Assembly: GCA_016207515.1 (NCBI GenBank)
Contig: JACQPN010000015.1
Span: forward strand, 62,001 to 126,000
DNA: 64,000 nt
DNA from: Euryarchaeota archaeon
Lineage (GTDB): Archaea > Thermoplasmatota > SW-10-69-26 > JACQPN01
Reading direction: 5' to 3'
In this document: positions 1 through 64,000 of the stretch, in pieces
Position numbering within the stretch: the stretch's first letter is position 1
Layout of the letters: the number at the start of each line of letters is the position of its first letter
Translations under genes and position numbers: made by a program
Notes under the pieces: generated by a model
What the model saw: the letters and a program-made list of their open reading frames with translations, nothing else
Databases searched by the model: none
Told to the model about the DNA's origin: nothing

Positions 1-1342
1 CTGCCTCGCGCGATGCGATGTTCGGGGCAGCGAGGAGCTTGAGCAAGACGGAAGAGTAGTCGGGCCTCGCTTTTGGAGGGCTTTCGATCTCCGGGCGCGC
101 CGGGGCCCGTATCGGGCGTTCATACACCGGCCCTTCGTAAAGGAACTCTGAGTCCATGTCGAAGATCTTCGCTCCGCGCCATGTGACGCGCACCCGTTTT
201 TCCGGGATCACCTTGCCGACGACCGACGCCTCCACGTCCCACTTCTCGCATATCGCCAAGACCTCAGGGAGGTCGCGGTCGGTGACGACAAGCATCATCC
301 GCTCTTGGCTTTCGGAGACCCACACTTCCCAAGGACGCATGTCCGCCTCCTTGAGGAGCACCTTGTCGAGTTCGATGGCTGCGCCGAGGCCGGCATCGCG
401 CGCCATCTCCCCGGCGACACAGGAAAGGCCTCCGCCGCCGAGGTCCTTCATGCCTTGGAGGAGGCCGCGTTCCGTCGCCTCGAGGCACACGTGGATGACC
501 GGTTCCTTCGTTATTGGGTCTCCTAGCTGTACGGCGCCGCGCGATTCCGATTCGGATTCCTCGTGGAGGTCGGCGCTTGCGAAGGTGACGCCGTGTATCC
601 CGTCGCGGCCCGTGCGCCCCCCGATGAGGACGTAGTTGTCCCCCACGGCCTTGACCCATGAGTGGACCAACTTCTTGCGTCGAAGGATGCCGATGCAGCC
701 GGCGTTCACAAGGCAGTTGGTGAGGTAGCCTTCGTGGAAATAAACGGACCCCGCGACGGTCGGTATACCGACACGGTTCCCGTAGTCACGGATCCCGCCG
801 ACGACCCCGCCGAAGAGGTAGCGCGGGTGTTTCACGCCCTTCGGAAGCTTCTCGAAGGCGATGTCCGGCGGTCCGAAGAACAGGGGGTCGACCAGTGCTA
901 TGGGTTGCGCCCCCATGCAGGTTATGTCGCGAAGGATCCCCCCGACGCCGGTCGAGGCACCACCGTACGGCTCGATCGCCGACGGGTGGTTGTGGCTTTC
1001 CATCTTGACGGCGTAGGCCCAATCCTTGTCGAACGGGAGGACGCCGGCGTCCTCACGCGCTATTATCTTCTCCTCGTGTATCCCGTAGACGTGGCGCTTC
1101 AGGACAGACCTCGAACTCTTGTAGCAGCAGTGCTCCGACCACGCCTGCCCGAGCGCTTCGAGCTCGATGTCTGTCGGTTCGCGCCCCGCGGCCTTGAAGT
1201 GCCTTTGGACTTGCAACATCTCGTCCTTTGAGAGGCCGATGAAAGTCTTCTTGGAGATGTCGGCCAACTCCGCGTCCGTTGCGTCCCGGATCGCTATCTC
1301 GTAGACGGCGGGCTCGGCGATTATGGCCCGCGGAGCGGGCAT
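1..1342 (-). CDS. purL: Phosphoribosylformylglycinamidine synthase, large subunit (PurL), partial
   Basis: ATP-dependent amidation of FGAR to FGAM in purine synthesis, working with PurS and PurQ. Read on the minus strand, the first ~447 residues are in the window and the 3' end lies beyond base 1. Visible family motifs are [10 protein letters not shown] near residue 55, KMESHNHPS followed by [12 protein letters not shown] near residues 105-125, and PNIASRE close to the left edge. The ATG shares one base with the purS stop (TGATG), so the two are translationally coupled. The small-type PurL needs PurS, which fits the neighbour. PurQ is not in the window. Confidence 0.95.
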
Positions 1343-1593
1343 CACGGCACCCGCTCGATGGTGATCGTGTAATTGTGGATGACGGGGTTTGTGAGCAGTT
1401 TGCGGCACATCTCGTCCGCGGACTGCTTCGCAGCCGCCTCGTCGGGCGCGTCCAACTCGATCGCGTAGAGTTTCTCCGCCCTCACCGCCTTGAGTCCCGG
1501 AAACCCGAGCAGTTCCAGCGCTTTCTTGGTGTTCTTGCCCTCGGGATCAGTCACGCCTTTCTTCAGTCCAACGCGCACTACGGCTCTGTACAT
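1342..1593 (-). CDS. purS: PurS subunit of FGAM synthase
   Basis: An 83-residue protein, the usual PurS length. PurS bridges PurL and the glutaminase PurQ in the FGAM synthase complex. It starts [19 protein letters not shown], the typical PurS N-terminus, and contains the [16 protein letters not shown] stretch. The stop overlaps the purL start by one base. TATA-like sequences on the minus strand lie near 1609-1630, 20-35 bases before the ATG, so the leader is very short. Confidence 0.95.
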
Positions 1594-1626
1594 GACCCCA
1601 CGATTCGCGATAAAGCCGTGCCCGTA

Positions 1627-2478
1627 TTAAGCGTATCGTCGTGGTTTTCTCCTTGAGACGACCGCAAGTAGCGCAACCGCGACAAGCACTGTCAAGCCCG
1701 ATGGACCTGGCACGGGGGCGGGGGCGCTCTTGGCCTTTTGAGCGCCATTTTCATCGTTTGCGGGGGATAGATTGCTCTGGTCGTAAAGAGGCGTCCGGAA
1801 TGAATACCCGTCCTTGAAGCTGACGCGGGCCTCGACGACGTCGTGGGGTCCTAGCGCCGGAATCGTGATCGTTCCGCCAGGAGGGCGTAAGGGCCACGTC
1901 CTCTCCCCTGCCATCACCGTGTAACTCGCGCCCGCCACGGGCGCCGCCCCGAAGGTCAACGCGATGCGGCCATCACCGAGCGGGCGAGCGGTGGTGACCC
2001 ACACCGGGGCGCCGAGGCACTGGGCCTTGAGGGAGAACATGAGACCGGTCTCGAGCGCCTCATCGCCAGAACGAACGGTCACCGTTTCCGGCTGTTCCGC
2101 GCAATCCGAGAGGACGCGAAACGATAGGCGGAGGTCGTAGATGCCATCGATGCCGTTCCACGTCGCGCCCTTTTCGTCGTGGGTGACCGGGAAACGAGTG
2201 CACGCCGCCGCGTTCGAAAGGCGCTTCTCGTCGCTCCATCTTGAACGCGCGTGGGGTTTGAGCGACGCGTCGACCATCCGGCTTGAATGCGCGTCCGTGC
2301 ATACCTCCAGTTCGTCCCCGTCCGAGGGGTCCACTTCCACCAAGGCGTCGAAGACCGCACGGGTCCCCGCGTAGGAGGGGACCCCCGGCGGTTCTACGAC
2401 GCCGAGCCCATGGCCAAGCGGCATGAGGAGCGACGCAAAGACGAGGAGCGTCGAAAGGACTCCGCTTCGAAGCGTCAA
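1627..2478 (-). CDS. Secreted, C-terminally anchored protein of unknown function
   Basis: A 283-residue orphan. The N-terminus (TLRSGVLSTLLVFASLLMP) is a signal peptide. The C-terminus is PGPSG, a hydrophobic segment and a basic tail (RRKPRR), which resembles archaeal C-terminal sorting or anchor signals of the PGF-CTERM kind, although the motif is PGPSG. The middle is probably beta-rich and has several Cys (VCTDAHSS, AACTRF, LSDCAE, AQCLG) that could form disulfides. The start is TTG, read from the sequence: the TTG overlaps the TGA of the upstream secreted protein, so the two are coupled. No enzymatic motif is seen. Confidence 0.7.
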   Translation of the reverse strand: MTLRSGVLSTLLVFASLLMPLGHGLGVVEPPGVPSYAGTRAVFDALVEVDPSDGDELEVCTDAHSSRMVDASLKPHARSRWSDEKRLSNAAACTRFPVTHDEKGATWNGIDGIYDLRLSFRVLSDCAEQPETVTVRSGDEALETGLMFSLKAQCLGAPVWVTTARPLGDGRIALTFGAAPVAGASYTVMAGERTWPLRPPGGTITIPALGPHDVVEARVSFKDGYSFRTPLYDQSNLSPANDENGAQKAKSAPAPVPGPSGLTVLVAVALLAVVSRRKPRRYA

Positions 2479-4403
2479 ACGGTCACCTCCAGGGTGAGCG
2501 TGAACCTCGACGTTCCCGGCTTCAAGGGCCGGCCGGTGTCTACGTCGATACTCAACACGATCTCACCATCGATGTACTGCGGCAGGGCAAGCGTTGCCCG
2601 CCCCCCTGCGAGGGCTCCGACCGTGAGTCTCTCGCCGGAAGAGTCGACAAGTTGCGCGGTCCCGTTGACGCGCTCGATCTGGAATCCAGCCGAGGAATCG
2701 TTGCCGCTCAAAGTGATCTCCAGGCGCCTATCCGCGAGTCCCCCTCCAAGCGTCAGGGGGACGTCTACGGTGAGGCGCGTCGGCCTATCATCGCCGGTCC
2801 TCGCGTGCATCCTCGTCCGGTTGGCTTCGAGCGAGACCCAGGCGCCGAGACGGATGTGCCCGGTGGCTGTGAGCGAGCCCGCCAATGTGAAACGGACCTC
2901 GTAGCGACCGCCCTCCTCGTTTGCGGGGACGGTGAGGTTTAGCGCGACGCTCGTCGACCCCGCAGAACTGTTCGCCGCCATGGTGACCGGCCACGCCCTC
3001 CCCCGTCCCTCCCAGTCCACCACCGCGACCTCGAACCTGCTTCCCCTCGCCTCGTCCGGGGCCTCCCAGTTGTCGTCTTTCAAGACGACCGTCGCATCCA
3101 CCATGTGGGTCGTGAGGTTCGCCAGTTGGAATTCGCTGCCTTCGCGCCGCTTCGAATCAACATGCCATTCCACGGCGCTGGACAATGGCGAGTCGGCGAC
3201 GGCAATCTCCGTCTGCCAGGTAAGTGAGCGCGTCCCGTTCGACGAAATGGACGAGAGTCGTAACTCCAGGGTTCGAGTCTCGGATAGGAACGGCGGGGCC
3301 TCGAGCGTCAGCCTCCCGCCCGCGGCGCGAAGCGTCGTTGCCTCTTCGGCTCCAGATAGGCCGAACCCCGCGTCCCGCACGTCCGAGATCGCCCATTCGA
3401 CGGACGCCGCATCCTCGGGGAGCGAGATGGTGACGTTCAGCGTCCCACCGGGTGGGAACAGTCGGGTGTCGATGCTGGCGTCAAGACGCGCGCCGGCGTC
3501 GGGGACGACTAGGTCCACGGAGGTAAGGAGGTTGCCCGCGGCCCCCGTAGGGTCGGTCTCGTAGATCGATAGCCGGTACGTCCCGGAGGCGAGTCCAGGA
3601 GAGAGCTGTAGTTCGAAGGGGATGAGCGCGAACCCCGTGCCGTTCTCTTTGACCGTGACGAACCGGGTGCTTGTCGTAGGCTCGGTCGCAAGGGACAAAT
3701 TCGAGAAAGGTGCGTGTTCGCCTGATCGGGCGATAGCCGCCGTCGTCCACATCGAGGCATTGACCTGGTTGGACCCACGATAGAGGCGGGCAATGATGTC
3801 CGGAAGCCCCGGGACCCCGGCGGAGTCGAGGGGGCCCGTGCCGAAGTTCTTGTCCCCGACCTCCAAGAGACCATGCGCCTCGATCCCGTTCTCCGTCGCC
3901 ACGACATCCAGGGCGGTGATGGGCTTCGCAAAGGGTCGTGAGTCAAGGATGCGGAAAGTCCGCGTGACGCTTGTCGTGTTCACACTCGCTGTGACGCTGT
4001 AGTTTCCCGCAGCGAGTGGGGAAAGGATGAACGCGTCTTCGAACTGTGCGCTCGTCGCGTTTGGCAAAAGAGCGCGCCCGATGTCGTCGATCTCGCGTCG
4101 CTCCACGTCGACGACGCCCCCGGGAAGACCGGCCCCGTGCCGCCGGTAAGTGAACGTCAGTCGAAGCCCTGAAAGGCCGTTCCCGTCCTCGACCGTCACA
4201 CGCGTCGTGAGTTCTTGGCCGGCGTACTTGGTCTTGTTCGCCGCGTTGACGGTGTCGGACGTGAGGTTCACGTAGGTAGGGTGGTCGGGCACCTCGACCG
4301 CCACATCGAAGGATTGTCGCGTTGTCGACTCGTCGCCGGAGACGGGAGGGACAAGCTGGCCTATGAGTAGTATGACGATTAGCGTGCCGCGGGCCGATGA
4401 CAG
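2475..4403 (-). CDS. Large secreted beta-sandwich protein, probable CTG start
   Basis: About 642 residues, unknown function. The first ATG/GTG/TTG in frame (GTG at 4304) would skip an obvious in-frame signal peptide (GTLIVILLIGQLVPPVSGDE). Upstream, a CTG at 4403 follows a strong Shine-Dalgarno (GGGGGTGAG) by three bases, and no AUG/GUG/UUG precedes it in frame after the previous stop, so I propose CTG initiation. The body is Thr/Ser/Val-rich with many N-glycosylation sequons (NXT/S) and repeated beta-sandwich-like stretches, as in archaeal surface proteins. It overlaps the next secreted-protein gene by 4 bases. A sequencing error near 4403 is the alternative explanation. Confidence 0.65.
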   Translation of the reverse strand: MSSARGTLIVILLIGQLVPPVSGDESTTRQSFDVAVEVPDHPTYVNLTSDTVNAANKTKYAGQELTTRVTVEDGNGLSGLRLTFTYRRHGAGLPGGVVDVERREIDDIGRALLPNATSAQFEDAFILSPLAAGNYSVTASVNTTSVTRTFRILDSRPFAKPITALDVVATENGIEAHGLLEVGDKNFGTGPLDSAGVPGLPDIIARLYRGSNQVNASMWTTAAIARSGEHAPFSNLSLATEPTTSTRFVTVKENGTGFALIPFELQLSPGLASGTYRLSIYETDPTGAAGNLLTSVDLVVPDAGARLDASIDTRLFPPGGTLNVTISLPEDAASVEWAISDVRDAGFGLSGAEEATTLRAAGGRLTLEAPPFLSETRTLELRLSSISSNGTRSLTWQTEIAVADSPLSSAVEWHVDSKRREGSEFQLANLTTHMVDATVVLKDDNWEAPDEARGSRFEVAVVDWEGRGRAWPVTMAANSSAGSTSVALNLTVPANEEGGRYEVRFTLAGSLTATGHIRLGAWVSLEANRTRMHARTGDDRPTRLTVDVPLTLGGGLADRRLEITLSGNDSSAGFQIERVNGTAQLVDSSGERLTVGALAGGRATLALPQYIDGEIVLSIDVDTGRPLKPGTSRFTLTLEVTV

Positions 4404-4479
4404 GGTCTCACCCCCACGGCCAGAACGAGGATCGCGGACCCTGTGGATGTGCCTTATCCGCGCATGGTCGCCGAAAGTA

Positions 4480-5103
4480 TTACTTGAGCACCGTCATGGT
4501 CTTGCAGCCTGGGCAGGGCTGTTTGAGCGGCCTCGTGCCATTGTCCTCCAGCGTGAAGACCGTGGCACAGGTCCGGCATCGGACCCTCAGGCGCTTCACA
4601 GTCTTCTCATGCGGCTCGCCCTCGGCCGCAACACCTGCCGAGGTGGGCACTTCGCCAAGCATCTCTGACGTTATCTCACCCTCGGTGCCGCAACCGGGGC
4701 AGACGTGCTTCAACGGTCGCGATCCCGTGTCTTCCACGTCGAACATCGTATCGCACGTCCCGCAGCGAAGCGTTATGACCGATGATGCGACGGGCGGTGC
4801 CACACCTGCGCCGGTCGCGGCGGCGCCCGCCGCCGCGGCCTTCGGCGCCGTCCGCTCGCTCATGACGCCGAAGTACACCAGCGCCGCCAAGAACAACAGC
4901 ACGACGACCTCAAGGATCGTGGCGATGAGCACGGCCGTGCCCCCTTCGCGCCCAAGGCCTGCAGCACCGATGGCGCCGAGGAGAAAGACGGCCACCGCGG
5001 CTACAAGACCGCGGATCGCCCAATCGCGGCGGTCGACGTTGTCCCACGTCTTCATCCGGGACACGAGGGCGTCGGCGCTCACCTTCCCGCCTTGCCCCGT
5101 CAT
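4480..5103 (-). CDS. Membrane protein with two C-terminal zinc ribbons
   Basis: 207 residues. Two membrane helices (about residues 30-50 and 57-78) are followed by an Ala-rich linker and two related zinc-ribbon modules: CGTCDTMFDVEDTG..CPGCG and CRTCATVFTLEDNG..CPGCK. Each has two CxxC pairs around an RPLK segment, so the module looks duplicated. The ribbons would face the cytoplasm if the short charged N-terminus is inside. The gene lies between two secreted-protein genes on the same strand and may be co-transcribed with the giant surface protein upstream of it. No specific function is recognised. Confidence 0.75.
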   Translation of the reverse strand: MTGQGGKVSADALVSRMKTWDNVDRRDWAIRGLVAAVAVFLLGAIGAAGLGREGGTAVLIATILEVVVLLFLAALVYFGVMSERTAPKAAAAGAAATGAGVAPPVASSVITLRCGTCDTMFDVEDTGSRPLKHVCPGCGTEGEITSEMLGEVPTSAGVAAEGEPHEKTVKRLRVRCRTCATVFTLEDNGTRPLKQPCPGCKTMTVLK

Positions 5104-5137
5104 CTTCCGTCGCCTCCCATGGAGGCTTCGAGCTCGC

Positions 5138-8100
5138 TCATTGCTTCCACCTCACGAACGCCGCGTAACCCCCGAGCGCCACGGCCATGAGGGCGATGAC
5201 GCCGAGCGTTGTAACGCCGCCTATGAACTCGTCGGGGATGAGCCCCGCGCCCTTCACCGTGAAACTCGCCGCGTTCGCCGCAGTGTCCTTCGAGCCATCG
5301 TTGTAGTTGACGACGACGTCGACCGTGTAGCCGCCCGCAGAGCCGGGCGTATACGTCGCGGAGTAGAGGCCGTCGCCCGCCTTCTGGTCTCCCAGAAGTC
5401 CGTCGTCCCTCATCGGGACCGTGGCGACGACCTTGCCCGCGACCTTGATGACCGCCTCAACGCTTGCCACGGGCTTGGCCGGGCTGAAGACCGGCGCCGT
5501 GATGGGGATCACGCTTCCCTGACGCACCGCCGTCTGCGGAACGTTGACGCTTCCCACCACACCGGCTTTCTTCAAGGTCACGGTGTGGACGACGCTGGAA
5601 CTAAGCTGCCCTAGCGTACCCGTCACACGGATGAGGTACACGCCATCGGTGAGTTGGTCGACTTCCCAGGTGACACTGCCATCGCCGCTCCTGTTGGACG
5701 CGATCGCGACCGGGGACTGCCCCTGCTTTTCGTATGTGACGTCGACTTTCACGCTCTGGCCCGACTCGTGCTGCGCGGTCCACGCGATGTCGCCAGTCTC
5801 GTTCACGGTCGCGCCGTTCTTCGGCGTCACTATCCGCACCGTCGGGGCCTTCGCCGTGCCTCCGATGAGGAACGGTTGCGTTCCGTTCTGGAGCGCCTTG
5901 ACGTTACCCACGCCGTCAGTTGCGCGGATAGTGTAGCTCACCGAAGCGCCGTTCACCAGGAGGTCCGTGAATTCGCCCGTGTACGAGTCTGAACCGGCCA
6001 CCTTCGTGAGCGCCAACGTCTTTGGAAGCCCCGTCGCGTTCAGTATGTATGACGCAACGACCTCGTCGATACCTGTGAGAGCGTCCTCAGCCGTCACGTT
6101 CACCACACGCCCGGTCGGCAAGTGGGAGACGGTCGGCGGCGTCGCGTCGACCATCACGGAGACGTTCGTCGTCGCCCCGCGGTTTCCCGCATGGTCCACG
6201 GCATAGAACTCGATGAGGTAGACGCCATCCTGCCCGGACGCCCCGACCGTGAAGGCGTCCGCGTAGGCGTTGAAGGCCCCCGCGCTCGCCCCTCCAAGGG
6301 TCGCCCGCCAATGGACGCCTTTCACGCCGGACCCCGCGTCCGTCGGAGTGGACAGGGTGATGCCGGTCGTAGGCGAGATGGCGATAGATGGTTCCCCGGC
6401 GATGTCTGAAGCGCCGTCGAAGCTCTCCACCGGCGCCTCCGGCGCGGAGCCGTCCACCTTGAACTGGAACGACACGTTGCTCTGGGCGTTCGTCGTATCG
6501 ACCGCTACCACTTCCACGGTGACCGTGTCGCCATCCGCGAACGTGGCCGTGTACCTGGCATTGACGCCGCCCGCCGTCGCGGCCTTGGTGGCCCCGACGA
6601 CGGCGCCGTTCACTTTCATCGTGACGCCGCTCGCCGCGATCGACGAGTCGAGCGCGTTGGCCTCGATCGTCGCGGTGAGGTTCGTCCAACGCTTGCCGTC
6701 GTCGCCCGTCTTCCAGCTCGTGGCACCAACGGACAAGGCGGGCGAGACCACTTGGATCTGCGGCGCGAGGCTCGTCCCGACAACGAACGCGAAGAAACCA
6801 AGAAGGTTCGACCGACCGGCCTTGTCGGTGGCAAGGATGCTGTACGTGTGCACGCCCGAAGCCGTGAACGACGCCGTCGCGGACCAGTTCTTGTCCGTCG
6901 CGTTCGTCGACGTGCGGTTCATGGCGTAGAGCGTCGACGTCGCGTTCGGGAAACTGACGTTGACGAACACGGTGTCGATGTTCTCTATCCCGGCGTTGTC
7001 CGTGACCAGGACGGTGAACGTGAGCGGTGTGCCGACCTCCACTTGGGGCGTGCCGCTTGCGTTCGCCGCCGTCGTCGAAAGCCGGGGCGTTGCGATATCG
7101 GGCCCTGCGAAGTCGCCTATCGTGAAGTTGAACGGGCCCAACGTGGCGCTGTTGTTGTTCGCATCGAACGCCGTCACGTTGAACGTGTAGTTCCCGAACG
7201 CCTCCGACGAGGCCGCCGGCATCTGGAAGCTGTACGTCCACGCTCCCGCCTGCTTTGCGGCGGCAGGGGCCGACGCGCTCGCGTTGACCTTGCGCTCGGC
7301 TCCCTTGAAGACGTCGATGAAGACGGCGTTCACGTAGAAGTTGTCCGAAACGCTCGCGGTCAACGGGATGAAGGCGGCCGCCGAATAGCTCACGTTCGCA
7401 ACGATGTTCGCGCCAAGCGTCGTCCCGGAGGCCGTGGCCCCAGTGATGACCGGCTTCTGGTTCGGGGACTCAAGGATCGTGAAGTTCCGTGGCGGCGTCG
7501 AGACGTCGGACTCACCGAGGCTGTTCGAAGCGTAGATCTGCCACTGGAAGAACCCGACGCCGGTCCACGCGGGGACGGTCGCGACATAGGTCCCCGTCGT
7601 CTTCGCTCCGCCGCCGGAGCGCGTCATGACGTAACTCGCCGTGACGCCGGGGCCCGTGACATTGACCTTCGTGTCGATGAAGACGCCCGACGTCCCAAGG
7701 TCCGCTATGAAATCGAGCGTGAGCGCGTTCTGGCCATCATATGCGCTTGCGGACTTGATGAATTGGAGCGAAGAGAAGGTCAGGCTGTTGAACTTGAGGG
7801 TCGCCGATATGTTCGTGAGGTTGTAAGCGGGGGTGGTTGCGTTGCTCGTGGCATTGAGCGTGATGGTCGCCCCCGCGCCATTGACCTGGTTTCCCGGGGC
7901 CCCGATGGTCACGGTCACGTTCGCGACCTCCAACGGCCGAAGTGTCACGCGCGCAGGCGTGCCGGAGACGAATGAAGAATGGTTGCTCGAGAACGACACC
8001 GTCCACGCGTTCGTCGTCGTGTTGAAGACGCTTATCGGATTCTTGTCGAGCGAGATCGTGTCGTTCAAAGTACCGAGGTTGACCAGCGTGAAATTGACGG

Positions 8101-11100
8101 TCTTCGCCTCGCCCGGAAGGAGCGAGACGCCCACGGTCTCGTTCAAGCCTTGCTGCCTCGATTCGGAAAGCCAATCGGTCTCACGGCAGAGGCTCGCAAG
8201 CGTCGTCGTGCCGATCTTGCAAGGGCCGTCCGGGTAGAGTTCGAGCCTGTTGCTATGGAGTCCCACGAGGATTGTCATGTTGTGCGAGTGGAACGGTTGG
8301 TTCTTCGACGCCGCGACGAGGTTGAAGGTCACGAAGTCCCCGACGCGCGCCCCGGAGGGGATCGAGGCCTTGAATTTCACGAGGATGGAAGAGCCCGCCG
8401 CCACCGACGCGGTCCTGAAGTTCGGCGACGTGAGCGGTGAACCGGCCGCGTCGAAGAGTTGGCTTCCGCCGTTCGTCCATTGGCTAGTCGTCGTCCCGCC
8501 CGTCTGGCGGTTCGGCATGTTCACGCCTCCATTGGTGGTCGTGACGCTGAGGTCGAACTCGTCGGGGGTCGTGAGTGTGCTCTTGTTGAAGATGACGACG
8601 TCGATCGTCTGGACGCTCGCGCTGGAATGCGTCTTCGACAGGAACTTCTCCTTGAAGACGGGAGCGTACGCGCCCACGATGATGTCGCGCGTGTTCGAAA
8701 GCCTCACGTTCCCTGCAAGGTCCTCGACGTGCGCTTGCAACGCGTACTGGGCGTTGTGGATGAGGACGATGTCCGTGAACGTGAACTCCTTGCTTTCTGC
8801 GGCCGCGCCCTTCTGCGCCGCGCTAGCGCCCTTGAACACGGTCCCGTCCGGAAGTGTCGCCGTGTAGTTGATCTGGACCGAGAACGGTCTCGCGTCGCTC
8901 GCCGTCACCTTCGCCGTCGCCCTGCAGTTCGCCTCCGCGAGGCTCAATGTCGCCTCGACGCAGTTCTTCGTGAACGTGGCGGGATCCGTGACCGTGATGA
9001 CGCTCACCGTCGGCAACGTCCTGTCGAATACGATGGTGGTCTCGTCGCTGTTGAAATCGACGAGCGATTCGCGCCCGGCCGTGTCCGTGGCGCGCACGCG
9101 GATCGTGTAGTTCAGCTCCTGGAAGCCGGCGAAGTTGGTGACGTTCGTGAAGTTCATGAGCCCCGACGCGTCGAAAAGCTCCTTGTCGAACGCCATCGGA
9201 CGCTCGTGGACCGACGAGTCGCTTGCGTTGATGAATTGGAGGAACACCTTCGTCTTGTCGACGCCTATCGGGTCGCTCACCGTCACGTTGAACGCAAGCG
9301 ACACGTCCGAGTCGCCCTTCACGTGGAAGCGCCCACCGGCGGGAAAGACCGCGACATCGTCGGCCCATGCTGTGCCCTTCGAATCCTCGAAATCGAGGGC
9401 GATCACGAGCTTAGTCGCTCCCGTCGGCACGGAGGGGAGGACGAACGCGGAAGTCTGGTAGTAGGTCCACTCCGTCGTGGAAGTGACGGGCCCGACCTTC
9501 GAAACGACGCCGTTCGCCACGGTGGCCCCCGTCGAGTCCACGTAGAGAAGCTCGATCGAGAAACCGCCGCTTCCTGAGACGCCTGCGGTCTTTATCCAAC
9601 CGCTTAGGTTGTACGGGGCCCCGATGGCGAGCTTGCTCGTTACGTCCTGCGTCAATCGCCCGAGGCTCGTCTCGGTCGTCTCCACGCCCTTGGCGCTCGT
9701 TGCGCCCCGTTTCATGATCGTCGTGTCGGCCGTGTACGTGCCGGTCCCCGTCGACGTCGTCCAACCCGTTAGCGCTGACTCGAACCCGGGGTTGGTGATC
9801 GCCGTCGAGGCGTCTCCGCGGCCGAAGATGAACGCCGAGGCGACGTTCGGCCCCGACGTGTCCTCAAGGCTGAAAGTCCGCGCAGGGTCGGTCGTGACGC
9901 CGTTACCCGCTTGGTCGGTGACCGTTACCCGGAAAGTGAACGCGCCCTCCTTCGTACAGAGGAATTCGGTCGTGTAAGTCCCGAGGCCGTTCGCAGAGTT
10001 GCCTTGAAGGCTCATGAACTTCTCCGCCGAGGCGCACGGAGCGCCTGGGCCCGTGATGACGAGCTTCACGCCGTTACCTGGCGTGATCTTGAAATTGTCA
10101 TTCGCGTCGACGGAGAACGTCAACGTCTTGCCGGCTTGGAACGCGGTCCCGCTGGCGACCCCGACCTGCGTGACGGTGACCGCGCTCTGGGTCGGTGCGG
10201 TCGTGTCCTTGAACTGGAACGTGTGGGTCGTCCCGTCGTCGACGAACGTGCTCGACGCCGTCGAGGGGTTCGCCCGGACGTTCGCCGCCTTGTCCTGCGC
10301 CTTCACCTGATAACGGAAGGTGCCGAACGTGCTCCCGAGCGAAAACGTCCCCGAGAAGCTGTTGGCGGTGCCGTTCGGCGCCATGGCAAGGGTCGTGAAA
10401 ACGGTCGTTGCCGGAAGCGGCCCCGTGATCTCTACGAACGGGTTCCCAGCGAGGTTCCCCTCGGCGTCCGTCACACTTGCATTGATGAAGTAACGGTCGG
10501 TCCCGCTCACCCGGAGATCCACCTCGCCGCCGCGAGGATGCGGGGTGATGACAGGTGGGCTGATGATCGGCGCCGTGTTGTCCACCGCGAGCACGGTGTT
10601 CGTCTCGGTAAGCGTCGCCGAGATGGCTCCACTCGTGTCACCCGCGGCCTTGTTGGAGTCGCGCGCCGTTATCGGGACCACGAACGTGTAAGCACCCTGG
10701 TCGGGCACGTGGTTCGAGTCGAGCACGACCCGAAGAGTGCACGTGGCGCTTGCGCCCCCCGCGACCGTCGACGCGCAGGAACCCGAATCAAGGGTGAAGG
10801 ACGTGCGCTTGTTGTGGGCGGCATCGTCGATGCCATCGAGGAGCACCTTCGTGGCGGCGAGGTCTAGCGCCAACGTCGATGCCGTCGCTTCCCCTGTGTT
10901 CCTGAGGTTCACCCGCACATCCAGCGTGTTGGTCGAGCCCGTCCCGGAACTCACGAACGTGTCGGCCGAAGTGACGATGACGGTGCGGCCGCTCGCGGGC
11001 CCCGCTATCGTCGGCGCCGTCTGGATGTCCACGCTGATGCTGGTGGCCGAGACGCTTGCACCTGTGGCCGTCGCCGAAGCTCCCATCGTCCGGTCGGAGG

Positions 11101-12403
11101 TGGACGCTGAATAATCGACATCGAAATCGTAGTTCTTCGATTGGGCGGCGCTGATCGTTTGCGTCGCGGAGCCCACGGCCGTTATCGAGTCGAGGCCTCC
11201 GCTCGACGTCACGGCGCCAGTGACAGCGATATCGCTCGTCGCATGGCTCTTCACCGTCACGCGGTAGCCGAGGTTGTCCTGGTCCGCGGTCGCCTTGCAA
11301 GAGGAAGAACAGGACGAGGGGTCCGTGATGGTGAAGGAAGTGACCTCGAGGACTTTGCGGGTTAGTGGGTTGGCTCCGGCATTCCCCGTCGTGGTCCAGT
11401 CGGACGATGCTGCCGGTTTGAAGGCCCATGCATATGTGAACGAGAACGCGTCAGACGGTGCTGAGTCCTGCGTTGCAGGGGCCTGGGAGACCCGCGCCGT
11501 AAACATCGTCGCCGCCGCGCCGGGAACAAAGTAAGATGCCGGGGCGGTTGCCGTCCAAGTTATCTGGTTCTGGTTCGCCGAAACCGTCCAACCGGTCGGC
11601 GCTCCATCTGCCGTACTAAACGTGTACCCGGAGCCGCCCGATGGAGCGACTAGCGTAACCGAACTGAGGTTCTTCGAACCCGTGGCGGGGACTTGGACGG
11701 TGATTGAGAGGGACACGGGACCCGCCGTGGGTGCGTCCGCGTAGAAACTGGTCGGTGTCAAGATGTATCCGGTTGGTCCGGAGACCGTGATTGGGGGCGC
11801 GGTGACGACAAGGTTCCTCACGGCGACCTTCGGGGAGCTGGCAGCAGGCACAACAAAACTGTCGGCAGGCGGTGATGAGGTGTTCGTGACGTAGGTGGTG
11901 ACGCCCCAAGCAGTGTCGGCGTCGGTCGCCATGTTGCAGGCGGCCAGCCCGAGCTTGAACACGAGTCCGGCGGCGGGGAGGCTCCCTCCAGGGTTGGTCA
12001 ATGGATCAACCACGAAGGACCAGCGGGCCGCATTCTGAGATTCGGGAATGGTACCCGTCGGGGGGTCTGAGTTGTTTAGCCACCCGGTGGGCGGTTGCAC
12101 GAACGAGGAGTCGACGTCGCACTTCGTACCGCCGCTCGTAGGCGGAGTGAAGTCCACTTGGCGCACGGGGGCGTCTGCACCGCCGACGGTTCCCGGTTTT
12201 ACCGTTATGTTGAATTGGCGCGGAGCGCCGCCAAGGATAAAGCTGTCTCGGTCGAGACTGGCGTCTGCGGTCGATCCGGCGTGGTTGGCAGACGCGGTGT
12301 CGGCCGTGAGTAGGGCGGCAACGAAGACTATAGCAAGCGCCAAGAAGAGCACTCGTGTCGGCGGGCGAGGGGCATGCTGCAGGCTACGGTGTGTCTTACT
12401 CAC
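5138..12403 (-). CDS. Giant secreted multidomain surface protein (Ig-like repeats, CBM-like module)
   Basis: About 2421 residues. I place the start at GTG 12403, eight bases after a GGAGG, rather than at the longer open frame to 12559, which extends upstream through the TATA box. Residues ~20-42 form a signal peptide (RVLFLALAIVFVAALLT..ASA). The chain is a string of Ig- or cadherin-like beta-sandwiches with recurring VTDxAGN and sLGTY-type phrases. A NPGFE..GW module near residues 865-1025 resembles carbohydrate-binding family 4/9 jelly rolls. It ends with a single membrane helix (GGVTTLGVIALMAVALGGYA) and a short basic tail, so it is anchored with the bulk outside. Probably an adhesion or cell-surface protein. 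Confidence 0.8.
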   Translation of the reverse strand: MSKTHRSLQHAPRPPTRVLFLALAIVFVAALLTADTASANHAGSTADASLDRDSFILGGAPRQFNITVKPGTVGGADAPVRQVDFTPPTSGGTKCDVDSSFVQPPTGWLNNSDPPTGTIPESQNAARWSFVVDPLTNPGGSLPAAGLVFKLGLAACNMATDADTAWGVTTYVTNTSSPPADSFVVPAASSPKVAVRNLVVTAPPITVSGPTGYILTPTSFYADAPTAGPVSLSITVQVPATGSKNLSSVTLVAPSGGSGYTFSTADGAPTGWTVSANQNQITWTATAPASYFVPGAAATMFTARVSQAPATQDSAPSDAFSFTYAWAFKPAASSDWTTTGNAGANPLTRKVLEVTSFTITDPSSCSSSCKATADQDNLGYRVTVKSHATSDIAVTGAVTSSGGLDSITAVGSATQTISAAQSKNYDFDVDYSASTSDRTMGASATATGASVSATSISVDIQTAPTIAGPASGRTVIVTSADTFVSSGTGSTNTLDVRVNLRNTGEATASTLALDLAATKVLLDGIDDAAHNKRTSFTLDSGSCASTVAGGASATCTLRVVLDSNHVPDQGAYTFVVPITARDSNKAAGDTSGAISATLTETNTVLAVDNTAPIISPPVITPHPRGGEVDLRVSGTDRYFINASVTDAEGNLAGNPFVEITGPLPATTVFTTLAMAPNGTANSFSGTFSLGSTFGTFRYQVKAQDKAANVRANPSTASSTFVDDGTTHTFQFKDTTAPTQSAVTVTQVGVASGTAFQAGKTLTFSVDANDNFKITPGNGVKLVITGPGAPCASAEKFMSLQGNSANGLGTYTTEFLCTKEGAFTFRVTVTDQAGNGVTTDPARTFSLEDTSGPNVASAFIFGRGDASTAITNPGFESALTGWTTSTGTGTYTADTTIMKRGATSAKGVETTETSLGRLTQDVTSKLAIGAPYNLSGWIKTAGVSGSGGFSIELLYVDSTGATVANGVVSKVGPVTSTTEWTYYQTSAFVLPSVPTGATKLVIALDFEDSKGTAWADDVAVFPAGGRFHVKGDSDVSLAFNVTVSDPIGVDKTKVFLQFINASDSSVHERPMAFDKELFDASGLMNFTNVTNFAGFQELNYTIRVRATDTAGRESLVDFNSDETTIVFDRTLPTVSVITVTDPATFTKNCVEATLSLAEANCRATAKVTASDARPFSVQINYTATLPDGTVFKGASAAQKGAAAESKEFTFTDIVLIHNAQYALQAHVEDLAGNVRLSNTRDIIVGAYAPVFKEKFLSKTHSSASVQTIDVVIFNKSTLTTPDEFDLSVTTTNGGVNMPNRQTGGTTTSQWTNGGSQLFDAAGSPLTSPNFRTASVAAGSSILVKFKASIPSGARVGDFVTFNLVAASKNQPFHSHNMTILVGLHSNRLELYPDGPCKIGTTTLASLCRETDWLSESRQQGLNETVGVSLLPGEAKTVNFTLVNLGTLNDTISLDKNPISVFNTTTNAWTVSFSSNHSSFVSGTPARVTLRPLEVANVTVTIGAPGNQVNGAGATITLNATSNATTPAYNLTNISATLKFNSLTFSSLQFIKSASAYDGQNALTLDFIADLGTSGVFIDTKVNVTGPGVTASYVMTRSGGGAKTTGTYVATVPAWTGVGFFQWQIYASNSLGESDVSTPPRNFTILESPNQKPVITGATASGTTLGANIVANVSYSAAAFIPLTASVSDNFYVNAVFIDVFKGAERKVNASASAPAAAKQAGAWTYSFQMPAASSEAFGNYTFNVTAFDANNNSATLGPFNFTIGDFAGPDIATPRLSTTAANASGTPQVEVGTPLTFTVLVTDNAGIENIDTVFVNVSFPNATSTLYAMNRTSTNATDKNWSATASFTASGVHTYSILATDKAGRSNLLGFFAFVVGTSLAPQIQVVSPALSVGATSWKTGDDGKRWTNLTATIEANALDSSIAASGVTMKVNGAVVGATKAATAGGVNARYTATFADGDTVTVEVVAVDTTNAQSNVSFQFKVDGSAPEAPVESFDGASDIAGEPSIAISPTTGITLSTPTDAGSGVKGVHWRATLGGASAGAFNAYADAFTVGASGQDGVYLIEFYAVDHAGNRGATTNVSVMVDATPPTVSHLPTGRVVNVTAEDALTGIDEVVASYILNATGLPKTLALTKVAGSDSYTGEFTDLLVNGASVSYTIRATDGVGNVKALQNGTQPFLIGGTAKAPTVRIVTPKNGATVNETGDIAWTAQHESGQSVKVDVTYEKQGQSPVAIASNRSGDGSVTWEVDQLTDGVYLIRVTGTLGQLSSSVVHTVTLKKAGVVGSVNVPQTAVRQGSVIPITAPVFSPAKPVASVEAVIKVAGKVVATVPMRDDGLLGDQKAGDGLYSATYTPGSAGGYTVDVVVNYNDGSKDTAANAASFTVKGAGLIPDEFIGGVTTLGVIALMAVALGGYAAFVRWKQ

Positions 12404-12448
12404 GTCTATACCCTCCATTTTTATACGCGATTTTGGCAAATGCGCCAC

Positions 12449-12459
12449 TAATATATAAG
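12449..12459 (-). promoter_or_regulatory. TATA box of the giant surface protein gene
   Basis: Minus-strand CTTATATATT lies 46-56 bases before the GTG at 12403. Transcription would begin about 25 bases downstream, near 12428, giving a ~25-base leader that carries GGAGG. This is one of the strongest TATA boxes in the window and supports the shorter start of this gene. Confidence 0.7.
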
Positions 12460-12669
12460 CACCTGTAACTTGCGCGGACACAGGCGCGGCCCATCTTGAG
12501 GTTTGCGGCCGGTCCAATTCTCCAGATGGGCGGCCCTGATCGGGGATTGGCACGGTCACCTGAAATCAGGATAGTTTTGTTGGATTTAGGGCCATGGGGC
12601 TGGTGCGGCGACGTGGGCGCCGTGAAAAGGGCGGTTTAATTAGCGCCCTCCGCCGTAGCCCGCGCACCA

Positions 12670-14157
12670 ATGCGCATCGACCCGTGGTCAAGCACCCAGT
12701 TCGCCGATTATGCACGCCTACGCGACGAGTTCGGGATATCCGCGTTCGACTACGCCGAGCGCCTCGAACGGCTCGCAAAGGATCGAGGATTGCCGTCTCC
12801 GCCTCCCATCATCACGCGCAACATCATCTTCGGCCACCGCGGGTTCGATAGCGTGTTTCGCGCGATAGAACGCGAAGAGCCTTGGGCCGTCTTGACCGGC
12901 CTCATGCCTTCGGGCCCGATGCATTTCGGGCACAAGATGGTCATCGACCAGGTGATGTACTACCAGAGCCTGGGCGCGGACGTCTTCATAACGGTCGCCG
13001 ACATCGAGGCATATTCGACGCGCGGGCTTTCGCTTGAAGAGACTGAACGGCTCGCCCTGAAGGAGTACATCGAGAACTATGCAGGACTCGGCTTGAAGCC
13101 CGAGGTCCAAGTCGATGGACGCAAGGCCACCTGCCAGATCTATTTCCAGAGCAAACGCGCGGCGGTAAAAGACCTCGCGTGGAAGCTCGGCAAGAACGTG
13201 AACTGGAGCACGATGGAGGCCATCTACGGCTTCACGGGTGAGACCAACCTCGGTCACGTACAGAGCCCCCTCGTCCAAGTGGGCGACATCCTCCACGTCC
13301 AATTGCCCGAGTACGGCGGCCCGCGGCCCGTGGTCGTCCCGGTGGGCGTGGATCAGGACCCGCACATACGGCTCACGCGGGACCTCGCCTCATCGGTGCG
13401 GTTCTTCAAGATCGGCGTGAAGGACAAAGGCGGTTTCGTGTCGCTTGCGAGCGCACAGAACGCGGCGGCGGTGGATTCGATCTTCAAGATGATCCCGGGT
13501 GGGCCCGGCCAAGGGGAACGAAGGGCCATGCACCGCGCGGAAGGTGCTAGCGGTGACGACGCGCGTGTCAAGAAAGTGGAGACGATCTTGGAGCACGTCC
13601 GCAAGGAGGCCATACTTCCTCTCGGGTTCGACGAGAAGCACGTGAAGGTGAACGCGGCCTACGGTCTAATCGAGCTTCCAAGCCACCGACCGGGCCAATC
13701 CATCGAACTCGACGCGGCACTCTCCAAGCTCGAGGTCACGTTGGGCGGCTACGGCTTCATCCCGCCCGCATCGACTTACCACTCGTTCATGTCGGGCCTC
13801 ACAGGGGGCAAGATGTCCTCCTCGAAGCCAGAGACCCACATGGCGCTACGCGAGGCCGCCTTGTCGGGCGAGAAAAAGATCAAGGGCGCAAAGACGGGCG
13901 GGCGTGAGACGGCGGAGATCCAGCGCAGACTCGGCGGCGAGGCCGAAAGATGCGTCATCTACGAGATGTACCTCTTCCACCTCTCGCCGGACGATTCTGA
14001 CCTCAAGGAAAAATGGGACATGTGCAAGACCGGAAAGAGGCTCTGCGGCGAGTGCAAAGGGATAGCGGCGACGCGCACCGTCGAGTTCCTTTCCCGGCAG
14101 GCCTCGGCCGTGAAGGAGAGCGAAGGCGCGGTCGCACGGATGGTGAAGTCGGATTGA
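12670..14157 (+). CDS. trpS: Tryptophanyl-tRNA synthetase
   Basis: 495 residues, class Ic aminoacyl-tRNA synthetase of the archaeal/eukaryotic type. The HIGH-type signature is SGPMHFGHK near residue 82 and the KMSKS loop is KMSSSKP near residue 381. It also has the family's GHVQSPLVQVGDIL and VPVGVDQDPHIRLTRD segments. A TTTAAT box at 12634-12639 lies about 33 bases before the ATG, so the leader is only a few bases. The TGA overlaps the TTG start of pheS, forming a two-synthetase operon. Confidence 0.97.
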   Translation: MRIDPWSSTQFADYARLRDEFGISAFDYAERLERLAKDRGLPSPPPIITRNIIFGHRGFDSVFRAIEREEPWAVLTGLMPSGPMHFGHKMVIDQVMYYQSLGADVFITVADIEAYSTRGLSLEETERLALKEYIENYAGLGLKPEVQVDGRKATCQIYFQSKRAAVKDLAWKLGKNVNWSTMEAIYGFTGETNLGHVQSPLVQVGDILHVQLPEYGGPRPVVVPVGVDQDPHIRLTRDLASSVRFFKIGVKDKGGFVSLASAQNAAAVDSIFKMIPGGPGQGERRAMHRAEGASGDDARVKKVETILEHVRKEAILPLGFDEKHVKVNAAYGLIELPSHRPGQSIELDAALSKLEVTLGGYGFIPPASTYHSFMSGLTGGKMSSSKPETHMALREAALSGEKKIKGAKTGGRETAEIQRRLGGEAERCVIYEMYLFHLSPDDSDLKEKWDMCKTGKRLCGECKGIAATRTVEFLSRQASAVKESEGAVARMVKSD

Positions 14158-15698
14158 ACTCCATTGAACTCTCGAACCAGGAGAAGCGGGTCTTGGTCGC
14201 TCTTCACAAGCTGGGCCCCACGAGTCCACAGGAGCTCCTCAAAGTCTCAGGCCTCACCGAACTCGTCGAGGTCATGAACGGCGCTTCGTGGCTTCGCGCG
14301 AAGGGGCTTCTCAAATGGGACGAGAAGTTCAACGTCTCCTACAGATTGACAGATGAAGGCCGCGAACTGGTGAACCGGCTTCCGGAGCGGCGGCTGTTCC
14401 GGCTCCTGGAAAAAAACGGGGGCACCGTCCTCCTCAAGGCCGTGGCGATTCTCACGTTGAATGACGGGCCGGATCGAAAAATATTGCCGGAAGAGATTCC
14501 GATCGCGGTCGGTTGGCTAAAACGGAAAGGTCTTGCGGAAATCACCAAAGACGGCGTCGAGACCATGGTTCGCACGCGTCCCGGAGCCGAGATCATTATT
14601 ACGCCCGATGAGAAGGTGATGACGATGCTTGCCGCCGCGCCCGAGGGCGTCCCGGAGTCAGATCTCGATTCTCGAGGGGTGAATCTTCTTCTCGGCCGCC
14701 AGAACATCCTCAAGAAGAAAGAGGAGACGGCTTGGCGCTTCGAGCTCACCGATAAGGGCCGCGCTATGGTGGAGGCCGGCATCGACCTACAGGAGACAGT
14801 GAGCCAGATCACGCCCGAACTCATCCAGAGCGGCGCTTGGAAGACCGCGAGCATCCGTGCTTACGACGTCGCCTCCTTCGCGCCACCGGTGTACGGCGGC
14901 AAGACCCATCCGATGAGACGCATCGTGGACGACATTCGCCGCATCTTCCTCTCGATGGGCTTTACGGAGATCGGCGGGCCATTCGTGCGGTCCTGCTTTT
15001 GGGACATGGATGTCCTCTTTGTGCCGCAAGACCACCCGGCGCGCGAGATGCAGGACACGTTCTACCTTTCAAACCCCGCGAAAAGCGCCATCAAGGACCG
15101 CAAGCTCCTCGACCGCGTGAAAGGCGTCCACGAGAGCGGCAAGGGCGTCGACTCGACGGGTTGGGGCTACAAGTGGAGCGAGGCCGAGGGCTCGCGCATG
15201 ATCCTCCGGACCCACACGACGGTGGACACGATCAGCCACCTTGCAAAACACAATGAACCGCCCGTGAAGGCGTTCGCGATCGGGCGCGTTTTCAGGAAGG
15301 AAGCCATGGACGCAACGCACCTTCCAGAGTTCCACCAAGTGGAGGGCATCGTCATGGAGGAGGGCGCGAACCTTCGCGAACTCATTGGACTCTTACGCGA
15401 GTTCTTCCAAAACCAAATGGGGTTCGAAGAGGTGCGCGTGCGGCCCGGTTATTTCCCGTACACCGAGCCGAGCCTCGAAGTGGATGTCCGATTCCGTGGA
15501 AAATGGCTTGAGCTCGGCGGGGCCGGGATATTCCGCCCGGAGGTCACGAGGCCGATCGGGTGCAAGGCGCCCGTACTCGCGTGGGGCCTTGGGCTTGAGC
15601 GTCTCGCCATGTTGAAACTCGGCCTCACCGATATCCGCGACCTCTATCTTCCGGATATCGACTGGTTGCGTAACGCGCCCGTCGAGAAGACGCAATAG
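14154..15698 (+). CDS. pheS: Phenylalanyl-tRNA synthetase alpha subunit
   Basis: 514 residues, class II synthetase alpha chain. An N-terminal winged-helix region (residues 1-200) precedes the catalytic domain, as in archaeal PheS. Motif 2 is seen around HLPEFHQVEG and motif 3 in GLGLERLAMLKLG. I chose the TTG at 14154, which overlaps the trpS TGA (ATTGA) and follows a GGTGA. The longer open frame from 14013 only reads back inside trpS. The beta subunit gene (pheT) is not adjacent and not in the window. Confidence 0.95.
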   Translation: MNSIELSNQEKRVLVALHKLGPTSPQELLKVSGLTELVEVMNGASWLRAKGLLKWDEKFNVSYRLTDEGRELVNRLPERRLFRLLEKNGGTVLLKAVAILTLNDGPDRKILPEEIPIAVGWLKRKGLAEITKDGVETMVRTRPGAEIIITPDEKVMTMLAAAPEGVPESDLDSRGVNLLLGRQNILKKKEETAWRFELTDKGRAMVEAGIDLQETVSQITPELIQSGAWKTASIRAYDVASFAPPVYGGKTHPMRRIVDDIRRIFLSMGFTEIGGPFVRSCFWDMDVLFVPQDHPAREMQDTFYLSNPAKSAIKDRKLLDRVKGVHESGKGVDSTGWGYKWSEAEGSRMILRTHTTVDTISHLAKHNEPPVKAFAIGRVFRKEAMDATHLPEFHQVEGIVMEEGANLRELIGLLREFFQNQMGFEEVRVRPGYFPYTEPSLEVDVRFRGKWLELGGAGIFRPEVTRPIGCKAPVLAWGLGLERLAMLKLGLTDIRDLYLPDIDWLRNAPVEKTQ

Positions 15699-15867
15699 CG
15701 GGTCGGGAAACCTGCAAGGGCAAAGCTCTCGGAAGCCTCCGTGACGCGTCGGACGGTGAGACCTTCGCTCTCTTGCCCACCTTGTCGATCATTGTGGCCC
15801 GTCGTGGACTCCGTGTCATGCGCCGTGTGATCCGCCGTGTGATGTGCTCCGCTCGATCGAAGGAAAA

Positions 15868-16005
15868 CTACGGGGCCGGGCGGCCCCTCGCGCACTGGCC
15901 GCAAACACCCGCTCTGCCCGCGTGCACGGGACACACTTTGGCACCGCACACCCGGCACGTCTCGACCGCCGGCGCCCCGCACCGGTCGCAAAGTCCCAGT
16001 ATCAT
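15868..16005 (-). CDS. Small cysteine-rich zinc-binding protein (45 residues)
   Basis: A short gene read directly from the minus strand. It begins MILGLCDRCGAPAVETC and continues with CxxC, C-P-V-H and CGQC spacings, ending in GRPAP. The seven Cys and one His (C6, C9, C17, C20, C25, H28, C35, C38) fit a two-zinc cross-brace or B-box-like finger. A TTAAAC-type TATA box on the minus strand near 16031-16040 is about 30 bases before the ATG, so translation would be nearly leaderless. The same AT-rich element serves the divergent gene at 16064. Function unknown. Confidence 0.7.
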   Translation of the reverse strand: MILGLCDRCGAPAVETCRVCGAKVCPVHAGRAGVCGQCARGRPAP

Positions 16006-16063
16006 AATAGCGATAATCTTTTACGCACCCTAGGTTTAAGCAGGTTCCGACGGAGACGTTCTG

Positions 16064-16405
16064 ATGAGGGAGTATGAACTGAAGCGGGGCCAGTCGAAGA
16101 AGATCGAAGGCGAGCAGTTGTCCTCACTCATGACGGAGGTCTTCGGGGCGTGCGAAAAACGGGGGGACGCCTACGTGACGAAATACGGCGCTCTATCGAG
16201 CATAAGCGTACAGATGAAAGACGCGAAGACATTGGTCGTCGACACGGTGAGCGACAAGAGCGCCTCCACCGAGGTCGCCGGCGAGACGATCAAGAGATTC
16301 AACACGTTCCTCGAACGCGTCACGGGATTCACGACGAAGCAGAGGGCGAAGCGGGCGCAAGAGGCATTGAAGAAGGCCGCCGGCGTGCCGGGCGAGAAGC
16401 CTTGA
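16064..16405 (+). CDS. Conserved-looking small archaeal protein, unknown function
   Basis: 113 residues with a probable alpha/beta fold: a charged N-terminus (MREYELKRGQSKKIEG), predicted beta strands around SSISVQMKDAKTLVVDTVSD, and a basic C-terminal helix (TKQRAKRAQEALKKAAG). It may belong to an archaeal DUF family (DUF5611 came to mind but cannot be confirmed here). A GGTTTAAG box at 16033-16040 sits ~27 bases before the ATG, so the mRNA is leaderless. It faces the small zinc-protein gene divergently and the Nudix gene convergently. Confidence 0.7.
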   Translation: MREYELKRGQSKKIEGEQLSSLMTEVFGACEKRGDAYVTKYGALSSISVQMKDAKTLVVDTVSDKSASTEVAGETIKRFNTFLERVTGFTTKQRAKRAQEALKKAAGVPGEKP

Positions 16406-16428
16406 GGAATCAAGATGGCGACGTCGAA

Positions 16429-16815
16429 CTAGAGCAACCGCGCGCCTAATACCGCCTCGATCTCCGCGTACGGGTCCTCCGGAAACGCCAGCGGCGACAA
16501 GTCCCCGAGTCGCGTAACGAACCGCCATTCGGCGATTTTCTCATGCGCCGAGCGCGCGTAACCGGGGATCGGCGGTCCCATGAGGCCGGTGACGACGTGG
16601 CAGATCCCGTTCGGTCGTTTCTGCGTCAGGGCAAGCGTTGCCTCGTGGAGCGAGTGGCCGATCTCCTCCTCGAATTCGCGTAGCGCTCCAATAACGGCGT
16701 CCTCGCCCGCGCGCAATCGACCGCCGGGCAGTTCCCAGCCGCGATCGCGATGGCGCGCCATGAGGAAACGTTCCTTTGCGGCCGTTTCAAAGCAGACGAG
16801 GATCGTGAATCCCAC
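16429..16815 (-). CDS. Nudix hydrolase
   Basis: 128 residues. The Nudix box is complete: G-RLRAG-E-DAVIGAL-REFEEEIG (GX5EX7REUXEEXG) at about residues 32-54, preceded by the usual WELPGG. It would hydrolyse a nucleoside-diphosphate-linked substrate with Mg2+. The exact substrate cannot be told, and the sequence has no extra domain. It lies between a lipoprotein gene on the same strand and a convergent small gene. Confidence 0.9.
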   Translation of the reverse strand: MGFTILVCFETAAKERFLMARHRDRGWELPGGRLRAGEDAVIGALREFEEEIGHSLHEATLALTQKRPNGICHVVTGLMGPPIPGYARSAHEKIAEWRFVTRLGDLSPLAFPEDPYAEIEAVLGARLL

Positions 16816-16833
16816 GTGGCACCCTCCGCCTTA

Positions 16834-18366
16834 TCATGCGAAGCTCTTGTAACTTGCGTCTCCCGTCGGGTCCTCGACGTAGTGAAGCACGTAAAGCCCC
16901 GTTGGGATGTCGATCGCGTGGATGAAGCCGTTCGTGACGACGACCTCCCAGAAGTCGGGGTTCGTCCCCGCGGGGACCGGTTGGTTGAACATCTTCGTGG
17001 GCTCCGTCTTCTGGTAGATCCCGAGGATGCCGTCGCTTTTCACACCCGAATGGCCCGAGTCGTGCGACAAGATCTGGGCGAGGTCGAGCACCCAGACTCC
17101 GGCGTGGTAGAAGGCGAGGTACATCTTGGAGCCGATGAGTTGGAAGTTGTGTGTCGAGAACCGGATGCCGTCCGCGCCGCGTATCCCCGGAGCGACCCAT
17201 TCGGCGGCGAGCTTCATCGATGAATAATCGGTGGCATCCATCACGAAGACGCTCGGGATCGAGTTGTCGATGAGTTCGGGGATTGCGACGATGTAACGCT
17301 TCCCGGCTACGAGGGTCGCCATGGCGGTGTGGATGTTACCAGTGTAATGCACGGCGCCCTCCCCTTGCCAGCAGCCTAGCTCCACGGGGACTTGCGGGTC
17401 CGAAACGTCCACGGCGCAAGCGCCCCAGTCCCAATAGGAGACGTACATCACGGGCTTTCCCGTCAATGGGTCGTCTTGCACCGTCATGTCGTGCGGGCGA
17501 AGGCCAAGACGCACGTCGTTGTAGTAGGTGAACGGACTGCTCATGTCGTTTCCGACGATCGTCATCACGCCGTCGCTGTCTTGCGCGTTGTACTGCGAAA
17601 CGAGGCGGATGCTCTCTCCGGCAGGCGAGTCCCGCAGGAACTCGTAGACCAGTATCGTGCTTCCGACGCTGAAGAGGTACTCGCGTCCCGCGATGCGCTT
17701 GTAAGAAAGCATGTGGACGCCGTACTCCTGGTAGGTCCATGCGAGAAGCGGAAGCGGTTTGGTAGGATCGGCGGCGTCGTACACCTGGATACCGTTTGCG
17801 GCGATCCATTGGGCGCGCTCCGTGTCGTCCATCGCCGTCGACTGGTTCGGCTGCGGGACCTTTCGCTGCGCCGAGGTCGGGTCTTGGAGATTCGCGTTCG
17901 TGGTGTAGCGTTGCGTCGCCGCGAACACGTACTTCCCGTCGTCGGAGAATTTGAGGTCCGCGAGGCGCGGCATGTGGTAGACCGGGGTGAAGGAAAGGAG
18001 CTTCGGCTCGTACGCGGTCGTGATGTCCATCAGAACGATGCCCGCGAGTTCGCCTGCCTCGCCCAACGTCGCGATCGCCGCGAGGTTCTTGTACACATCC
18101 ATCTCACCGTAGCTTCCCCGGGCGACGCCGGGGACATCGCCGAGCGCGTGATGAGCGATGAGGTGCATGGACGAAGTCTGCCACTGGTGCTCGTCGGGGT
18201 CGGAGTGGTTGTGCTTGAGTTCGAAGAGGTCGTCGAAGTCGATGGGGGGTAACGCCTCGCCGAGGTCCGCGATCGAAGGCGCGGGGTCCGGGCCTTGCGA
18301 CACGCAGCCGGCAAGCGTGATTCCGAGCGTCATGAGAATCGTCGCCAAGGCCGGTTTTCGCGTCAT
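16834..18366 (-). CDS. Lipoprotein with beta-propeller-like (LVIVD-type) repeats
   Basis: 510 residues. A lipobox (TLAGC, Cys about residue 21) follows a short signal peptide, so the protein is probably lipid-anchored outside. The body shows repeated blocks that open with a strand and a name-like phrase (GIVLMDITTAYEPKLLS, IQVYDAADPTKPLPLLAW, CAVDVSDPQVPVELGCW, VFVMDATDYSS, VWVLDLAQIL), each resembling LVIVD or seven-bladed propeller repeats. No catalytic residues are apparent. Upstream on the minus strand, a TATA-like GATAAATAG near 18396-18404 and a GGAG before the ATG support this start. Confidence 0.8.
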   Translation of the reverse strand: MTRKPALATILMTLGITLAGCVSQGPDPAPSIADLGEALPPIDFDDLFELKHNHSDPDEHQWQTSSMHLIAHHALGDVPGVARGSYGEMDVYKNLAAIATLGEAGELAGIVLMDITTAYEPKLLSFTPVYHMPRLADLKFSDDGKYVFAATQRYTTNANLQDPTSAQRKVPQPNQSTAMDDTERAQWIAANGIQVYDAADPTKPLPLLAWTYQEYGVHMLSYKRIAGREYLFSVGSTILVYEFLRDSPAGESIRLVSQYNAQDSDGVMTIVGNDMSSPFTYYNDVRLGLRPHDMTVQDDPLTGKPVMYVSYWDWGACAVDVSDPQVPVELGCWQGEGAVHYTGNIHTAMATLVAGKRYIVAIPELIDNSIPSVFVMDATDYSSMKLAAEWVAPGIRGADGIRFSTHNFQLIGSKMYLAFYHAGVWVLDLAQILSHDSGHSGVKSDGILGIYQKTEPTKMFNQPVPAGTNPDFWEVVVTNGFIHAIDIPTGLYVLHYVEDPTGDASYKSFA

Positions 18367-18490
18367 GATCCTCTCCGCCTGAACGGCGGCAACTCGCTAT
18401 TTATCGTTTTTGTCATTCGGGCCCATCGACGGCCGTTCGACCACCGCATGGGACGACGCTGGGACGTGAAGGGGTGGTGAGGTGAAGGGT

Positions 18491-18519
18491 GCCTCCAGGT
18501 CGATAAGGGGCCTGGAGGC
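18491..18519 (-). terminator. Perfect 9-bp hairpin downstream of the 59-residue gene
   Basis: GCCTCCAGG and CCTGGAGGC form a perfect 9-bp stem around an 11-base loop, 26 bases after the stop of the small minus-strand gene at 18545. There is no clear T-run, so the termination role is inferred from position. Confidence 0.45.
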
Positions 18520-18544
18520 TAGGTTGGGGGGAGGGGTTGATCGT

Positions 18545-18724
18545 CTACGCTTCCGCTTCAGCGGCGCCCTGCGTTGACATGAACGAAGCGGCCGACGTCA
18601 TCTCGATCTCGTCGTCGCTCGTGATGTAAGCACCATTCACGTGCGTCGGGTAGTTCGCGATTATCGCCATCACGGCGCTGATTGCTTTCAGGCTTCTCAA
18701 GGTTTTTTCGCTCAGGTGCAACAC
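18545..18724 (-). CDS. Small hypothetical protein (59 residues)
   Basis: Starts with GTG nine bases after a GGAGGT, giving VLHLSEKTLRSLKAISAVMA and then a middle part with ANYPTHVNGAYITSDDEIEM. The first 24 residues could form an amphipathic or membrane helix, and the end is Ala/Glu-rich. A CTAATATG TATA-like element lies near 18754-18765. The good ribosome-binding site, promoter and downstream hairpin support a real gene. No family is recognised. Confidence 0.6.
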   Translation of the reverse strand: MLHLSEKTLRSLKAISAVMAIIANYPTHVNGAYITSDDEIEMTSAASFMSTQGAAEAEA

Positions 18725-18993
18725 GACCTTTCTACCTCCGACTCGTCGTGGAGCATATTAGGGACTTGTTGCACGACGGGTGACCGAACCGGGGCCGGTC
18801 TTGAACAGGTCTTCTCCGGCCCCTTACCGCTTCGGCTTGCAGCGGAGATTTCGCCCCGCCTTCGATTCGCGCGACGTCCACCCGGGACGAGGCCTTCCCA
18901 CCACGTCGACGACGGCGGATGGCGCGGCTCGACCGGGCCACGGTTTTTCCTCTGGGTCGAACGCGATCCATCTCGACCCCCGCTGGCGGCCCC

Positions 18994-20241
18994 TTAGCAA
19001 TTCGTGAACTGGGTGCTTCCGAAGGGGTTCGCGGCCTCCGGGGGCATGTAGTTGGCGCTTGTCCTGAGCACGATCCGCACCCTGTAATCGGACGCGATGT
19101 TCCCCGGTCCTTCGGCGAGGCGAATCGTGATTATATAGTCGCCGGGGGAGGAGCCGTCTAGCGGAAGTGGGAGAGTCGATTGCGAGGGTCCCCGAGCATC
19201 CGAGTTCAAGGTACCTACGATGCTTCCGTCGGGGTCCTTGACTTCGACCTCGATGGCGGCTCCGGGCACTTTCTGGCCCCAGCAGATACCGATCTCGCCC
19301 CATCGGTCGCTTTCCGCGACGGGGAACTCGTGACTCGCTTCTGCCGCCGCGAGCGTGAGGTTTCCCTCGTGGCGCTTGTCATAGGTCGTCGTTGAATTGC
19401 CGTAGGCCGGCCACTTCCCGGTCCAATTGCCCCAGCCTTGGCTCCAGTTGCCCCAGGACCCGCTTTCGTTTCCCCACTCCTCGCTCCAGGACGAGTTCCA
19501 ACCGCTCCCGCCCCAGTTCCCAAAACCAGGGAACGGGCCGGCGAACACGACGTCACCGGTCTCCGCGTTGACGACGGCGATGACCCCGGCGCCGTTGTCT
19601 TCGTCCTTTGACGCGTCCCATGCCCACAGGACCCACTTGTCCTCGCCGTCATCCTCCCCTCCGTACATATCGGCCGAACCGAGGCCGACGACGTACTGCG
19701 GGTCCGAGAGTTTCGCCGCGGGTTCTTCGAACGACTTGTTCCCATGCGCCGTGCGGGCGGCGTCGTCGCTGTCGAGTTTCCAGGCGAGCGCGCGCACGTT
19801 GGAGTCGTCGTCCTCGTCGGCCTTTGATTCCTCGCGTATGATCACCGTCTTGTTCTTCGCCGCGATCACGATGCCAAGGGTATCCCTCGTTTCGGGGTCC
19901 TTGAATTCGACGAGCCACGCGACGCCCTTGCCGTTGCCGATATTCGGATCAGGGCCTATCAAGGCTCTCATGGAATCGGCGTCGTCTTCCGACTCGTCCG
20001 CGTTGGAAGACATCTCGGCGTAGGCGGATGGAGAGAACTCGTAGGCCGCGGCCGAAATCAATACCGCCGCGGACCTCCAAGCCCTCGCCTCGCGCTCGGC
20101 GAGGCCGTAAAGCGTCTTCAGGCTCGCCTCCTCGGAAGACGAGAAGAACGGGAGGTCGTCCGGGAGGTTCTCGAGGCAACCGGCGAAGCTCGTGGAGATC
20201 AGCACGGTGGCAAGCATCAGTGGCGCTATCGACTTGGCCAT
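18994..20241 (-). CDS. Lipoprotein with W/G/N/S-rich central segment
   Basis: 415 residues from the ATG at 20241, which lies ~27 bases after a CCTTAAGG box, so the mRNA is leaderless; the longer open frame to 20292 would start before the TATA box. The lipobox is TSFAGC. Residues ~60-230 form an acidic domain of unknown fold. Next comes a segment dense in Trp, Gly, Asn and Ser (phrases such as WGNWSQGWGNWTGKW) with several N-glycosylation sequons. The last ~120 residues look like a beta-sandwich ending in Cys. An exported, lipid-anchored protein; function unknown. Confidence 0.75.
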   Translation of the reverse strand: MAKSIAPLMLATVLISTSFAGCLENLPDDLPFFSSSEEASLKTLYGLAEREARAWRSAAVLISAAAYEFSPSAYAEMSSNADESEDDADSMRALIGPDPNIGNGKGVAWLVEFKDPETRDTLGIVIAAKNKTVIIREESKADEDDDSNVRALAWKLDSDDAARTAHGNKSFEEPAAKLSDPQYVVGLGSADMYGGEDDGEDKWVLWAWDASKDEDNGAGVIAVVNAETGDVVFAGPFPGFGNWGGSGWNSSWSEEWGNESGSWGNWSQGWGNWTGKWPAYGNSTTTYDKRHEGNLTLAAAEASHEFPVAESDRWGEIGICWGQKVPGAAIEVEVKDPDGSIVGTLNSDARGPSQSTLPLPLDGSSPGDYIITIRLAEGPGNIASDYRVRIVLRTSANYMPPEAANPFGSTQFTNC

Positions 20242-20463
20242 GGCGGCAAATGACAGGAAGGTCGCCTTAAGGTTTTTGGAGCGTTGGTTCAAGTGTGAGG
20301 CCGGCGCGCGATGGGCCTACCCGTTCGCGACCCCATTCCTTGCCCGTTCGGGCCACGGCCCGGGACCGCCGCACGTGGCGACTTGGATGGGCTTCCCGCA
20401 GGCGCGGCTTCCCAGCCGAGGTTGGCACGACAACGGCTATTCTAGGCGTTGGGCTTGCGAGAC

Positions 20464-20880
20464 CTACTCGCGGTACACATTCCTCACGGGGCTGAACTTG
20501 TACCCGTAATGGATGACGCCCGCTTCACCGTCTTCCGCAACACGCCTGAAGACCTTGTGCACCTTCATCCCGATCTTGACGTCGTCTGGTTTGCAGTCCA
20601 CGATCTGTGTCGTGAGCTTCGGCCCTTCGGTGAGTTTCACGATGGCAAGCACGTACGGCGTTTGGAGCTCGAAGCCCGCCGGCGCAGTGTGGACGGTGGT
20701 GAAGGAGACCACCTCCCCGTCGCCTGCGAACTGCTCCTCCTTGAGCTTGCCGACCGAGAGGTGCCTGCACTTAGGACACAAGGATCGCGCGGGGAAGATC
20801 GCGTCGCCGCACCGCTCGCAGCGCACCCCGATGAGGTTGTAACGCTGGTTCAACGCCCTCCAAAAACGCGGGGCCTGCAT
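20464..20880 (-). CDS. DUF35 OB-fold/zinc-ribbon protein of the acetoacetyl-CoA thiolase/HMG-CoA synthase complex
   Basis: 138 residues. An N-terminal helix is followed by a rubredoxin-like ribbon (CERCG at 21-24 and CPKC at 35-38) and an OB fold with the family phrase YVLAIVKLTEGP. In archaea this protein bridges thiolase and HMG-CoA synthase and lets acetoacetyl-CoA pass between them. Its ATG follows the thiolase TAG with no gap (TAGATG), so translation is coupled. The three genes lie in the order synthase, thiolase, DUF35. Confidence 0.92.
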   Translation of the reverse strand: MQAPRFWRALNQRYNLIGVRCERCGDAIFPARSLCPKCRHLSVGKLKEEQFAGDGEVVSFTTVHTAPAGFELQTPYVLAIVKLTEGPKLTTQIVDCKPDDVKIGMKVHKVFRRVAEDGEAGVIHYGYKFSPVRNVYRE

Positions 20881-22050
20881 CTAGAACCCACGCTCCAGGA
20901 TGTGGACGACGGCCGTCCCGCCGGAGCCGCCGACGTTATGCGCGAGGCCCACTTTCGCGTCTTTCACCTGCCGCTTGTCCGCGGTCCCGCGCAGTTGTTG
21001 CACCAGTTCGACCGCCTGAGCGACACCCGTCGCCCCCACTGGATGGCCGCGTGCTTTGAGCCCGCCTCCAGGGTTCACCGGGAGTTGGCCCTTGATGTGC
21101 GTGAGTCCCTTCTCCGCGGCCATGCCGCCTTCTCCTTTCTTGAAGAAGCCAAGGTCCTCGATGGCCATGACCTCGCCGATCGTGTACGAGTCGTGCACCT
21201 CGGCCACGTCGATGTCCTCCGGTCTTAGGCCCGCTTGCTTGAAGGCCCTCGCACCAGCGACCTTGGTCGCCGCTAGTTCGCTGAGGCTGCGGCGGTCGTG
21301 AAGCGCCAGGAAATCCGACGCCTGCGATGAGGCCCGGATGAAGACCGGTTTCGCCCCGTACTGCGCCGCCTTCTCCTTGGTTGCGAGGATGACCGCTGCC
21401 GCTCCGTCGCCGTTTGCCGAACAGTCAAGAAGCCGCAACGGGTCGGCGATCATGGTGGACTTCATCACCGCTTCCTTCGTTATCTCGAACGGGTACGCCG
21501 CGTTCGGGTTCAAAGCTCCGTGCTGATGGTTCTTCACGGCCACGGCCGCGAGTTGCTCGCGCGTCGTCCCGTACTCATGCATGTGCGCTTTGGCCATCAT
21601 GGCGTAAAGCGACGTGAACGTGGCACCGAAGAACGCCTCCCATTCCTGGTCGGCCGCCGTCGCCATCGTGTCGGTCGCCTGGGCGTCGATTACGTCGGTC
21701 ATCTTCTCCACGCCGCCGACGACCACCACATCGTGCGCTCCGCTCGCGATCGCGAGGTACCCGCAGCGTAGCGCCGCCCCGCCCGAGGCGTCGGCGGCCT
21801 CGATGCGCGTCGCCGGTATGTTGTTCCTTGAAAGACCCGCCTCGTCGACGACGAGTGGCCCCACGTGCTCCTGGCCGATGAGACGCCCTGCGGACATCGA
21901 GCCCACGTAGACGGCCTCGATGTCGTCGCCCGCGATCTTCGCGTCCTGCGCGGCCTTGAGTCCCGCCTCTGTCACGAGTTGGCGGAACGATTTCTCCCAA
22001 AGCTCGCCAAAACGCGTCTGCGCTACACCGATGACGGCGACGTCACGCAC
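20881..22050 (-). CDS. Archaeal acetyl-CoA acetyltransferase (thiolase), Asp at the nucleophile position
   Basis: 389 residues from GTG 22050, six bases after GGAGGTG; the longer frame reads into a GC-rich spacer. It is of the SCP-x-like archaeal thiolase type found with DUF35 and HMG-CoA synthase, and should condense two acetyl-CoA. His in GHPVGATG and the C-terminal HNVGGSGG are present. However, the segment where thiolases carry the acyl-accepting Cys (usually ACASGG) reads AADASGG, with Asp87. Cys96 is nine residues away. Activity therefore cannot be assumed. Confidence 0.9.
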   Translation of the reverse strand: MRDVAVIGVAQTRFGELWEKSFRQLVTEAGLKAAQDAKIAGDDIEAVYVGSMSAGRLIGQEHVGPLVVDEAGLSRNNIPATRIEAADASGGAALRCGYLAIASGAHDVVVVGGVEKMTDVIDAQATDTMATAADQEWEAFFGATFTSLYAMMAKAHMHEYGTTREQLAAVAVKNHQHGALNPNAAYPFEITKEAVMKSTMIADPLRLLDCSANGDGAAAVILATKEKAAQYGAKPVFIRASSQASDFLALHDRRSLSELAATKVAGARAFKQAGLRPEDIDVAEVHDSYTIGEVMAIEDLGFFKKGEGGMAAEKGLTHIKGQLPVNPGGGLKARGHPVGATGVAQAVELVQQLRGTADKRQVKDAKVGLAHNVGGSGGTAVVHILERGF

Positions 22051-22168
22051 TACGAACACCTCCGTGTTGGGAAGGCGGCCGGGGGCGCCTTCGGCCCCGA
22101 AGAGCCGGCCGCCTTCGGCGGCGCCACGGGGCCTATGCCCCTGCGCATCGACCCGGGAGAGTCGCGGA

Positions 22169-23218
22169 TCATGCGGCCGCCCCCCGGTGGATCTTCTTGC
22201 GGAACTTCGCATACACGGCGTAGTCGATGTACTCCTTGTTCCTGATGAGCTCCTGGATCGTCGGGCCGTAGCCGCGCACGTTCTTGATCTCGTCCTTGAC
22301 CTCTAGGTCGAACGCGTCGGCCCCGGCGCCGGAGCCGTACGCGCACATGAACACGCGATCACCAGGCGCTGCCTCGTCGAGGATGGAGCAGAGTCCGAGG
22401 AGAGCCGCGCCTGAATATGTGTTCCCGACGACGGGCGTCAAGAGGCCGGTCTTCATCTGTTCGTCCTTGAAGCCGAGTTTCTTCGCCGCTCTCACGGGGA
22501 ACTTCCCGTTGGGTTGGTGCAAGACCGCGTAATCGTAGTCCTCCGGTCGCATCTTGACGCGCTGCATCAGACGCTCCGATGCGGCTATCACGTGCTTGAA
22601 GTAGGATGGCTCGCCGGTGAAGCGGCCGCCGTGCGTCGGGTACTTCTGTCCTTCGCGGCGCCAGAAATCAGGGGTGTCCGTCGTGTAGGAACACGTGTCG
22701 TTTATCTCGGCTGCGACGTTGGTGTTGCCGATGACGAAGGCGGCGGCACCCGCGGAGGCCGAGTATTCGAGGGCGTCGCCGGGAGCGCCTTGGCTCGTGT
22801 CGGCGCCGATCGCGAGCCCGTACTCTATCATGCCGGAGCCGCACATGCCCATGACGCTTTGCATGCCCACGGTGCCGGCCTTGCAGGCGAACTCGAAGTC
22901 CCCCGCCGTAAGATACGGCGAGGCGCCGATGGCCTCGGTGACGATCGTCGCGGACGGTTTCACCGCGTAAGGGTGCGATTCGCTTCCGACGAATATTGCG
23001 CCGATCTTCTTTGGGTCGACGTGCCCACGGCGCATGGCGATACGCGCCGCCTCGACGCTCAAAGTGATCGTGTCCTCGTCTGGGCTGGCAACGCTTTTCT
23101 CGTGGACGTTGAGTCCGCTTTTTATCGAGTCTGGGTCTTCGCCCCAGACGCGGGCGATCTCTTCGGCCTTTATCCTGTAACGCGGTATCATCGCGCCATA
23201 GCTTACGATTCCTGCCAA
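22169..23218 (-). CDS. Hydroxymethylglutaryl-CoA synthase
   Basis: 349 residues, the archaeal length. It condenses acetyl-CoA with acetoacetyl-CoA in the mevalonate pathway for archaeal lipids. The catalytic triad is visible as Glu80 ([12 protein letters not shown]), Cys112 (EFACKAGT) and His234 (VLHQPNGKF). The TTG start follows GAGGAGG by seven bases. The 118-base spacer to the thiolase gene is GC-rich with short inverted repeats. The XRE regulator gene upstream is likely in the same transcription unit or regulates it. Confidence 0.96.
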
Positions 23219-23285
23219 GTTGTTTCCTCCTCTTTATGGAATGTCAAGGTGCAAAGTGCGTGTGCGGTTCCCGTTCTTCGTCCCC

Positions 23286-23975
23286 TTAGAGAAGCCTCAG
23301 CCTCTCCACCATCTTGTCGATGTCCATCCGTGTCACCACAAGGGGGATGGATTCGGTGCGGGCAAGCCTCACTGCAAGCTCGTCGACGCGCTCCGGGCGA
23401 TGGTAGCAGATGAGGCTGGGTTTCATCGGGTGCACGCGGATCGCCACCATGGGCGACCTGCCGTAGGTGATACCCGTGAAGATGAGGGCCCGCTCGCTCG
23501 ACCACCCGTAGATCTTCATGTACTCGAAGCTTGTGAGGCTCGTTATCGCCTTCACCGAGTCGATTATGGTGTACCCTTTGAGTTCGCGTTTCCCGCGTTC
23601 GTCGGGCACCAGCACTTCCCCATCGACGGCTTCGACGAACTTGTCCACGGAGACCGGGACGAAGAGTTCGCGGATGTCGATGATGGCCTCGTTCGTCTCG
23701 AGCATCGAGGAATAGTTCCTGAGCACCACGTTGCCGCGTCGGCCGTCAAGGTCGAGAAGGGCGTTCACGATTCGCTGTACCGTCATCGTCCCCGGACTCT
23801 TGCGGCGGCCGGACTCGTAATCCGAGATCACGGACGGGGAGACGCCGAGCGTCTGCGCCAGGTCGGTCTGCGAAATGCCGAAGATCTCCCGCCACTTTCG
23901 TATCGTGGCCCCGGGTTCGTGGCTCAGCGTTATCTCGCCGGCCATCTTCTCGGCGATTCTCTCCCGGACCGCCAT
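23286..23975 (-). CDS. XRE-family archaeal transcriptional regulator
   Basis: 229 residues. A helix-turn-helix (IFGISQTDLAQTLGVSPSVISDYESGRR) at residues ~30-60 is followed by a C-terminal ligand-binding-like domain. In many euryarchaea a protein of this type precedes HMG-CoA synthase, as here, which suggests control of the mevalonate operon. TTAAATACC at 23998-24007 lies ~27 bases before the ATG, indicating a leaderless mRNA. A pair of near-identical 21-base direct repeats lies just upstream of that box and may be its operator. Confidence 0.85.
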   Translation of the reverse strand: MAVRERIAEKMAGEITLSHEPGATIRKWREIFGISQTDLAQTLGVSPSVISDYESGRRKSPGTMTVQRIVNALLDLDGRRGNVVLRNYSSMLETNEAIIDIRELFVPVSVDKFVEAVDGEVLVPDERGKRELKGYTIIDSVKAITSLTSFEYMKIYGWSSERALIFTGITYGRSPMVAIRVHPMKPSLICYHRPERVDELAVRLARTESIPLVVTRMDIDKMVERLRLL

Positions 23976-24041
23976 TCGGGGCTGATTCGTCGACGCGGTA
24001 TTTAACGATGACGTGGTTCACGTCGGCAGTAAGCGTATCGC

Positions 24042-24086
24042 TAGGTGACCAGGGAACGGTTCTGATAGGTGATCAGAGAATCGTTC
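24042..24086. repeat. Two 21-base direct repeats upstream of the XRE gene (candidate operator)
   Basis: TAGGTGACCAGGGAACGGTTC (24042-24062) and its copy at 24066-24086 match at 17 of 21 positions and start 24 bases apart. They lie 35-80 bases before the XRE TATA box and after the Lrp gene stop. The spacing is slightly more than two helical turns, which suits two adjacent regulator dimers. The role is inferred. Confidence 0.5.
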
Positions 24087-24161
24087 GGCGGCTAGTCCCC
24101 CGGATGTGGCAACCACGAAGACGGTGGCACGGACGAGGTCGCAGCTGGCTGCTCCCCGTGA

Positions 24162-24605
24162 TCAGACCTCTTCCTTGATGGTCTTGAAGACGGTGGAGGT
24201 GAGCGTCTTCTGGATGCCCTCCAGGGCGCGCAGTTTCTCCATCACGAGGTTGCCGATCGATTCGACGTCCTTGCCGCGGACCTTCACGATGAGGTCCCAA
24301 TCCCCGGAAATGAGGTGCACCTCGTAGACTCCCGGGACCGATGCGACCTGCGTTGCCAGGACCCGTTGGTCCACCCGCTGGGCTTGGTCGTAGCTGATGA
24401 AGACGAACGCGGTCGTCGCTTCGCCGATAGATTCGTAACTCGGGATGACCGTGTATTTCCTGACGATGCCGGCGACCTCCATCTTGCCGATGCGGTCGTG
24501 GACGGTGGTGCGCGGGATGCCCGTGTTCTCCGCGATCTGCTTAGTCGTCATCTTGGCGTTCTTGCGGAGCTCTCGAAGAATAAGGGCATCCTTGTCGTCA
24601 AGCAT
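24162..24605 (-). CDS. Lrp/AsnC-family transcriptional regulator
   Basis: 147 residues. The N-terminal helix-turn-helix (DALILRELRKNAKMTTKQIAENTGIPRTTVHDRI) is followed by an ASNC/RAM effector domain with VASVPGVYEVHLISGDWDLIVKV. An AAATAGG box at 24626-24633 is ~25 bases before the ATG, so the mRNA is leaderless. A perfect 7-bp-arm palindrome lies directly upstream of the box, a usual place for Lrp-type autoregulation. Confidence 0.93.
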   Translation of the reverse strand: MLDDKDALILRELRKNAKMTTKQIAENTGIPRTTVHDRIGKMEVAGIVRKYTVIPSYESIGEATTAFVFISYDQAQRVDQRVLATQVASVPGVYEVHLISGDWDLIVKVRGKDVESIGNLVMEKLRALEGIQKTLTSTVFKTIKEEV

Positions 24606-24637
24606 AGAGGCGCAAACGGAAACGCCCTATTTCAGAC

Positions 24638-24652
24638 TTGTCATTATGACAA
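24638..24652. promoter_or_regulatory. Palindrome TTGTCAT-T-ATGACAA, candidate Lrp operator
   Basis: Perfect 15-base dyad (7-bp arms, one central base) immediately upstream of the TATA-like element of the Lrp gene. Binding here would overlap the BRE/TFB position. Autoregulation is inferred from location and symmetry. Confidence 0.6.
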
Positions 24653-24763
24653 AAAAAGCGTGGCTCGGGCGCAAAGGTCGTCAAAAGAATAGCCCGACGC
24701 ACGGATGGGCGCAATCCCATCCGGCGGGGTATAGAGGAGGGCGTAATGAAGCGTTTCAGGCCA

Positions 24764-25048
24764 TCACGGTAGCGCCAGGACCTTGCCATCGGCCGAATAC
24801 TGGTCCCAGGCGTCGCCCGAGTCAAGGTCGACGCAGTGGCGAGCGCTCGACTGCAGGCCAGGCTGGGAGTTACCTTCCTTCCATAGGCCGCGGTTCGCGC
24901 CGCCGGTGACCAGGTAATACCCAGCCAAACCGAGGGCACCTTCGCTTGCTCCACCGGAACACTCGATTCCCTGCGATGCATTCGACAATGAGCTCAAGCC
25001 TATCCCGGCCACAAGGACCAGGCCTCCGATCAATAGCGTCTTTCTCAT
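24764..25048 (-). CDS. Small secreted protein, ECSGG/ARHC family, copy 1
   Basis: 94 residues from ATG 25048, with a signal peptide (MRKTLLIGGLVLVAGIGLSS). The mature part has two Cys, in IECSGG and ARHCVD, that probably form a disulfide. It shares a clear pattern with the gene at 25215: ECSGG, AGxYxVxGGxN, ExNxQPxLQ, ARHCxDxD, Y, G. A CATTAAG box near 25098-25105 suggests its own promoter with a ~28-base leader. No known family recognised. Confidence 0.75.
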   Translation of the reverse strand: MRKTLLIGGLVLVAGIGLSSLSNASQGIECSGGASEGALGLAGYYLVTGGANRGLWKEGNSQPGLQSSARHCVDLDSGDAWDQYSADGKVLALP

Positions 25049-25172
25049 GGGCAACACCCTTTCGGGCTCCAGCGTGCAAGGGTTCCCGTGCCGGGACTTA
25101 ATGGGTGCGATGTCTCGACGGGGAGAAGTTGCTGCCACCCCCGGGGGTGAAAAGACAATGGGGAAAATGTCA

Positions 25173-25195
25173 ACGGGCGCGTCGCACGCGCCCGT
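25173..25195 (-). terminator. Hairpin terminator after the copy-2 small secreted protein
   Basis: A perfect 9-bp stem (ACGGGCGCG / CGCGCCCGT) with a 5-base loop, starting 20 bases after the stop at 25215. On the minus strand it is followed within a few bases by TTTT. It separates the two paralogous genes, which therefore seem to be independently transcribed. Confidence 0.6.
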
Positions 25196-25214
25196 AGAAA
25201 GAAGCTGTATGACC

Positions 25215-25520
25215 CTAGAGTTTCTTCGCGTCGGGCCCGTAGAGGTCGTACTCGGCCACGACGTTGTCGTCCTCGTCGTAGTCGATGCAGTGCCGCGCCG
25301 TCTTTTGGAGCATCGGTTGGCCGTTGGACTCCTCGTAGAGCGAGGGCAGCGCAGCGTTCTGGTTGTTTCCGCCAGAGACGACGTAACGGCCAGCGGCCGA
25401 AAGGATGGCGGCATCGTTTCCGCCTCCGCTGCATTCAGTGTGCGGGTCGCCGGCTTGCACCGGTGCCACGAGCGCGATCATTCCCAGGACGGTCAACAGG
25501 GTTACGGTTCTTGCCTTCAT
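25215..25520 (-). CDS. Small secreted protein, ECSGG/ARHC family, copy 2
   Basis: 101 residues with a signal peptide (TVTLLTVLGMIALVAPVQA). The mature region carries TECSGG and ARHCID, and the same order of motifs as the neighbouring 94-residue protein. It starts at ATG 25520 after GGAGGT with nine bases between. A TTTAAGACC box near 25575-25590 gives a leader of about 35 bases. The last residues (GPDAKKL) differ from copy 1. Probably an extracellular disulfide-stabilised protein; role unknown. Confidence 0.75.
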   Translation of the reverse strand: MKARTVTLLTVLGMIALVAPVQAGDPHTECSGGGNDAAILSAAGRYVVSGGNNQNAALPSLYEESNGQPMLQKTARHCIDYDEDDNVVAEYDLYGPDAKKL

Positions 25521-25664
25521 CTCTTTCTACCTCCAATGGGCCTTGGCCCGATTCCACACCTTGAGCCCACATAGGGGGTCTTAAACATTTTCGGAACCCT
25601 CTAGTTGCATCGGCGTCAATATGACGGCCCCGAACAGGAGTCTTCCTGATTCCCAGACCGTCGT

Positions 25665-26597
25665 CTATCCGGCGGCCGCGTCGAACGCCGCCTTCGCCAG
25701 TCTGTGGACGCCCCGCCCGCCGACCACTCCCCGCTCGGTGACGTAGGCGCCCACCAACGCCGCAGGCGTCACGTCGAAGACGGGATTACGGACCTCGACA
25801 TCCACTATCCTCCCTGGACGGACGATCTCGGTCGCCGCCCGTTCTTCGATCTCTATGGCCCGTCCGGTCGCCGCCCGGAAATCCATCTTGAACGTCTCGC
25901 AGCAGACGTAAAGCGGCACCTTCTCCCTTTTCGCGGCGTGCGCGATGAGGCGTGTGCCGATCTTGTTCACTACGTCCCCGTTACGTGCCACCGCGTCAGC
26001 CCCCACCATCACGACATCCACCTCGGGAAGGAAATGTGCCACCGCCGAATCGACGATGAGCCTCACGGGGACCCTGGCCTTTGCCAGCGCTCGGACCGTG
26101 AGGAGGCCCTGGCGCCACGGCCGTGTCTCCGTGGCGATCGCCTCGACCTCTCGGCCCATCCGATGGGCCTCGATTATCGCACCGATCGCCGCCTGGCTAT
26201 TGCAGTGCGTCAAGACCGTCGAGCGACGGCGGATGAGTCCAGCGGCAAGCGCCGCGATTTCCGTGCGTGCCGTGTTGGACCATTCGAGAAACGTCTGGCA
26301 CGCCGCCTCCGCCCCGCGTTTGCCGCCGCGCCTTGATGCGGTCCGCGCAAGTTCCATCGCATTATGAAGCGGGACACCCGTCGGTCGCGTGGCCTCCAAG
26401 AGGTCCGCAAAGCCTACGAGACGCCGGCGATAATTCGCGTCCTCGGCACCATAAGAGCGCGACCATCGAAGAAGGGGTAGGACGGCGTGGCGGGCGATGG
26501 CAGTTGCGCCGCGGATCCTCATCGATCGGATGTCGCCTGCGGCTTGGAGCAGGCGTACTTGGTTTGCTTTCCGCGCGCCCCCACTCTTATCCGACAT
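25665..26597 (-). CDS. Ribose-1,5-bisphosphate isomerase-like protein (eIF2B-alpha family)
   Basis: 310 residues from ATG 26597. In archaeal AMP salvage this enzyme turns ribose-1,5-bisphosphate into ribulose-1,5-bisphosphate for type III RubisCO. Family motifs are present: RIRGATAIARHA, THCNSQAA, ATETRPWRQG, DSAVAHFLPEVDVVMVGADA, NKIGT and CCETFKMD. The Cys in THCNSQ and Asp in GADA match the isomerase active site. A CCTTAAATC box at 26625-26633 makes the upstream ATG at 26621 impossible as a start. AMP phosphorylase and RubisCO are not in the window, and a translation-factor-like role in the same superfamily is the alternative. Confidence 0.85.
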   Translation of the reverse strand: MSDKSGGARKANQVRLLQAAGDIRSMRIRGATAIARHAVLPLLRWSRSYGAEDANYRRRLVGFADLLEATRPTGVPLHNAMELARTASRRGGKRGAEAACQTFLEWSNTARTEIAALAAGLIRRRSTVLTHCNSQAAIGAIIEAHRMGREVEAIATETRPWRQGLLTVRALAKARVPVRLIVDSAVAHFLPEVDVVMVGADAVARNGDVVNKIGTRLIAHAAKREKVPLYVCCETFKMDFRAATGRAIEIEERAATEIVRPGRIVDVEVRNPVFDVTPAALVGAYVTERGVVGGRGVHRLAKAAFDAAAG

Positions 26598-26699
26598 TTT
26601 CGAGCCCAGACGGGACAACATCCGATTTAAGGTGTTTGGTCAGGGCTTCTGGTCCCGTGGCGGGAGAGAAGCCGCGGCGAAAGCAAGGATCGGCGCCAC

Positions 26700-26758
26700 G
26701 GGGGTCCGCGACGCCTGGTCGCGGACCCCCACGTTTGATGGAACTTTGGAAAAGTTCC
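26700..26758. repeat. Two perfect inverted repeats in the intergenic region before the prenyl synthase gene
   Basis: First repeat: 13-bp arms (GGGGGTCCGCGAC and its complement) with a 5-base loop, 26700-26730. Second: GGAACTTT-GGA-AAAGTTCC, 26740-26758, 8-bp arms and 3-base spacer. They stand 9 bases apart between two divergent genes, beyond the ribose-bisphosphate isomerase promoter. They could be a transcription barrier, an attenuating leader of the prenyl synthase mRNA, or protein sites. Confidence 0.6.
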
Positions 26759-26856
26759 AGGTGAAGGTATTTCACGTGCCGATGGATTCGGGGAACATGA
26801 GCCCGGCGATGGAGTCACCGGCCCCCTCAGCCAAGGAGGCGGAGGTATCGGCCACG

Positions 26857-27906
26857 ATGGCCGAACGGAGCCGCCTCGTCAATGACGAGATCGAACGCGT
26901 CCTTGCTGGCCTCGAACCCGCGAATTTTGCGCGCGGCATGCGCGAATACCTTCGCTACAGCAAGAACCGCATAAGGCCCAGTTTCGCCGTCTACGCCCCG
27001 ATAAGGCACGTTCTTGAGGCGGGGGGAAAACGGGTGAGGCCGCTTCTTTGCCTGCTCGCCTGCGAGACGGTCGGCGGCGACTTGAAGAAGGCGCTTCCGA
27101 CGGCGGCCGGCATCGAGTTCCTCCACACGTTCACGCTTGTCCATGACGACGTCTGCGACCGAAGCCTTACGAGGCGCGCGCGGCCGACCGTTGGCGCGAT
27201 TTGGGGCGACCCGGTCGCCATCACGGTGGGAGACGGCCTATTCGCGCTGGCGATGCGGTTGATGTCGCGCGACAGCGTCGAGGCCGGGGTCTCCGCCGAC
27301 GTCGCGGCGCGCATCCTCGCCATGGGCGCCGACACGAGCCTGATGCTCGCCCAAGGGCAGACCATGGACCTGATGTTCACGAGCCGCGACGACGTGACGG
27401 TCGACGAGTACATGGAGATGATCCGCCTGAAGACGGGGGTGCTCCTCGAATTCAGCCTAAAGGCGGGCGCGGTCATCGGCGGCGGCTCCCGCGAACAGGT
27501 GGACGCGATTGCGGAATTCGGCGCCCCCCTCGGGATGGCGTTCCAGATCCGCGATGACGTCCTGGACCTCACTGCCGACCCCAAGACCCTCGGGAAACCG
27601 CTTGGCGGGGACATCCGGACGGGCAAGAGGACGCTCATCGTTGCCCATGGCGTAGAAAACTCGCCCAAGCGCGATGTCTTGATCGAGATCCTGAACAAAC
27701 CAGAGGACGAGACGACGATGGCCGACGTGGCGACCGCCAGCGAGATCCTTCAGGACGCGGGCTCGATCGAGTACGCCCAACAACGCGCGCGCTCCCTCGT
27801 CTCGAAAGCGAAGAGGGCGCTTTCTGCGCTACCGCGTAACGACGGGGCCGGGTCCCTCATGGCGCTACACAGCGTCGCGGATTTCATCATGGCCAGAACC
27901 CACTAG
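26857..27906 (+). CDS. Geranylgeranyl (polyprenyl) diphosphate synthase
   Basis: 349 residues, trans-prenyltransferase for archaeal lipid precursors. The first Asp-rich motif is DDVCD (after LVH) and the second is DDVLD (after QIR); GGKRVRPLL and GGDIRTGKRTL are also typical. I start at ATG 26857, which follows GGAGGT by ten bases. Another possible start is ATG 26797, about 25 bases after a TATTTCA element, which would add a 20-residue Pro/Ala/Ser-rich extension. It stands divergent to the isomerase gene, with two strong hairpins between them. Confidence 0.92.
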   Translation: MAERSRLVNDEIERVLAGLEPANFARGMREYLRYSKNRIRPSFAVYAPIRHVLEAGGKRVRPLLCLLACETVGGDLKKALPTAAGIEFLHTFTLVHDDVCDRSLTRRARPTVGAIWGDPVAITVGDGLFALAMRLMSRDSVEAGVSADVAARILAMGADTSLMLAQGQTMDLMFTSRDDVTVDEYMEMIRLKTGVLLEFSLKAGAVIGGGSREQVDAIAEFGAPLGMAFQIRDDVLDLTADPKTLGKPLGGDIRTGKRTLIVAHGVENSPKRDVLIEILNKPEDETTMADVATASEILQDAGSIEYAQQRARSLVSKAKRALSALPRNDGAGSLMALHSVADFIMARTH

Positions 27907-28116
27907 CGTCAGTTCCATGTGTTATCGGTTAGCGGACATGACCACGAAATAGTGGACAAGTATCGGACGCGATCTTTTGCCCGCGCCGTTACGCTTGGGG
28001 CCCCTCTCTCGGAGAGACGAGGTCGATGCACAGGCGCCGAACCGCCCACGGACGCTGCATCCCTCCTGGGAACCCGGGCGTATCCGATAACTATTGGCGT
28101 CAGTTCTGTCCACCCT

Positions 28117-28225
28117 CGGCCGCTGAGACGGCCGTCGTTTTCGCGGACTCACTAGCGTTCGTCCGCTTAGCTCCGGCCGCTGAGACAGCCGTCGTTTTCG
28201 CGGACTCACTTGCGTTCGTCCGCTT
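28117..28225. repeat. 52-base direct repeat, two copies, each able to fold into two hairpins
   Basis: Copies at 28117-28168 and 28174-28225 agree at 50 of 52 positions, separated by five bases. Each contains CGGCCG...CGGCCG and GCGGAC...GTCCGC inverted pairs. The rest of the non-coding stretch 27907-28285 holds a smaller repeat (GCGTCAGTTC at about 27906 and 28097) and no convincing gene; the minus-strand frame through it only mirrors the DNA repeat. Confidence 0.75.
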
Positions 28226-28285
28226 CCTCCTTCCGGGCCCAGCGCCAAAACGACACACTTATTATCTCTACTCCTGAATGTTGGA

Positions 28286-29134
28286 GTGGGATGCACCGTG
28301 CTTATTGACAAGATTACCTCGAACTTGGAGTTGAAAGGATACAAGGTGAAGGCCGCGCCGACCTTGACCGGCGCCTCTGGCACGTCCTACACGCCAGCCC
28401 TCCTTGCGGAATCGGAGACGAGCGCCGTCGTCAACTTCGACAACGGGCACGCCCAATTCTCGACCATAATGCTCACCCACCTCATGGCGATCGACCTCAA
28501 CGTCGCCGCCTTCGTCTACGCCGATGAGTTCAGCCAGGACGAGAAGAATTGGGCACTCGCGTTCAACGTACACCTGCTTGGGCGCGTCGCGATCGATCCC
28601 CCGGCCCCGTTGAGCCCTCCTGCCGAACCGGGTTTCCCATCTGCGTTCGAACTCCTATCCGGGTTCGACACCGAGCTCCGGATCCACCCAAAGCCGAGCC
28701 CCGATATGTGGCTCGTCGGGTGCGAGGCGGGAACACCCGAATCTGGAGGCAACGACCCCACGACCCGTGTACTCGAGGTCGGGGGAAGGCACGAATCCCC
28801 ATGGCTCAACTGGCTTTCCGAGGTCGAGAAAGGATTGGCCCTCAAGAGGGAAGCCGAGACGGCCGCTTTGCCAGCGACCGCCGCTCCACCCCTTGCGTTT
28901 TCAGAGGCCCCGACGATTGCCGTCGAGGCGCAGGAAATCGATCGGTTATTGGTCGATACCGGGCCGACGCCGCCCCCTGAGGGCCCCGCTACTGCCCCCG
29001 CGCCAGGACCCGCACCGAACGCCCCGGCGCCGGTCGCGAACAATGCACCGGAAAACGGTGCCCACGCGCGGCCACATAAGCCGGAATCGGCCGAGATGAG
29101 AGCCCATCGGCATGGCGACCTCGTGATGGTATAG
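28286..29134 (+). CDS. Orphan protein: nuclease-like alpha/beta domain plus Pro/Ala-rich tail
   Basis: 282 residues. Residues ~1-105 (LIDKITSNLELKGYKV..SYTPALLAES..AFVYADEF) have the order of secondary structures seen in restriction-endonuclease-like archaeal proteins, but no clear D-(E/Q)xK is visible, so any nuclease role is doubtful. Residues ~105-190 form a second region with a WLVGCEAG phrase. Residues ~190-282 are a low-complexity Pro/Ala linker ending with basic residues. A TTATTAT box at 28258-28264 supports GTG 28286 as a leaderless start; GTG 28298 is the alternative. Confidence 0.6.
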   Translation: MGCTVLIDKITSNLELKGYKVKAAPTLTGASGTSYTPALLAESETSAVVNFDNGHAQFSTIMLTHLMAIDLNVAAFVYADEFSQDEKNWALAFNVHLLGRVAIDPPAPLSPPAEPGFPSAFELLSGFDTELRIHPKPSPDMWLVGCEAGTPESGGNDPTTRVLEVGGRHESPWLNWLSEVEKGLALKREAETAALPATAAPPLAFSEAPTIAVEAQEIDRLLVDTGPTPPPEGPATAPAPGPAPNAPAPVANNAPENGAHARPHKPESAEMRAHRHGDLVMV

Positions 29135-29329
29135 GTCGAGACGCGCTCCCGGATCGCCCCACGAGCGGCTTCCTGGCATGGATCGGTACGCGTCGAGATG
29201 TATCCTCGTTAGCGTCGTGGCGACCGGGGACCCTGACTTCTTCGCGATGGCGGCATGTCTCCCATCCGGACAGCCGGGTCTCGGCGCCCCCAAATCTTAT
29301 GCCGGGGAGGGGGGTTGCCCATCATCCCC

Positions 29330-30745
29330 ATGAGGCAAGTTGCGGCTGATACCGTCCAAGTGAAAAGGCGCGGAGACGTCGCCGCAAAGACCCTGCCGTG
29401 GCGTCGCTCCACGTCGGACGCCTACGCGTGCCTACGCGGTTCGGGCGCGGCATCGATCTTTCTCGACAGCGCACTGGTCGGCGACAGGTCGCGTTACTCG
29501 ATAATCGGCTTCGACCCGGTCTTGACCCTCAAGGCCGACTCGGGCGGGGCGAGACTCGAGACCGAGGGCGGAAAGCATTCCTTTGCGGACGCGCTCGCGT
29601 TTCTTGCGGGAACCGTAGGCAAGACGACGCTTGCGCCGGTCCCGGGCGTGCCCTTTCCCGCGGGGTTTGCCGGCATCATATCCTACGACTTCGCGCGTAG
29701 TCTGGAACGGGTCGGCAACGGGGCGCGAGACGACCTCAGGACACCCTGGCTCGACCTCCATCTTTTCGACGCGACGGCCACCATCGACCGCCTATCGCAC
29801 ACGGTCACGGTGTGCGCCGCCGACCTTCCGGGGTTCTCGACCAAGCCGAAGGAGGAGCGTCTCGAAGGCGCCCTTGCGAGGTTGGCGCTTCGCGGCGAGA
29901 CGGGGCGGTTTGCCGCCGGGGCGGGCGCCAAGCCGAATCTTTCCCGCAAAGGCTTCGAGGACATGGTGCTCAAGGCCCAAGACAGGATACGTGAGGGCGA
30001 GATATTCCAAGCGAACCTCTCGGTGCGCTTCGAATCGCAGGCCGAAGGCGACCCCTTGACGCTCTTTGACCGCCTCGCCGCGTTGAACCCCTCATCGTTC
30101 GCAGGCGTCTTTGAATCAAGCGACCAGGCTATCGTCTCCGCATCGCCGGAGAGGCTTCTTAAGCTCGAAGGCGACCGGTTGGAGACGAGGCCGATCGCGG
30201 GCACCAGGCCTCGGGGCGAGGACCAGGAGAAGGATGCGGGCCTCGTGGGGGAACTCCTCGCCTCCCCAAAGGAAAGGGCCGAGCACGTGATGCTCGTGGA
30301 CCTTGAACGAAACGACCTGGGCCGCATCGCACAATTCGGTTCCGTCCGCGTGGAGGACTTCATGGCGGTGGAGCAGTACAGCCACGTGAGCCACATCGTG
30401 AGTTCGGTGGTCGCTCGCAAACGGCGCGATGTCGACGTGGCCGGCGTCCTGCGGGCGATGTTCCCGGGCGGGACCATCACCGGCGCCCCGAAGATACGCG
30501 CGATGGAGGTCATCGACTCGTTGGAGCCGACGAGACGCGGCCCCTACACGGGCGCCATGGGTTATTTCTCGCTCACGGGGGACATCGACCTCAACATCCT
30601 CATCCGTTCGGTACTTCTCAAAGACGGAGCGGCCTTCGTCCAGGCGGGGGCGGGGATAGTCGCCGATTCTGAGGCGCGGCGCGAGTACGACGAATCGATG
30701 GCGAAGGCGCGAGCGTCGCTTTCGGCGTTGGGGGCGACCTTGTGA
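29330..30745 (+). CDS. pabB: Chorismate-utilising enzyme, aminodeoxychorismate or anthranilate synthase component I
   Basis: 471 residues. The chorismate-binding domain is complete: IFQANLSVRF, SASPERLLK, RPIAGTRPRG, HVMLVDLERNDLGR, FPGGTITGAPK and GPYTGAMGY. It uses ammonia or a glutaminase partner to aminate chorismate. The coupled aminotransferase-class-IV gene favours 4-amino-4-deoxychorismate synthesis (PabB) over anthranilate. A TATA-like AAATCTTAT at 29292-29300 is ~30 bases before the ATG. No pabA/trpG glutaminase is adjacent. The GTG of the next gene overlaps its TGA. Confidence 0.85.
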   Translation: MRQVAADTVQVKRRGDVAAKTLPWRRSTSDAYACLRGSGAASIFLDSALVGDRSRYSIIGFDPVLTLKADSGGARLETEGGKHSFADALAFLAGTVGKTTLAPVPGVPFPAGFAGIISYDFARSLERVGNGARDDLRTPWLDLHLFDATATIDRLSHTVTVCAADLPGFSTKPKEERLEGALARLALRGETGRFAAGAGAKPNLSRKGFEDMVLKAQDRIREGEIFQANLSVRFESQAEGDPLTLFDRLAALNPSSFAGVFESSDQAIVSASPERLLKLEGDRLETRPIAGTRPRGEDQEKDAGLVGELLASPKERAEHVMLVDLERNDLGRIAQFGSVRVEDFMAVEQYSHVSHIVSSVVARKRRDVDVAGVLRAMFPGGTITGAPKIRAMEVIDSLEPTRRGPYTGAMGYFSLTGDIDLNILIRSVLLKDGAAFVQAGAGIVADSEARREYDESMAKARASLSALGATL

Positions 30746-31644
30746 GCCGCGTCTTCGTCGACGGTTCCGAGGCCAAGGCCGCGAGCCTGCCGCTCTTGAA
30801 CCGCGGCCTCTACTATGGCGACGCCGTCTACGAGACCTTCAAGACGCGTGAAGGGCGGGTCTTCAGGTTGAATCGGCATCTTAGGAGGCTCGAGGAGGCT
30901 GCGGCGTTCTTGGGGTTAGAGGCCCAACCGATGAGCCAGCACTTGGACCGCACCGCGCGCTTCATCGAGCGGGAGACCAAGGGGCAGGATTCCGTGGTGC
31001 GTCTCACGTTGCTTCGGCCCGGCGAGGGGCGCGGGCTTGTCCCCCTCGCCGGCATGGGGGCCCACGTCGTCATCGAGGTGTCACCGGCCGGTGCATCCCC
31101 GGATCGCCGAGCCGGCATCGACTGCATCACCTCGACCGTGCGAAGGGTCAACCCATACCCGGGAAGGCCGCAGATCAAATCCACTAGCGCCCAACCGCTC
31201 GTCACCGCGAGGCGCGAGGCGAGCCTTCGGCACGCTTACGAGGCCATCATGTTGAATGGGGCGGGGATGGTGGCGGAAGGTTCTTTCACCAACGTGTTCG
31301 TGGTGCGCGAGGGGCGCGTCAGCACGCCCGGAGTGGAGTCGGACGTGTTGCCGGGGATCACCCGCGAGGCCATCATCGAGACCGCGAAGGCGTGTGGCGT
31401 GAAGGTCGACGAGGGGGAGATGCGGCCCGAGGCCTTGCGCGGCGCCGATGAGTTGTTTCTCACAAACGCGGTCATAGGCGTAGTTCCAGTGGCAAGGCTT
31501 GACGGGGACGTTGTAGGGGCCTTTGCACCGGGGCCCATCACCGCGAAGCTCGCCGAATCTTTCGACGCGCTTGTGGAGCGGGAATGGCGGGGCGGACGAC
31601 CCAGCCTGTCGCGAGGACCCGACCAAAAAAGAATGATTAAATAG
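30742..31644 (+). CDS. pabC: PLP-dependent class IV aminotransferase (PabC-like 4-amino-4-deoxychorismate lyase)
   Basis: 300 residues. The fold-type IV pattern is visible: LNRGLYYGDAVYETFKT at the N-terminus, the PLP lysine in RPQIKSTSAQ, and AEGSFTNVFVV and LPGITRE downstream. Coupling with PabB through a GTGA overlap suggests aminodeoxychorismate lyase, giving p-aminobenzoate. Branched-chain aminotransferase is the alternative, since the families are close. The last ~25 residues are Arg/Gly-rich and poorly conserved. Confidence 0.85.
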   Translation: MSRVFVDGSEAKAASLPLLNRGLYYGDAVYETFKTREGRVFRLNRHLRRLEEAAAFLGLEAQPMSQHLDRTARFIERETKGQDSVVRLTLLRPGEGRGLVPLAGMGAHVVIEVSPAGASPDRRAGIDCITSTVRRVNPYPGRPQIKSTSAQPLVTARREASLRHAYEAIMLNGAGMVAEGSFTNVFVVREGRVSTPGVESDVLPGITREAIIETAKACGVKVDEGEMRPEALRGADELFLTNAVIGVVPVARLDGDVVGAFAPGPITAKLAESFDALVEREWRGGRPSLSRGPDQKRMIK

Positions 31645-31712
31645 CAACCGCGCACATCGAATCCACAGCGCGGGATGGACGGTCAGATGCCGCCTTTCCG
31701 GCGCAAGATGGG

Positions 31713-31871
31713 ATGCCGATGCTCAACACGCGCTACGTTGAAGTGGTTCTGAAATTTCCAATGCGGATGGAACGAAAGCTCCTGACCCAGATCATGGAGT
31801 ACTCCGAGTACGTCTCCACGCAGGAGCGTTACTCCGGCGGCAACGAAATGAAGCCCGAATGGTTGGCGTAA
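31713..31871 (+). CDS. Small hypothetical protein (about 52 residues)
   Basis: Reads MPMLNTRYVEVVLKFP and continues with a predicted helix (ERKLLTQIMEYSEYVSTQ) ending in EWLA. ATG 31713 or 31719 can start it. A good GATTAAATAG box lies at 31633-31641, just after pabC, so it has its own promoter and a leader near 50 bases. The strand-then-helix pattern looks protein-like, but I know no family. Confidence 0.55.
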   Translation: MPMLNTRYVEVVLKFPMRMERKLLTQIMEYSEYVSTQERYSGGNEMKPEWLA

Positions 31872-31906
31872 CACCCTTTCAGGCCCCGCCCACGGGAACT
31901 ACGCCG

Positions 31907-32920
31907 TCAGGTGGCCGTTTTTGACCCATCCTTCTCGCCGAAGAGCCACCGCGCTAGCTCGATGGCGGCCTCGAACCGTGTCGCTATCCCGACGATGAGC
32001 GCCGCCACCGCGACGGCCGCGGCGAGGACGATGTACGCAGGCTCCAGTTCGAGAAGCGAGAGGCTGAAGAAGAAGACGTCGATGCCTGCGTGTATCACGA
32101 TCGCCGCGGCGAGGCCGTAGCGCATCGCGACCACCGTCATCATGAGCCCGAAGATCGCGGGGCCGACGACGTGCGCCCAGTTCCCATAGCCCGCGTGGAC
32201 GAACCCGAAGAAGACCGCCTGCCCGATGACGGCCGCGATCAGGCCGAAGCGAGCCCGAAGCATCGTCATCAATACGCCCCTGAAAAGGAACTCCTCGGAG
32301 ACGCCTGCCATTATCGAGAGTCCAAGCAGGATGGGTGGCGTGACGTTCAGGAAGACGCGACTCTCATCACCGGTGACCAGGACGCTTCCGAGGAACGTGT
32401 AGAGGATGAAAGTGCCGCCGAGGTAGAGAAGTAGCACGAGGATGAGGAGCGACAGCCCCGCGGAGACGTCCTCCCGGAGGCCGACGCGCGGCGCCGAGCC
32501 GGCGTCCTTCAGCGCGTCGACGAGCGGGTGCGCGGTTCCAGGCTCCAAGGCCCTTGCCCGTCGCCCCATCCGCGACACGAGGATGACGCCGAGAAGCGGG
32601 ACGAGGGTGAAATAGATCACTTGATTACTGATTGTGCGCCACAGCGCGGCCTCGGGGATCGCCTCCAAGACCGTGTACTCCTGGAGAAGGGGGATCGACT
32701 CGTATATCCCGATGAGGAACCGGACGAACGGGTAAGCGATGAGCGCGGCCCCTAGGCACTGCAGGGCGTTCCAGTCCCGGCCGAGGCGCTCGGGAAGGAC
32801 CCCGAACGTCTTCGCGAAACGTGGCAGGAAACCGATGAGCCAGCTCAGGGTGATCGTGGTCAGGTGGTAACCAAGGAAGGTGAATGGCAAGACGTCGGCA
32901 CCGGTGGAGTCCGCTCCCAA
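31907..32920 (-). CDS. CPBP-family intramembrane metalloprotease
   Basis: 337 residues, about eight membrane helices. The Abi/CAAX-protease motifs are in order: EEFLFRG near residue 205, FGFVHAGYGNW, and HAGIDVFFF. These supply the Glu-Glu and His residues of the metal site. Substrate unknown. The TTG at 32920 lies ~21 bases after a CCTTAAGAGG box, so the start is leaderless or close to it. It is divergent from the sialidase-like lipoprotein. Confidence 0.9.
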   Translation of the reverse strand: MGADSTGADVLPFTFLGYHLTTITLSWLIGFLPRFAKTFGVLPERLGRDWNALQCLGAALIAYPFVRFLIGIYESIPLLQEYTVLEAIPEAALWRTISNQVIYFTLVPLLGVILVSRMGRRARALEPGTAHPLVDALKDAGSAPRVGLREDVSAGLSLLILVLLLYLGGTFILYTFLGSVLVTGDESRVFLNVTPPILLGLSIMAGVSEEFLFRGVLMTMLRARFGLIAAVIGQAVFFGFVHAGYGNWAHVVGPAIFGLMMTVVAMRYGLAAAIVIHAGIDVFFFSLSLLELEPAYIVLAAAVAVAALIVGIATRFEAAIELARWLFGEKDGSKTAT

Positions 32921-33030
32921 AATCGATTCGCCGCCCTCTTAAGGGCTTCCTTTGAGCACCGCGACAGGAACGGCGCACACGGGACGGCAGTTACCATAAA
33001 CATTATCGTGCCCCGCGGAGGCTTCACCGC

Positions 33031-34527
33031 GTGAAGAACCCCGTCGCCTGCCTCCTTCTCCTCGCGTCCCTCGTCATATCGGGCTGCGTCTCGACGACGC
33101 CTTCGACCGCGTCGAACGGCATCCTGCCCCCGCCCGTTGAAGGCGCAACGCACGCCCTCGCGGGCGCGACCGAGCCGGTGGGACTCGAGGCGCCCCTGTT
33201 CGCGCTTGGGAAAAGGGTCTTGAAAACCACGGGCGGCGAGCCCGGCGTCGCCGCGGCACTCGACGGGACGCTCTACCTTACGATGCCCGGCTGCGACCTC
33301 CAAGGAGAGCCCGCCGTCACGGACGCGACGGCCGGTTCGACGTGCCGCCACGGGTTGGTCTACCGAAGCGACGACGCGGGATCGACCTGGAAACGGTTGA
33401 ACAAGGGAACCGACGGGCGGCTCATGGACGACAACAAGAGCTTCGCCAACGGCGACGCCGAAGTCGCCATCGATTCCGTGGGAAACGTCTATTCGAGCAA
33501 CCTCGGCGCAGGCATCAAGGTCCTCATGTCCGCGGACCGCGGCGAAACGTGGTCGTACCTCGGGAACGCGACCCCGGACGGGCATTGGGCGGATCGGCAA
33601 TGGATGGCCGCGGCGGGCGATGGCCACCTCATCGTCACCTGGATGGGCGGCGCGGAAAGCGAGTTGCGCCAAGTCGCGATCAATTCCACTTTCGACGGCG
33701 GTAAGACCTGGACCGGCATCGTGTACCTCGGGGACAACATCGGTTGGCTCGGCCAAGTGCAGTTCGAGCCTTCGGGCGAAAGAGCGTTCATACCGTTCAC
33801 GCAACCCTTGGACATGGCAACGGTCCCCATGGACCCGACGGGCCTTGGCGGCTTCCTACTGGCGCGCACCTACGGCCTTTTCGTAGCCCGCACTCAAGAC
33901 GGCGGCCTCACGTGGGACGTCGTCGACACGGGCGCTCGTGTCCCGGCGCCCGCGACGGGACTTCATTGGAGTGGCACGCTCATGGCGCCGGCGCTCGACG
34001 TGACGGGCGATGGCCACGTGGTGTACGCGTGGAGCGAGGACGTCCCCGACCCGGCGAAGGTCACTAGCACGGCCGCGAAGGTGCGCCTCGTCTCAAGCGC
34101 CGATTGGGGCGCCACGTGGACGAAGCCGCTTGATGTGAGCACGCGCATGTCTGCCATCCAGCCGTGGGTCACCGGCGGCGCGGGAGATCGGGTGGCAATC
34201 ACGTATTACGCGAGCGACACGCCGCTCGACACCGACATGGTGGGCGTTTGGGACGTGATGGCCACGATCGTCGACGGCGTCGGTTCATCCTCGCCGAAGA
34301 TCGTGACGAGCACCGTCGCGGAGAAGATACACGTCGGCGGCATATGCTCGCGCGGCGGCCTTTGCCTTGCCAACGACAGGAATTTCCTCGATTACTTCGA
34401 GTCCGACCTCATGCCCGACGGACGACTCGTCGTGGCTTTCCCCACGGACCCCCCAGAGGGCGGCAAGACCGTGCACATCTTTGTCGCGATGCAGTCGGGC
34501 GGGACGCCTCTCTCGATACGCGGCTGA
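33031..34527 (+). CDS. Sialidase-fold (Asp-box) lipoprotein
   Basis: 498 residues from GTG. A lipobox (VISGC) follows the signal peptide. Five Asp-box phrases mark propeller blades: SDDAGSTW, SADRGETW, TFDGGKTW, TQDGGLTW and SADWGATW. This is the BNR/exo-alpha-sialidase-like six-bladed propeller. The catalytic Arg triad cannot be assigned, so it may be a binding rather than a cleaving protein. Its signal and N-terminus (SGCVSTTPS) resemble those of the S15 peptidase lipoproteins at 50623 and 52676. Confidence 0.85.
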   Translation: MKNPVACLLLLASLVISGCVSTTPSTASNGILPPPVEGATHALAGATEPVGLEAPLFALGKRVLKTTGGEPGVAAALDGTLYLTMPGCDLQGEPAVTDATAGSTCRHGLVYRSDDAGSTWKRLNKGTDGRLMDDNKSFANGDAEVAIDSVGNVYSSNLGAGIKVLMSADRGETWSYLGNATPDGHWADRQWMAAAGDGHLIVTWMGGAESELRQVAINSTFDGGKTWTGIVYLGDNIGWLGQVQFEPSGERAFIPFTQPLDMATVPMDPTGLGGFLLARTYGLFVARTQDGGLTWDVVDTGARVPAPATGLHWSGTLMAPALDVTGDGHVVYAWSEDVPDPAKVTSTAAKVRLVSSADWGATWTKPLDVSTRMSAIQPWVTGGAGDRVAITYYASDTPLDTDMVGVWDVMATIVDGVGSSSPKIVTSTVAEKIHVGGICSRGGLCLANDRNFLDYFESDLMPDGRLVVAFPTDPPEGGKTVHIFVAMQSGGTPLSIRG

Positions 34528-34580
34528 AGCGCTTCGGGCCGGCACGCCTTTTTGAAGAAAAGGTCTGGCTCAGGGTCCCT

Positions 34581-35240
34581 TCAACCGGAACGTATCGTCT
34601 CTATTATTTCCCCCATCGCCCCCTTGTGGTTGAAAACCGCGGATCCGGCGACGAGCACGTCCGCCCCCGCGTCCCGTACGTCGCGAGCCGTCTCGGCGCT
34701 TACGCCCCCATCGACTTCGAGCCGTGCCTTGCTCCCCGTATCGTCTATCAGTCTCCGCGCGGCTTTGATCTTCGGTATCATCGACTTGATGAAGGCCTGG
34801 CCGCCGAAACCCGGGTTCACCGTCATCACTAGGAGGAGGTCGATCTCCTCGATCACGTTCTCGACGGTGGAAAGAGGTGTTGCCGGGTTCAAGGCCACGC
34901 CCACCTTGGCCCCCGTTTCTTTCACTTGTTGCACCGTCCTGTGAAGGTGCGGGCACGCCTCCGCGTGGATGGTCAGCGAGTCGCCGCCCGCTCGTCTGAA
35001 ATCGGCCAGGAATCGTTCCGGTTGCTCTATCATGAGGTGGACGTCGAAGGGAAGCCGCGTGTGGGGCCGGATCTTCTCGACCACCGGTGGGCCGAACGTG
35101 ATGTTCGGGACGAAACGGCCGTCCATGATGTCGACATGGACCCAATCTGCGCCTGCGGGTCCGAGTCGAGCCAGCTCCTCGGCAAGTCTTGAAAAATCGG
35201 CGGAGAGGATCGACGGCGCAACGAGTGTCGGTTGCTTCAC
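34581..35240 (-). CDS. rpe: Ribulose-phosphate 3-epimerase
   Basis: 219 residues, TIM barrel that interconverts ribulose-5-phosphate and xylulose-5-phosphate. Conserved elements: APSILSADFSRLAEE, HVDIMDGRFVPNITFGPPVV, DVHLMIEQPE, VMTVNPGFGGQAFI and EVDGGVSAE. His and Asp metal ligands are in place. GTG start at 35240. It is convergent with the sialidase-fold lipoprotein and on the same strand as the DMT transporter. Confidence 0.95.
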   Translation of the reverse strand: MKQPTLVAPSILSADFSRLAEELARLGPAGADWVHVDIMDGRFVPNITFGPPVVEKIRPHTRLPFDVHLMIEQPERFLADFRRAGGDSLTIHAEACPHLHRTVQQVKETGAKVGVALNPATPLSTVENVIEEIDLLLVMTVNPGFGGQAFIKSMIPKIKAARRLIDDTGSKARLEVDGGVSAETARDVRDAGADVLVAGSAVFNHKGAMGEIIETIRSG

Positions 35241-35328
35241 GCCCCCGACTTGGCATCGGCGTATATCATGGTTGCGAACGCGACATGGTCGTGGCGACGG
35301 GTCAGGCTACGACCGTCGGCGCTTCCGC

Positions 35329-36207
35329 CTAGCGGGCGCGCGTCGCGAGGAAGACGCCGGCGAGGACCAACGCACCGCCGACGACCGTCTCTTGCATGAT
35401 GGTCTCGCCAAGGAACGAGATGGCGAGGGCCGCCGTGACGAGGGGTTGAAGGTAGATGAAGCTCGACACATGCGACGAACTGACGCGCTTCAACGCCCAG
35501 TTGTTGAGATAGTACGTGGTGACTGTGGGGAAGGCGACGATGTAGAGGATGGCAAGCCACGCGTCTGTCGGCATGGAAAGCGCGTCCCACACGAGGAGAT
35601 CCGGGACCGCTATCGCCGTGATGGAGATCGAGCCGAAGATGAAAGTCCAAGCGGCGATGGTGAGCGGCTGATAGCGCGAAAGGAGGTCTCGCGATATCAC
35701 GAGGAAGAACGCGAAGGAGGCGCTGTTGAGGACCACAAGGATGTTTCCAACGAGGAAGCGATCCGAGAGGTCGAGTCGGTCGAGCCCTAAGAGCACCGCG
35801 ACGCCGAGGAGCGAGAAGGCGACTCCGAGGATCCGTACGGGCATGGGCTTCTCCCGCCCCAAGGCCGCGCCGATGATGATCGTGATGACCGGAATGGTCG
35901 TGATGAGAAGCGTGGCGTTCGTCGCCGTCGTGAGGGCCAGGCCATTCAGAAACAGGAGTTGGTTAAGTGTGACGCCGAAGACGCTGTAGACGAAGACGGT
36001 CCGGTAGTCGGCCAACGAGCGGATCGTCTCGCGGCTGATAATACGCTGCAGCGCGTAGAGGACAAGGGCCGCGAGTGTCACCCGTACGGCCGAGAGGACC
36101 ATCGGGGAGACGCTTGTCAGCGCGAACTTGCCAGCGACCGAGAGGGTACCGAAGAGGATCTGGACAAGGATGAGGGCGACGGTCGTTCGCCGGGCCTCGT
36201 AGGTCAA
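35329..36207 (-). CDS. EamA/DMT-family permease
   Basis: 292 residues with ten predicted membrane helices in two EamA repeats, typical of drug/metabolite transporters. The first repeat starts at ALILVQILFGTLSVAGKF and the second near SASFAFFLVISRDLL. The TTG start overlaps the TGA of the homocysteine methyltransferase gene (TTGA), so they form an operon. Export of methionine or a related compound is possible from context only. Confidence 0.9.
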   Translation of the reverse strand: MTYEARRTTVALILVQILFGTLSVAGKFALTSVSPMVLSAVRVTLAALVLYALQRIISRETIRSLADYRTVFVYSVFGVTLNQLLFLNGLALTTATNATLLITTIPVITIIIGAALGREKPMPVRILGVAFSLLGVAVLLGLDRLDLSDRFLVGNILVVLNSASFAFFLVISRDLLSRYQPLTIAAWTFIFGSISITAIAVPDLLVWDALSMPTDAWLAILYIVAFPTVTTYYLNNWALKRVSSSHVSSFIYLQPLVTAALAISFLGETIMQETVVGGALVLAGVFLATRAR

Positions 36208-37115
36208 CGGGACTTACCCCTTAGCTTCGCGACGGCTTTGATGTGCGGAGGCGTCGTCCCACAGCACCCGCCCACGATGGTTGCGCCTCGTCCGATCCAT
36301 GTCCGCGCGTCGAGAGCCAGCCGCTCGGGCGTGTAGGATGCGTCGCTACGCCATCCCGTCACATCGTCAGCGACGCCGGCATTCGGGTACGCGCCGCGCG
36401 GGATCCCTGGCGCGGAAACTGCCACCGTATCAATAGCCGCGTCGGTCACCGCCGGCGTCGAGCAGTTGACGAGGATCGCCTTTGGGCCTTCTTCGACCAA
36501 CGCCCGCACCGTGGCTCCCAAGGGTTCCCCCGAGTAGAGGCAGTCCGCCGCCTTTGCCATGACACCCACCCAGACTTCAAGGCCGGTGTCCCGCGCGGCC
36601 CTTGTCGCCGCCACAGCCTCGTCGCGCGTCCCCATCGTCTCGACCAGGAGCAGGTCGCACCCGCAGTCGGCAAGATGACGCGCCATCTCCAGGTGCTCGT
36701 CAAAAGACGCGGCCCCGGGCGAAAGGTCGGGTCTGTAACAGTCCTCAAGGGGCGAGATCGAGCCGGCCACCTTCACGCCGCGTCGAGCCGAGGCCGCCTT
36801 CCTCGCAAGCTCGACCGCCGTGCTCGTAAGTTCCCGCCAATCAAGGTCTCCGCCGGCTCGTTCGAGTGTGCGCCTTTTCGTCCGAAACGTGTTGGTCGTG
36901 ATCACGTCGGCGCCCGCCTCCACGTAGTCGCGATGGATCTGACGTACCAAGTCAGGTTCCCGCTTCAAGGCGCGTGCGGACCAGAGGGGAAGGCTCGTGT
37001 CACTGCCGCGGCGCGTCAACTCGGTGCCCATGGCGCCGTCGAGCAGCACAAGTTCCTGGGTGCCCGATTCCGCGGCGCCAAGTCGCTGCTGTTCGTGTGG
37101 TGCGAGGGGGCTCAC
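36204..37115 (-). CDS. Homocysteine S-methyltransferase-family protein
   Basis: 303 residues. The barrel shows DGAMGTELTRRG, TTNTFRT, and the zinc ligands in VNCSTP and GGCCGTTP. It would move a methyl group from S-methylmethionine or SAM to homocysteine or a related thiol or selenol. The GTG at 37115 is ~25 bases after a GGTTAAGACC box (37136-37147), so the mRNA is leaderless. Coupled to the transporter downstream. Confidence 0.92.
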   Translation of the reverse strand: MSPLAPHEQQRLGAAESGTQELVLLDGAMGTELTRRGSDTSLPLWSARALKREPDLVRQIHRDYVEAGADVITTNTFRTKRRTLERAGGDLDWRELTSTAVELARKAASARRGVKVAGSISPLEDCYRPDLSPGAASFDEHLEMARHLADCGCDLLLVETMGTRDEAVAATRAARDTGLEVWVGVMAKAADCLYSGEPLGATVRALVEEGPKAILVNCSTPAVTDAAIDTVAVSAPGIPRGAYPNAGVADDVTGWRSDASYTPERLALDARTWIGRGATIVGGCCGTTPPHIKAVAKLRGKSR

Positions 37116-37280
37116 AGCGTGGGGAGCCGCGGCCGGGTCTTAACCGTTCCCGGTCATGCTTGCCACCATTCTCGACGATGCGTCTGTCGCCCCCTGGCGA
37201 CGGCCACGATTTCCTCTCCGGGAAGACGTTGCAGCGCCGTGGTTAGAATCATTAAATAGAAAGAGCCGGAATGGGACCAT

Positions 37281-37478
37281 GTGGCAGGGCCCCTCGATCT
37301 CCTGGACATCTCCGCTCTGTCCGTGGAGATGGAACTTCTCCTTTCACTCGTCATCCTTGTAGTACTCATGATCGTGAGCTACTACGCGGCCGTCTGGTGG
37401 CAGGACTGGCGCGATGGAAAGCGCCACGCCAAGGGATTGGCGCCTCGTACGCGTTTTCCGTCGAAGCAGACGAAATGA
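37281..37478 (+). CDS. Small single-pass membrane protein (65 residues)
   Basis: Starts at a GTG 28 bases after a CATTAAATAG box (37249-37257), so the mRNA is leaderless. The hydrophobic stretch MELLLSLVILVVLMIVSYYA is followed by WWQDWRDGKRHAKG and a basic tail, giving an outside-N, inside-C orientation by the positive-inside rule. It ends next to the convergent membrane heme-type gene. No family recognised. Confidence 0.65.
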   Translation: MAGPLDLLDISALSVEMELLLSLVILVVLMIVSYYAAVWWQDWRDGKRHAKGLAPRTRFPSKQTK

Positions 37479-37554
37479 GCGGTCGCCGTGCCCGTAGGGA
37501 CCAGGCTTCAGCGCGATTTTCGCACCCGTTCCTGAAAGCGGCGAGGCCCAGGAC

Positions 37555-39048
37555 CTAGCTCGACGTCGTCCCAAAGGCCTCTCGCAAGAACTGCAGGTGG
37601 CTCCCATCGATCGCCGTGTGCACGAGCGAGAAGAAGACCGTCAGTATCCCGAGCGACAAGTGCACGAATCGCCACTGGTTGTAGCCCCAATCGTCGATGA
37701 GGCGTTTCTGGATGATGCCGGTGATGGCGAGGCCCACCATGGCAAGTGTCGCAAGCCCGCCCCATAGGAGTCCGAAAGTCCAGTTGTAGTACGATTCGAC
37801 GATGAAGAGGACCGTGTGGATGATGGCGATTCCAAGGAGGCCGAACGAGGCGGAATTGTGCCAGAGGACGCGACGTCTCGCCGTGCCGATCGCCTTGTTC
37901 AGCGTCCGGACACTCGCTTGCCCGAACGTGCCGCCGAGGATGAGCGAGGGCACGATGAGGAAGAGCGAACTGAACCCCGTGACCTGGCCCCAGGCGCGCA
38001 TCACTTTCTGCAATGGGTCAAGGGTGATCCCCGTCGCGACGATGGCCGTCCCCTGGGCGAAGCTGTCGCCCACGGCGAAATCGGCGAGGTGCTGTTTTAT
38101 GAAGACGCCGTCATCGACCGCCTGGGGTGTCGAGTGTAGGTAGTGCGGATGTCCGACGGCGCCGTAGACGAGCTTCACGGGCCCCTTTGCCTGGCCGGCG
38201 CGCAGATCGAACGTGTAGGTGTGGCTTTCGCCGGGTTTGAGGATCGGCGGCCCAAGGAGGATCTTCTCGGGGTTCTTGGAGGCGTTGTAGAAGACGTCGA
38301 TGACGAGTTTGAAGTTAGCGGCGGCTACAGGCGGGCCGGTGTCGAAGCTCACCGCCGCGATCCACCCGGTCGTCTCGGGGACCGAACGCGCGCCTTGAAG
38401 GAACGCGGTGTCGTTCACCCTCACCTGGTCGTGCCACGGTTCGATCGAGGCATCGGTGAGGGCGTCTTGGGTGTCGTATCCGTTCCCGGGGAAGTCGGCG
38501 CCAACGGGAGCGCCGCCGGGCACGATGGTCCCATAATACAAGGTCAGGGTCCAATCATTCGTCCCCGTCTGTCCCGGTTCCCCTACGAGGTCGGCGATGA
38601 TCTCCGTGGCGTTATCGTCCACAGGGAATTCGAAACCCCGCTCATCGCTTAGCGCCATCTGTTCCTCGTTCACATCATTGTAGGGCAACTTGTCCCCCAA
38701 GAACACAAGCGATGGCGCGAACGTGAGGTTCAACGTGGCGTTCGGGGTGAGCAACTCGTGCTTCCACGGGTTGACGACCGTGACATTGTAGGTGAAATTC
38801 GAGCCCGCGGGCACCGCTGAAAGGCTGTCGGGCACCACGATCATCGTGGTCCGAAGCGGCGGATCCTCCGCGCTGTGGTGGCCGATGCAATTCGCCTCGG
38901 TCGTGTCGAATTCGAGGCCCTCGGGCGGGATTTCCTCTTGCGCCCCGACGATGGTGCCGAGGGCGAGCGCGAAGAAGAAGGCGGACGCGAGGAGGGCGCC
39001 CGCGAGTTTCCTTGACCGGCGGCTCGCCCTAAGAGGGATTCCACTCAT
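37555..39048 (-). CDS. Secreted-domain plus four-helix membrane protein with ferric-reductase-like His pairs
   Basis: 497 residues. A signal peptide is followed by an extracellular beta-rich part of ~310 residues with CIGHH near residue 54. The last ~150 residues have four membrane helices. Two of them carry paired His: LWHNS..AIIHTV (13 residues between) and FVHLSLG..LVHTA (13 between). This is the bis-heme-b pattern of ferric reductases and cytochrome b561-like domains. No flavin or NAD domain is present, so it may move electrons to the extracellular domain. The CTTAAATACGG box at 39074-39083 supports this ATG. Confidence 0.75.
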   Translation of the reverse strand: MSGIPLRASRRSRKLAGALLASAFFFALALGTIVGAQEEIPPEGLEFDTTEANCIGHHSAEDPPLRTTMIVVPDSLSAVPAGSNFTYNVTVVNPWKHELLTPNATLNLTFAPSLVFLGDKLPYNDVNEEQMALSDERGFEFPVDDNATEIIADLVGEPGQTGTNDWTLTLYYGTIVPGGAPVGADFPGNGYDTQDALTDASIEPWHDQVRVNDTAFLQGARSVPETTGWIAAVSFDTGPPVAAANFKLVIDVFYNASKNPEKILLGPPILKPGESHTYTFDLRAGQAKGPVKLVYGAVGHPHYLHSTPQAVDDGVFIKQHLADFAVGDSFAQGTAIVATGITLDPLQKVMRAWGQVTGFSSLFLIVPSLILGGTFGQASVRTLNKAIGTARRRVLWHNSASFGLLGIAIIHTVLFIVESYYNWTFGLLWGGLATLAMVGLAITGIIQKRLIDDWGYNQWRFVHLSLGILTVFFSLVHTAIDGSHLQFLREAFGTTSS

Positions 39049-39134
39049 GAATGGCCTCGAATACTTGCCCGGCCGTATTTAAGCATGATGAGGATGTCGT
39101 TGAAGCGGCACGGCTGGCTCCCTGCACACGCCAC

Positions 39135-39153
39135 GGGGGGCCTGCGGCCCCCC
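39135..39153 (-). terminator. Strong GC hairpin between padR and the membrane heme-type gene
   Basis: GGGGGGCC-TGC-GGCCCCCC is a perfect 8-bp stem with a 3-base loop, ~105 bases after the padR stop and ~85 bases before the next minus-strand start. No T-run follows, so the termination role is a guess from position. Confidence 0.4.
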
Positions 39154-39258
39154 ACTTGCTTGATTGCCTGCGCGGCGGGCGCGTTGCGACGCCCGAGGAA
39201 AACGGCGGGGGCGGCAAGAGGCGATCGCGGCTAGGACTTGGATTCCGCGCGGCCGCCT

Positions 39259-39810
39259 TCATTCGCCTGACGACGCAAAGAAACGCTTCTGCACCGACTG
39301 CAGGGCCTCAGCAGCGGCCTTGCAGGACGCGCAGGCCTTCGCGCCGGTCTCCAGGTTCTCGAACGTTATTTCCACGGCGCCGGAGCCTGGCCTTGCCCGG
39401 AGGGTCACGACAAGGTGGTCGCTTGGGGATGGCATTGTCTGTGGGTTGCGAGCGCCTTCTGATGGCCCGCCCGCGGGTTGCCGCTCGGCGAGGCCATCGC
39501 CCCAGAGCTCGCCGACGAGGCGCATGAACTCCGGCGGCATGGACCGGTAATCGTCTAGTAGGGTCCGGCCCTTGGCGGTAAGAGAAAACTCCGTCTTTCC
39601 TCTTCCTTCCTTGTCGGCTTTGCCGGAAATGAGGCCTTCTGATTCCAGGCGGGAAAGGAGCGGGTAGATCTGGTTCTTGTTCGGAGCGACGCCGAAGAGG
39701 GATTCGACCTCCTTTATCAACGCGTAACCGTGCTTGGGTCCCCTGGCCATGCTCTCAAGAAGCAGCGGCTCTATGAGGCCGCGCATGAGTTGCGCTTTCG
39801 GGTCGCCCAT
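39259..39810 (-). CDS. PadR-family transcriptional regulator
   Basis: 183 residues. The winged helix is of PadR type: LMRGLIEPLLLESMARGPKHGYALIKEVE, then QIYPLLSRLESEGLI and GRGKTEFSLTAKGRTLLDDYR. The C-terminal part differs from classic PadR: a Pro/Ser linker, a strand-rich segment, and a CASCKAA pair (Cys-x-x-Cys) that might sense metal or redox state. An AGTATAATAG box (39837-39846) is ~30 bases before the ATG and itself contains the ATAGTATA operator core, so autoregulation is likely. Confidence 0.9.
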   Translation of the reverse strand: MGDPKAQLMRGLIEPLLLESMARGPKHGYALIKEVESLFGVAPNKNQIYPLLSRLESEGLISGKADKEGRGKTEFSLTAKGRTLLDDYRSMPPEFMRLVGELWGDGLAERQPAGGPSEGARNPQTMPSPSDHLVVTLRARPGSGAVEITFENLETGAKACASCKAAAEALQSVQKRFFASSGE

Positions 39811-39838
39811 GAGTTCCCATCCGTCGGCAGGGCCGCTA

Positions 39839-40037
39839 TTATACTATTCGTCGCACCCCAGGGTTACAGGTGTATAGTATAGAAAACGGACTATTGCTCT
39901 GTCGATAGTATACCGGCTGGACTATCATGTATTAACATATTCGGGGGAAGCATAGTATAGAATCTGGACCATCGTTGACATGTTTCCAGACCATTACAAG
40001 ATTTTTTATACTGTCGATAGTATAGAATCTAACCCAA
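39839..40037. promoter_or_regulatory. Cluster of ATAGT-N11-ACTAT operators between padR and the RHH gene
   Basis: Three 21-base sites, 39874-39894, 39905-39925 and 39952-39972, share ATAGTATA...GGAC(T/C)AT; two are exact ATAGT-N11-ACTAT dyads. A fourth copy at 40017 has only the left half. TATACT-N6-AGTATA at 40007-40024 overlaps the TATA region of the rightward gene. An inverted core at 39839-39846 overlaps the padR TATA box. The region is AT-rich in an otherwise GC-rich window. PadR or the RHH protein is the probable ligand. Confidence 0.75.
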
Positions 40038-40084
40038 GCGGGGCGCGAAGCAAAAGCCCCTTTGGGATTTGGAGAGGGACGCGA

Positions 40085-40336
40085 ATGGAAACCGAAAAGG
40101 ATCCGATGCGAAGCCTGGCGGACGCGAAAGAGATCAAGGTAAAGATCCCCGTCGAATACCACATCAAGCTCCACACGCTGAAGGTCCTCAAGGGCCAGAG
40201 CATCAGCGACACGGTGGAGGCCGCCCTTGGCCGCTATTTCACGAGCATGAACGACGGCATGGTGCGCCCGGCATCGATGCACCCCGTCGAAACAGAAATC
40301 GCCGCCCCGGCTCTGATGGGCGACGAAGTCCACTGA
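40085..40336 (+). CDS. Ribbon-helix-helix-like small regulator (83 residues)
   Basis: Starts METEKDPMRSLADAKEIKVKIP; residues 15-50 (IKVKIPVEYHIKLHTLK..GQSISDTVEAAL) match a ribbon-helix-helix pattern: a basic strand followed by two helices. The C-terminus is a short Ala/Glu tail. A GGAG about 13 bases upstream and a TTTTATAC element at 40003-40011 give a ~50-base leader. It is divergent from padR and shares its operator cluster. Confidence 0.75.
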   Translation: METEKDPMRSLADAKEIKVKIPVEYHIKLHTLKVLKGQSISDTVEAALGRYFTSMNDGMVRPASMHPVETEIAAPALMGDEVH

Positions 40337-40355
40337 TACTTTCCAGCACCAGGCC

Positions 40356-40406
40356 GCCGGACCCTTCTTCGGCAACACCAATACCGGGTCCGGCGCTCCC
40401 TTTTTT
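40356..40406 (+). terminator. Intrinsic-type terminator after the RHH gene
   Basis: GCCGGACCC (40356-40364) and GGGTCCGGC (40386-40394) make a perfect 9-bp stem around a 21-base loop, followed by six T at 40401-40406. The remaining stretch to ileS (40407-40699) has a CTTTAAGAAT box near 40608 and otherwise no gene I can support. Confidence 0.65.
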
Positions 40407-40699
40407 CCCTCCGTCTTCCCACGGTCCGCTGCTCTCGCTTCGACCCCGTGAGTCCTTCCGACTGGTGGCGGCGTTTCCTTTCGTGACTTCCATGAAATCA
40501 AGCCCCGACGAATGCCGGGTGCCAGGATGCGGCCGGGATCGCCCGGGCAAGCCCCGCCTTCGTCACCCGATCAAGTGGCCTCCGGGGTCGGGAACTGCCG
40601 CTCGCTTTAAGAATGAAAAGGGGGTTACAACCCTGTTTTGGGCCTATTTGGACCGGGACCGGGGGAAGCCGGCGGGTCCGCGGCCAGGAAACATCGTCC

Positions 40700-43600
40700 A
40701 TGGTGAAGCCGGCCAGGAAATCCTATAATCCGGTCCTTCTCGAAGCGGAAGTCCAGGATCTTTGGAAGAAACGGGATGCCTACAAGCTGACCCGTTCCCA
40801 CCGCAGGCAAGGGAAGGACTTCTACTTCATCGACGGCCCTCCCTATACGACAGGTTACATCCACCTCGGCACCGCCTGGAACAAGACGCTCAAGGATTCG
40901 GTCGTCCGCCATCTTTCGATGACCGGGCTCAACGTGCGCGACCAGGCCGGGTACGACATGCACGGGCTCCCCATCGAGGTCCAGGTCGAAAAGGAGCTCG
41001 GCATCAAGAACAAGAGGGAGATCGAGCAACTCGGCATCGAGACCTTCGTCAACAAGTGCCGCGACTATTCGGTGAAGCAGTTGAAGACGATGACCGACCA
41101 GTTCAAGAAGCTCGGCGTCTGGCTCAACTGGGACGACCCCTACATGACGATCAAGCCCGAATACATGGAGGGCGCGTGGTGGGCTCTGAAGCAGGCACAC
41201 GACAGGGGGCTTCTTTACGAGGCCGAAAGATCTATTCCCTGGTGCCGACGCTGCGCCACGGCGCTTGCGGCGGCCGAACTTGAATACAAGGACCGCGAGG
41301 ACCCGAGCGTCACCGTGAAGTTCCCCGTGAAAGGCAAGCCCGGCGAGTTCCTCCTCATCTGGACCACGACACCGTGGACGCTTCCTGGGAATTGCGCGAT
41401 CGCAGCACATCCGGATTTCACGTACGCGAAAGTGCTCGCAACGCGCAAAGACGGCAAAGAGGAGACGATCATCCTTGCTGAAGGTTGCGTCGAAGCGAAC
41501 TTCGCGAAGAACAAGGAGTACACGGCCCACTACGTCGTCGGAAACGTCTCCGGAAAGGAGCTTGAAGGACTCGAATACGACCATCCTTTCGCAAAGAGCA
41601 TCCCGCACCACGCCTCGCCCAAGTCCAAATGGAACAACAAGGTCATCCTCGCCGCTTACGTCACGGAAGAGAACACGGGCCTCGTCCACACGGCGCCCGG
41701 TCACGGCGCCGAAGACTTCGAGAGCGGCGAGAAGTACGCCATCGCCGCCTTCTGTCCCGTCGACGAGTCCGGAAACTACACTTCCGAGGCGGGTGTGTAC
41801 CGGGGGAAGAACGTCTCAGAAGTCAACGACGTGATCGCGGCCGATCTTGACGCTGCGGGCCTTCTTTTCAATCGACAGCAGATCACCCACAGCTACGGCC
41901 ATTGCTGGCGCTGCAAGACGCCGATAATCTACCGCGCCACGAAACAGTGGTTCATCGAGGTCACCAAGGTCAAGAAGAAGATGCTCTCCGAAGTGGATCG
42001 CATCAAGTGGACGCCGGAGTGGGCGGGCTCGGCGCGCGAGAAGGACTGGGTGGAGAACGCCCGCGACTGGTGCATCAGCCGGCAGCGCTATTGGGGCATC
42101 CCGATCCCGGTCTGGAGGTGCCGTGAAGGCCACGTCGAGGTCCTTACGACGAGGAAGGAGCTACGCGAGCGGGCCACGAACTTCCACGTGAGCGATGACA
42201 TCCATCGCCCATGGATCGACGAGGTCACCATCAGTTGCAAGGACTGCGGCGACACCATGCACCGCATCCCGGACGTCTTGGACGTCTGGTTCGACTCCGC
42301 GGTCGCAAGCTGGGGGGAACTCTCCTACCCGTCAAAGACCACGGACTTCGAGCGCTGGTGGCCGGCGGACTGGATAGTCGAGGGGCTCGACCAGACGCGA
42401 GGCTGGTTCTACTCGCAACTAGGCGCTGGAGTCGTGGCCCTTGGCAAGGTCCCGTACAAGAGCGTCCTCATGCACGGGTTCGTGCACGACGCGCAGGGGC
42501 ATCCGATGCACAAATCCGCCGGGAACGTCATCCTCCCGAGCGAAGTGACTGACAAGCACGGGGCGGACGCGTTGCGCTTCTACTTCCTTTCCGTCTCCGC
42601 GCCGTGGGAAGACATCGCGTTCAACGTCGAGGGCGTGAAGACGGTCCAACGCATGTTGAACATCCTCTGGAACGTCCACTACTTCTCGACGACGTACATG
42701 GCGCTCGACGGGTTCGACCCGGAAAAGACGACGCTCACGAGCGTCAAACGAGCGCTTCGGGCGGAAGACAAGTGGCTCTACTCGCGCCTTGACGCGACGA
42801 TCGAGGCGGTGACGGAAGGTTTCAACACGTACGAACTCCACAAGGGCTCGCGCTCACTTTCCAACTTCATACTCGAAGACCTCTCGCGATGGTACGTCCG
42901 CCTCACGAGGGACCGCACCTGGGCGGAAGGCGACAGCAAGGACAAGCTCGCGGCCTATCGGACGCTCTACGATGCGTTGATGACGACGGCGAAGCTCATG
43001 GCGCCGATAGCGCCTCACATCTCGGACGCCATGCACGAGGACCTGAAAACGGGCGACCTCGAGACCGTCCACATGGCGGATTGGCCGAAGCCCTATAAGA
43101 TGCGCGACGAGGCGCTCGAAGCACGGATGGGCGTAACGCGCGACCTCGTCGAAGCGGCGTCGAACGCCCGCCAGAAAGCGCAGATGAAGCTCCGCTGGCC
43201 TGTTGCGAAGATAATCGTCGCCGGCACGAAGGACGTGGAGGACGCGATACGCTCCCTGGAATCGACGGTGCTCGACCAGACGAACGCAAAGAAGCTGGAG
43301 TTCGTCGGACAATCCTGGGAGGACCTCGTCGTCGTGGCGCAGCCTGTGAAGAACGTCATCGGGCCCGCTTTCAAGAAGGACGCGCCTCTCGTGCGGGAGC
43401 TGATCGAGAAGGCCGACGGGAAGAAACTGAAGACCGCCCTCGAAAAAGACGGGAAGGCGAAGCTCGGCAAGGGCAAGGGCGCCTTCGAGGTCACGCGCGA
43501 GATGGTGACCTTCACGACCGCGCTTCCCGACAAGGTGGTCGGCAACGACTTCCGCGGCGGAAGCGTCTACGTGGACACCGTCGTGTCCGACGAGCTCAAG

Positions 43601-43858
43601 GCCGAGGCGCTGTCCCGGGAACTCACGAGGCGCATCCAGGAGATGCGAAAGGAGATGGGCTTGAACGTCGAGGACAAGATCACGGTGGAGGCCGCCGTTT
43701 CCCCCGAGTCGCAGAAGGCGTTGAAGAAGTGGACGGATCACATCGCGTCCGAGACGAGGGCGACGAAGCTTGCCTTCTCCAAGGAACCGAAGGGGAGCCA
43801 CGTCAAGGAGTGGGAACTTGAGGACGAGACGATCGTCCTAGGCCTCGTGAAGAGCTAG
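40700..43858 (+). CDS. ileS: Isoleucyl-tRNA synthetase
   Basis: 1052 residues, class Ia. HIGH is seen in TGYIHLGTAWNKT near residue 58. The CP1 editing domain has IWTTTPWTLPGN and the LVHTAPGHGAEDF segment. Zinc-type CxxC pairs appear (CRRC, CWRC, CKDC). The KMSKS loop reads MHKSAGN, lacking the first Lys and Ser. The anticodon-binding domain and an archaeal C-terminal extension follow. I use ATG 40700; the open frame continues to 40613, but that is right at a TATA-like CTTTAAGAAT. Confidence 0.96.
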   Translation: MVKPARKSYNPVLLEAEVQDLWKKRDAYKLTRSHRRQGKDFYFIDGPPYTTGYIHLGTAWNKTLKDSVVRHLSMTGLNVRDQAGYDMHGLPIEVQVEKELGIKNKREIEQLGIETFVNKCRDYSVKQLKTMTDQFKKLGVWLNWDDPYMTIKPEYMEGAWWALKQAHDRGLLYEAERSIPWCRRCATALAAAELEYKDREDPSVTVKFPVKGKPGEFLLIWTTTPWTLPGNCAIAAHPDFTYAKVLATRKDGKEETIILAEGCVEANFAKNKEYTAHYVVGNVSGKELEGLEYDHPFAKSIPHHASPKSKWNNKVILAAYVTEENTGLVHTAPGHGAEDFESGEKYAIAAFCPVDESGNYTSEAGVYRGKNVSEVNDVIAADLDAAGLLFNRQQITHSYGHCWRCKTPIIYRATKQWFIEVTKVKKKMLSEVDRIKWTPEWAGSAREKDWVENARDWCISRQRYWGIPIPVWRCREGHVEVLTTRKELRERATNFHVSDDIHRPWIDEVTISCKDCGDTMHRIPDVLDVWFDSAVASWGELSYPSKTTDFERWWPADWIVEGLDQTRGWFYSQLGAGVVALGKVPYKSVLMHGFVHDAQGHPMHKSAGNVILPSEVTDKHGADALRFYFLSVSAPWEDIAFNVEGVKTVQRMLNILWNVHYFSTTYMALDGFDPEKTTLTSVKRALRAEDKWLYSRLDATIEAVTEGFNTYELHKGSRSLSNFILEDLSRWYVRLTRDRTWAEGDSKDKLAAYRTLYDALMTTAKLMAPIAPHISDAMHEDLKTGDLETVHMADWPKPYKMRDEALEARMGVTRDLVEAASNARQKAQMKLRWPVAKIIVAGTKDVEDAIRSLESTVLDQTNAKKLEFVGQSWEDLVVVAQPVKNVIGPAFKKDAPLVRELIEKADGKKLKTALEKDGKAKLGKGKGAFEVTREMVTFTTALPDKVVGNDFRGGSVYVDTVVSDELKAEALSRELTRRIQEMRKEMGLNVEDKITVEAAVSPESQKALKKWTDHIASETRATKLAFSKEPKGSHVKEWELEDETIVLGLVKS

Positions 43859-43868
43859 ACTTACCTAG

Positions 43869-44028
43869 AATGCGGGCTTGCGAGGAACTATTCTCGTGAA
43901 GAATTGGCGTTCATAAGAATTGGTGTTGGTAAGCAATAGCCTCGTGCGGACCAGCCTTCTCACGAACCAGCCTTGTGATGAAGTGGCCTTGCGAAGAAAC
44001 ACCATCGCGGATCAATAAGGCTCGCGGG
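43869..44028. repeat. Ten degenerate, exactly 16-base tandem units between ileS and the methyltransferase gene
   Basis: Divided every 16 bases, the stretch lines up as ten units without any indel. Second-position A is kept in 9 of 10, tenth-position T in 9 of 10, and the first base is a purine in 9 of 10. Pairs are closer: 43901 and 43917 differ at only 4 of 16 positions, and 43949 and 43965 share ACCAGCCTT. Sixteen is not a multiple of three, so it is not coding. It fills nearly the whole gap between two convergent genes. Confidence 0.7.
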
Positions 44029-44035
44029 CACCCGG

Positions 44036-44701
44036 CTACGCCGTCGCGTCGGTGGCAGGCGCGGCCCGGGGCGTCCGCCTCGTGGGGACTTGCGCCGTCT
44101 TGTCGTTTCGGACGCCCACCCAGACGACCACGCGTGCGAACGGCGGGTCCCTTCTTCCCCGCGGATGCTCCGCGAGCAGGGTCGGCACGGGCGGCCCGAA
44201 ATCGAACCACTTACGTAGAAACGGTCGTGGGCTCGGCGGCCCGTCGCGGTGCTCGTGGTCGACCTTCGATGAGCGCCATTGGAGCACCCATAGGCCGCCG
44301 GGTTCTATCACCTGCGCTGCCTGTCTTCCATAATCGAGTTCTTTCTCGGTCGGCAGGTTGTTGAAGAGGAGGGTATCGACTATGGCGAAGAAGTGTCGGC
44401 CGTTGAAAGCCTCGCCGATCTTCAAGACGTCGAGTTCCCGGAATTCGAGGTTCGCCGTAAGGCCCAATCGGGTGGAGCGTGCCCGGGCGACGCGGAGCAC
44501 TTGGGGGTCGTTGTCGATGCCGGTCACATGTGCGCCCAGGCGGGCGAGCGCTATCGCATCATTACCGGTTCCGCATCCGACGTCGAGTATCCTGTCACCG
44601 GGTATCAGGTGGCGGGCGGCAAAAAGCCCGGCAACGACGGGCGAGGCGCCGGGACGTCCCGTATAGACCTTCACACGCGGCGCAATGCGCGTGGGTAACA
44701 T
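44036..44701 (-). CDS. Class I SAM-dependent methyltransferase
   Basis: 221 residues from ATG 44701. Motif I is DVGCGTGNDAIALARLG, followed by an acidic residue ending strand 2 (TGIDND) and ELDVL in the motif II region. The catalytic half has NNLPTEKELDYGRQA and a PGGLW post-motif III. The substrate cannot be told; the small size and fold suit metabolite or thiol/metalloid methylation. The C-terminal 30 residues are Arg/Thr/Ala-rich. Convergent with ileS across the 16-base repeat array. Confidence 0.88.
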   Translation of the reverse strand: MLPTRIAPRVKVYTGRPGASPVVAGLFAARHLIPGDRILDVGCGTGNDAIALARLGAHVTGIDNDPQVLRVARARSTRLGLTANLEFRELDVLKIGEAFNGRHFFAIVDTLLFNNLPTEKELDYGRQAAQVIEPGGLWVLQWRSSKVDHEHRDGPPSPRPFLRKWFDFGPPVPTLLAEHPRGRRDPPFARVVVWVGVRNDKTAQVPTRRTPRAAPATDATA

Positions 44702-44763
44702 AAAATCGCGTCTTTGCGCGGCCGAAACGACGCGACATCGCCGCGCCTCCAGGGGGGAAGGAC

Positions 44764-45345
44764 CTAGCCCGATGCCGGCTTTCCCGCGAACGTCTCCAAG
44801 ACGACGATCTTCGCCGTCATCGACGTGTGTATCTTGCAGTGGTACGGGTAAGACCCGACTTTGTCGAAGACGTGGTTGAACGCGCCTTCGAACGAGCGCG
44901 GCCCGGAATCGAATTCGGCTCCTCCGTCGTCTGAGGTCACGGTATGAACCGACGCGTCGCGGAAGGTCCATTGGACGCCGTCTCCCCGCTGAACGGTAAG
45001 GCTTGCGTTGGAGAACGCGTTGTTTCGCACGTCTAGCCTCCATTGCATTGGTCCGCGGCGGGTCGGCGCGTCGCTTGTCGTGTTCTCCCCCTCACCCGTG
45101 ACATTGCCGTCGCTGCCGCCGACTCCGCCCGTGGCGTTCGTTCCGCCCGTGTTGGCGCTTTCCGTGCCGTCGCCGCCGGTCGTCGTGTCCTGCCCCTTTC
45201 CTGCGTCCGATAGGGGCGCCTCGCCTCCGAGGCACCCGGCCGAGGAAGCAACAGCAAGAACGGTCAAGATCATGAGCGCGGGCGCCGTGCGCCATCCAAC
45301 AACAGTCTTCGCGCGGCTGCCCGTCCTTCTCATAATCATGCCCAT
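44764..45345 (-). CDS. Blue copper (plastocyanin/halocyanin-like) lipoprotein
   Basis: 193 residues from ATG 45345; ATG 45339 and 45333 are also possible. A signal and lipobox (ASSAGC) precede a Gly/Thr/Asn-rich linker of ~50 residues and a cupredoxin domain. The type-1 copper ligands are visible: His in SVHTVTS, and Cys, His and Met in YHCKIHTSM. It would carry single electrons at the outer face of the membrane. No oxidase or reductase gene is adjacent. Confidence 0.92.
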   Translation of the reverse strand: MGMIMRRTGSRAKTVVGWRTAPALMILTVLAVASSAGCLGGEAPLSDAGKGQDTTTGGDGTESANTGGTNATGGVGGSDGNVTGEGENTTSDAPTRRGPMQWRLDVRNNAFSNASLTVQRGDGVQWTFRDASVHTVTSDDGGAEFDSGPRSFEGAFNHVFDKVGSYPYHCKIHTSMTAKIVVLETFAGKPASG

Positions 45346-45367
45346 GTGGAAAGCACTCTTTGCCTCT

Positions 45368-45559
45368 TCAACCTTGCTCCGCGAAGAACTGCCTGCGGTC
45401 TTCCTCCGGGAGCCCATAGAAACACTCGGCGCACCAGTGCACGCGCAACTGTCTTTCCGGTCCAAGGAAGCGTTTCACTTTCTCGGTGCGGGCGAACCAG
45501 ACTTGCGCCTCCTTGTTCTTCTTGCAATGGTGGCACTTGCGCTTACGAGCCTCGGCCAT
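45368..45559 (-). CDS. Small zinc-finger-like protein (63 residues)
   Basis: From ATG 45559: MAEARKRKCHHCKKNKEAQV, then a basic middle part and HWCAECFYGLPEEDRRQFF. CxxC and CxxC pairs about 35 residues apart, together with two His, suggest a single zinc ribbon. The longer frame upstream has no ribosome-binding site. It resembles other small Cys-rich orphans in this window (15868, 48356) in size and spacing but not in sequence. Confidence 0.7.
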   Translation of the reverse strand: MAEARKRKCHHCKKNKEAQVWFARTEKVKRFLGPERQLRVHWCAECFYGLPEEDRRQFFAEQG

Positions 45560-45707
45560 CAGGCGCGTTATCCACCCCCCACGGGTAAGCTTTTCGAACC
45601 CAGCAGGGGGAGAAAAGGCAAAACGGGTTACAGGCGGCCGGAAACGCGTTCCATTGTCAAACAAAAACGTTAATAAGCGCTTCGCCGGTCAGTGCTCGAG
45701 GGATCAA

Positions 45708-46235
45708 ATGGTTTTCGAGATCGAGGTCGTGAGCAACACTCCGATGACGCCCATCGGGGACCCTGAGGCCGTGGCGATAACATTCCTCTACCAGATCGGC
45801 TACCTGCCCAAGGGCTACGACCCGAAGACGGAAGTGGAGAACGTCCGCCAATCGGTCCCGTACCGCCTCTTCATGAATTGCCTTCTCCGGCGCCCCGACA
45901 AGGCGTGGACGATCGACGAACTGCAGGTCGTCCTCAAGACGTCGCGCCCGACGGTCTACAGACACTTGAACAAACTCAAGAGCTTCGACATCATGGAGGA
46001 GGTCTCGTTGAAGGGCGAGGGGGAAGAGCAGACGCGCAAGGGTTACCGCCTCCGTTACGGAAACCTGTCGAAGGCGTGGAACTTCGTCGAAGCGCACGTG
46101 AAAGTCGCGGTCGAGAATTACAGGAAGACCGTGGATCATCTCCAGGAGCTCGTTGCAAAGGAGCAGCGTGGCCGCACGGGCGGCGACGGGGACGCCGACC
46201 TCAGGGTCGCGCAAATCCCGGAACGGAGGAAGTAG
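45708..46235 (+). CDS. Winged-helix transcriptional regulator
   Basis: 175 residues. A helix-turn-helix is seen in KAWTIDELQVVLKTSRPTVYRHLNKLKSFDIM, followed by a wing (YRLRYGNLS) and a long helix suited to dimerisation (AHVKVAVENYRKTVDHLQEL). The ATG follows GAGGGATCAA, with a TTAATAAG box at 45670-45677. It ends one base before the GTG of a 90-residue gene, with which it forms an operon. Target genes unknown. Confidence 0.85.
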   Translation: MVFEIEVVSNTPMTPIGDPEAVAITFLYQIGYLPKGYDPKTEVENVRQSVPYRLFMNCLLRRPDKAWTIDELQVVLKTSRPTVYRHLNKLKSFDIMEEVSLKGEGEEQTRKGYRLRYGNLSKAWNFVEAHVKVAVENYRKTVDHLQELVAKEQRGRTGGDGDADLRVAQIPERRK

Positions 46236-46236
46236 C

Positions 46237-46509
46237 GTGGCCCACGACATCCATCTGACGGTCGATTCAAAGTACCGCATCACGTCGGCGGGGACGCGTG
46301 ACGAGAACCTGCTCACCAACGGGACGTTCAAGGGCTACGTCTCCGTGGGTTCCGGAGACGGGCTGGCTATCGAATTGGACAAGACGCACGGGGACATCAA
46401 GGGGAAGATCCGCGTCATCCCAAGCCACATGATCCTCTCAATCGACATCATCGAGGCGAAGGCCGAGGAAGAGGCGAAGCCGGAAGAGACCGACATACAT
46501 TACACGTGA
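46237..46509 (+). CDS. Small beta-rich protein co-transcribed with the winged-helix regulator
   Basis: 90 residues from GTG 46237, which follows GGAGG by seven bases. It reads VAHDIHLTVDSKYRITSAG, then FKGYVSVGSGDGLAIELD, and ends in an acidic tail. The alternating hydrophobic pattern and GYVSVGSGDGLAIEL suggest a small beta barrel. The upstream frame belongs to the preceding gene. Close coupling to a regulator suggests a shared role. Family not recognised. Confidence 0.75.
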   Translation: MAHDIHLTVDSKYRITSAGTRDENLLTNGTFKGYVSVGSGDGLAIELDKTHGDIKGKIRVIPSHMILSIDIIEAKAEEEAKPEETDIHYT

Positions 46510-46704
46510 TCGAAGAGGCGCGGTTGCGCGCACGTCGCTCGCCCGTCGTTGGTCGTCTTGAGCGATTTCGGGCATGGGCCTGCGACGCCGCGCTCGTTTG
46601 AGCCCGCGAGGACGTCGCCGTCATGGCATGCCTTCTGGACCGGGCTGCCGAGCGGGACGCCAAATACGTACAAGTAGGTACCCCCTTGGCGGGAGCGGCC
46701 CCGC

Positions 46705-47373
46705 CTACCGTTTTTCCCACGAACGCGCGATCTCAAGAAAATGCCCGTGGACCCTCGGGTCACGCGTCAATTCCGGGTGGAAGCAGAAGGCGAGCCGGTT
46801 CTTCTCCCTCGCGGCGACGATGAACCCTTTCTCTCCTCGTTTGTCCGATTCGTCGGCCGCGCTTCCTCGCACGATGGGAACTCCCGTGTAGAACCCGTCT
46901 ATCTTGCACTCGCGGAAAGTCTGGAGGATCGCCGGCGCTCGGATGAAGATCGCTCGAAACGGCTTGGCCAGGAACTTCAGTCGCACATCCGCCTCGAACG
47001 ACTCCCGCTGCCGGCCGAACGCGTTCCTGTCCACGGCCATATCCATGAGGCCCAAGAGCTTCGTGTCCGTCCGCTTCACCTGGTCGTCGCCGCGGTTCGC
47101 AAGGAGGATCGCGCCCGCGCAAGTGCCCATGATGGGAAGGTCCTCCTCGTTGGCCCGTCGGATGAGCACGTCGCGGATGCCGGCCTTATCGATGAGCTTC
47201 GATATGGTCGTGGATTCCCCGCCTGGGATGATGACGCCGGACGCTTCGATGACGTCCGCGGGCCTTCGCGCCTCTAAGACGTCGACGCGCGCACCGATCG
47301 TCCTGGCCGCCGCCCGGACCGCATCCTGATGCTCGGCGAAGGCGCCTTGCACGGAGACGACCGCGATCTTCAC
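46705..47373 (-). CDS. pdxT: Pyridoxal 5'-phosphate synthase glutaminase subunit PdxT
   Basis: 222 residues. It frees ammonia from glutamine for PdxS. Features: VQGAFAEH at the N-terminus, IIPGGESTTISKL, the nucleophile in GTCAGAILL, RNAFGRQRESFE, and the His-Glu pair in CFHPELT. Slightly longer than usual because of an insert around VRGSAADESDKRGEKG. PdxS is 2 kb away on the same strand with two response-regulator genes between. Confidence 0.96.
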   Translation of the reverse strand: MKIAVVSVQGAFAEHQDAVRAAARTIGARVDVLEARRPADVIEASGVIIPGGESTTISKLIDKAGIRDVLIRRANEEDLPIMGTCAGAILLANRGDDQVKRTDTKLLGLMDMAVDRNAFGRQRESFEADVRLKFLAKPFRAIFIRAPAILQTFRECKIDGFYTGVPIVRGSAADESDKRGEKGFIVAAREKNRLAFCFHPELTRDPRVHGHFLEIARSWEKR

Positions 47374-47556
47374 GCCTGACCATCATCGCGAAGGTCTAAT
47401 CAAGGTTGTGACGGTGTTTCGCCGCAAGCGAGCCGTCGGCCGCCGCGGAACAAGTCAAGTGAACAATTTGGGAACCGCCTCGGCCGGTGGCGGCCCATCG
47501 TCTTTCTACGCGCCGCGGCCCGGAACTCCACACTCATTCGATCCATGGCGTCGCGT

Positions 47557-47979
47557 TCAGTCGACCCAAGCCGGCCCGTCGGACAGATCTCTTACCACTG
47601 CTTCGATAAGTTCCGGCACCTGGAACGGTTTGGTGAACATGCGTCCGATTCTTTCAGTCTCGACCGCTTCCAGGACCTCAGGGACGTTCGGGAACGCGGT
47701 TATGAGGATCGTCGCCGTGTCCAGGTCGGCGTCGCGCGCCCGTTCAAGGAACTCAAGGCCGTTCATCCCGGGCATCCTGTAATCGGTGATGATGAGGTCG
47801 ATGCTACGTCCTCGGGCGATCTCAAGGCCCTCTTCCCCGGATGATGCCTTGAGGACCTCCACGCGATCGATCCAGCGAGGAAGGATGGTCGCGAGGCCCT
47901 CCACGATGTCGTGCTCGTCGTCGACCACGAGGACCACCCTGTTACGGGCGGCCTCGTCGTCTTCCCCAGAATCTTCCAT
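47557..47979 (-). CDS. Stand-alone response regulator (receiver domain)
   Basis: 140 residues, a single receiver domain. DDEHD holds the acidic pocket, the phospho-acceptor Asp is in LIITDYRMPGM, Thr is in ILITAFPN and Lys in FTKPF. There is no output domain. A run of G (GGGGGA) before the ATG can serve as ribosome-binding site. Closely related in design to the regulator at 48614, but the kinase partners are not adjacent. Confidence 0.92.
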   Translation of the reverse strand: MEDSGEDDEAARNRVVLVVDDEHDIVEGLATILPRWIDRVEVLKASSGEEGLEIARGRSIDLIITDYRMPGMNGLEFLERARDADLDTATILITAFPNVPEVLEAVETERIGRMFTKPFQVPELIEAVVRDLSDGPAWVD

Positions 47980-48355
47980 GTTCCCCCGTTATTCTTCCCC
48001 TTATCTCACCCTGTTCCTCCAACCGGCTACATAGCTCCTGCGGCCCCGCACCCCGCGCCGGCGCCACCGCTCAACTCCTCGCCAAGAACGGGGTTACGGG
48101 TGTCCTTTGGGAAGCGTCGGGGCGACTTGTACGCCGCGTCGAGCGCGGCCGTGGGCGCGTCGACGGATCGACGACCCAAGGACAAATGTCGGACCCTGCG
48201 CCGTGATCGGCTCGCCGGAGTCATACGATGCGCATGAACCCATGATGTGTGACCGCCGTTCGATCCCACGCTTGGACGGGCACGTTTAAGTCGGATGACC
48301 CGCCTAGTGCTTACGGCGCCTGCGTGAGGCAAGCGGGTGCGCGGATCGTGGTGCC
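47980..48355. other. Non-coding stretch of 376 bases
   Basis: No convincing gene in either strand; the long minus-strand frame here is Arg/Pro/Ser-rich shadow sequence. The left end holds the promoter region of the response regulator, and CGTTTAAGTCG at 48281-48291 is a TATA-like element for the small zinc protein that starts at 48356. Confidence 0.5.
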
Positions 48356-48526
48356 ATGGACGTAACGACCAGACGATGCACGGAATGCCGTCGCGACAAA
48401 CCCGTGAGTGGCGTTTGGTACATGGTGGGACAGACCTTGGACCAGGTCTTCGTGTGCGAATCGTGCTACGTGAACCAGCCCACGGGCGAGATGACGATCC
48501 GCAACCGCCGCGTAAAAGGCGTTTGA
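48356..48526 (+). CDS. Small zinc-ribbon protein (56 residues)
   Basis: From ATG: MDVTTRRCTECRRDKPVSG, then a strand and CESC, ending in RNRRVKGV. Two CxxC pairs (C8/C11 and C34/C37) with strands between them make a single zinc ribbon of the size seen in archaeal regulatory or ribosome-associated fingers. The TATA-like box at 48281-48291 gives a ~45-base leader. Two response-regulator genes on the opposite strand flank it. Function unknown. Confidence 0.7.
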   Translation: MDVTTRRCTECRRDKPVSGVWYMVGQTLDQVFVCESCYVNQPTGEMTIRNRRVKGV

Positions 48527-48613
48527 GCCGAGGAAATCGGCCGAACCCCCGTTCCGTGTTCTTGGCCACCGATCCTCGCGGGTGACGCAGTGGACGCCTT
48601 GGGCTTGGCGGTC

Positions 48614-49039
48614 TCATGGCGGGCTTTGGCTACGCGTCGAGGCACGCATGATCGCTGCGATGAGCTTGGCGGGTTCCACTGGCTTCGAAAGCGCTTCGTC
48701 GATTTTTCCCTCGCCTTTGGACTTCTCCACCTTCTGGTTTTCACTGAACGCGCTGAGTAGCAATCGACGCGTGCTCGGCGAGACCATCGTGAAACGTTCG
48801 GCAAGTTCCACGCCGTCCATGCCGGGCATGCGGAAATCCGTGAGGAGGACGTCGAAGTCGCGGCCTCGCGCCCTGGCGAGTGCGTCTTCGCCGGACAAGG
48901 CGATCGCGACCTCTGCACCGTCTATCCACGTCTGGATGAGCGCGCTAAGGCTCGCGAGTATGTCGGGCTCGTCGTCGACGAGCAGGATCGAGAGTCGTCC
49001 GCCCCGAGCCTGCCCGCGCCCTTTCCCTGTCGCTGCCAC
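48614..49039 (-). CDS. Stand-alone response regulator (receiver domain)
   Basis: 141 residues from GTG 49039, nine bases after GGAGGT; the TTG at 49045 is too near that site. The acidic pair is in LLVDDEPD, the phospho-Asp in VLLTDFRMPGM, Ser in LLLSAFSE and Lys in LSKPVEP. No output domain. The C-terminal third (ENQKVEKSKGEGKID) has a charged insert. It probably pairs with a kinase elsewhere. Confidence 0.9.
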   Translation of the reverse strand: MAATGKGRGQARGGRLSILLVDDEPDILASLSALIQTWIDGAEVAIALSGEDALARARGRDFDVLLTDFRMPGMDGVELAERFTMVSPSTRRLLLSAFSENQKVEKSKGEGKIDEALSKPVEPAKLIAAIMRASTRSQSPP

Positions 49040-49088
49040 AGCCAAACGACCTCCATAAGTCAGTTACCTGGGGCTCAAAGAGGTTTTC

Positions 49089-49108
49089 TGACAGAGTGGC
49101 ATCTGTCA
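49089..49108. repeat. Inverted repeat TGACAGA-N6-TCTGTCA upstream of the response regulator
   Basis: Perfect 7-bp arms, spaced by six bases and flanked by AT-rich ends, 50-70 bases before the response-regulator start. It could be an operator. The rest of the gap to pdxS (49109-49336) holds no supported gene. Confidence 0.5.
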
Positions 49109-49336
49109 AGAAAAAGTGTACTGGTTAAGGCAATTGGTCGATTTGAGATGGGTGGGTGACGTATCGCGAGGCCAGGAGGGCGCGCCGGCGCCGAGCGGTC
49201 AACGGTGCCGTTTGATCCTGTGGCGCGCTCGCCATGTGAATCGATAAGGCCAAGGTCACTGCGGCGTCATCGCGGCGCAAAGCAAGTGGAGGCAGCGACC
49301 GGGGCGTCGGCGAGACTTTGCTCCAAGACTCCGACC

Positions 49337-50350
49337 TCACCAGCCGCGATCTTGCAGTCTCGTGGCGAGGTTCTCGATGTTCTGGCCCGGCATCGCGGCG
49401 CCTAGCCCCCGCGACACCTTGGAGAGGACCGTCGGGTCGTCGAGATTCGTCGTCGCCTCGACGATGGCCCTGGCGCGCTCCTCGGGGTCGCTCGATTTGA
49501 AGATCCCGGAACCGACGAATACGCCATCGTTACCAAGCTGCATCATGAGCGCCGCGTCGGCGGGCGTTGCGATGCCGCCGGCCGCGAAATCCACGACCGG
49601 CAGCCGTCCTTTCCTCTTGATCTCGACCAGCACCTCGCGAATACCCTTGGAGACCTTCGCGGCCGTGAGATCAGAAAACACGGGGGTCGTCGATCTCACG
49701 TTGGCCTTCTTGCCGTTGAGGCCCTGGACCTCCACATAGAGCCGGGCGTAGCTTTCGGCGTAAGTATCTGCGAGCGCCGAGATCGCGACGGAATCCATGG
49801 ACGACAGTTCCGTGATCGCGCGAAGGATCTGTCGACGGTGCCTTACGGCCTCGACGACGTTTCCCGTCCCCGCCTCGCCTTTGGTCCTGATCATGGCCGC
49901 GCCTTCGAAGATGCGTCGGCAAGCCTCCGGCAAGGTGCGAGCGCCGCAAACGAAGGGGACTGTGAAAGCCCTCTTGTCGATGTGGTAGTAAGGGTCCGCG
50001 GGCGTCAACACCTCGGACTCGTCGATCATGTCCGCGCCAAGCTCTTGGAGAATCTGCGCTTCGACGAAGTGGCCGATTCTTGCCTTCGCCATGACCGGTA
50101 TGGAGACGGCGTCGATGATCTCGGCGACCTTCGTCGGGTCTGCCATGCGCGCAACACCGCCCTCCGCACGAATGTCGGCGGGCACCCGTTCAAGCGCCAT
50201 CACGGCCACCGCCCCGGCGCGCTCGGCGATCCGCGCCTGCTCCGCGTTCGTGACGTCCATCACGACGCCGCCTTTTTGCATCTTGGCGAATCCGCGTTTC
50301 AGGAGTTCGGTCCCGTGGCGGAGCTTGCCGAGTTCAAGGTTCGTGGGCAT
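49337..50350 (-). CDS. pdxS: Pyridoxal 5'-phosphate synthase lyase subunit PdxS
   Basis: 337 residues, the dodecameric barrel that builds PLP from ribose/ribulose-5-phosphate, glyceraldehyde-3-phosphate and ammonia. Motifs: [26 protein letters not shown] with the first active Lys, [21 protein letters not shown] with the second Lys, and [18 protein letters not shown]. An AGATATAAC box at 50378-50386 lies ~30 bases before this ATG. The longer frame reads beyond that box. Confidence 0.97.
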
Positions 50351-50622
50351 GTTTTCGACACGAACTATCAAGGGCGCGTTATATCTAGGTTTGGGGCGGC
50401 GTTTCGACCGATTGCCCGGGCGGAGCCCGAGCGACCGGTCGCTTGAGCGAGGCGGGAAAGCTTCGGGTAGACGGCGTCGGGTGTCGCGGGCCCACAGGCT
50501 CTTGGGTTCGCGGCGCCGTGCCGGCACGCCGTGGTCGCCGCGTCACGAAATGACCCGGCCAAGGGTGGCCGGAGAAGGCGCCCACCACAAAGCCTATGGG
50601 CCGCGAAAGGGTCCACCCCCTT

Positions 50623-52509
50623 ATGAACGGAGCTCGGGCGCTACTTCTCGCGTCATTGATGATGATCAGCGGTTGCGTCCAGACCCCTCCAGCGGCGGAC
50701 GCCCCCGCAATTGTGGAACAAGCCGCACCGAGCGAACCCGCCGTTGCCCAGGCGACCGAGTTGAGCGAGCGCGCCGAACAGCTCTCATACATCACGAACG
50801 GGACGTGGAGTTTCACGGTCGCGCCAGGGAAGTACTCCATACTTCCCGCCTTGAGCGTCAGCGTAGACGTCTCGCTTCCCCCGGAGGAGGGCGTCGAGGC
50901 CGCGGCCGGGATGGCGAAGGCCCACATGGGCGTTTTCCTACCTGACGTGCCGGCCGGGACCAAAGTCCCTGTCATCGTCGACGTCGGCCCGTACTACAGT
51001 GCGAGCTCCGGTAATGTGCCGCTACAGCTTGAAGGCGACACGGTGGCAACGGAGCCCGCCGCAAGACTCGGCAAGTTCCTCATCACCAATTTCGTGCCCC
51101 ACGGCTACGCCGTCGCCCAGGTGAGTGTTTTCGGGACGGGCGATTCGACGAACTGCATGGACCTCATGGGAAAAAGCGAACAGGCCGGGATCGACGCCGC
51201 CATCACGTGGCTAGGGACCCAAGGCTGGTCGAATGGCAAGGTGGCGCTCATCGGCCGCAGTTACGACGGGACGACTCCATGGGAGGCGGCCGCGTCGGGG
51301 AATCCCCATCTCGCGACGATCGTGCCGATCAGCGGCCTCATCGGGCAACACGAACTGATGTGGCGAAACGGCAGCTCGGAAAGCCGCGGCGGAAGTGGGC
51401 TCCTCTATGCCATATATGCGGCCGACACGATCGACGGCGACGCAGGGGACGCGACGGCGGTCCTTTGCAAGGACTACCTTACGGGCGGCCCGATGAGCTG
51501 GGCCGCAGGCGTCACCGGCGACAACGTCGCGCCCGAGGTGAACGATTACTGGGTCGAGAGGTACTTCCTCGACCGCGCGCTCAAGAACTACAAGGGAAGC
51601 GTCTACCTCACCCACGGTCTCCAGGATTGGAACGTGGATCCCCACATGGCGTTCCCGACGCATCAGAAGCTCGTCGACGCCGGACTCGACGTCAAGGGCC
51701 TATACGGCCAGTGGGCGCACATGTACCCTGACAGGATCAACGAACACGTGGGACTCCCGGAAGGGTACGGAAAGGAAGCGTTCCCGAAGAGCGTGAGGTT
51801 CGATTGGGCACAGGACCTGTTGGAGTGGTTCGATTATTATCTCATGGGCCTCGGACCCAAGCCCGCTCTCGTCGCGGAAGTGCAAGACAGCGGCGGGTTG
51901 TGGCGCGTCGAGGAGACCTACCCGCCAAAAGACGCGAAGTGGATCGACCTGGCCCTCTCGACGGGCGAGAAGCTCCACGGCGACAGGCCCGACGTGATCA
52001 CGTTGGCGGGAGCGGCCGGCCAGGTGGAAGGCGCCCCGGTGGACACCGACATTTCGCTTCGCTACAAGTTCGCTCCCCTCTCGCTTGACAAGGACACGCG
52101 GATAGCGGGACTCGCCCAACTTTCGCTCACGCTGACACCCTCCGGGCCAGGCGGCCAGGTGTTCGCTCAACTCAGGGACTCGGAGACGGGCCTACGCGTC
52201 GGGCACGCGATCATGGACCTTCGCTATGCCGCCGGTGGGAAAGAGATGGTCCCGGTGGTGCCTGGCATGCCGTTGACGGCGAAGATGGAGTTCGAAGCGT
52301 TCGACGTCGTGCTCCCCGCCGGACACGGCCTGGTCCTCATCCTGGCGCCGTTCGGGGAGGACTATCTCCCGAGCGACGTAAGCGACCCGCTCGTCGTCGA
52401 CTCGGCCGCGAGCATCCTGAAGCTCCCGACGGTCGACCGTTCGCCGGAGGTCTTCTTCACGCCTCCGGAGCCCACCGTGGAAGCGGGCGCCGCCGTCGCA
52501 CAACCCTGA
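50623..52509 (+). CDS. S15-type (X-Pro dipeptidyl-peptidase-like) lipoprotein, copy 1
   Basis: 628 residues. A lipobox (MISGC) follows the signal peptide. The alpha/beta-hydrolase domain shows the nucleophile in GRSYDGTTPWEA, a candidate Asp in GLQDWNVD and His in WAHMYPDR. A C-terminal jelly-roll (residues ~470-610) is the usual S15 C-domain. It resembles CocE/X-Pro peptidases and would act outside on peptides or esters. The gene is followed by a paralog of the same length, so a tandem duplication is clear. Confidence 0.88.
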   Translation: MNGARALLLASLMMISGCVQTPPAADAPAIVEQAAPSEPAVAQATELSERAEQLSYITNGTWSFTVAPGKYSILPALSVSVDVSLPPEEGVEAAAGMAKAHMGVFLPDVPAGTKVPVIVDVGPYYSASSGNVPLQLEGDTVATEPAARLGKFLITNFVPHGYAVAQVSVFGTGDSTNCMDLMGKSEQAGIDAAITWLGTQGWSNGKVALIGRSYDGTTPWEAAASGNPHLATIVPISGLIGQHELMWRNGSSESRGGSGLLYAIYAADTIDGDAGDATAVLCKDYLTGGPMSWAAGVTGDNVAPEVNDYWVERYFLDRALKNYKGSVYLTHGLQDWNVDPHMAFPTHQKLVDAGLDVKGLYGQWAHMYPDRINEHVGLPEGYGKEAFPKSVRFDWAQDLLEWFDYYLMGLGPKPALVAEVQDSGGLWRVEETYPPKDAKWIDLALSTGEKLHGDRPDVITLAGAAGQVEGAPVDTDISLRYKFAPLSLDKDTRIAGLAQLSLTLTPSGPGGQVFAQLRDSETGLRVGHAIMDLRYAAGGKEMVPVVPGMPLTAKMEFEAFDVVLPAGHGLVLILAPFGEDYLPSDVSDPLVVDSAASILKLPTVDRSPEVFFTPPEPTVEAGAAVAQP

Positions 52510-52675
52510 CCGGGAGGACACGAGGCTCGGCGCTTCGGCTCGCCAAAGGGCCCATCGATGGGTGCGCCGTTGTGCCGGCGACCTTCACGGGGCCGCGCAT
52601 AGGAGCCGTCGAAGGTGCCACCCGGCACACACGTCCACCATAAGACCTATAATACTAGAAGCGGTCGATTGGCCG

Positions 52676-54562
52676 ATGTCGGCGTCCAAAGCGTTGCTTC
52701 TCGCCGGATTCCTGTTGGTCTCCGGTTGCGTCTCGACCGCCCCACAAGACCTTACGACGGAGGCGCCGGTCGCCGAAACGGTGGTTGCGCCCGCCGCGGT
52801 CGAGCTCCGGGCCCGCACCGTGATGCCGTTCAACGCCGCATCCAACTACAGTTTCACGCTCGAGCCCGGCGTCTTTTCGATCCTCCCCGTCCAAAGCGTC
52901 TTCCTCGACGTCGCTCTCCCGGTCGAAGAGGGTGCCGCGGCGGCGGGCGACATGGCGAGGGTCCACATGGGCGTCTGGCTTCCACAGGTGGAGGCCGGTA
53001 CGCGGGTGCCCGTCATCGCCGACGTCGGCCCGTACTATTCCGACGGCGACGACCCCGCCACCGAGCCGGCGCACCGGCTTGGGAAGTTCCTCATGGACAA
53101 TTTCGTGCCCCACGGATACGCGGTCGCACAGGTCTCCGTCTTCGGCACCGGCCAAAGCACCCATTGCATGGACCTCATGGGCCGAAGCGAGCAACTCGGC
53201 ATCGACGCGGCCGTGGATTTCCTCGGGACCGAGGCGTGGAGCAACGGGAACGTCGCTTTGATCGGACGAAGCTACGACGGGTCGACGCCGTGGGAGGCCG
53301 CGACGTTCGGCAACCCCCACCTCAAGACCATCGTGCCGATCAGCGGCCTCATCGGGGCGCATGAACTCATGTGGCGTAACGGCAGCGCCGAGACGCGCGG
53401 GCCCATCATGCACAACGTCGTCTACGGGACATTTGGCATCGACTCGGAGCTTCCAAGCGGGCCTGATTCGCTCATGATGGACCCGACCGGCTCGATGGAA
53501 CCCGACCCGGAGGACGCCCAGACGCTTTGCAAGGATTACGTGGCGGGTCCCGCCCAAGGTGCGGCGGCGTACGCGACCGGCGACCATGTCGCTGCGATGG
53601 CGAACGACTACTGGGAAGAGCGGAGTTTCCTTCCGCGCGCCCTCGAGAACTACAAGGGCTCGGTCTATTTCATCCACGGCCTCCAGGACTGGAACGTCGA
53701 CAATCACATGGCGTTCCCGACTTACTACAGGCTCCAAGACGCCGGCCTCGAGGTCAAGGGTCTCTTCGGCCAATGGGCGCACATGTACCCCGACCGCATC
53801 CAGGAGCACAAGGGGCTTCCATCGGGACGCGGCAAGGAGGCGTTCCCCCAGTCCGTGCGCTTCGATTGGGCGCAGGACCTCTTGGGCTGGTTCGACTACT
53901 ACCTCAAGGGCCCCGGCGCGAGGCCGGTCCTACGCGCCGAGGTGCAAGACAACGCAGGGGCTTGGCGCGTCGAGGCGACGTATCCGCCGAAGGATGCCTT
54001 GTGGCTCGACAACCGGCTTTCCGCGGCGACGAAAGGCCACGCCGGGGAGGATATCCTGTACGGCGCCGAGGACTTCGCCTCCGGCGTCGGGAGCATCCTC
54101 ACGTACAATTTCCTGCCATTGAGCGCGGAGAAGGATTTGCGCATCGCCGGAATGACCCAGTTGCAACTCTCGGTCACTCCGACGGGACCCGGCGGGCAGG
54201 CCTACGCTATCCTTCGGGACGCGGAGACCGGCATGCACCTCGGCCACGCGATCATGGACGCGCGCTACGCACAAGGCGGCACGGAGATGATGCCGGTCGT
54301 CCCCGGACAACCCCTTACGATGATGATGGAGTTCTGGGCGATGGACGTCGTACTCCCGGCCGGTCACGGGTTGAAACTCCAGCTCTCCGCGACGGGTGAG
54401 GATTACCTGCCGAGCGCAGTGAACGACCCACTTGTCATTGACCTTGCCCACAGCGTCTTGAAGGTCCCGACGATCGAGCGTGGACCCGAGGCATTCTTCA
54501 CCCCGCCCCCGATCGATCCGGCATTCCTTGCCACGGTCCAAGGGCAGGAACAACAGCCGTAG
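52676..54562 (+). CDS. S15-type (X-Pro dipeptidyl-peptidase-like) lipoprotein, copy 2
   Basis: 628 residues from ATG 52676, ~25 bases after a CCTATAATAC box, so it is leaderless and separately promoted. The lipobox is LVSGC. Nucleophile GRSYDGSTPWEA, GLQDWNVD and WAHMYPDR match copy 1 throughout. An insert around IDSELPSGPDSLMMDP, absent from copy 1, is balanced by shorter segments near residue 130. The tandem pair suggests different substrate preferences. Confidence 0.88.
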   Translation: MSASKALLLAGFLLVSGCVSTAPQDLTTEAPVAETVVAPAAVELRARTVMPFNAASNYSFTLEPGVFSILPVQSVFLDVALPVEEGAAAAGDMARVHMGVWLPQVEAGTRVPVIADVGPYYSDGDDPATEPAHRLGKFLMDNFVPHGYAVAQVSVFGTGQSTHCMDLMGRSEQLGIDAAVDFLGTEAWSNGNVALIGRSYDGSTPWEAATFGNPHLKTIVPISGLIGAHELMWRNGSAETRGPIMHNVVYGTFGIDSELPSGPDSLMMDPTGSMEPDPEDAQTLCKDYVAGPAQGAAAYATGDHVAAMANDYWEERSFLPRALENYKGSVYFIHGLQDWNVDNHMAFPTYYRLQDAGLEVKGLFGQWAHMYPDRIQEHKGLPSGRGKEAFPQSVRFDWAQDLLGWFDYYLKGPGARPVLRAEVQDNAGAWRVEATYPPKDALWLDNRLSAATKGHAGEDILYGAEDFASGVGSILTYNFLPLSAEKDLRIAGMTQLQLSVTPTGPGGQAYAILRDAETGMHLGHAIMDARYAQGGTEMMPVVPGQPLTMMMEFWAMDVVLPAGHGLKLQLSATGEDYLPSAVNDPLVIDLAHSVLKVPTIERGPEAFFTPPPIDPAFLATVQGQEQQP

Positions 54563-54754
54563 ACGTGGAAAGGCGATCCGGGAAGCGGCCAAAGAAGCGT
54601 CGGAGAGGTCTTCTGTTCCGCGGCGCGTGGCCGCATCGTTTCCGCGAGGGTGACGACATCACTCCCAGGACGTGTCAGCGTCGGTTCTCGGACCATCCGG
54701 CGTCCGCGCCCCTACTCTCCAAACCATTCTTAAAACCCACATCCATTCCAGGCC

Positions 54755-55426
54755 ATGGCCGGACTCATAGGGCTCACGGCGGCCGACATCGACTTGCAAG
54801 ACATTCTCAAGGCCCCGCGCTGGGAGTACGATGGCGAGTGGATCCCTCACCCCGTCGTGCGTCTCACGACGACGCTTCCCGTCGCCGTCCAAAAGCCTGA
54901 TGTCCGAACGATCGTCCGGGCACGTTGGGGCTTCGACGTGGGCGCCGGGCGGCCGATCGGCAATGCGCGGGACGACAAACTCCTCGAAAGCAGGCTCTGG
55001 GGCAGCATGTTCGGGAAAAGCCACTGCCTTGTGGCCTCCACCGGCATCTACGAGATGATCGAGGTCGAAGGGAAGAAGGAGAGTTACTGGTTCCGTCGCC
55101 GCGACAAGAAGCCCATCGTGATGCCGGGGATCTGCGGGATGCGGCATGCGAAGGGCGAGGATCGGCTTTGCGCCGCCATGATCACCACGGAACCGAACGA
55201 CTTCTTCGGGGAGTACCACGACCGTCAGGTCTGCACGCTTTCCTCACGGGAGATGGACGCGTGGCTTTCCAACGGCGAACCGAAGGGGTTCATGAAGCTC
55301 CTCCACGCGCCCGAAAACGACGAGTGGGAGGCGGTACCTGTGGATGGACGTATCTTCAGACCGGGTCGCGTCGAGATGGAACACCTCGTCGAGCAGGGAA
55401 AACCACTTCGCTGGAGTGGAAAGTGA
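54755..55426 (+). CDS. SRAP-domain protein a, Cys2 replaced by Ala
   Basis: 223 residues. The fold is that of SRAP (YedK/HMCES) proteins: RARWGF, PIGNARDDKL, KSHCLVASTGIYEM, ITTEPNDFF and EYHDRQV. Residues that align with the active site are Asn70, Glu100 and His155, but the sequence begins Met-Ala-Gly where the family has Met-Cys-Gly. A TTCTTAAAACC box 18-29 bases before the ATG gives a leaderless mRNA and fixes the start, so the loss of Cys2 is not a start error. Cys2 normally forms the thiazolidine crosslink to abasic DNA. First of four tandem SRAP genes. Confidence 0.85.
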   Translation: MAGLIGLTAADIDLQDILKAPRWEYDGEWIPHPVVRLTTTLPVAVQKPDVRTIVRARWGFDVGAGRPIGNARDDKLLESRLWGSMFGKSHCLVASTGIYEMIEVEGKKESYWFRRRDKKPIVMPGICGMRHAKGEDRLCAAMITTEPNDFFGEYHDRQVCTLSSREMDAWLSNGEPKGFMKLLHAPENDEWEAVPVDGRIFRPGRVEMEHLVEQGKPLRWSGK

Positions 55427-55492
55427 GTCGCATGGGGGGTCGCGTCGCATAGGTGGTTCGCATCGCATACGGGGAGTGAGTCGCGTAATGCT
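55424..55492. repeat. Short degenerate TCGCAT/TCGCGT repeats between SRAP genes a and b
   Basis: GTCGCATGGGGG, GTCGCGTCGCATAGG, TTCGCATCGCATACGGGG and AGTCGCGTAATG follow each other directly after the gene a stop. There are four TCGCAT and two TCGCGT hexamers in ~65 bases. Function unknown. Confidence 0.5.
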
Positions 55493-55553
55493 CCAAGCCC
55501 TTGGACTTGGCGCAAGTTCCCAAGCACCGCCTGGCGATGGAGCGTGAACGCTC

Positions 55554-56240
55554 TTGTGCGGACGCGTAGTGTGGGTCTGGGACGCTGCGACCGGCGAACT
55601 CGTGCGGATGTACGACGAACGCGTGATGGACGATCCCGAAGTCCGGCACGTCCTCGAAAAGAACCGGTACAACGTCCCCCCCGCGAGCCACTTGCCCGTG
55701 ATACTTGGCATCGGTGAAAGTTCGAAAGTCGATGTCGCCCGATGGGGCTTTCCGATCCCGAAGCGGCCAAACGGTGTTTTCAACACGAAGATCGAGACCG
55801 CGAAGGATTCGCCACTGTGGCGAGGCCTCATCGGGGAGAGCCATTGCCTCTTTCTTGTGAAGGGCTTCTATGAGTGGAAAAATGAGGGAAAGCGAAAGGT
55901 CCCACACTTCATCCATCGACGCGACCGTCGCCCCATGCTTCTCGCGGGGGTCTTTGCGAAAGGCCGGGGAGGAGCGGAATCCAAGTGGCTCGCGAGTATC
56001 GTCACATGCGCCCCGACCAGGCAGATGGCTGAAATACACGATCGGATGCCCGTTGTGATCGAGGAAGTCGACGCGGCCGATTGGCTCCATCCCCGATCAT
56101 CCGGGATGGGAAGGGTGCTCGAACTCGCAGCGCCAGGCGGCGACGTCCTAGACTCGCACGCGGTCGGCGCGGCCGCGAACGACACGGGAAACGACACACC
56201 GGCCCTGATCGAACCGGTGAGGCACACCAAATTGTTCTGA
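55554..56240 (+). CDS. SRAP-domain protein b, canonical (Cys2 present)
   Basis: 228 residues. The TTG start is followed by Cys-Gly-Arg, so removal of Met exposes the crosslinking Cys. Asn77 (FNTKIETA), Glu107 (GFYEW) and His162 (IHDRMPVVI) complete the active site, at nearly the same spacing as in known SRAP proteins. It should trap abasic sites in single-stranded DNA as a covalent, reversible DNA-protein crosslink. GGAG stands eleven bases before the TTG. It is the only one of the four paralogs that looks fully catalytic. The C-terminal 25 residues are Asp/Thr/Ala-rich. Confidence 0.93.
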   Translation: MCGRVVWVWDAATGELVRMYDERVMDDPEVRHVLEKNRYNVPPASHLPVILGIGESSKVDVARWGFPIPKRPNGVFNTKIETAKDSPLWRGLIGESHCLFLVKGFYEWKNEGKRKVPHFIHRRDRRPMLLAGVFAKGRGGAESKWLASIVTCAPTRQMAEIHDRMPVVIEEVDAADWLHPRSSGMGRVLELAAPGGDVLDSHAVGAAANDTGNDTPALIEPVRHTKLF

Positions 56241-56318
56241 CGAACCATGGGAAGAACTTTGGGCCACTGCATGGGAAACCCCCTTCGCGGCGCGCCTTCG
56301 CGTCGGCGCAACCGGGAA

Positions 56319-57119
56319 ATGTCGGGACGTGGATTCTTCCTCGTGGCCGGCCTCGAAGGCATCGATGCTTCCAAGATGGAGATAATCGACGCGCTCGGAG
56401 GGACGCGATGGGCGTACGACGAAGACGAACGCGTCGCGAAACCACTGCTTCGACACGCGGACTTCGCCCCCGTTGCGATCGTCGTCGACGGCGAGCGCGT
56501 CATAGAGAAGGTGCGGTTCGGAATGCCCGGTTTCCAAGGCCGATTGATAACGAACGCCCGCGACGACAAACTCATGGAGTCGCCATCGTGGACGTCGCTC
56601 TTTGGAAAGTCGCACTGCCTCACGGCGATAAGCTACGTCGTCGAGACCGACAAGAAGACGAAGACCACCTACCGCGTACAGCGCCGCGATGGAGCGCTCA
56701 TGGTGGTTCCCGGCCTCGTTGCGCGTCGGCACATCAAGTTCGCGAGCACGGGAAACGAGTACGACGATCTCTGCCACGTCCAGGTCACCGCCGACGCGAA
56801 CGACTTCGTCGCCACGATCCACGACCGCTTCGTATGCGAGCTTTCGACCAAGCGTGAACGCGACATGTGGATGAGCCCGGCGGAGCACGACGTCGCGGCC
56901 CTTGCGAAGTTACTCGTGCAGGCGCCAAATGACAGGTACGAGATGGTGCCCATCGCCAGCGACGCGTGGAAGCGGCGAGACGATCCGGACGCGACAAAGC
57001 CGATCGGGGACGCTGTCACATGGGCGGGCAAAGCCGGAGCCAATACGACCAGACCATCGACAAAGTCGGATGGGGGAAAGGGCGCCCGCACGAGGAGGCT
57101 GGACCAATGGCAGGAGTGA
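56319..57119 (+). CDS. SRAP-domain protein c, Cys2 replaced by Ser
   Basis: 266 residues from ATG 56319, giving Met-Ser-Gly-Arg, which lines up with the canonical Met-Cys-Gly-Arg. ATG 56247 is also open but would add a low-complexity Arg-rich extension. Asn79 (ITNARDDKL), Glu109 (YVVET) and His168 (IHDRF) are retained. The C-terminal 35 residues are basic and Gly/Thr/Arg-rich and overlap gene d by 13 bases. The weak ribosome-binding site leaves the exact start less certain than in a and d. Confidence 0.8.
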   Translation: MSGRGFFLVAGLEGIDASKMEIIDALGGTRWAYDEDERVAKPLLRHADFAPVAIVVDGERVIEKVRFGMPGFQGRLITNARDDKLMESPSWTSLFGKSHCLTAISYVVETDKKTKTTYRVQRRDGALMVVPGLVARRHIKFASTGNEYDDLCHVQVTADANDFVATIHDRFVCELSTKRERDMWMSPAEHDVAALAKLLVQAPNDRYEMVPIASDAWKRRDDPDATKPIGDAVTWAGKAGANTTRPSTKSDGGKGARTRRLDQWQE

Positions 57120-57859
57120 TAGGACTACGCGGCCCCGACATCGACAAGCGCGACGCGCTACGCGGCTACAAGGTCGAATGGGAGGACGCGGACCGGCCGA
57201 TAATACGGCCGCACACGGGTTGCCCCGTTCTGTATCTTAAGGACGGCGTGCCCACCGTGGAGCGGCACGTTTTCGGGTTCTCCAAGGAATTCACATCGTT
57301 CAACGCAAGGGCCGACAAGCTCGAGACGGGCAAGATGTGGAGCCGCATGTTCGGGAAGAGCCATGGTATCGCGCCCGTGAGCTACATCCTTGAATGGGCG
57401 GATCTCGGCGATGGGAAAAAACCGTACAGGATCGAGCGCGCCGACGGGGCCGCGATGGCGGTCCCCGCGCTCGTCGGGCACTACTGGGAGGACAAGACGA
57501 AGAGAGCGTTCGCACTCATCACGGTCGAGCCGAACGAGTTCATCGGCAAGATCCACAACCGAGTCATCGCACAGCTCGACGACGGGATGTTCGACACGTG
57601 GCTTTCGCCGGAGAAAAACGACGCGAAGACGCTCCGGGGATGTCTGTCGCCCGGTCGTAACGACGACTTCGTCGCTTACCCGCTGAAGGCCGATGTGGGA
57701 AGCGCTAGGTTTGACGATCCGAAGGCGTTGGAAGCGGTCGGGAAAGGGCTAGAGTGGAAGGACGTGGAAGGCGGCGGGGCAAAGGACGCCGACGACGGGG
57801 CCAAAAAGACGAAGAGCGGGCGGACAAAGCAGGGCGGTCAGTCGAAACTTTTGGAATAG
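57107..57859 (+). CDS. SRAP-domain protein d, Cys2 replaced by Ala, basic tail
   Basis: 250 residues from ATG 57107, eight bases after GGAGG, beginning Met-Ala-Gly-Val-Ile-Gly-Leu much like gene a. Asn66 (SFNARADKL), Glu96 (YILEW) and His150 (IHNRV) are kept. Residues ~225-250 form a Lys/Gly-rich tail (KKTKSGRTKQGGQSK) that may bind DNA. It overlaps gene c by 13 bases and converges with the polymerase C-terminal half, whose stop lies 17 bases away. Confidence 0.85.
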   Translation: MAGVIGLRGPDIDKRDALRGYKVEWEDADRPIIRPHTGCPVLYLKDGVPTVERHVFGFSKEFTSFNARADKLETGKMWSRMFGKSHGIAPVSYILEWADLGDGKKPYRIERADGAAMAVPALVGHYWEDKTKRAFALITVEPNEFIGKIHNRVIAQLDDGMFDTWLSPEKNDAKTLRGCLSPGRNDDFVAYPLKADVGSARFDDPKALEAVGKGLEWKDVEGGGAKDADDGAKKTKSGRTKQGGQSKLLE

Positions 57860-57876
57860 TGGAAAAGGGCTGTGCG

Positions 57877-58932
57877 TCAGGCGCGGTCTGGACGGATCCA
57901 CTTCACGGGCGTCACCTCGAAACGTCGGGCCTTCGGGCCGCGGGGACGTCGCGTTTCGCCCATGAGCCACCTGTATAGTGCTTCCTCATCGTAGCCGAAC
58001 GGGGAGAGCATCGTCTCTACCGAGCGCGCGAGGAGCCTCACGTAGAAGCCCACATCGTACTCTTGCGTCTTGCCGCTAAGCCATTGTGACTCTCGCTTTG
58101 TCAATTCGACCGGCATCACGCGGGCCCTCCACGGGCCTCGTCTTCTCGTGACGACGTATTTCACGTACTCGCCCGGTTTCCGCTCGACACCGGCGGCCTT
58201 GAGGGCCTTCAACGCGGCCTTCGTGTTCGTGTTCGCTGCGTAATCGTCGGGCCCCATGCGGGTCTGCAGCATGAGGCCGAGCTCCTCGGGGGCGACTTCG
58301 CGCCGTCGCATGGATACGGCCGCCCTCTTGGCCACTTGTAGGGCATGCGGTATGCACGCGAGGAAGTCTTCCGCGTTGTCTGCCTCGGCGAAGACGTCGA
58401 GCATCCCCTGTTGCACGTTGTAGATCCACTCGGGTGTCGAGTGCCGCTGCACTTCGATACCGCGCACTTTGATGGTGCCGTCCTCGAACTTGCCGTAGTA
58501 ACGGTTTGGAACGCCCACTACACCGGCACGATCGTAGGATGGCAGGCCACCGGATCGCTTTTCATATGATGGGGAGTGCGTCTTCGACGGGAGGAGCACG
58601 AGCCACTTGTACACTCCCTCCACGTCCATCGGTACACCCACCTCGTTCGTTATCCGCCGCGAAAGGCGCATCGCGTCGGCGCGAGTCACCCCTGGCTTGT
58701 GCATGAAGACGCAATCGGTGAGCGTGTGGACGACGGTGTAGCCTTCGTCGTTCGCGATCTCGCGGCTACGGGTCATCCCCGCCCTGCCGAGGCACTGTAT
58801 CGCCTGGTGCACCTCGGCGCAACCGAAGCGGGCGTTGCGGTAGCGGAAGTAGCCGAAGCAGACGACTCCGAGGGCCTTGTGCTCGGATTTCACGGCCTTG
58901 GCCTTCTCGACGAGGTCGCGAGGGACGGTCAC
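57877..58932 (-). CDS. Family B DNA polymerase, C-terminal half, degenerate catalytic motifs
   Basis: 351 residues. Motif B region: KALGVVCFGYFRYRNARFG (usual KxxxNSxYG core with Val-Val-Cys-Phe-Gly). Motif C: HTLTDCVF, so the first Asp of the usual DTD is Leu71 and only Asp73 remains. The thumb-like segment KFEDGTIKVRGIEVQRHSTPEW agrees with polymerase B. The exonuclease and motif A are encoded by a separate gene at 60820. GTG start, with a CATATAATGG element on the minus strand near 59018-59027. It is either a split polymerase subunit, a non-catalytic polymerase, or one piece of a broken gene. Confidence 0.8.
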   Translation of the reverse strand: MTVPRDLVEKAKAVKSEHKALGVVCFGYFRYRNARFGCAEVHQAIQCLGRAGMTRSREIANDEGYTVVHTLTDCVFMHKPGVTRADAMRLSRRITNEVGVPMDVEGVYKWLVLLPSKTHSPSYEKRSGGLPSYDRAGVVGVPNRYYGKFEDGTIKVRGIEVQRHSTPEWIYNVQQGMLDVFAEADNAEDFLACIPHALQVAKRAAVSMRRREVAPEELGLMLQTRMGPDDYAANTNTKAALKALKAAGVERKPGEYVKYVVTRRRGPWRARVMPVELTKRESQWLSGKTQEYDVGFYVRLLARSVETMLSPFGYDEEALYRWLMGETRRPRGPKARRFEVTPVKWIRPDRA

Positions 58933-59057
58933 GATAGATGGCAGTCGGCGTCCATCAAACCTTTTCGGGTGAGGCGGGTGAAAGTGTCAGGCATTTTCGG
59001 TGACGGCCCAACGGCAACCATTATATGGTAACCTATGCACATACATATAGCGAGCAT

Positions 59058-59297
59058 ATGGCAATCACCACAATCCAAATCGACGCCAAGACGCGCGAAC
59101 GGCTGTCGCGCCTCAAGACCGGCCCACGCGAGACATATGACGAGATCCTCCAAAAATTCTTGAGCCTCATACCGGAGGGCGACGAGGAAGGCCATTACAC
59201 CGACAGATTCCGCGCCGGTGTCCTTGAGTCCATGATGCAGGCAGCCGTAGGCGACGTGATCCCCCTCGGCGAGGCGAAGAAGCGTTTGGGCCTGTAG
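59058..59297 (+). CDS. Antitoxin of a RelBE-like pair
   Basis: 79 residues. The N-terminus (MAITTIQIDAKTRERLSRLK) is a ribbon-helix-helix or AbrB-size DNA-binding segment, followed by a toxin-binding C-terminus (VIPLGEAKKRLGL). Its TAG is directly followed by the toxin ATG. A CCATTATATGG element at 59018-59028 is ~36 bases upstream and may promote transcription in both directions. An upstream in-frame ATG at 59025 lies inside that element. Confidence 0.85.
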   Translation: MAITTIQIDAKTRERLSRLKTGPRETYDEILQKFLSLIPEGDEEGHYTDRFRAGVLESMMQAAVGDVIPLGEAKKRLGL

Positions 59298-59549
59298 ATG
59301 GCCTGGACCATCGTCCTCACGAAGAAGGCGTGGGGCGACCTCCAACGCCTCGACCGCGAGACCCAAAGGAGAATCGCGACCAAGCTGGAGTCCGTGGCTT
59401 CCGACCCTGCTCGCTCGTTTCAGAAACTCGTAGATAGCCCCCAGTACCGGCTCCGTGTTGGCGATTATCGGATCCTAGCGTTACTGGATTTTGGAGCAGA
59501 ACGGGTGACAGTGCTTGCCATCGGGCATCGGAAGTCGATCTACGGCTAA
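59298..59549 (+). CDS. RelE/ParE-superfamily toxin
   Basis: 83 residues. It reads MAWTIVLTKKAWGDLQRLD, then a helix and YRLRVGDYRILALLD..VTVLAIGHRKSIYG, the core pattern of RelE-fold toxins (RVGDYRI and the C-terminal HRxxIY). It would cleave mRNA on the ribosome or act on gyrase like ParE; the sequence does not decide. It starts right after the antitoxin stop. It lies between the polymerase C-terminal half and a polymerase scrap. Confidence 0.9.
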   Translation: MAWTIVLTKKAWGDLQRLDRETQRRIATKLESVASDPARSFQKLVDSPQYRLRVGDYRILALLDFGAERVTVLAIGHRKSIYG

Positions 59550-59682
59550 TCTCGTTCTTCGATTCCTTCCCTCTCCGCCCTCCTCAACATCGCCTTCACG
59601 TACCTCCTATGCCCCCACAACCGCCTCAGTATCTCCGCCTGGTGCCCGTAGTGGCGTCGGCACACGTGCATGCCGAGTTCCG
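59546..59682 (-). pseudogene. Duplicated scrap of the family B polymerase N-terminal-half gene
   Basis: Encodes ELGMHVCRRHYGHQAEIL and RRLWGHRRYVKAMLRRAEREG before a stop, matching the end of the 60820 gene nearly residue for residue. At DNA level, 59569-59682 and 60882-60995 agree at 99 of 114 positions by hand count. The frame further upstream has no polymerase homology. The scrap's 3' end (EREGIEERD) may be closer to the original join with the C-terminal half than the end of the 60820 gene is. Confidence 0.8.
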
Positions 59683-59783
59683 CAGCGACCTTCGCCTGCG
59701 GTCGCTCTCGCAGAGGTTTCAGTTTGTGGTGTCGACGGAGAGGTCGTGGACTTGATCCAGGCACCCCACATGGAAACATTTAT

Positions 59784-59814
59784 ATGTTGCTAAAAGGCTA
59801 CAAATGTTGCCAAA
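59784..59814. promoter_or_regulatory. Direct repeat ATGTTGC(T/C)AAA at the MNT start
   Basis: ATGTTGCTAAA at 59784-59794 and ATGTTGCCAAA at 59804-59814 are 20 bases apart, about two helical turns. The first overlaps the TTTATATG box (59779-59786) and the second begins at the MNT start codon. The wing-helix N-terminus of the MNT protein may bind here to repress its own operon. Confidence 0.55.
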
Positions 59815-60448
59815 CAGCGACACAATGCGCTTCCACAAAGTCATCGAAGAGGTGATCGGAGGGCGCCTCCCGATCCGCGTCTTTCGCGTCCTCGTCACGT
59901 TTCCATCGAAGGAATTCACCGGCCGCGAACTTGCGCGCACGGCGGGAGCGGATGCCTCCAAGACGATCCAGTACCTCAACACGCTCCTGGATCATGGCCT
60001 GGTGGAGCGCCGCACCGTCGGCCACAGTCAACTCTGGAGACTACGCCAAGGTCACTACCTCGTCAAGAAGCTCGGCCCTGTGCTCGGTCTAGAAAGAGCG
60101 GCGATTGGGGATCTATACGCGCTGATATCGAAGAAGCTCCGCGCAATCGGCGTCGTTGAAACGGCCATTATCTTCGGCTCCGTAGCGCGTGGCGAGGAGC
60201 GGCCGGATAGCGATATAGACCTCTTCATACTCGTGGATGGCAAGTCGGAGAAGAATATGCTCATGCTCACTCTCGAGGAACTGGCGAAGGAGGTCGCCGA
60301 TTCTTTCGGCAACCCCCTCACGCCCGTCGTATATACACGACGCGAGCTTTCCCAAAAGCGCGACCTGCCCCTCGTGGCCTCGATCCGCCGCGAGGGGGTA
60401 TTGGTCCTGGGAGCAGGGCTTGAGAACGGAGAGACTGGACAAGGGTAA
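59804..60448 (+). CDS. MNT-type nucleotidyltransferase with N-terminal winged helix (antitoxin)
   Basis: 214 residues. Residues ~15-85 form a winged helix (IRVFRVLVTFPSKEFTGRELARTAG..LVERRTV). Residues ~110-210 are a minimal nucleotidyltransferase with GSVARGEERPDSDIDLFIL, which holds the GS motif and the Asp pair. In MNT/HEPN (type VII) systems the MNT protein AMPylates the HEPN toxin. A TTTATATG box 18-25 bases upstream makes the mRNA leaderless. It overlaps the HEPN gene by 29 bases. Confidence 0.88.
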   Translation: MLPNSDTMRFHKVIEEVIGGRLPIRVFRVLVTFPSKEFTGRELARTAGADASKTIQYLNTLLDHGLVERRTVGHSQLWRLRQGHYLVKKLGPVLGLERAAIGDLYALISKKLRAIGVVETAIIFGSVARGEERPDSDIDLFILVDGKSEKNMLMLTLEELAKEVADSFGNPLTPVVYTRRELSQKRDLPLVASIRREGVLVLGAGLENGETGQG

Positions 60449-60815
60449 GGCTCGCGTTTATCTCCGGAAGGCCCAAGACTTCGCGTCGGGCCTAAGGCGT
60501 TCGGCGGATCGCGAAGAATGGAATTCGGTCGGGCTTCTCTCGGTGCACCTCGTGATATCCACGGCGGACGCCCTGACGACTTTCTATCTTGGCGAGCGGT
60601 CCCGCTCCCAGGACCACGGGGACGCGGCCCAATTATTGCGGCGGATCCCCGTCACGGGCATAGAAGAACACGCGGACAAGGCCTTGGAGGTGATCCGCGT
60701 GAAGAACGTAGTTGAGTACGAGGCGAGAGAATTCGAGGAGACGGAGGCGACGGCCACGATGAAGAAGGCCCTGAGGTTTCACGAGTGGGGACGCCAACAG
60801 TTGGGGGAGCGGTGA
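60420..60815 (+). CDS. HEPN-domain protein (probable toxin partner)
   Basis: 131 residues from TTG 60420, helical throughout: KARVYLRKAQDFASGL, WNSVGLLSVHLVISTADALTTF, then RVKNVVEYEAREFEE. The pattern matches HEPN proteins that pair with MNT. The typical RNxxxH nuclease signature is not clear; RSRSQDH (Arg-x5-His) near residue 60 is the nearest, and the later conserved segment has KNVVEYE. It may be a variant HEPN without RNase activity. The stop is 5 bases from the convergent polymerase gene stop. Confidence 0.8.
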   Translation: MRTERLDKGKARVYLRKAQDFASGLRRSADREEWNSVGLLSVHLVISTADALTTFYLGERSRSQDHGDAAQLLRRIPVTGIEEHADKALEVIRVKNVVEYEAREFEETEATATMKKALRFHEWGRQQLGER

Positions 60816-60819
60816 GCGG

Positions 60820-62298
60820 TCATGAAGGCCACAAAGGGGGTGCGTGAGCCTCGTCTGCGGTGGTTGATGGCACGACCCCCTCCCTCTCCGCCCTCTTCAA
60901 TATCGCCTTGACGTAACGCCTGTGCCCCCACAACCTCCTCAGTATCTCCGCCTGATGCCCGTAGTGCCGCTTGCACACGCGCATCCCTAGTTCCGGCACG
61001 ACGAACGCCTCCGGATCGTCTCTGCAGCAGTCACAGTTGATCGTGTCGCTTGAAAGGTTGTTCATGACGACGAGGCTCGGATAGTAGCCCGAGAAATCGC
61101 ACGCGACGACGTCGCTGTAGACTCCCGGCTCCGGGTTCACTATCTGTCCGCCGCGATCCACTGCGCAAAGGGTCGCGGCGTCCTTCCAGTCTTCTGCGAG
61201 GTTGCGCTTCCACGGGAGAGCGACACCCCAGTCTGTCGCGAGGTCTATCTGCATCTGTTGAAGCGCGTAGCCTGCGCCGTTACGGTTCACGTCCTGCGCC
61301 CGGCGGTTGGCCACACGCGAGAGGTAGATTATCCCGTGGAGGTCCTTCCGGTCGTCCTCCGAGTCCAAGGTCTTTTTCGAAAGATCGACGTGCCAACGGC
61401 CGCGTAGATAGTACGCGTTCGTCTTGAAGAGCCAGCGTCCGTACGTGTGGATGCTCTTCGACTCCTGGTCGGGCCTGTCGGGAAGCGGATCCTCGTCGCG
61501 GCCCAACCGCACTTCGCGCTCCAAGTCGAGCTTACGTATCCGGCGCAAGAGATACGGGATGTCCCACCGGTCGCCGTGGCGCGTTATCAACACGTCGGGA
61601 TCGAGCGTACGTATGCGTGCGTTCAATTCCCGGAGCACGCCGCGTTCTGCAGCCTCGTCGCCGGGCTTTGCGCACTTGAGTTCCTCGTCGCCGAACCTCA
61701 CCGACTCCAAGGCGTCCTCGAAGGAGTGGACGTGCCCTCCTTTCACGGTCTTCACTTCAAGCCGCACCGTCTTTAGGCCCGGGTCCGGATAATCGAACGT
61801 CCATCGGTCCTCGCCGTCGTAAAGTCCGAGGCCATGCTCAAGCGCACTCGACGAACGCGCGTCACTGCCACGCTCCATGAGCCGGTCGGGGTCCAGCCTG
61901 CACATGGAGAAGAGCCCTTGCGAGTGCATCCATCTGCTCTCGGCCTGGTGGTCCACGTCGAAGAACAGGAACCCCTTCGTGTGGGTCTCCTTCCGAAGCC
62001 TCGTCGCTATGGAGAACGTGTCCTGGAACCGCCGTGGCCTCACGCGTAGGACAGGTTCCTTGGGGCCTCGTAGCCAGAGCGCCGTCTCGTCGCGCCGCAT
62101 CGACTCGACCCGTTCGTCCAGCTTCAGGACGTCTTCGGCCGTTTCGAGCGGCTCCGCCTCGGCGCGGACAGCGAACTCAGGCTGGTACCGTACGAGCCTC
62201 TTCAAGGTCTTCGAGCCGTGTTTGACCCAGATGACCAAGCTCGAGAGCCGTGGGTGTGGGTATGCGTCGAACAACCAGGCCGGCTTCGGCGAGTGCAT
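60820..62298 (-). CDS. Family B DNA polymerase, N-terminal half (exonuclease and motif A)
   Basis: 492 residues. The exonuclease-like domain has FFDVDHQAE where Exo I is DxE and TRHGDRWDIPYLL where Exo II is NGDxFD; the Exo III region (YxxxD) seems missing. Motif A is present near residue 400 as CDFSGYYPS followed by NNLSSDT. A metal-type segment INCDCC..CKRHYGHQ follows. The chain then stops after AEREG plus 15 unrelated residues, before motif B. Motifs B and C are in the separate gene at 57877. Either a two-polypeptide polymerase or a broken gene. Confidence 0.8.
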   Translation of the reverse strand: MHSPKPAWLFDAYPHPRLSSLVIWVKHGSKTLKRLVRYQPEFAVRAEAEPLETAEDVLKLDERVESMRRDETALWLRGPKEPVLRVRPRRFQDTFSIATRLRKETHTKGFLFFDVDHQAESRWMHSQGLFSMCRLDPDRLMERGSDARSSSALEHGLGLYDGEDRWTFDYPDPGLKTVRLEVKTVKGGHVHSFEDALESVRFGDEELKCAKPGDEAAERGVLRELNARIRTLDPDVLITRHGDRWDIPYLLRRIRKLDLEREVRLGRDEDPLPDRPDQESKSIHTYGRWLFKTNAYYLRGRWHVDLSKKTLDSEDDRKDLHGIIYLSRVANRRAQDVNRNGAGYALQQMQIDLATDWGVALPWKRNLAEDWKDAATLCAVDRGGQIVNPEPGVYSDVVACDFSGYYPSLVVMNNLSSDTINCDCCRDDPEAFVVPELGMRVCKRHYGHQAEILRRLWGHRRYVKAILKRAEREGVVPSTTADEAHAPPLWPS

Positions 62299-62569
62299 GA
62301 CAGGCCTCCTCCAGTTGCATCTTCATCACTGCGATCTCCGCTCTCGTCTCGTCGAGTTCCCGCATGCCTTCAAGGAGCATCGAGAGCATCACTGGGCGCT
62401 CGAAGTCGAGGTGCGGTCGGCGGTTTATCGCGTTCGAATGACGTCGTGCGCGTACCACGAGTTCGTCGAACCATCTTTGCTCCCTCGGATGCAGCTCCGA
62501 GCGGAACGCGTCATAGCGGGCCTCGAACGTGTCGAGAGCCATCGTCGTCGTGGGGGTCGATTGGCCCAT
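62177..62569 (-). CDS. Small helical protein upstream of the split polymerase
   Basis: 130 residues. Probably all-helical, with a coiled-coil-like segment (SMLLEGMRELDETRAEIAVMKMQLEEACHAL). The C-terminal ~40 residues overlap the start of the polymerase gene by 122 bases in another frame, which is unusual; part of that tail may not be real, or the polymerase may start later than 62298. A CAGGAG ~15 bases before the ATG supports the start. No known family; context links it to the polymerase and the RecA-like protein. Confidence 0.6.
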   Translation of the reverse strand: MGQSTPTTTMALDTFEARYDAFRSELHPREQRWFDELVVRARRHSNAINRRPHLDFERPVMLSMLLEGMRELDETRAEIAVMKMQLEEACHALAEAGLVVRRIPTPTALELGHLGQTRLEDLEEARTVPA

Positions 62570-62672
62570 GTTCTCACGATATACTCCTGTTGAACGGGGC
62601 TATACCCTTCTTGGACGGGGGGGAGTGAAAGTGGGACAAAACATTGATATGACGTGGCAGAGGATCGTGCTT

Positions 62673-63290
62673 TCACCATCCATTGCCGAGAAGATCCATC
62701 TGCCGCGACGAACCCGATTCGCCGGCATCGCCCGGAATCGGGACGACGTTCTCCCCTGCGCTTCTCTTTCCAAGGGTCCAACGCCTCTCGACGCCCTCAT
62801 CGACAAGTGTAGCAAGCGCAGGGTGCGTGAGCCGCAAACGCGCCATGTCGACCCCGATGAGGATCGGGACCCTGTGCTTCGTGGCGAGCCCACGCAGATG
62901 TGCGAGGCTGTACTTCACGTAATCCTCCTGTTCCCAATCCTTCAATTCGTCGGTCGAGAACAGCCTGTCGTATGGAAGCGCGAGCACGAGTGAGGTCTTC
63001 GTCGTCTCAAGTCTCGCTCCCAATTGCTTCGTGAGCACGGTGTCCCATTGGAAAGGCGTCATGCACCGCTTCACGAGCACGCGCCCGGCTCCGTCGTCGG
63101 CCGAGTGGCCTCGAACGAGGTTCAATTCGGCGAAGTTGTACGGATTGAAGCCGTGGTCGCCGTCGCACCAGAGGACCTGGCCATCCATGTTGTGGACTGT
63201 GTGATGGGCGAGTTCCTGCGCAACTTGACGCACATGACACGTCGGCCCGTCAAGAAGTACCAGTCCATCGACGAAGAAGCGGGACCACAC
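62673..63290 (-). CDS. RecA/RadA-like protein with degenerate P-loop
   Basis: 205 residues from GTG, the only start after the in-frame TGA. The order of elements fits a RecA core: strand VDGLVLLDG, loop GPTCHVRQ where the Walker A should be GxxxxGKT, helix VAQELAHHTV, strand VLWCDGDHGFNPYNFAE, then VLVKRCMTPFQWDTVL, SLVLALPYDRLF in the Walker B place without the usual Asp, and KHRVPILIGVDMARL. So ATP use is doubtful. Compared with ImuA and archaeal RadB/RadC-like proteins, it could be an accessory loader for the polymerase. Confidence 0.7.
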   Translation of the reverse strand: MWSRFFVDGLVLLDGPTCHVRQVAQELAHHTVHNMDGQVLWCDGDHGFNPYNFAELNLVRGHSADDGAGRVLVKRCMTPFQWDTVLTKQLGARLETTKTSLVLALPYDRLFSTDELKDWEQEDYVKYSLAHLRGLATKHRVPILIGVDMARLRLTHPALATLVDEGVERRWTLGKRSAGENVVPIPGDAGESGSSRQMDLLGNGW

Positions 63291-63361
63291 GGTCGAGTCT
63301 TGGCTTCCATGGGGAAGTCAGAGACGATGGGGTGGGTGAAAGTGTGCATGGTCAAAAGTCG

Positions 63362-64000
63362 TCATCTTGGTGGCGGTCTTCCGTCACTCGCGGGAATCGT
63401 GACGATGAAGGCGGAGCCCCGTCCTCTTCCCTCACTTTCGACGCTCACGCGGCCACCGTGCGCCTCCGCTATCCCTTTGCAGATGAAAAGCCCCAGGCCC
63501 GTCCCGCGCTCCGGGATCTCTCCCCTGTCATGGACCTGGCTGAAGGGCTTGAACAAGCGGGCGATCTCATCCGGCGTCAATCCGCGCCCGGAATCGCGCA
63601 CCTTCACCGAGACCGTCCCTTCCATGGATTCCAAAGTCAGGGTGACGTTTCCGCCCCGCGGCGTGAACTTGAGGGCGTTCGTCACAAGATTGTAAATCAT
63701 CTGCGTCACGCGTCCCGGGTCGGCGACCACGCGCGCCTCGACGCCATCCTGCATCTCCAATCTCACGCCGCGCTTTTGCGCCTCGGGAGCGTACGCCTCC
63801 ACCGCGCCCCGAAGAAGTGCTTTCATCTCGACGTCTTGAAGCTGGAGCCCGAGCCGTCCCCTCTCCATGAGCGACAGGTCCTTCAGATCGGCGACCAGCC
63901 GCTCCACCTGAGCGAGGTTTCTTCGCAGGATATCGAGGGTCTTGGCGGTGACGGGTCTGTCGGGGCCCGCGAGCGCCAGTTGGATCTTCATCGGCGTTAT
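63362..64000 (-). CDS. Sensor histidine kinase, C-terminal part (cut by window end)
   Basis: At least 213 residues; the frame is open through base 64000 (ITPMKIQLALAG). The end of the HisKA dimerisation helix is followed by the HATPase domain: N box NLVTNALKFTP, G1 DSGRGLTPD, F box LFKPF, and G2 GTGLGLFICKGIAEAHGG. The phosphorylated His should be a few residues beyond the window. Its partner is unknown; the stand-alone receivers at 47557 and 48614 are candidates. The stop is 71 bases before the RecA-like gene start. Confidence 0.93.
   Translation of the reverse strand: MTPMKIQLALAGPDRPVTAKTLDILRRNLAQVERLVADLKDLSLMERGRLGLQLQDVEMKALLRGAVEAYAPEAQKRGVRLEMQDGVEARVVADPGRVTQMIYNLVTNALKFTPRGGNVTLTLESMEGTVSVKVRDSGRGLTPDEIARLFKPFSQVHDRGEIPERGTGLGLFICKGIAEAHGGRVSVESEGRGRGSAFIVTIPASDGRPPPR

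Follow-up and report, generated by a model that had tools for sequence, protein, structure and literature searches.

The SRAP array and its N-termini

The window, that is the whole 64,000 nt stretch of DNA analysed, contains four consecutive SRAP genes (a to d) on the plus strand, the 3' end of c being overlapped by d. A summary is given in Table 1. As stated by the sequence-only reading, all four open reading frames are SRAPs. Each of them scores above the curated cut-off of the Pfam family (PF02586, 27.1 bits) and b additionally matches E. coli YedK with E=6e-21. No SRAP other than a-d is found in the 2.67 Mb genome, in which the array lies on contig C15. Two tandem genes for X-Pro dipeptidyl-peptidase-like proteins (S15/PepX_C; 50596-54562) are located immediately upstream.

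SRAPs are known for a cysteine at position 2 that has been called absolutely conserved (PMC3765255). In b this Cys is residue 2 of the mature protein; the corresponding residue of a and d, and most likely of c, is Ala. The pocket residues Asn, Glu and His are present in all four proteins, and the positions that had been quoted for a, b and d are correct. Genes a, c and d may form a small archaeal SRAP subfamily whose mature N-terminus would be an alanine. We refer to its members as Ala2-SRAPs.

Table 1. Features of the window and SRAP orthologs at the related locus L019.
Locus	Feature	Position	Strand	Characteristics	Assignment
Window	SRAP a	54755..55426	+	Met-Ala-Gly start, Ala2-SRAP, N70/E100/H155	Pfam SRAP 91.8 bits
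Window	SRAP b	55554..56240	+	canonical Met-Cys-Gly, TTG start, C2/N77/E107/H162	Pfam SRAP 143.4 bits
Window	SRAP c	56343..57119	+	likely GTG start, Met-Ala-Gly, N71/E101/H160, unconserved basic tail	Pfam SRAP 67.4 bits
Window	SRAP d	57107..57859	+	Met-Ala-Gly start, N66/E96/H150, disordered basic tail	Pfam SRAP 84.6 bits
Window	PolB2 C-terminal half	57877..58932	-	67% identity to L019 PolB2	Pfam DNA_pol_B
Window	ParDE-type toxin-antitoxin pair	59025..59549	+	between polB2 pieces	Pfam ParE_toxin 1.7e-10, DUF7557
Window	polB2 segment, second copy (partial)	59546..59779	-	HYGHQAEILRRLWGHRRYVKA...	DNA alignment to intact segment; tblastn with L019 PolB2
Window	MntA-like nucleotidyltransferase (59804-60448) and HEPN-like frame	59804..60815	+	between polB2 pieces	Polbeta/NTP_transf_2 (Pfam), NCBIfam MntA below cut-off; HEPN-like frame by eye only
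Window	PolB2 N-terminal half	60820..62298	-	63% identity to L019 PolB2	Pfam DNA_pol_B_exo1 and DNA_pol_B
Window	PPB2-like small protein	62177..62569	-	N-terminus MGQST	70% identity to L019 gene; position
Window	iRadA-like protein	62673..63290	-	50% identity to L019 gene at this place	position and gene order
L019	ortholog of d	5321-6001		Met-Ala-Gly by GTG	~65% identity to d
L019	ortholog of a	6001-6660		Met-Ala-Gly	~60% identity to a

The N-terminus of c differs from the one proposed earlier, a Met-Ser-Gly start at ATG 56319. In the alignment the region VAGLEGIDASK of c matches the N-termini MAGLIGLTAADI of a and MAGVIGLRGPDI of d, and its V corresponds to a GTG codon at 56343, eight codons 3' of the ATG. 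Because of this match, and because the d ortholog of L019 likewise starts with GTG, we place the start of c at 56343. We reject the Met-Ser-Gly start as probably wrong, given how the N-terminus of c lines up with those of a, d and their L019 counterparts. Hence c is most likely a Met-Ala-Gly protein with the pocket residues numbered as in Table 1, and judged from the alignment the same most likely holds for a, c and d alike. A clear Shine-Dalgarno sequence is seen at neither candidate start of c. The GGAGG with 8-base spacing described for d is present, and TTAAAA was found upstream of a by eye.

Autoproteolytic removal of N-terminal tags has been described for SRAPs (PMC3765255), and the start of c is uncertain. 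The starts of a, c and d might thus be misread, with a Cys becoming N-terminal through a different start codon or through autoproteolytic cleavage. We regard this as extremely improbable. An upstream search in a, c, d and both L019 orthologs revealed no Met-Cys start, and thus no Met-Cys-Gly, in frame back to the previous stop. Moreover, the conserved Gly has no Cys just before it and the five N-termini line up at Met-Ala-Gly.

Conservation, distribution and origin

Scanning 84,980 genomes with patterns derived from a, c and d yielded one close relative locus, L019, in a Thermoplasmata MAG of a different class than the window's genome. Here d and a each have an ortholog; the two genes lie in tandem and overlap, and their products start with Met-Ala-Gly and have Asn, Glu and His. 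Beside the pair and in divergent orientation lies a gene for a radical SAM protein (L019 4098-5210), whose closest families are PA0069/Rv2578c. In the numbering of a, the residues A2, G3, N70, E100 and H155 do not vary among the 5/5 Ala2-SRAPs from the two classes. An alignment of 13 diverse SRAPs has seven invariant columns (M1, N70, W82, E100, H155, R157, W170), three of which are Asn, Glu and His, more than chance would leave. These residues are thus retained in the Ala2-SRAPs as tightly as in Cys-bearing relatives, as far as the aligned sequences tell.

The orthologs of a and d show dN/dS values of 0.28-0.35 between window and L019, with synonymous changes near saturation. The claim that Cys2 was lost from a, c and d while the pocket was kept under selection is therefore upheld by the alignment, by the presence of Ala2 also in orthologs from another archaeal class and by a dN/dS of ~0.3; loss of Asn, Glu or His is seen neither in a, c and d nor in the L019 orthologs. 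The same observations speak against a, c and d being degenerating copies kept by chance or gene amplification. A tandem array, a narrow distribution and a disrupted polB2 next door would fit such decay, but the frames are open and the active-site columns invariant, which renders it very unlikely.

Among the genomes searched only those of the window and of L019 carry Ala2-SRAPs. When 390 genomes sampled from the phylum were searched with a profile, the scores were bimodal, the five Ala2-SRAPs reaching 350-379 bits and all others at most 84 bits. No further member was found in 7/7 genomes of the window's class or in 80/80 searched of the L019 class, nor in a bacterial phylum sampled with 399 genomes, where no score exceeded 105 bits. 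The Thermoplasmatota SRAPs examined in detail all carry Cys2, the Ala2-SRAPs aside. Two scans of viruses returned no relative and a third a single weak match of the canonical type, and matches in phages and plasmids are distant (<60% identity). On these scans a viral, phage or plasmid origin is rejected. Two Corynebacterium SRAPs (L032 1055-1765, L034 5767-6369) also have no Cys2 and share the odd N-terminus MRFTSI. They look N-terminally truncated and are not comparable.

In phylogenetic trees a, c, d and their orthologs fall into a well-supported group that includes one long-branched Cys-bearing SRAP (L046, from genome G214). In one tree the latter is sister to the Ala group, which receives 90/73; in another (58) it is unplaced. 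A single Cys-to-Ala change at the root of a/c/d is the simplest reading of the trees and a likely one. Gene b represents a separate SRAP lineage and groups with a SRAP of G152 (family f31), whose family also includes the L019 genome. The four genes hence did not arise by one simple tandem duplication. As the genomes of L019 and the window belong to different classes, horizontal transfer of the array from one class to another is probable. A hetero-complex with b, suggested by the sequence-only reading, does not stand at the centre of our reading, since the L019 pair has no adjoining b and b sits on a different branch.

The converging PolB2 operon

At both loci a putative iRadA-PPB2-PolB2 operon on the opposite strand converges on the Ala2-SRAPs, which the sequence-only reading had missed. 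The three proteins have been proposed to form a PolB2 mutasome for translesion synthesis (Timinskas 2025, PMC11791011). In that study SRAP genes were enriched near polB2. PolB2 (Dpo2) acts as an extender beyond abasic sites (PMC8721586).

The window shares with the described system the gene order, the nearby SRAP gene and the loss of the first Asp of DxD in motif C of PolB2, which reads L-T-D in place of D-T-D (HTLTDC in the window, HALTDC in L019), a loss shown by most PolB2 proteins. It differs in that its SRAPs without the cysteine are arranged tail-to-tail to the operon, in the split polB2 and in the N-terminus of PPB2, given as MGRT for the published family (PMC11791011) and MGQST here as well as in L019, L104 and L105. 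No Walker A motif is present in the sequence of the iRadA-like protein, and it has no match in Pfam or NCBIfam, RadA included.

The sole polB2 of the genome consists of two open reading frames (492 and 351 aa) separated by toxin-antitoxin modules and a diverged partial polB2 copy. Both halves show a dN/dS of ~0.24, like intact copies. Since both thus look to be under purifying selection, the gene may encode a natural split polymerase rather than being dead; PolB2 of this genome may also be non-working. A single-chain PolB2, absent from the window, is intact in G063, G001 and G214. In G001 and G214 this subtype of PolB2 occurs with no adjoining Ala2-SRAP, hence PolB2 does not need these proteins.

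The L019 genome possesses a second, distant PolB2 mutasome (L043 / L110 3917-8320) comprising iRadA and a PPB2 with the N-terminus MGRVT, beside which a divergent Cys-bearing SRAP with a Met-Cys-Asn start is encoded. Comparison of coordinates showed an SRAP and, no more than a few kb away, a PolB gene matched with this PolB2 in ~15 Thermoplasmatota genomes (G088, G196, G126, G108, G187, G193, G220, G175, G249, G091, G279, G179, G127, G063, G000), the weaker matches of which may be other PolB subtypes.

A probable alanine in the abasic-site pocket

The structure of a was predicted with a pLDDT of 90.7. Its top PDB matches are 6NUA, a YedK-DNA crosslink, and in second place 8D2M, the Schiff-base complex of YedK C2A, at TM 0.82. 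The model of d (pLDDT 84.5) has a disordered tail at 225-250. The significant structure matches of both models are SRAP structures only; b and c were placed by sequence only. The basic tails of c and d had been taken to fit DNA binding. This is weakened by the tails being unconserved and by that of d, which is predicted to be disordered, missing from the L019 ortholog.

With the SRAP domains of YedK and HMCES the proteins a, c and d have in common the fold (as modelled for a), the Asn/Glu/His pocket and the Gly following the N-terminal residue. They differ in carrying Ala in place of the crosslinking Cys2, and the identity is only ~19%. The laboratory mutant YedK C2A resembles a by its mature N-terminal Ala together with Glu and His. 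It is engineered, with imine and lyase activity measured, whereas a, c and d are natural, conserved and known from sequence. By this analogy a, c and d are most likely natural counterparts of YedK C2A, i.e. abasic-site proteins restricted to the Schiff base. Such chemistry through the N-terminal amine, which had been suggested for a, c and d, is known for the mutant (PMC9436759) and plausible for them. The N-terminal Ala of YedK C2A forms an imine with abasic DNA, captured in a crystal structure, with a rate constant of 1.7 compared to 0.05 for cleavage (as printed), and both reactions depend strongly on Glu105 (PMC9436759).

The following sequence of events is proposed. After removal of Met the alpha-amine of Ala2 would sit in the pocket beside Asn, Glu and His. 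Methionine aminopeptidase removes Met before Ala; acetylation of an N-terminal Ala, which may occur in archaea, would make the amine unavailable. The free amine would ring-open the sugar at an abasic site in ssDNA and form an imine. Closure to the thiazolidine would be impossible in the absence of a thiol. The DNA would be held quickly and reversibly, and slow beta-elimination would be the side or end reaction. Rather than lock onto damaged DNA, the Ala2-SRAPs would thus probably keep a reversible grip on it or nick it.

Slow cleavage leads to the question whether they are true AP lyases, selected for beta-elimination and cutting abasic ssDNA or processing 3' unsaturated aldehyde ends in repair or restriction. 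YedK C2A indeed cleaves via its N-terminal Ala in a Glu105-dependent and partly His160-dependent manner (PMC9436759), and the equivalent Glu and His are kept in 5/5 Ala2-SRAPs. However, cleavage by the mutant is ~30 times slower than imine formation, cutting of ssDNA at forks would do harm and the gene surroundings point to translesion synthesis rather than excision. We consider a dedicated lyase unlikely.

Alternatively, the Ala2-SRAPs might be non-catalytic subunits that bind DNA or serve as scaffold, in the PolB2 mutasome or in an SRAP hetero-complex, and that would bind ss/ds junctions with the SRAP fold. Overlap of c and d in the window and of d and a in L019 suggests coupled production, and several paralogs are retained. 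In addition, one report (PMC12926913) ties SRAP-like proteins to UmuC-like polymerases as putative polymerase-binding subunits. That report, as our data do, links SRAP relatives to a translesion polymerase, there of the Y-family and here of the B-family. A scaffold would however leave unexplained why Glu and His, required for ring opening and imine, are invariant while most of the protein changes. This role appears rather doubtful to us.

We therefore return to the reversible hold, which seems to us more plausible than either a dedicated lyase or a function that is purely structural. Since the Ala2-SRAPs converge on the PolB2 operon, the most likely role would be a temporary one: the hold would let PolB2 take over the abasic site and a permanent protein-DNA crosslink would be avoided. 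HMCES inhibits mutagenic translesion synthesis (PMC9436759), whereas PolB2 extends beyond abasic sites, thus a reversible hold beside PolB2 would make functional sense. The analysis itself establishes sequence, conservation, fold and gene neighbourhood; imine chemistry, its reversibility and cooperation with PolB2 are proposed on top of these. As a whole, a reversible imine hold handing over to PolB2 is our best explanation, with a chance somewhat below even. The more specific view of natural SRAPs without the thiol that use a reversible Ala Schiff base as dedicated partners of PolB2, a 'hold and release' alternative to the crosslink of HMCES and YedK, is put forward tentatively.

Cys2 is the basis of known SRAP function. 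If C2A is indeed conserved in nature, the pocket must have a useful function even where no crosslink is formed. The Ala2-SRAPs make reversible abasic-site handling versus lyase action by SRAPs directly testable and are concrete proteins with which to probe the reported, as yet unexplained association of SRAP genes with the PolB2 mutasome.
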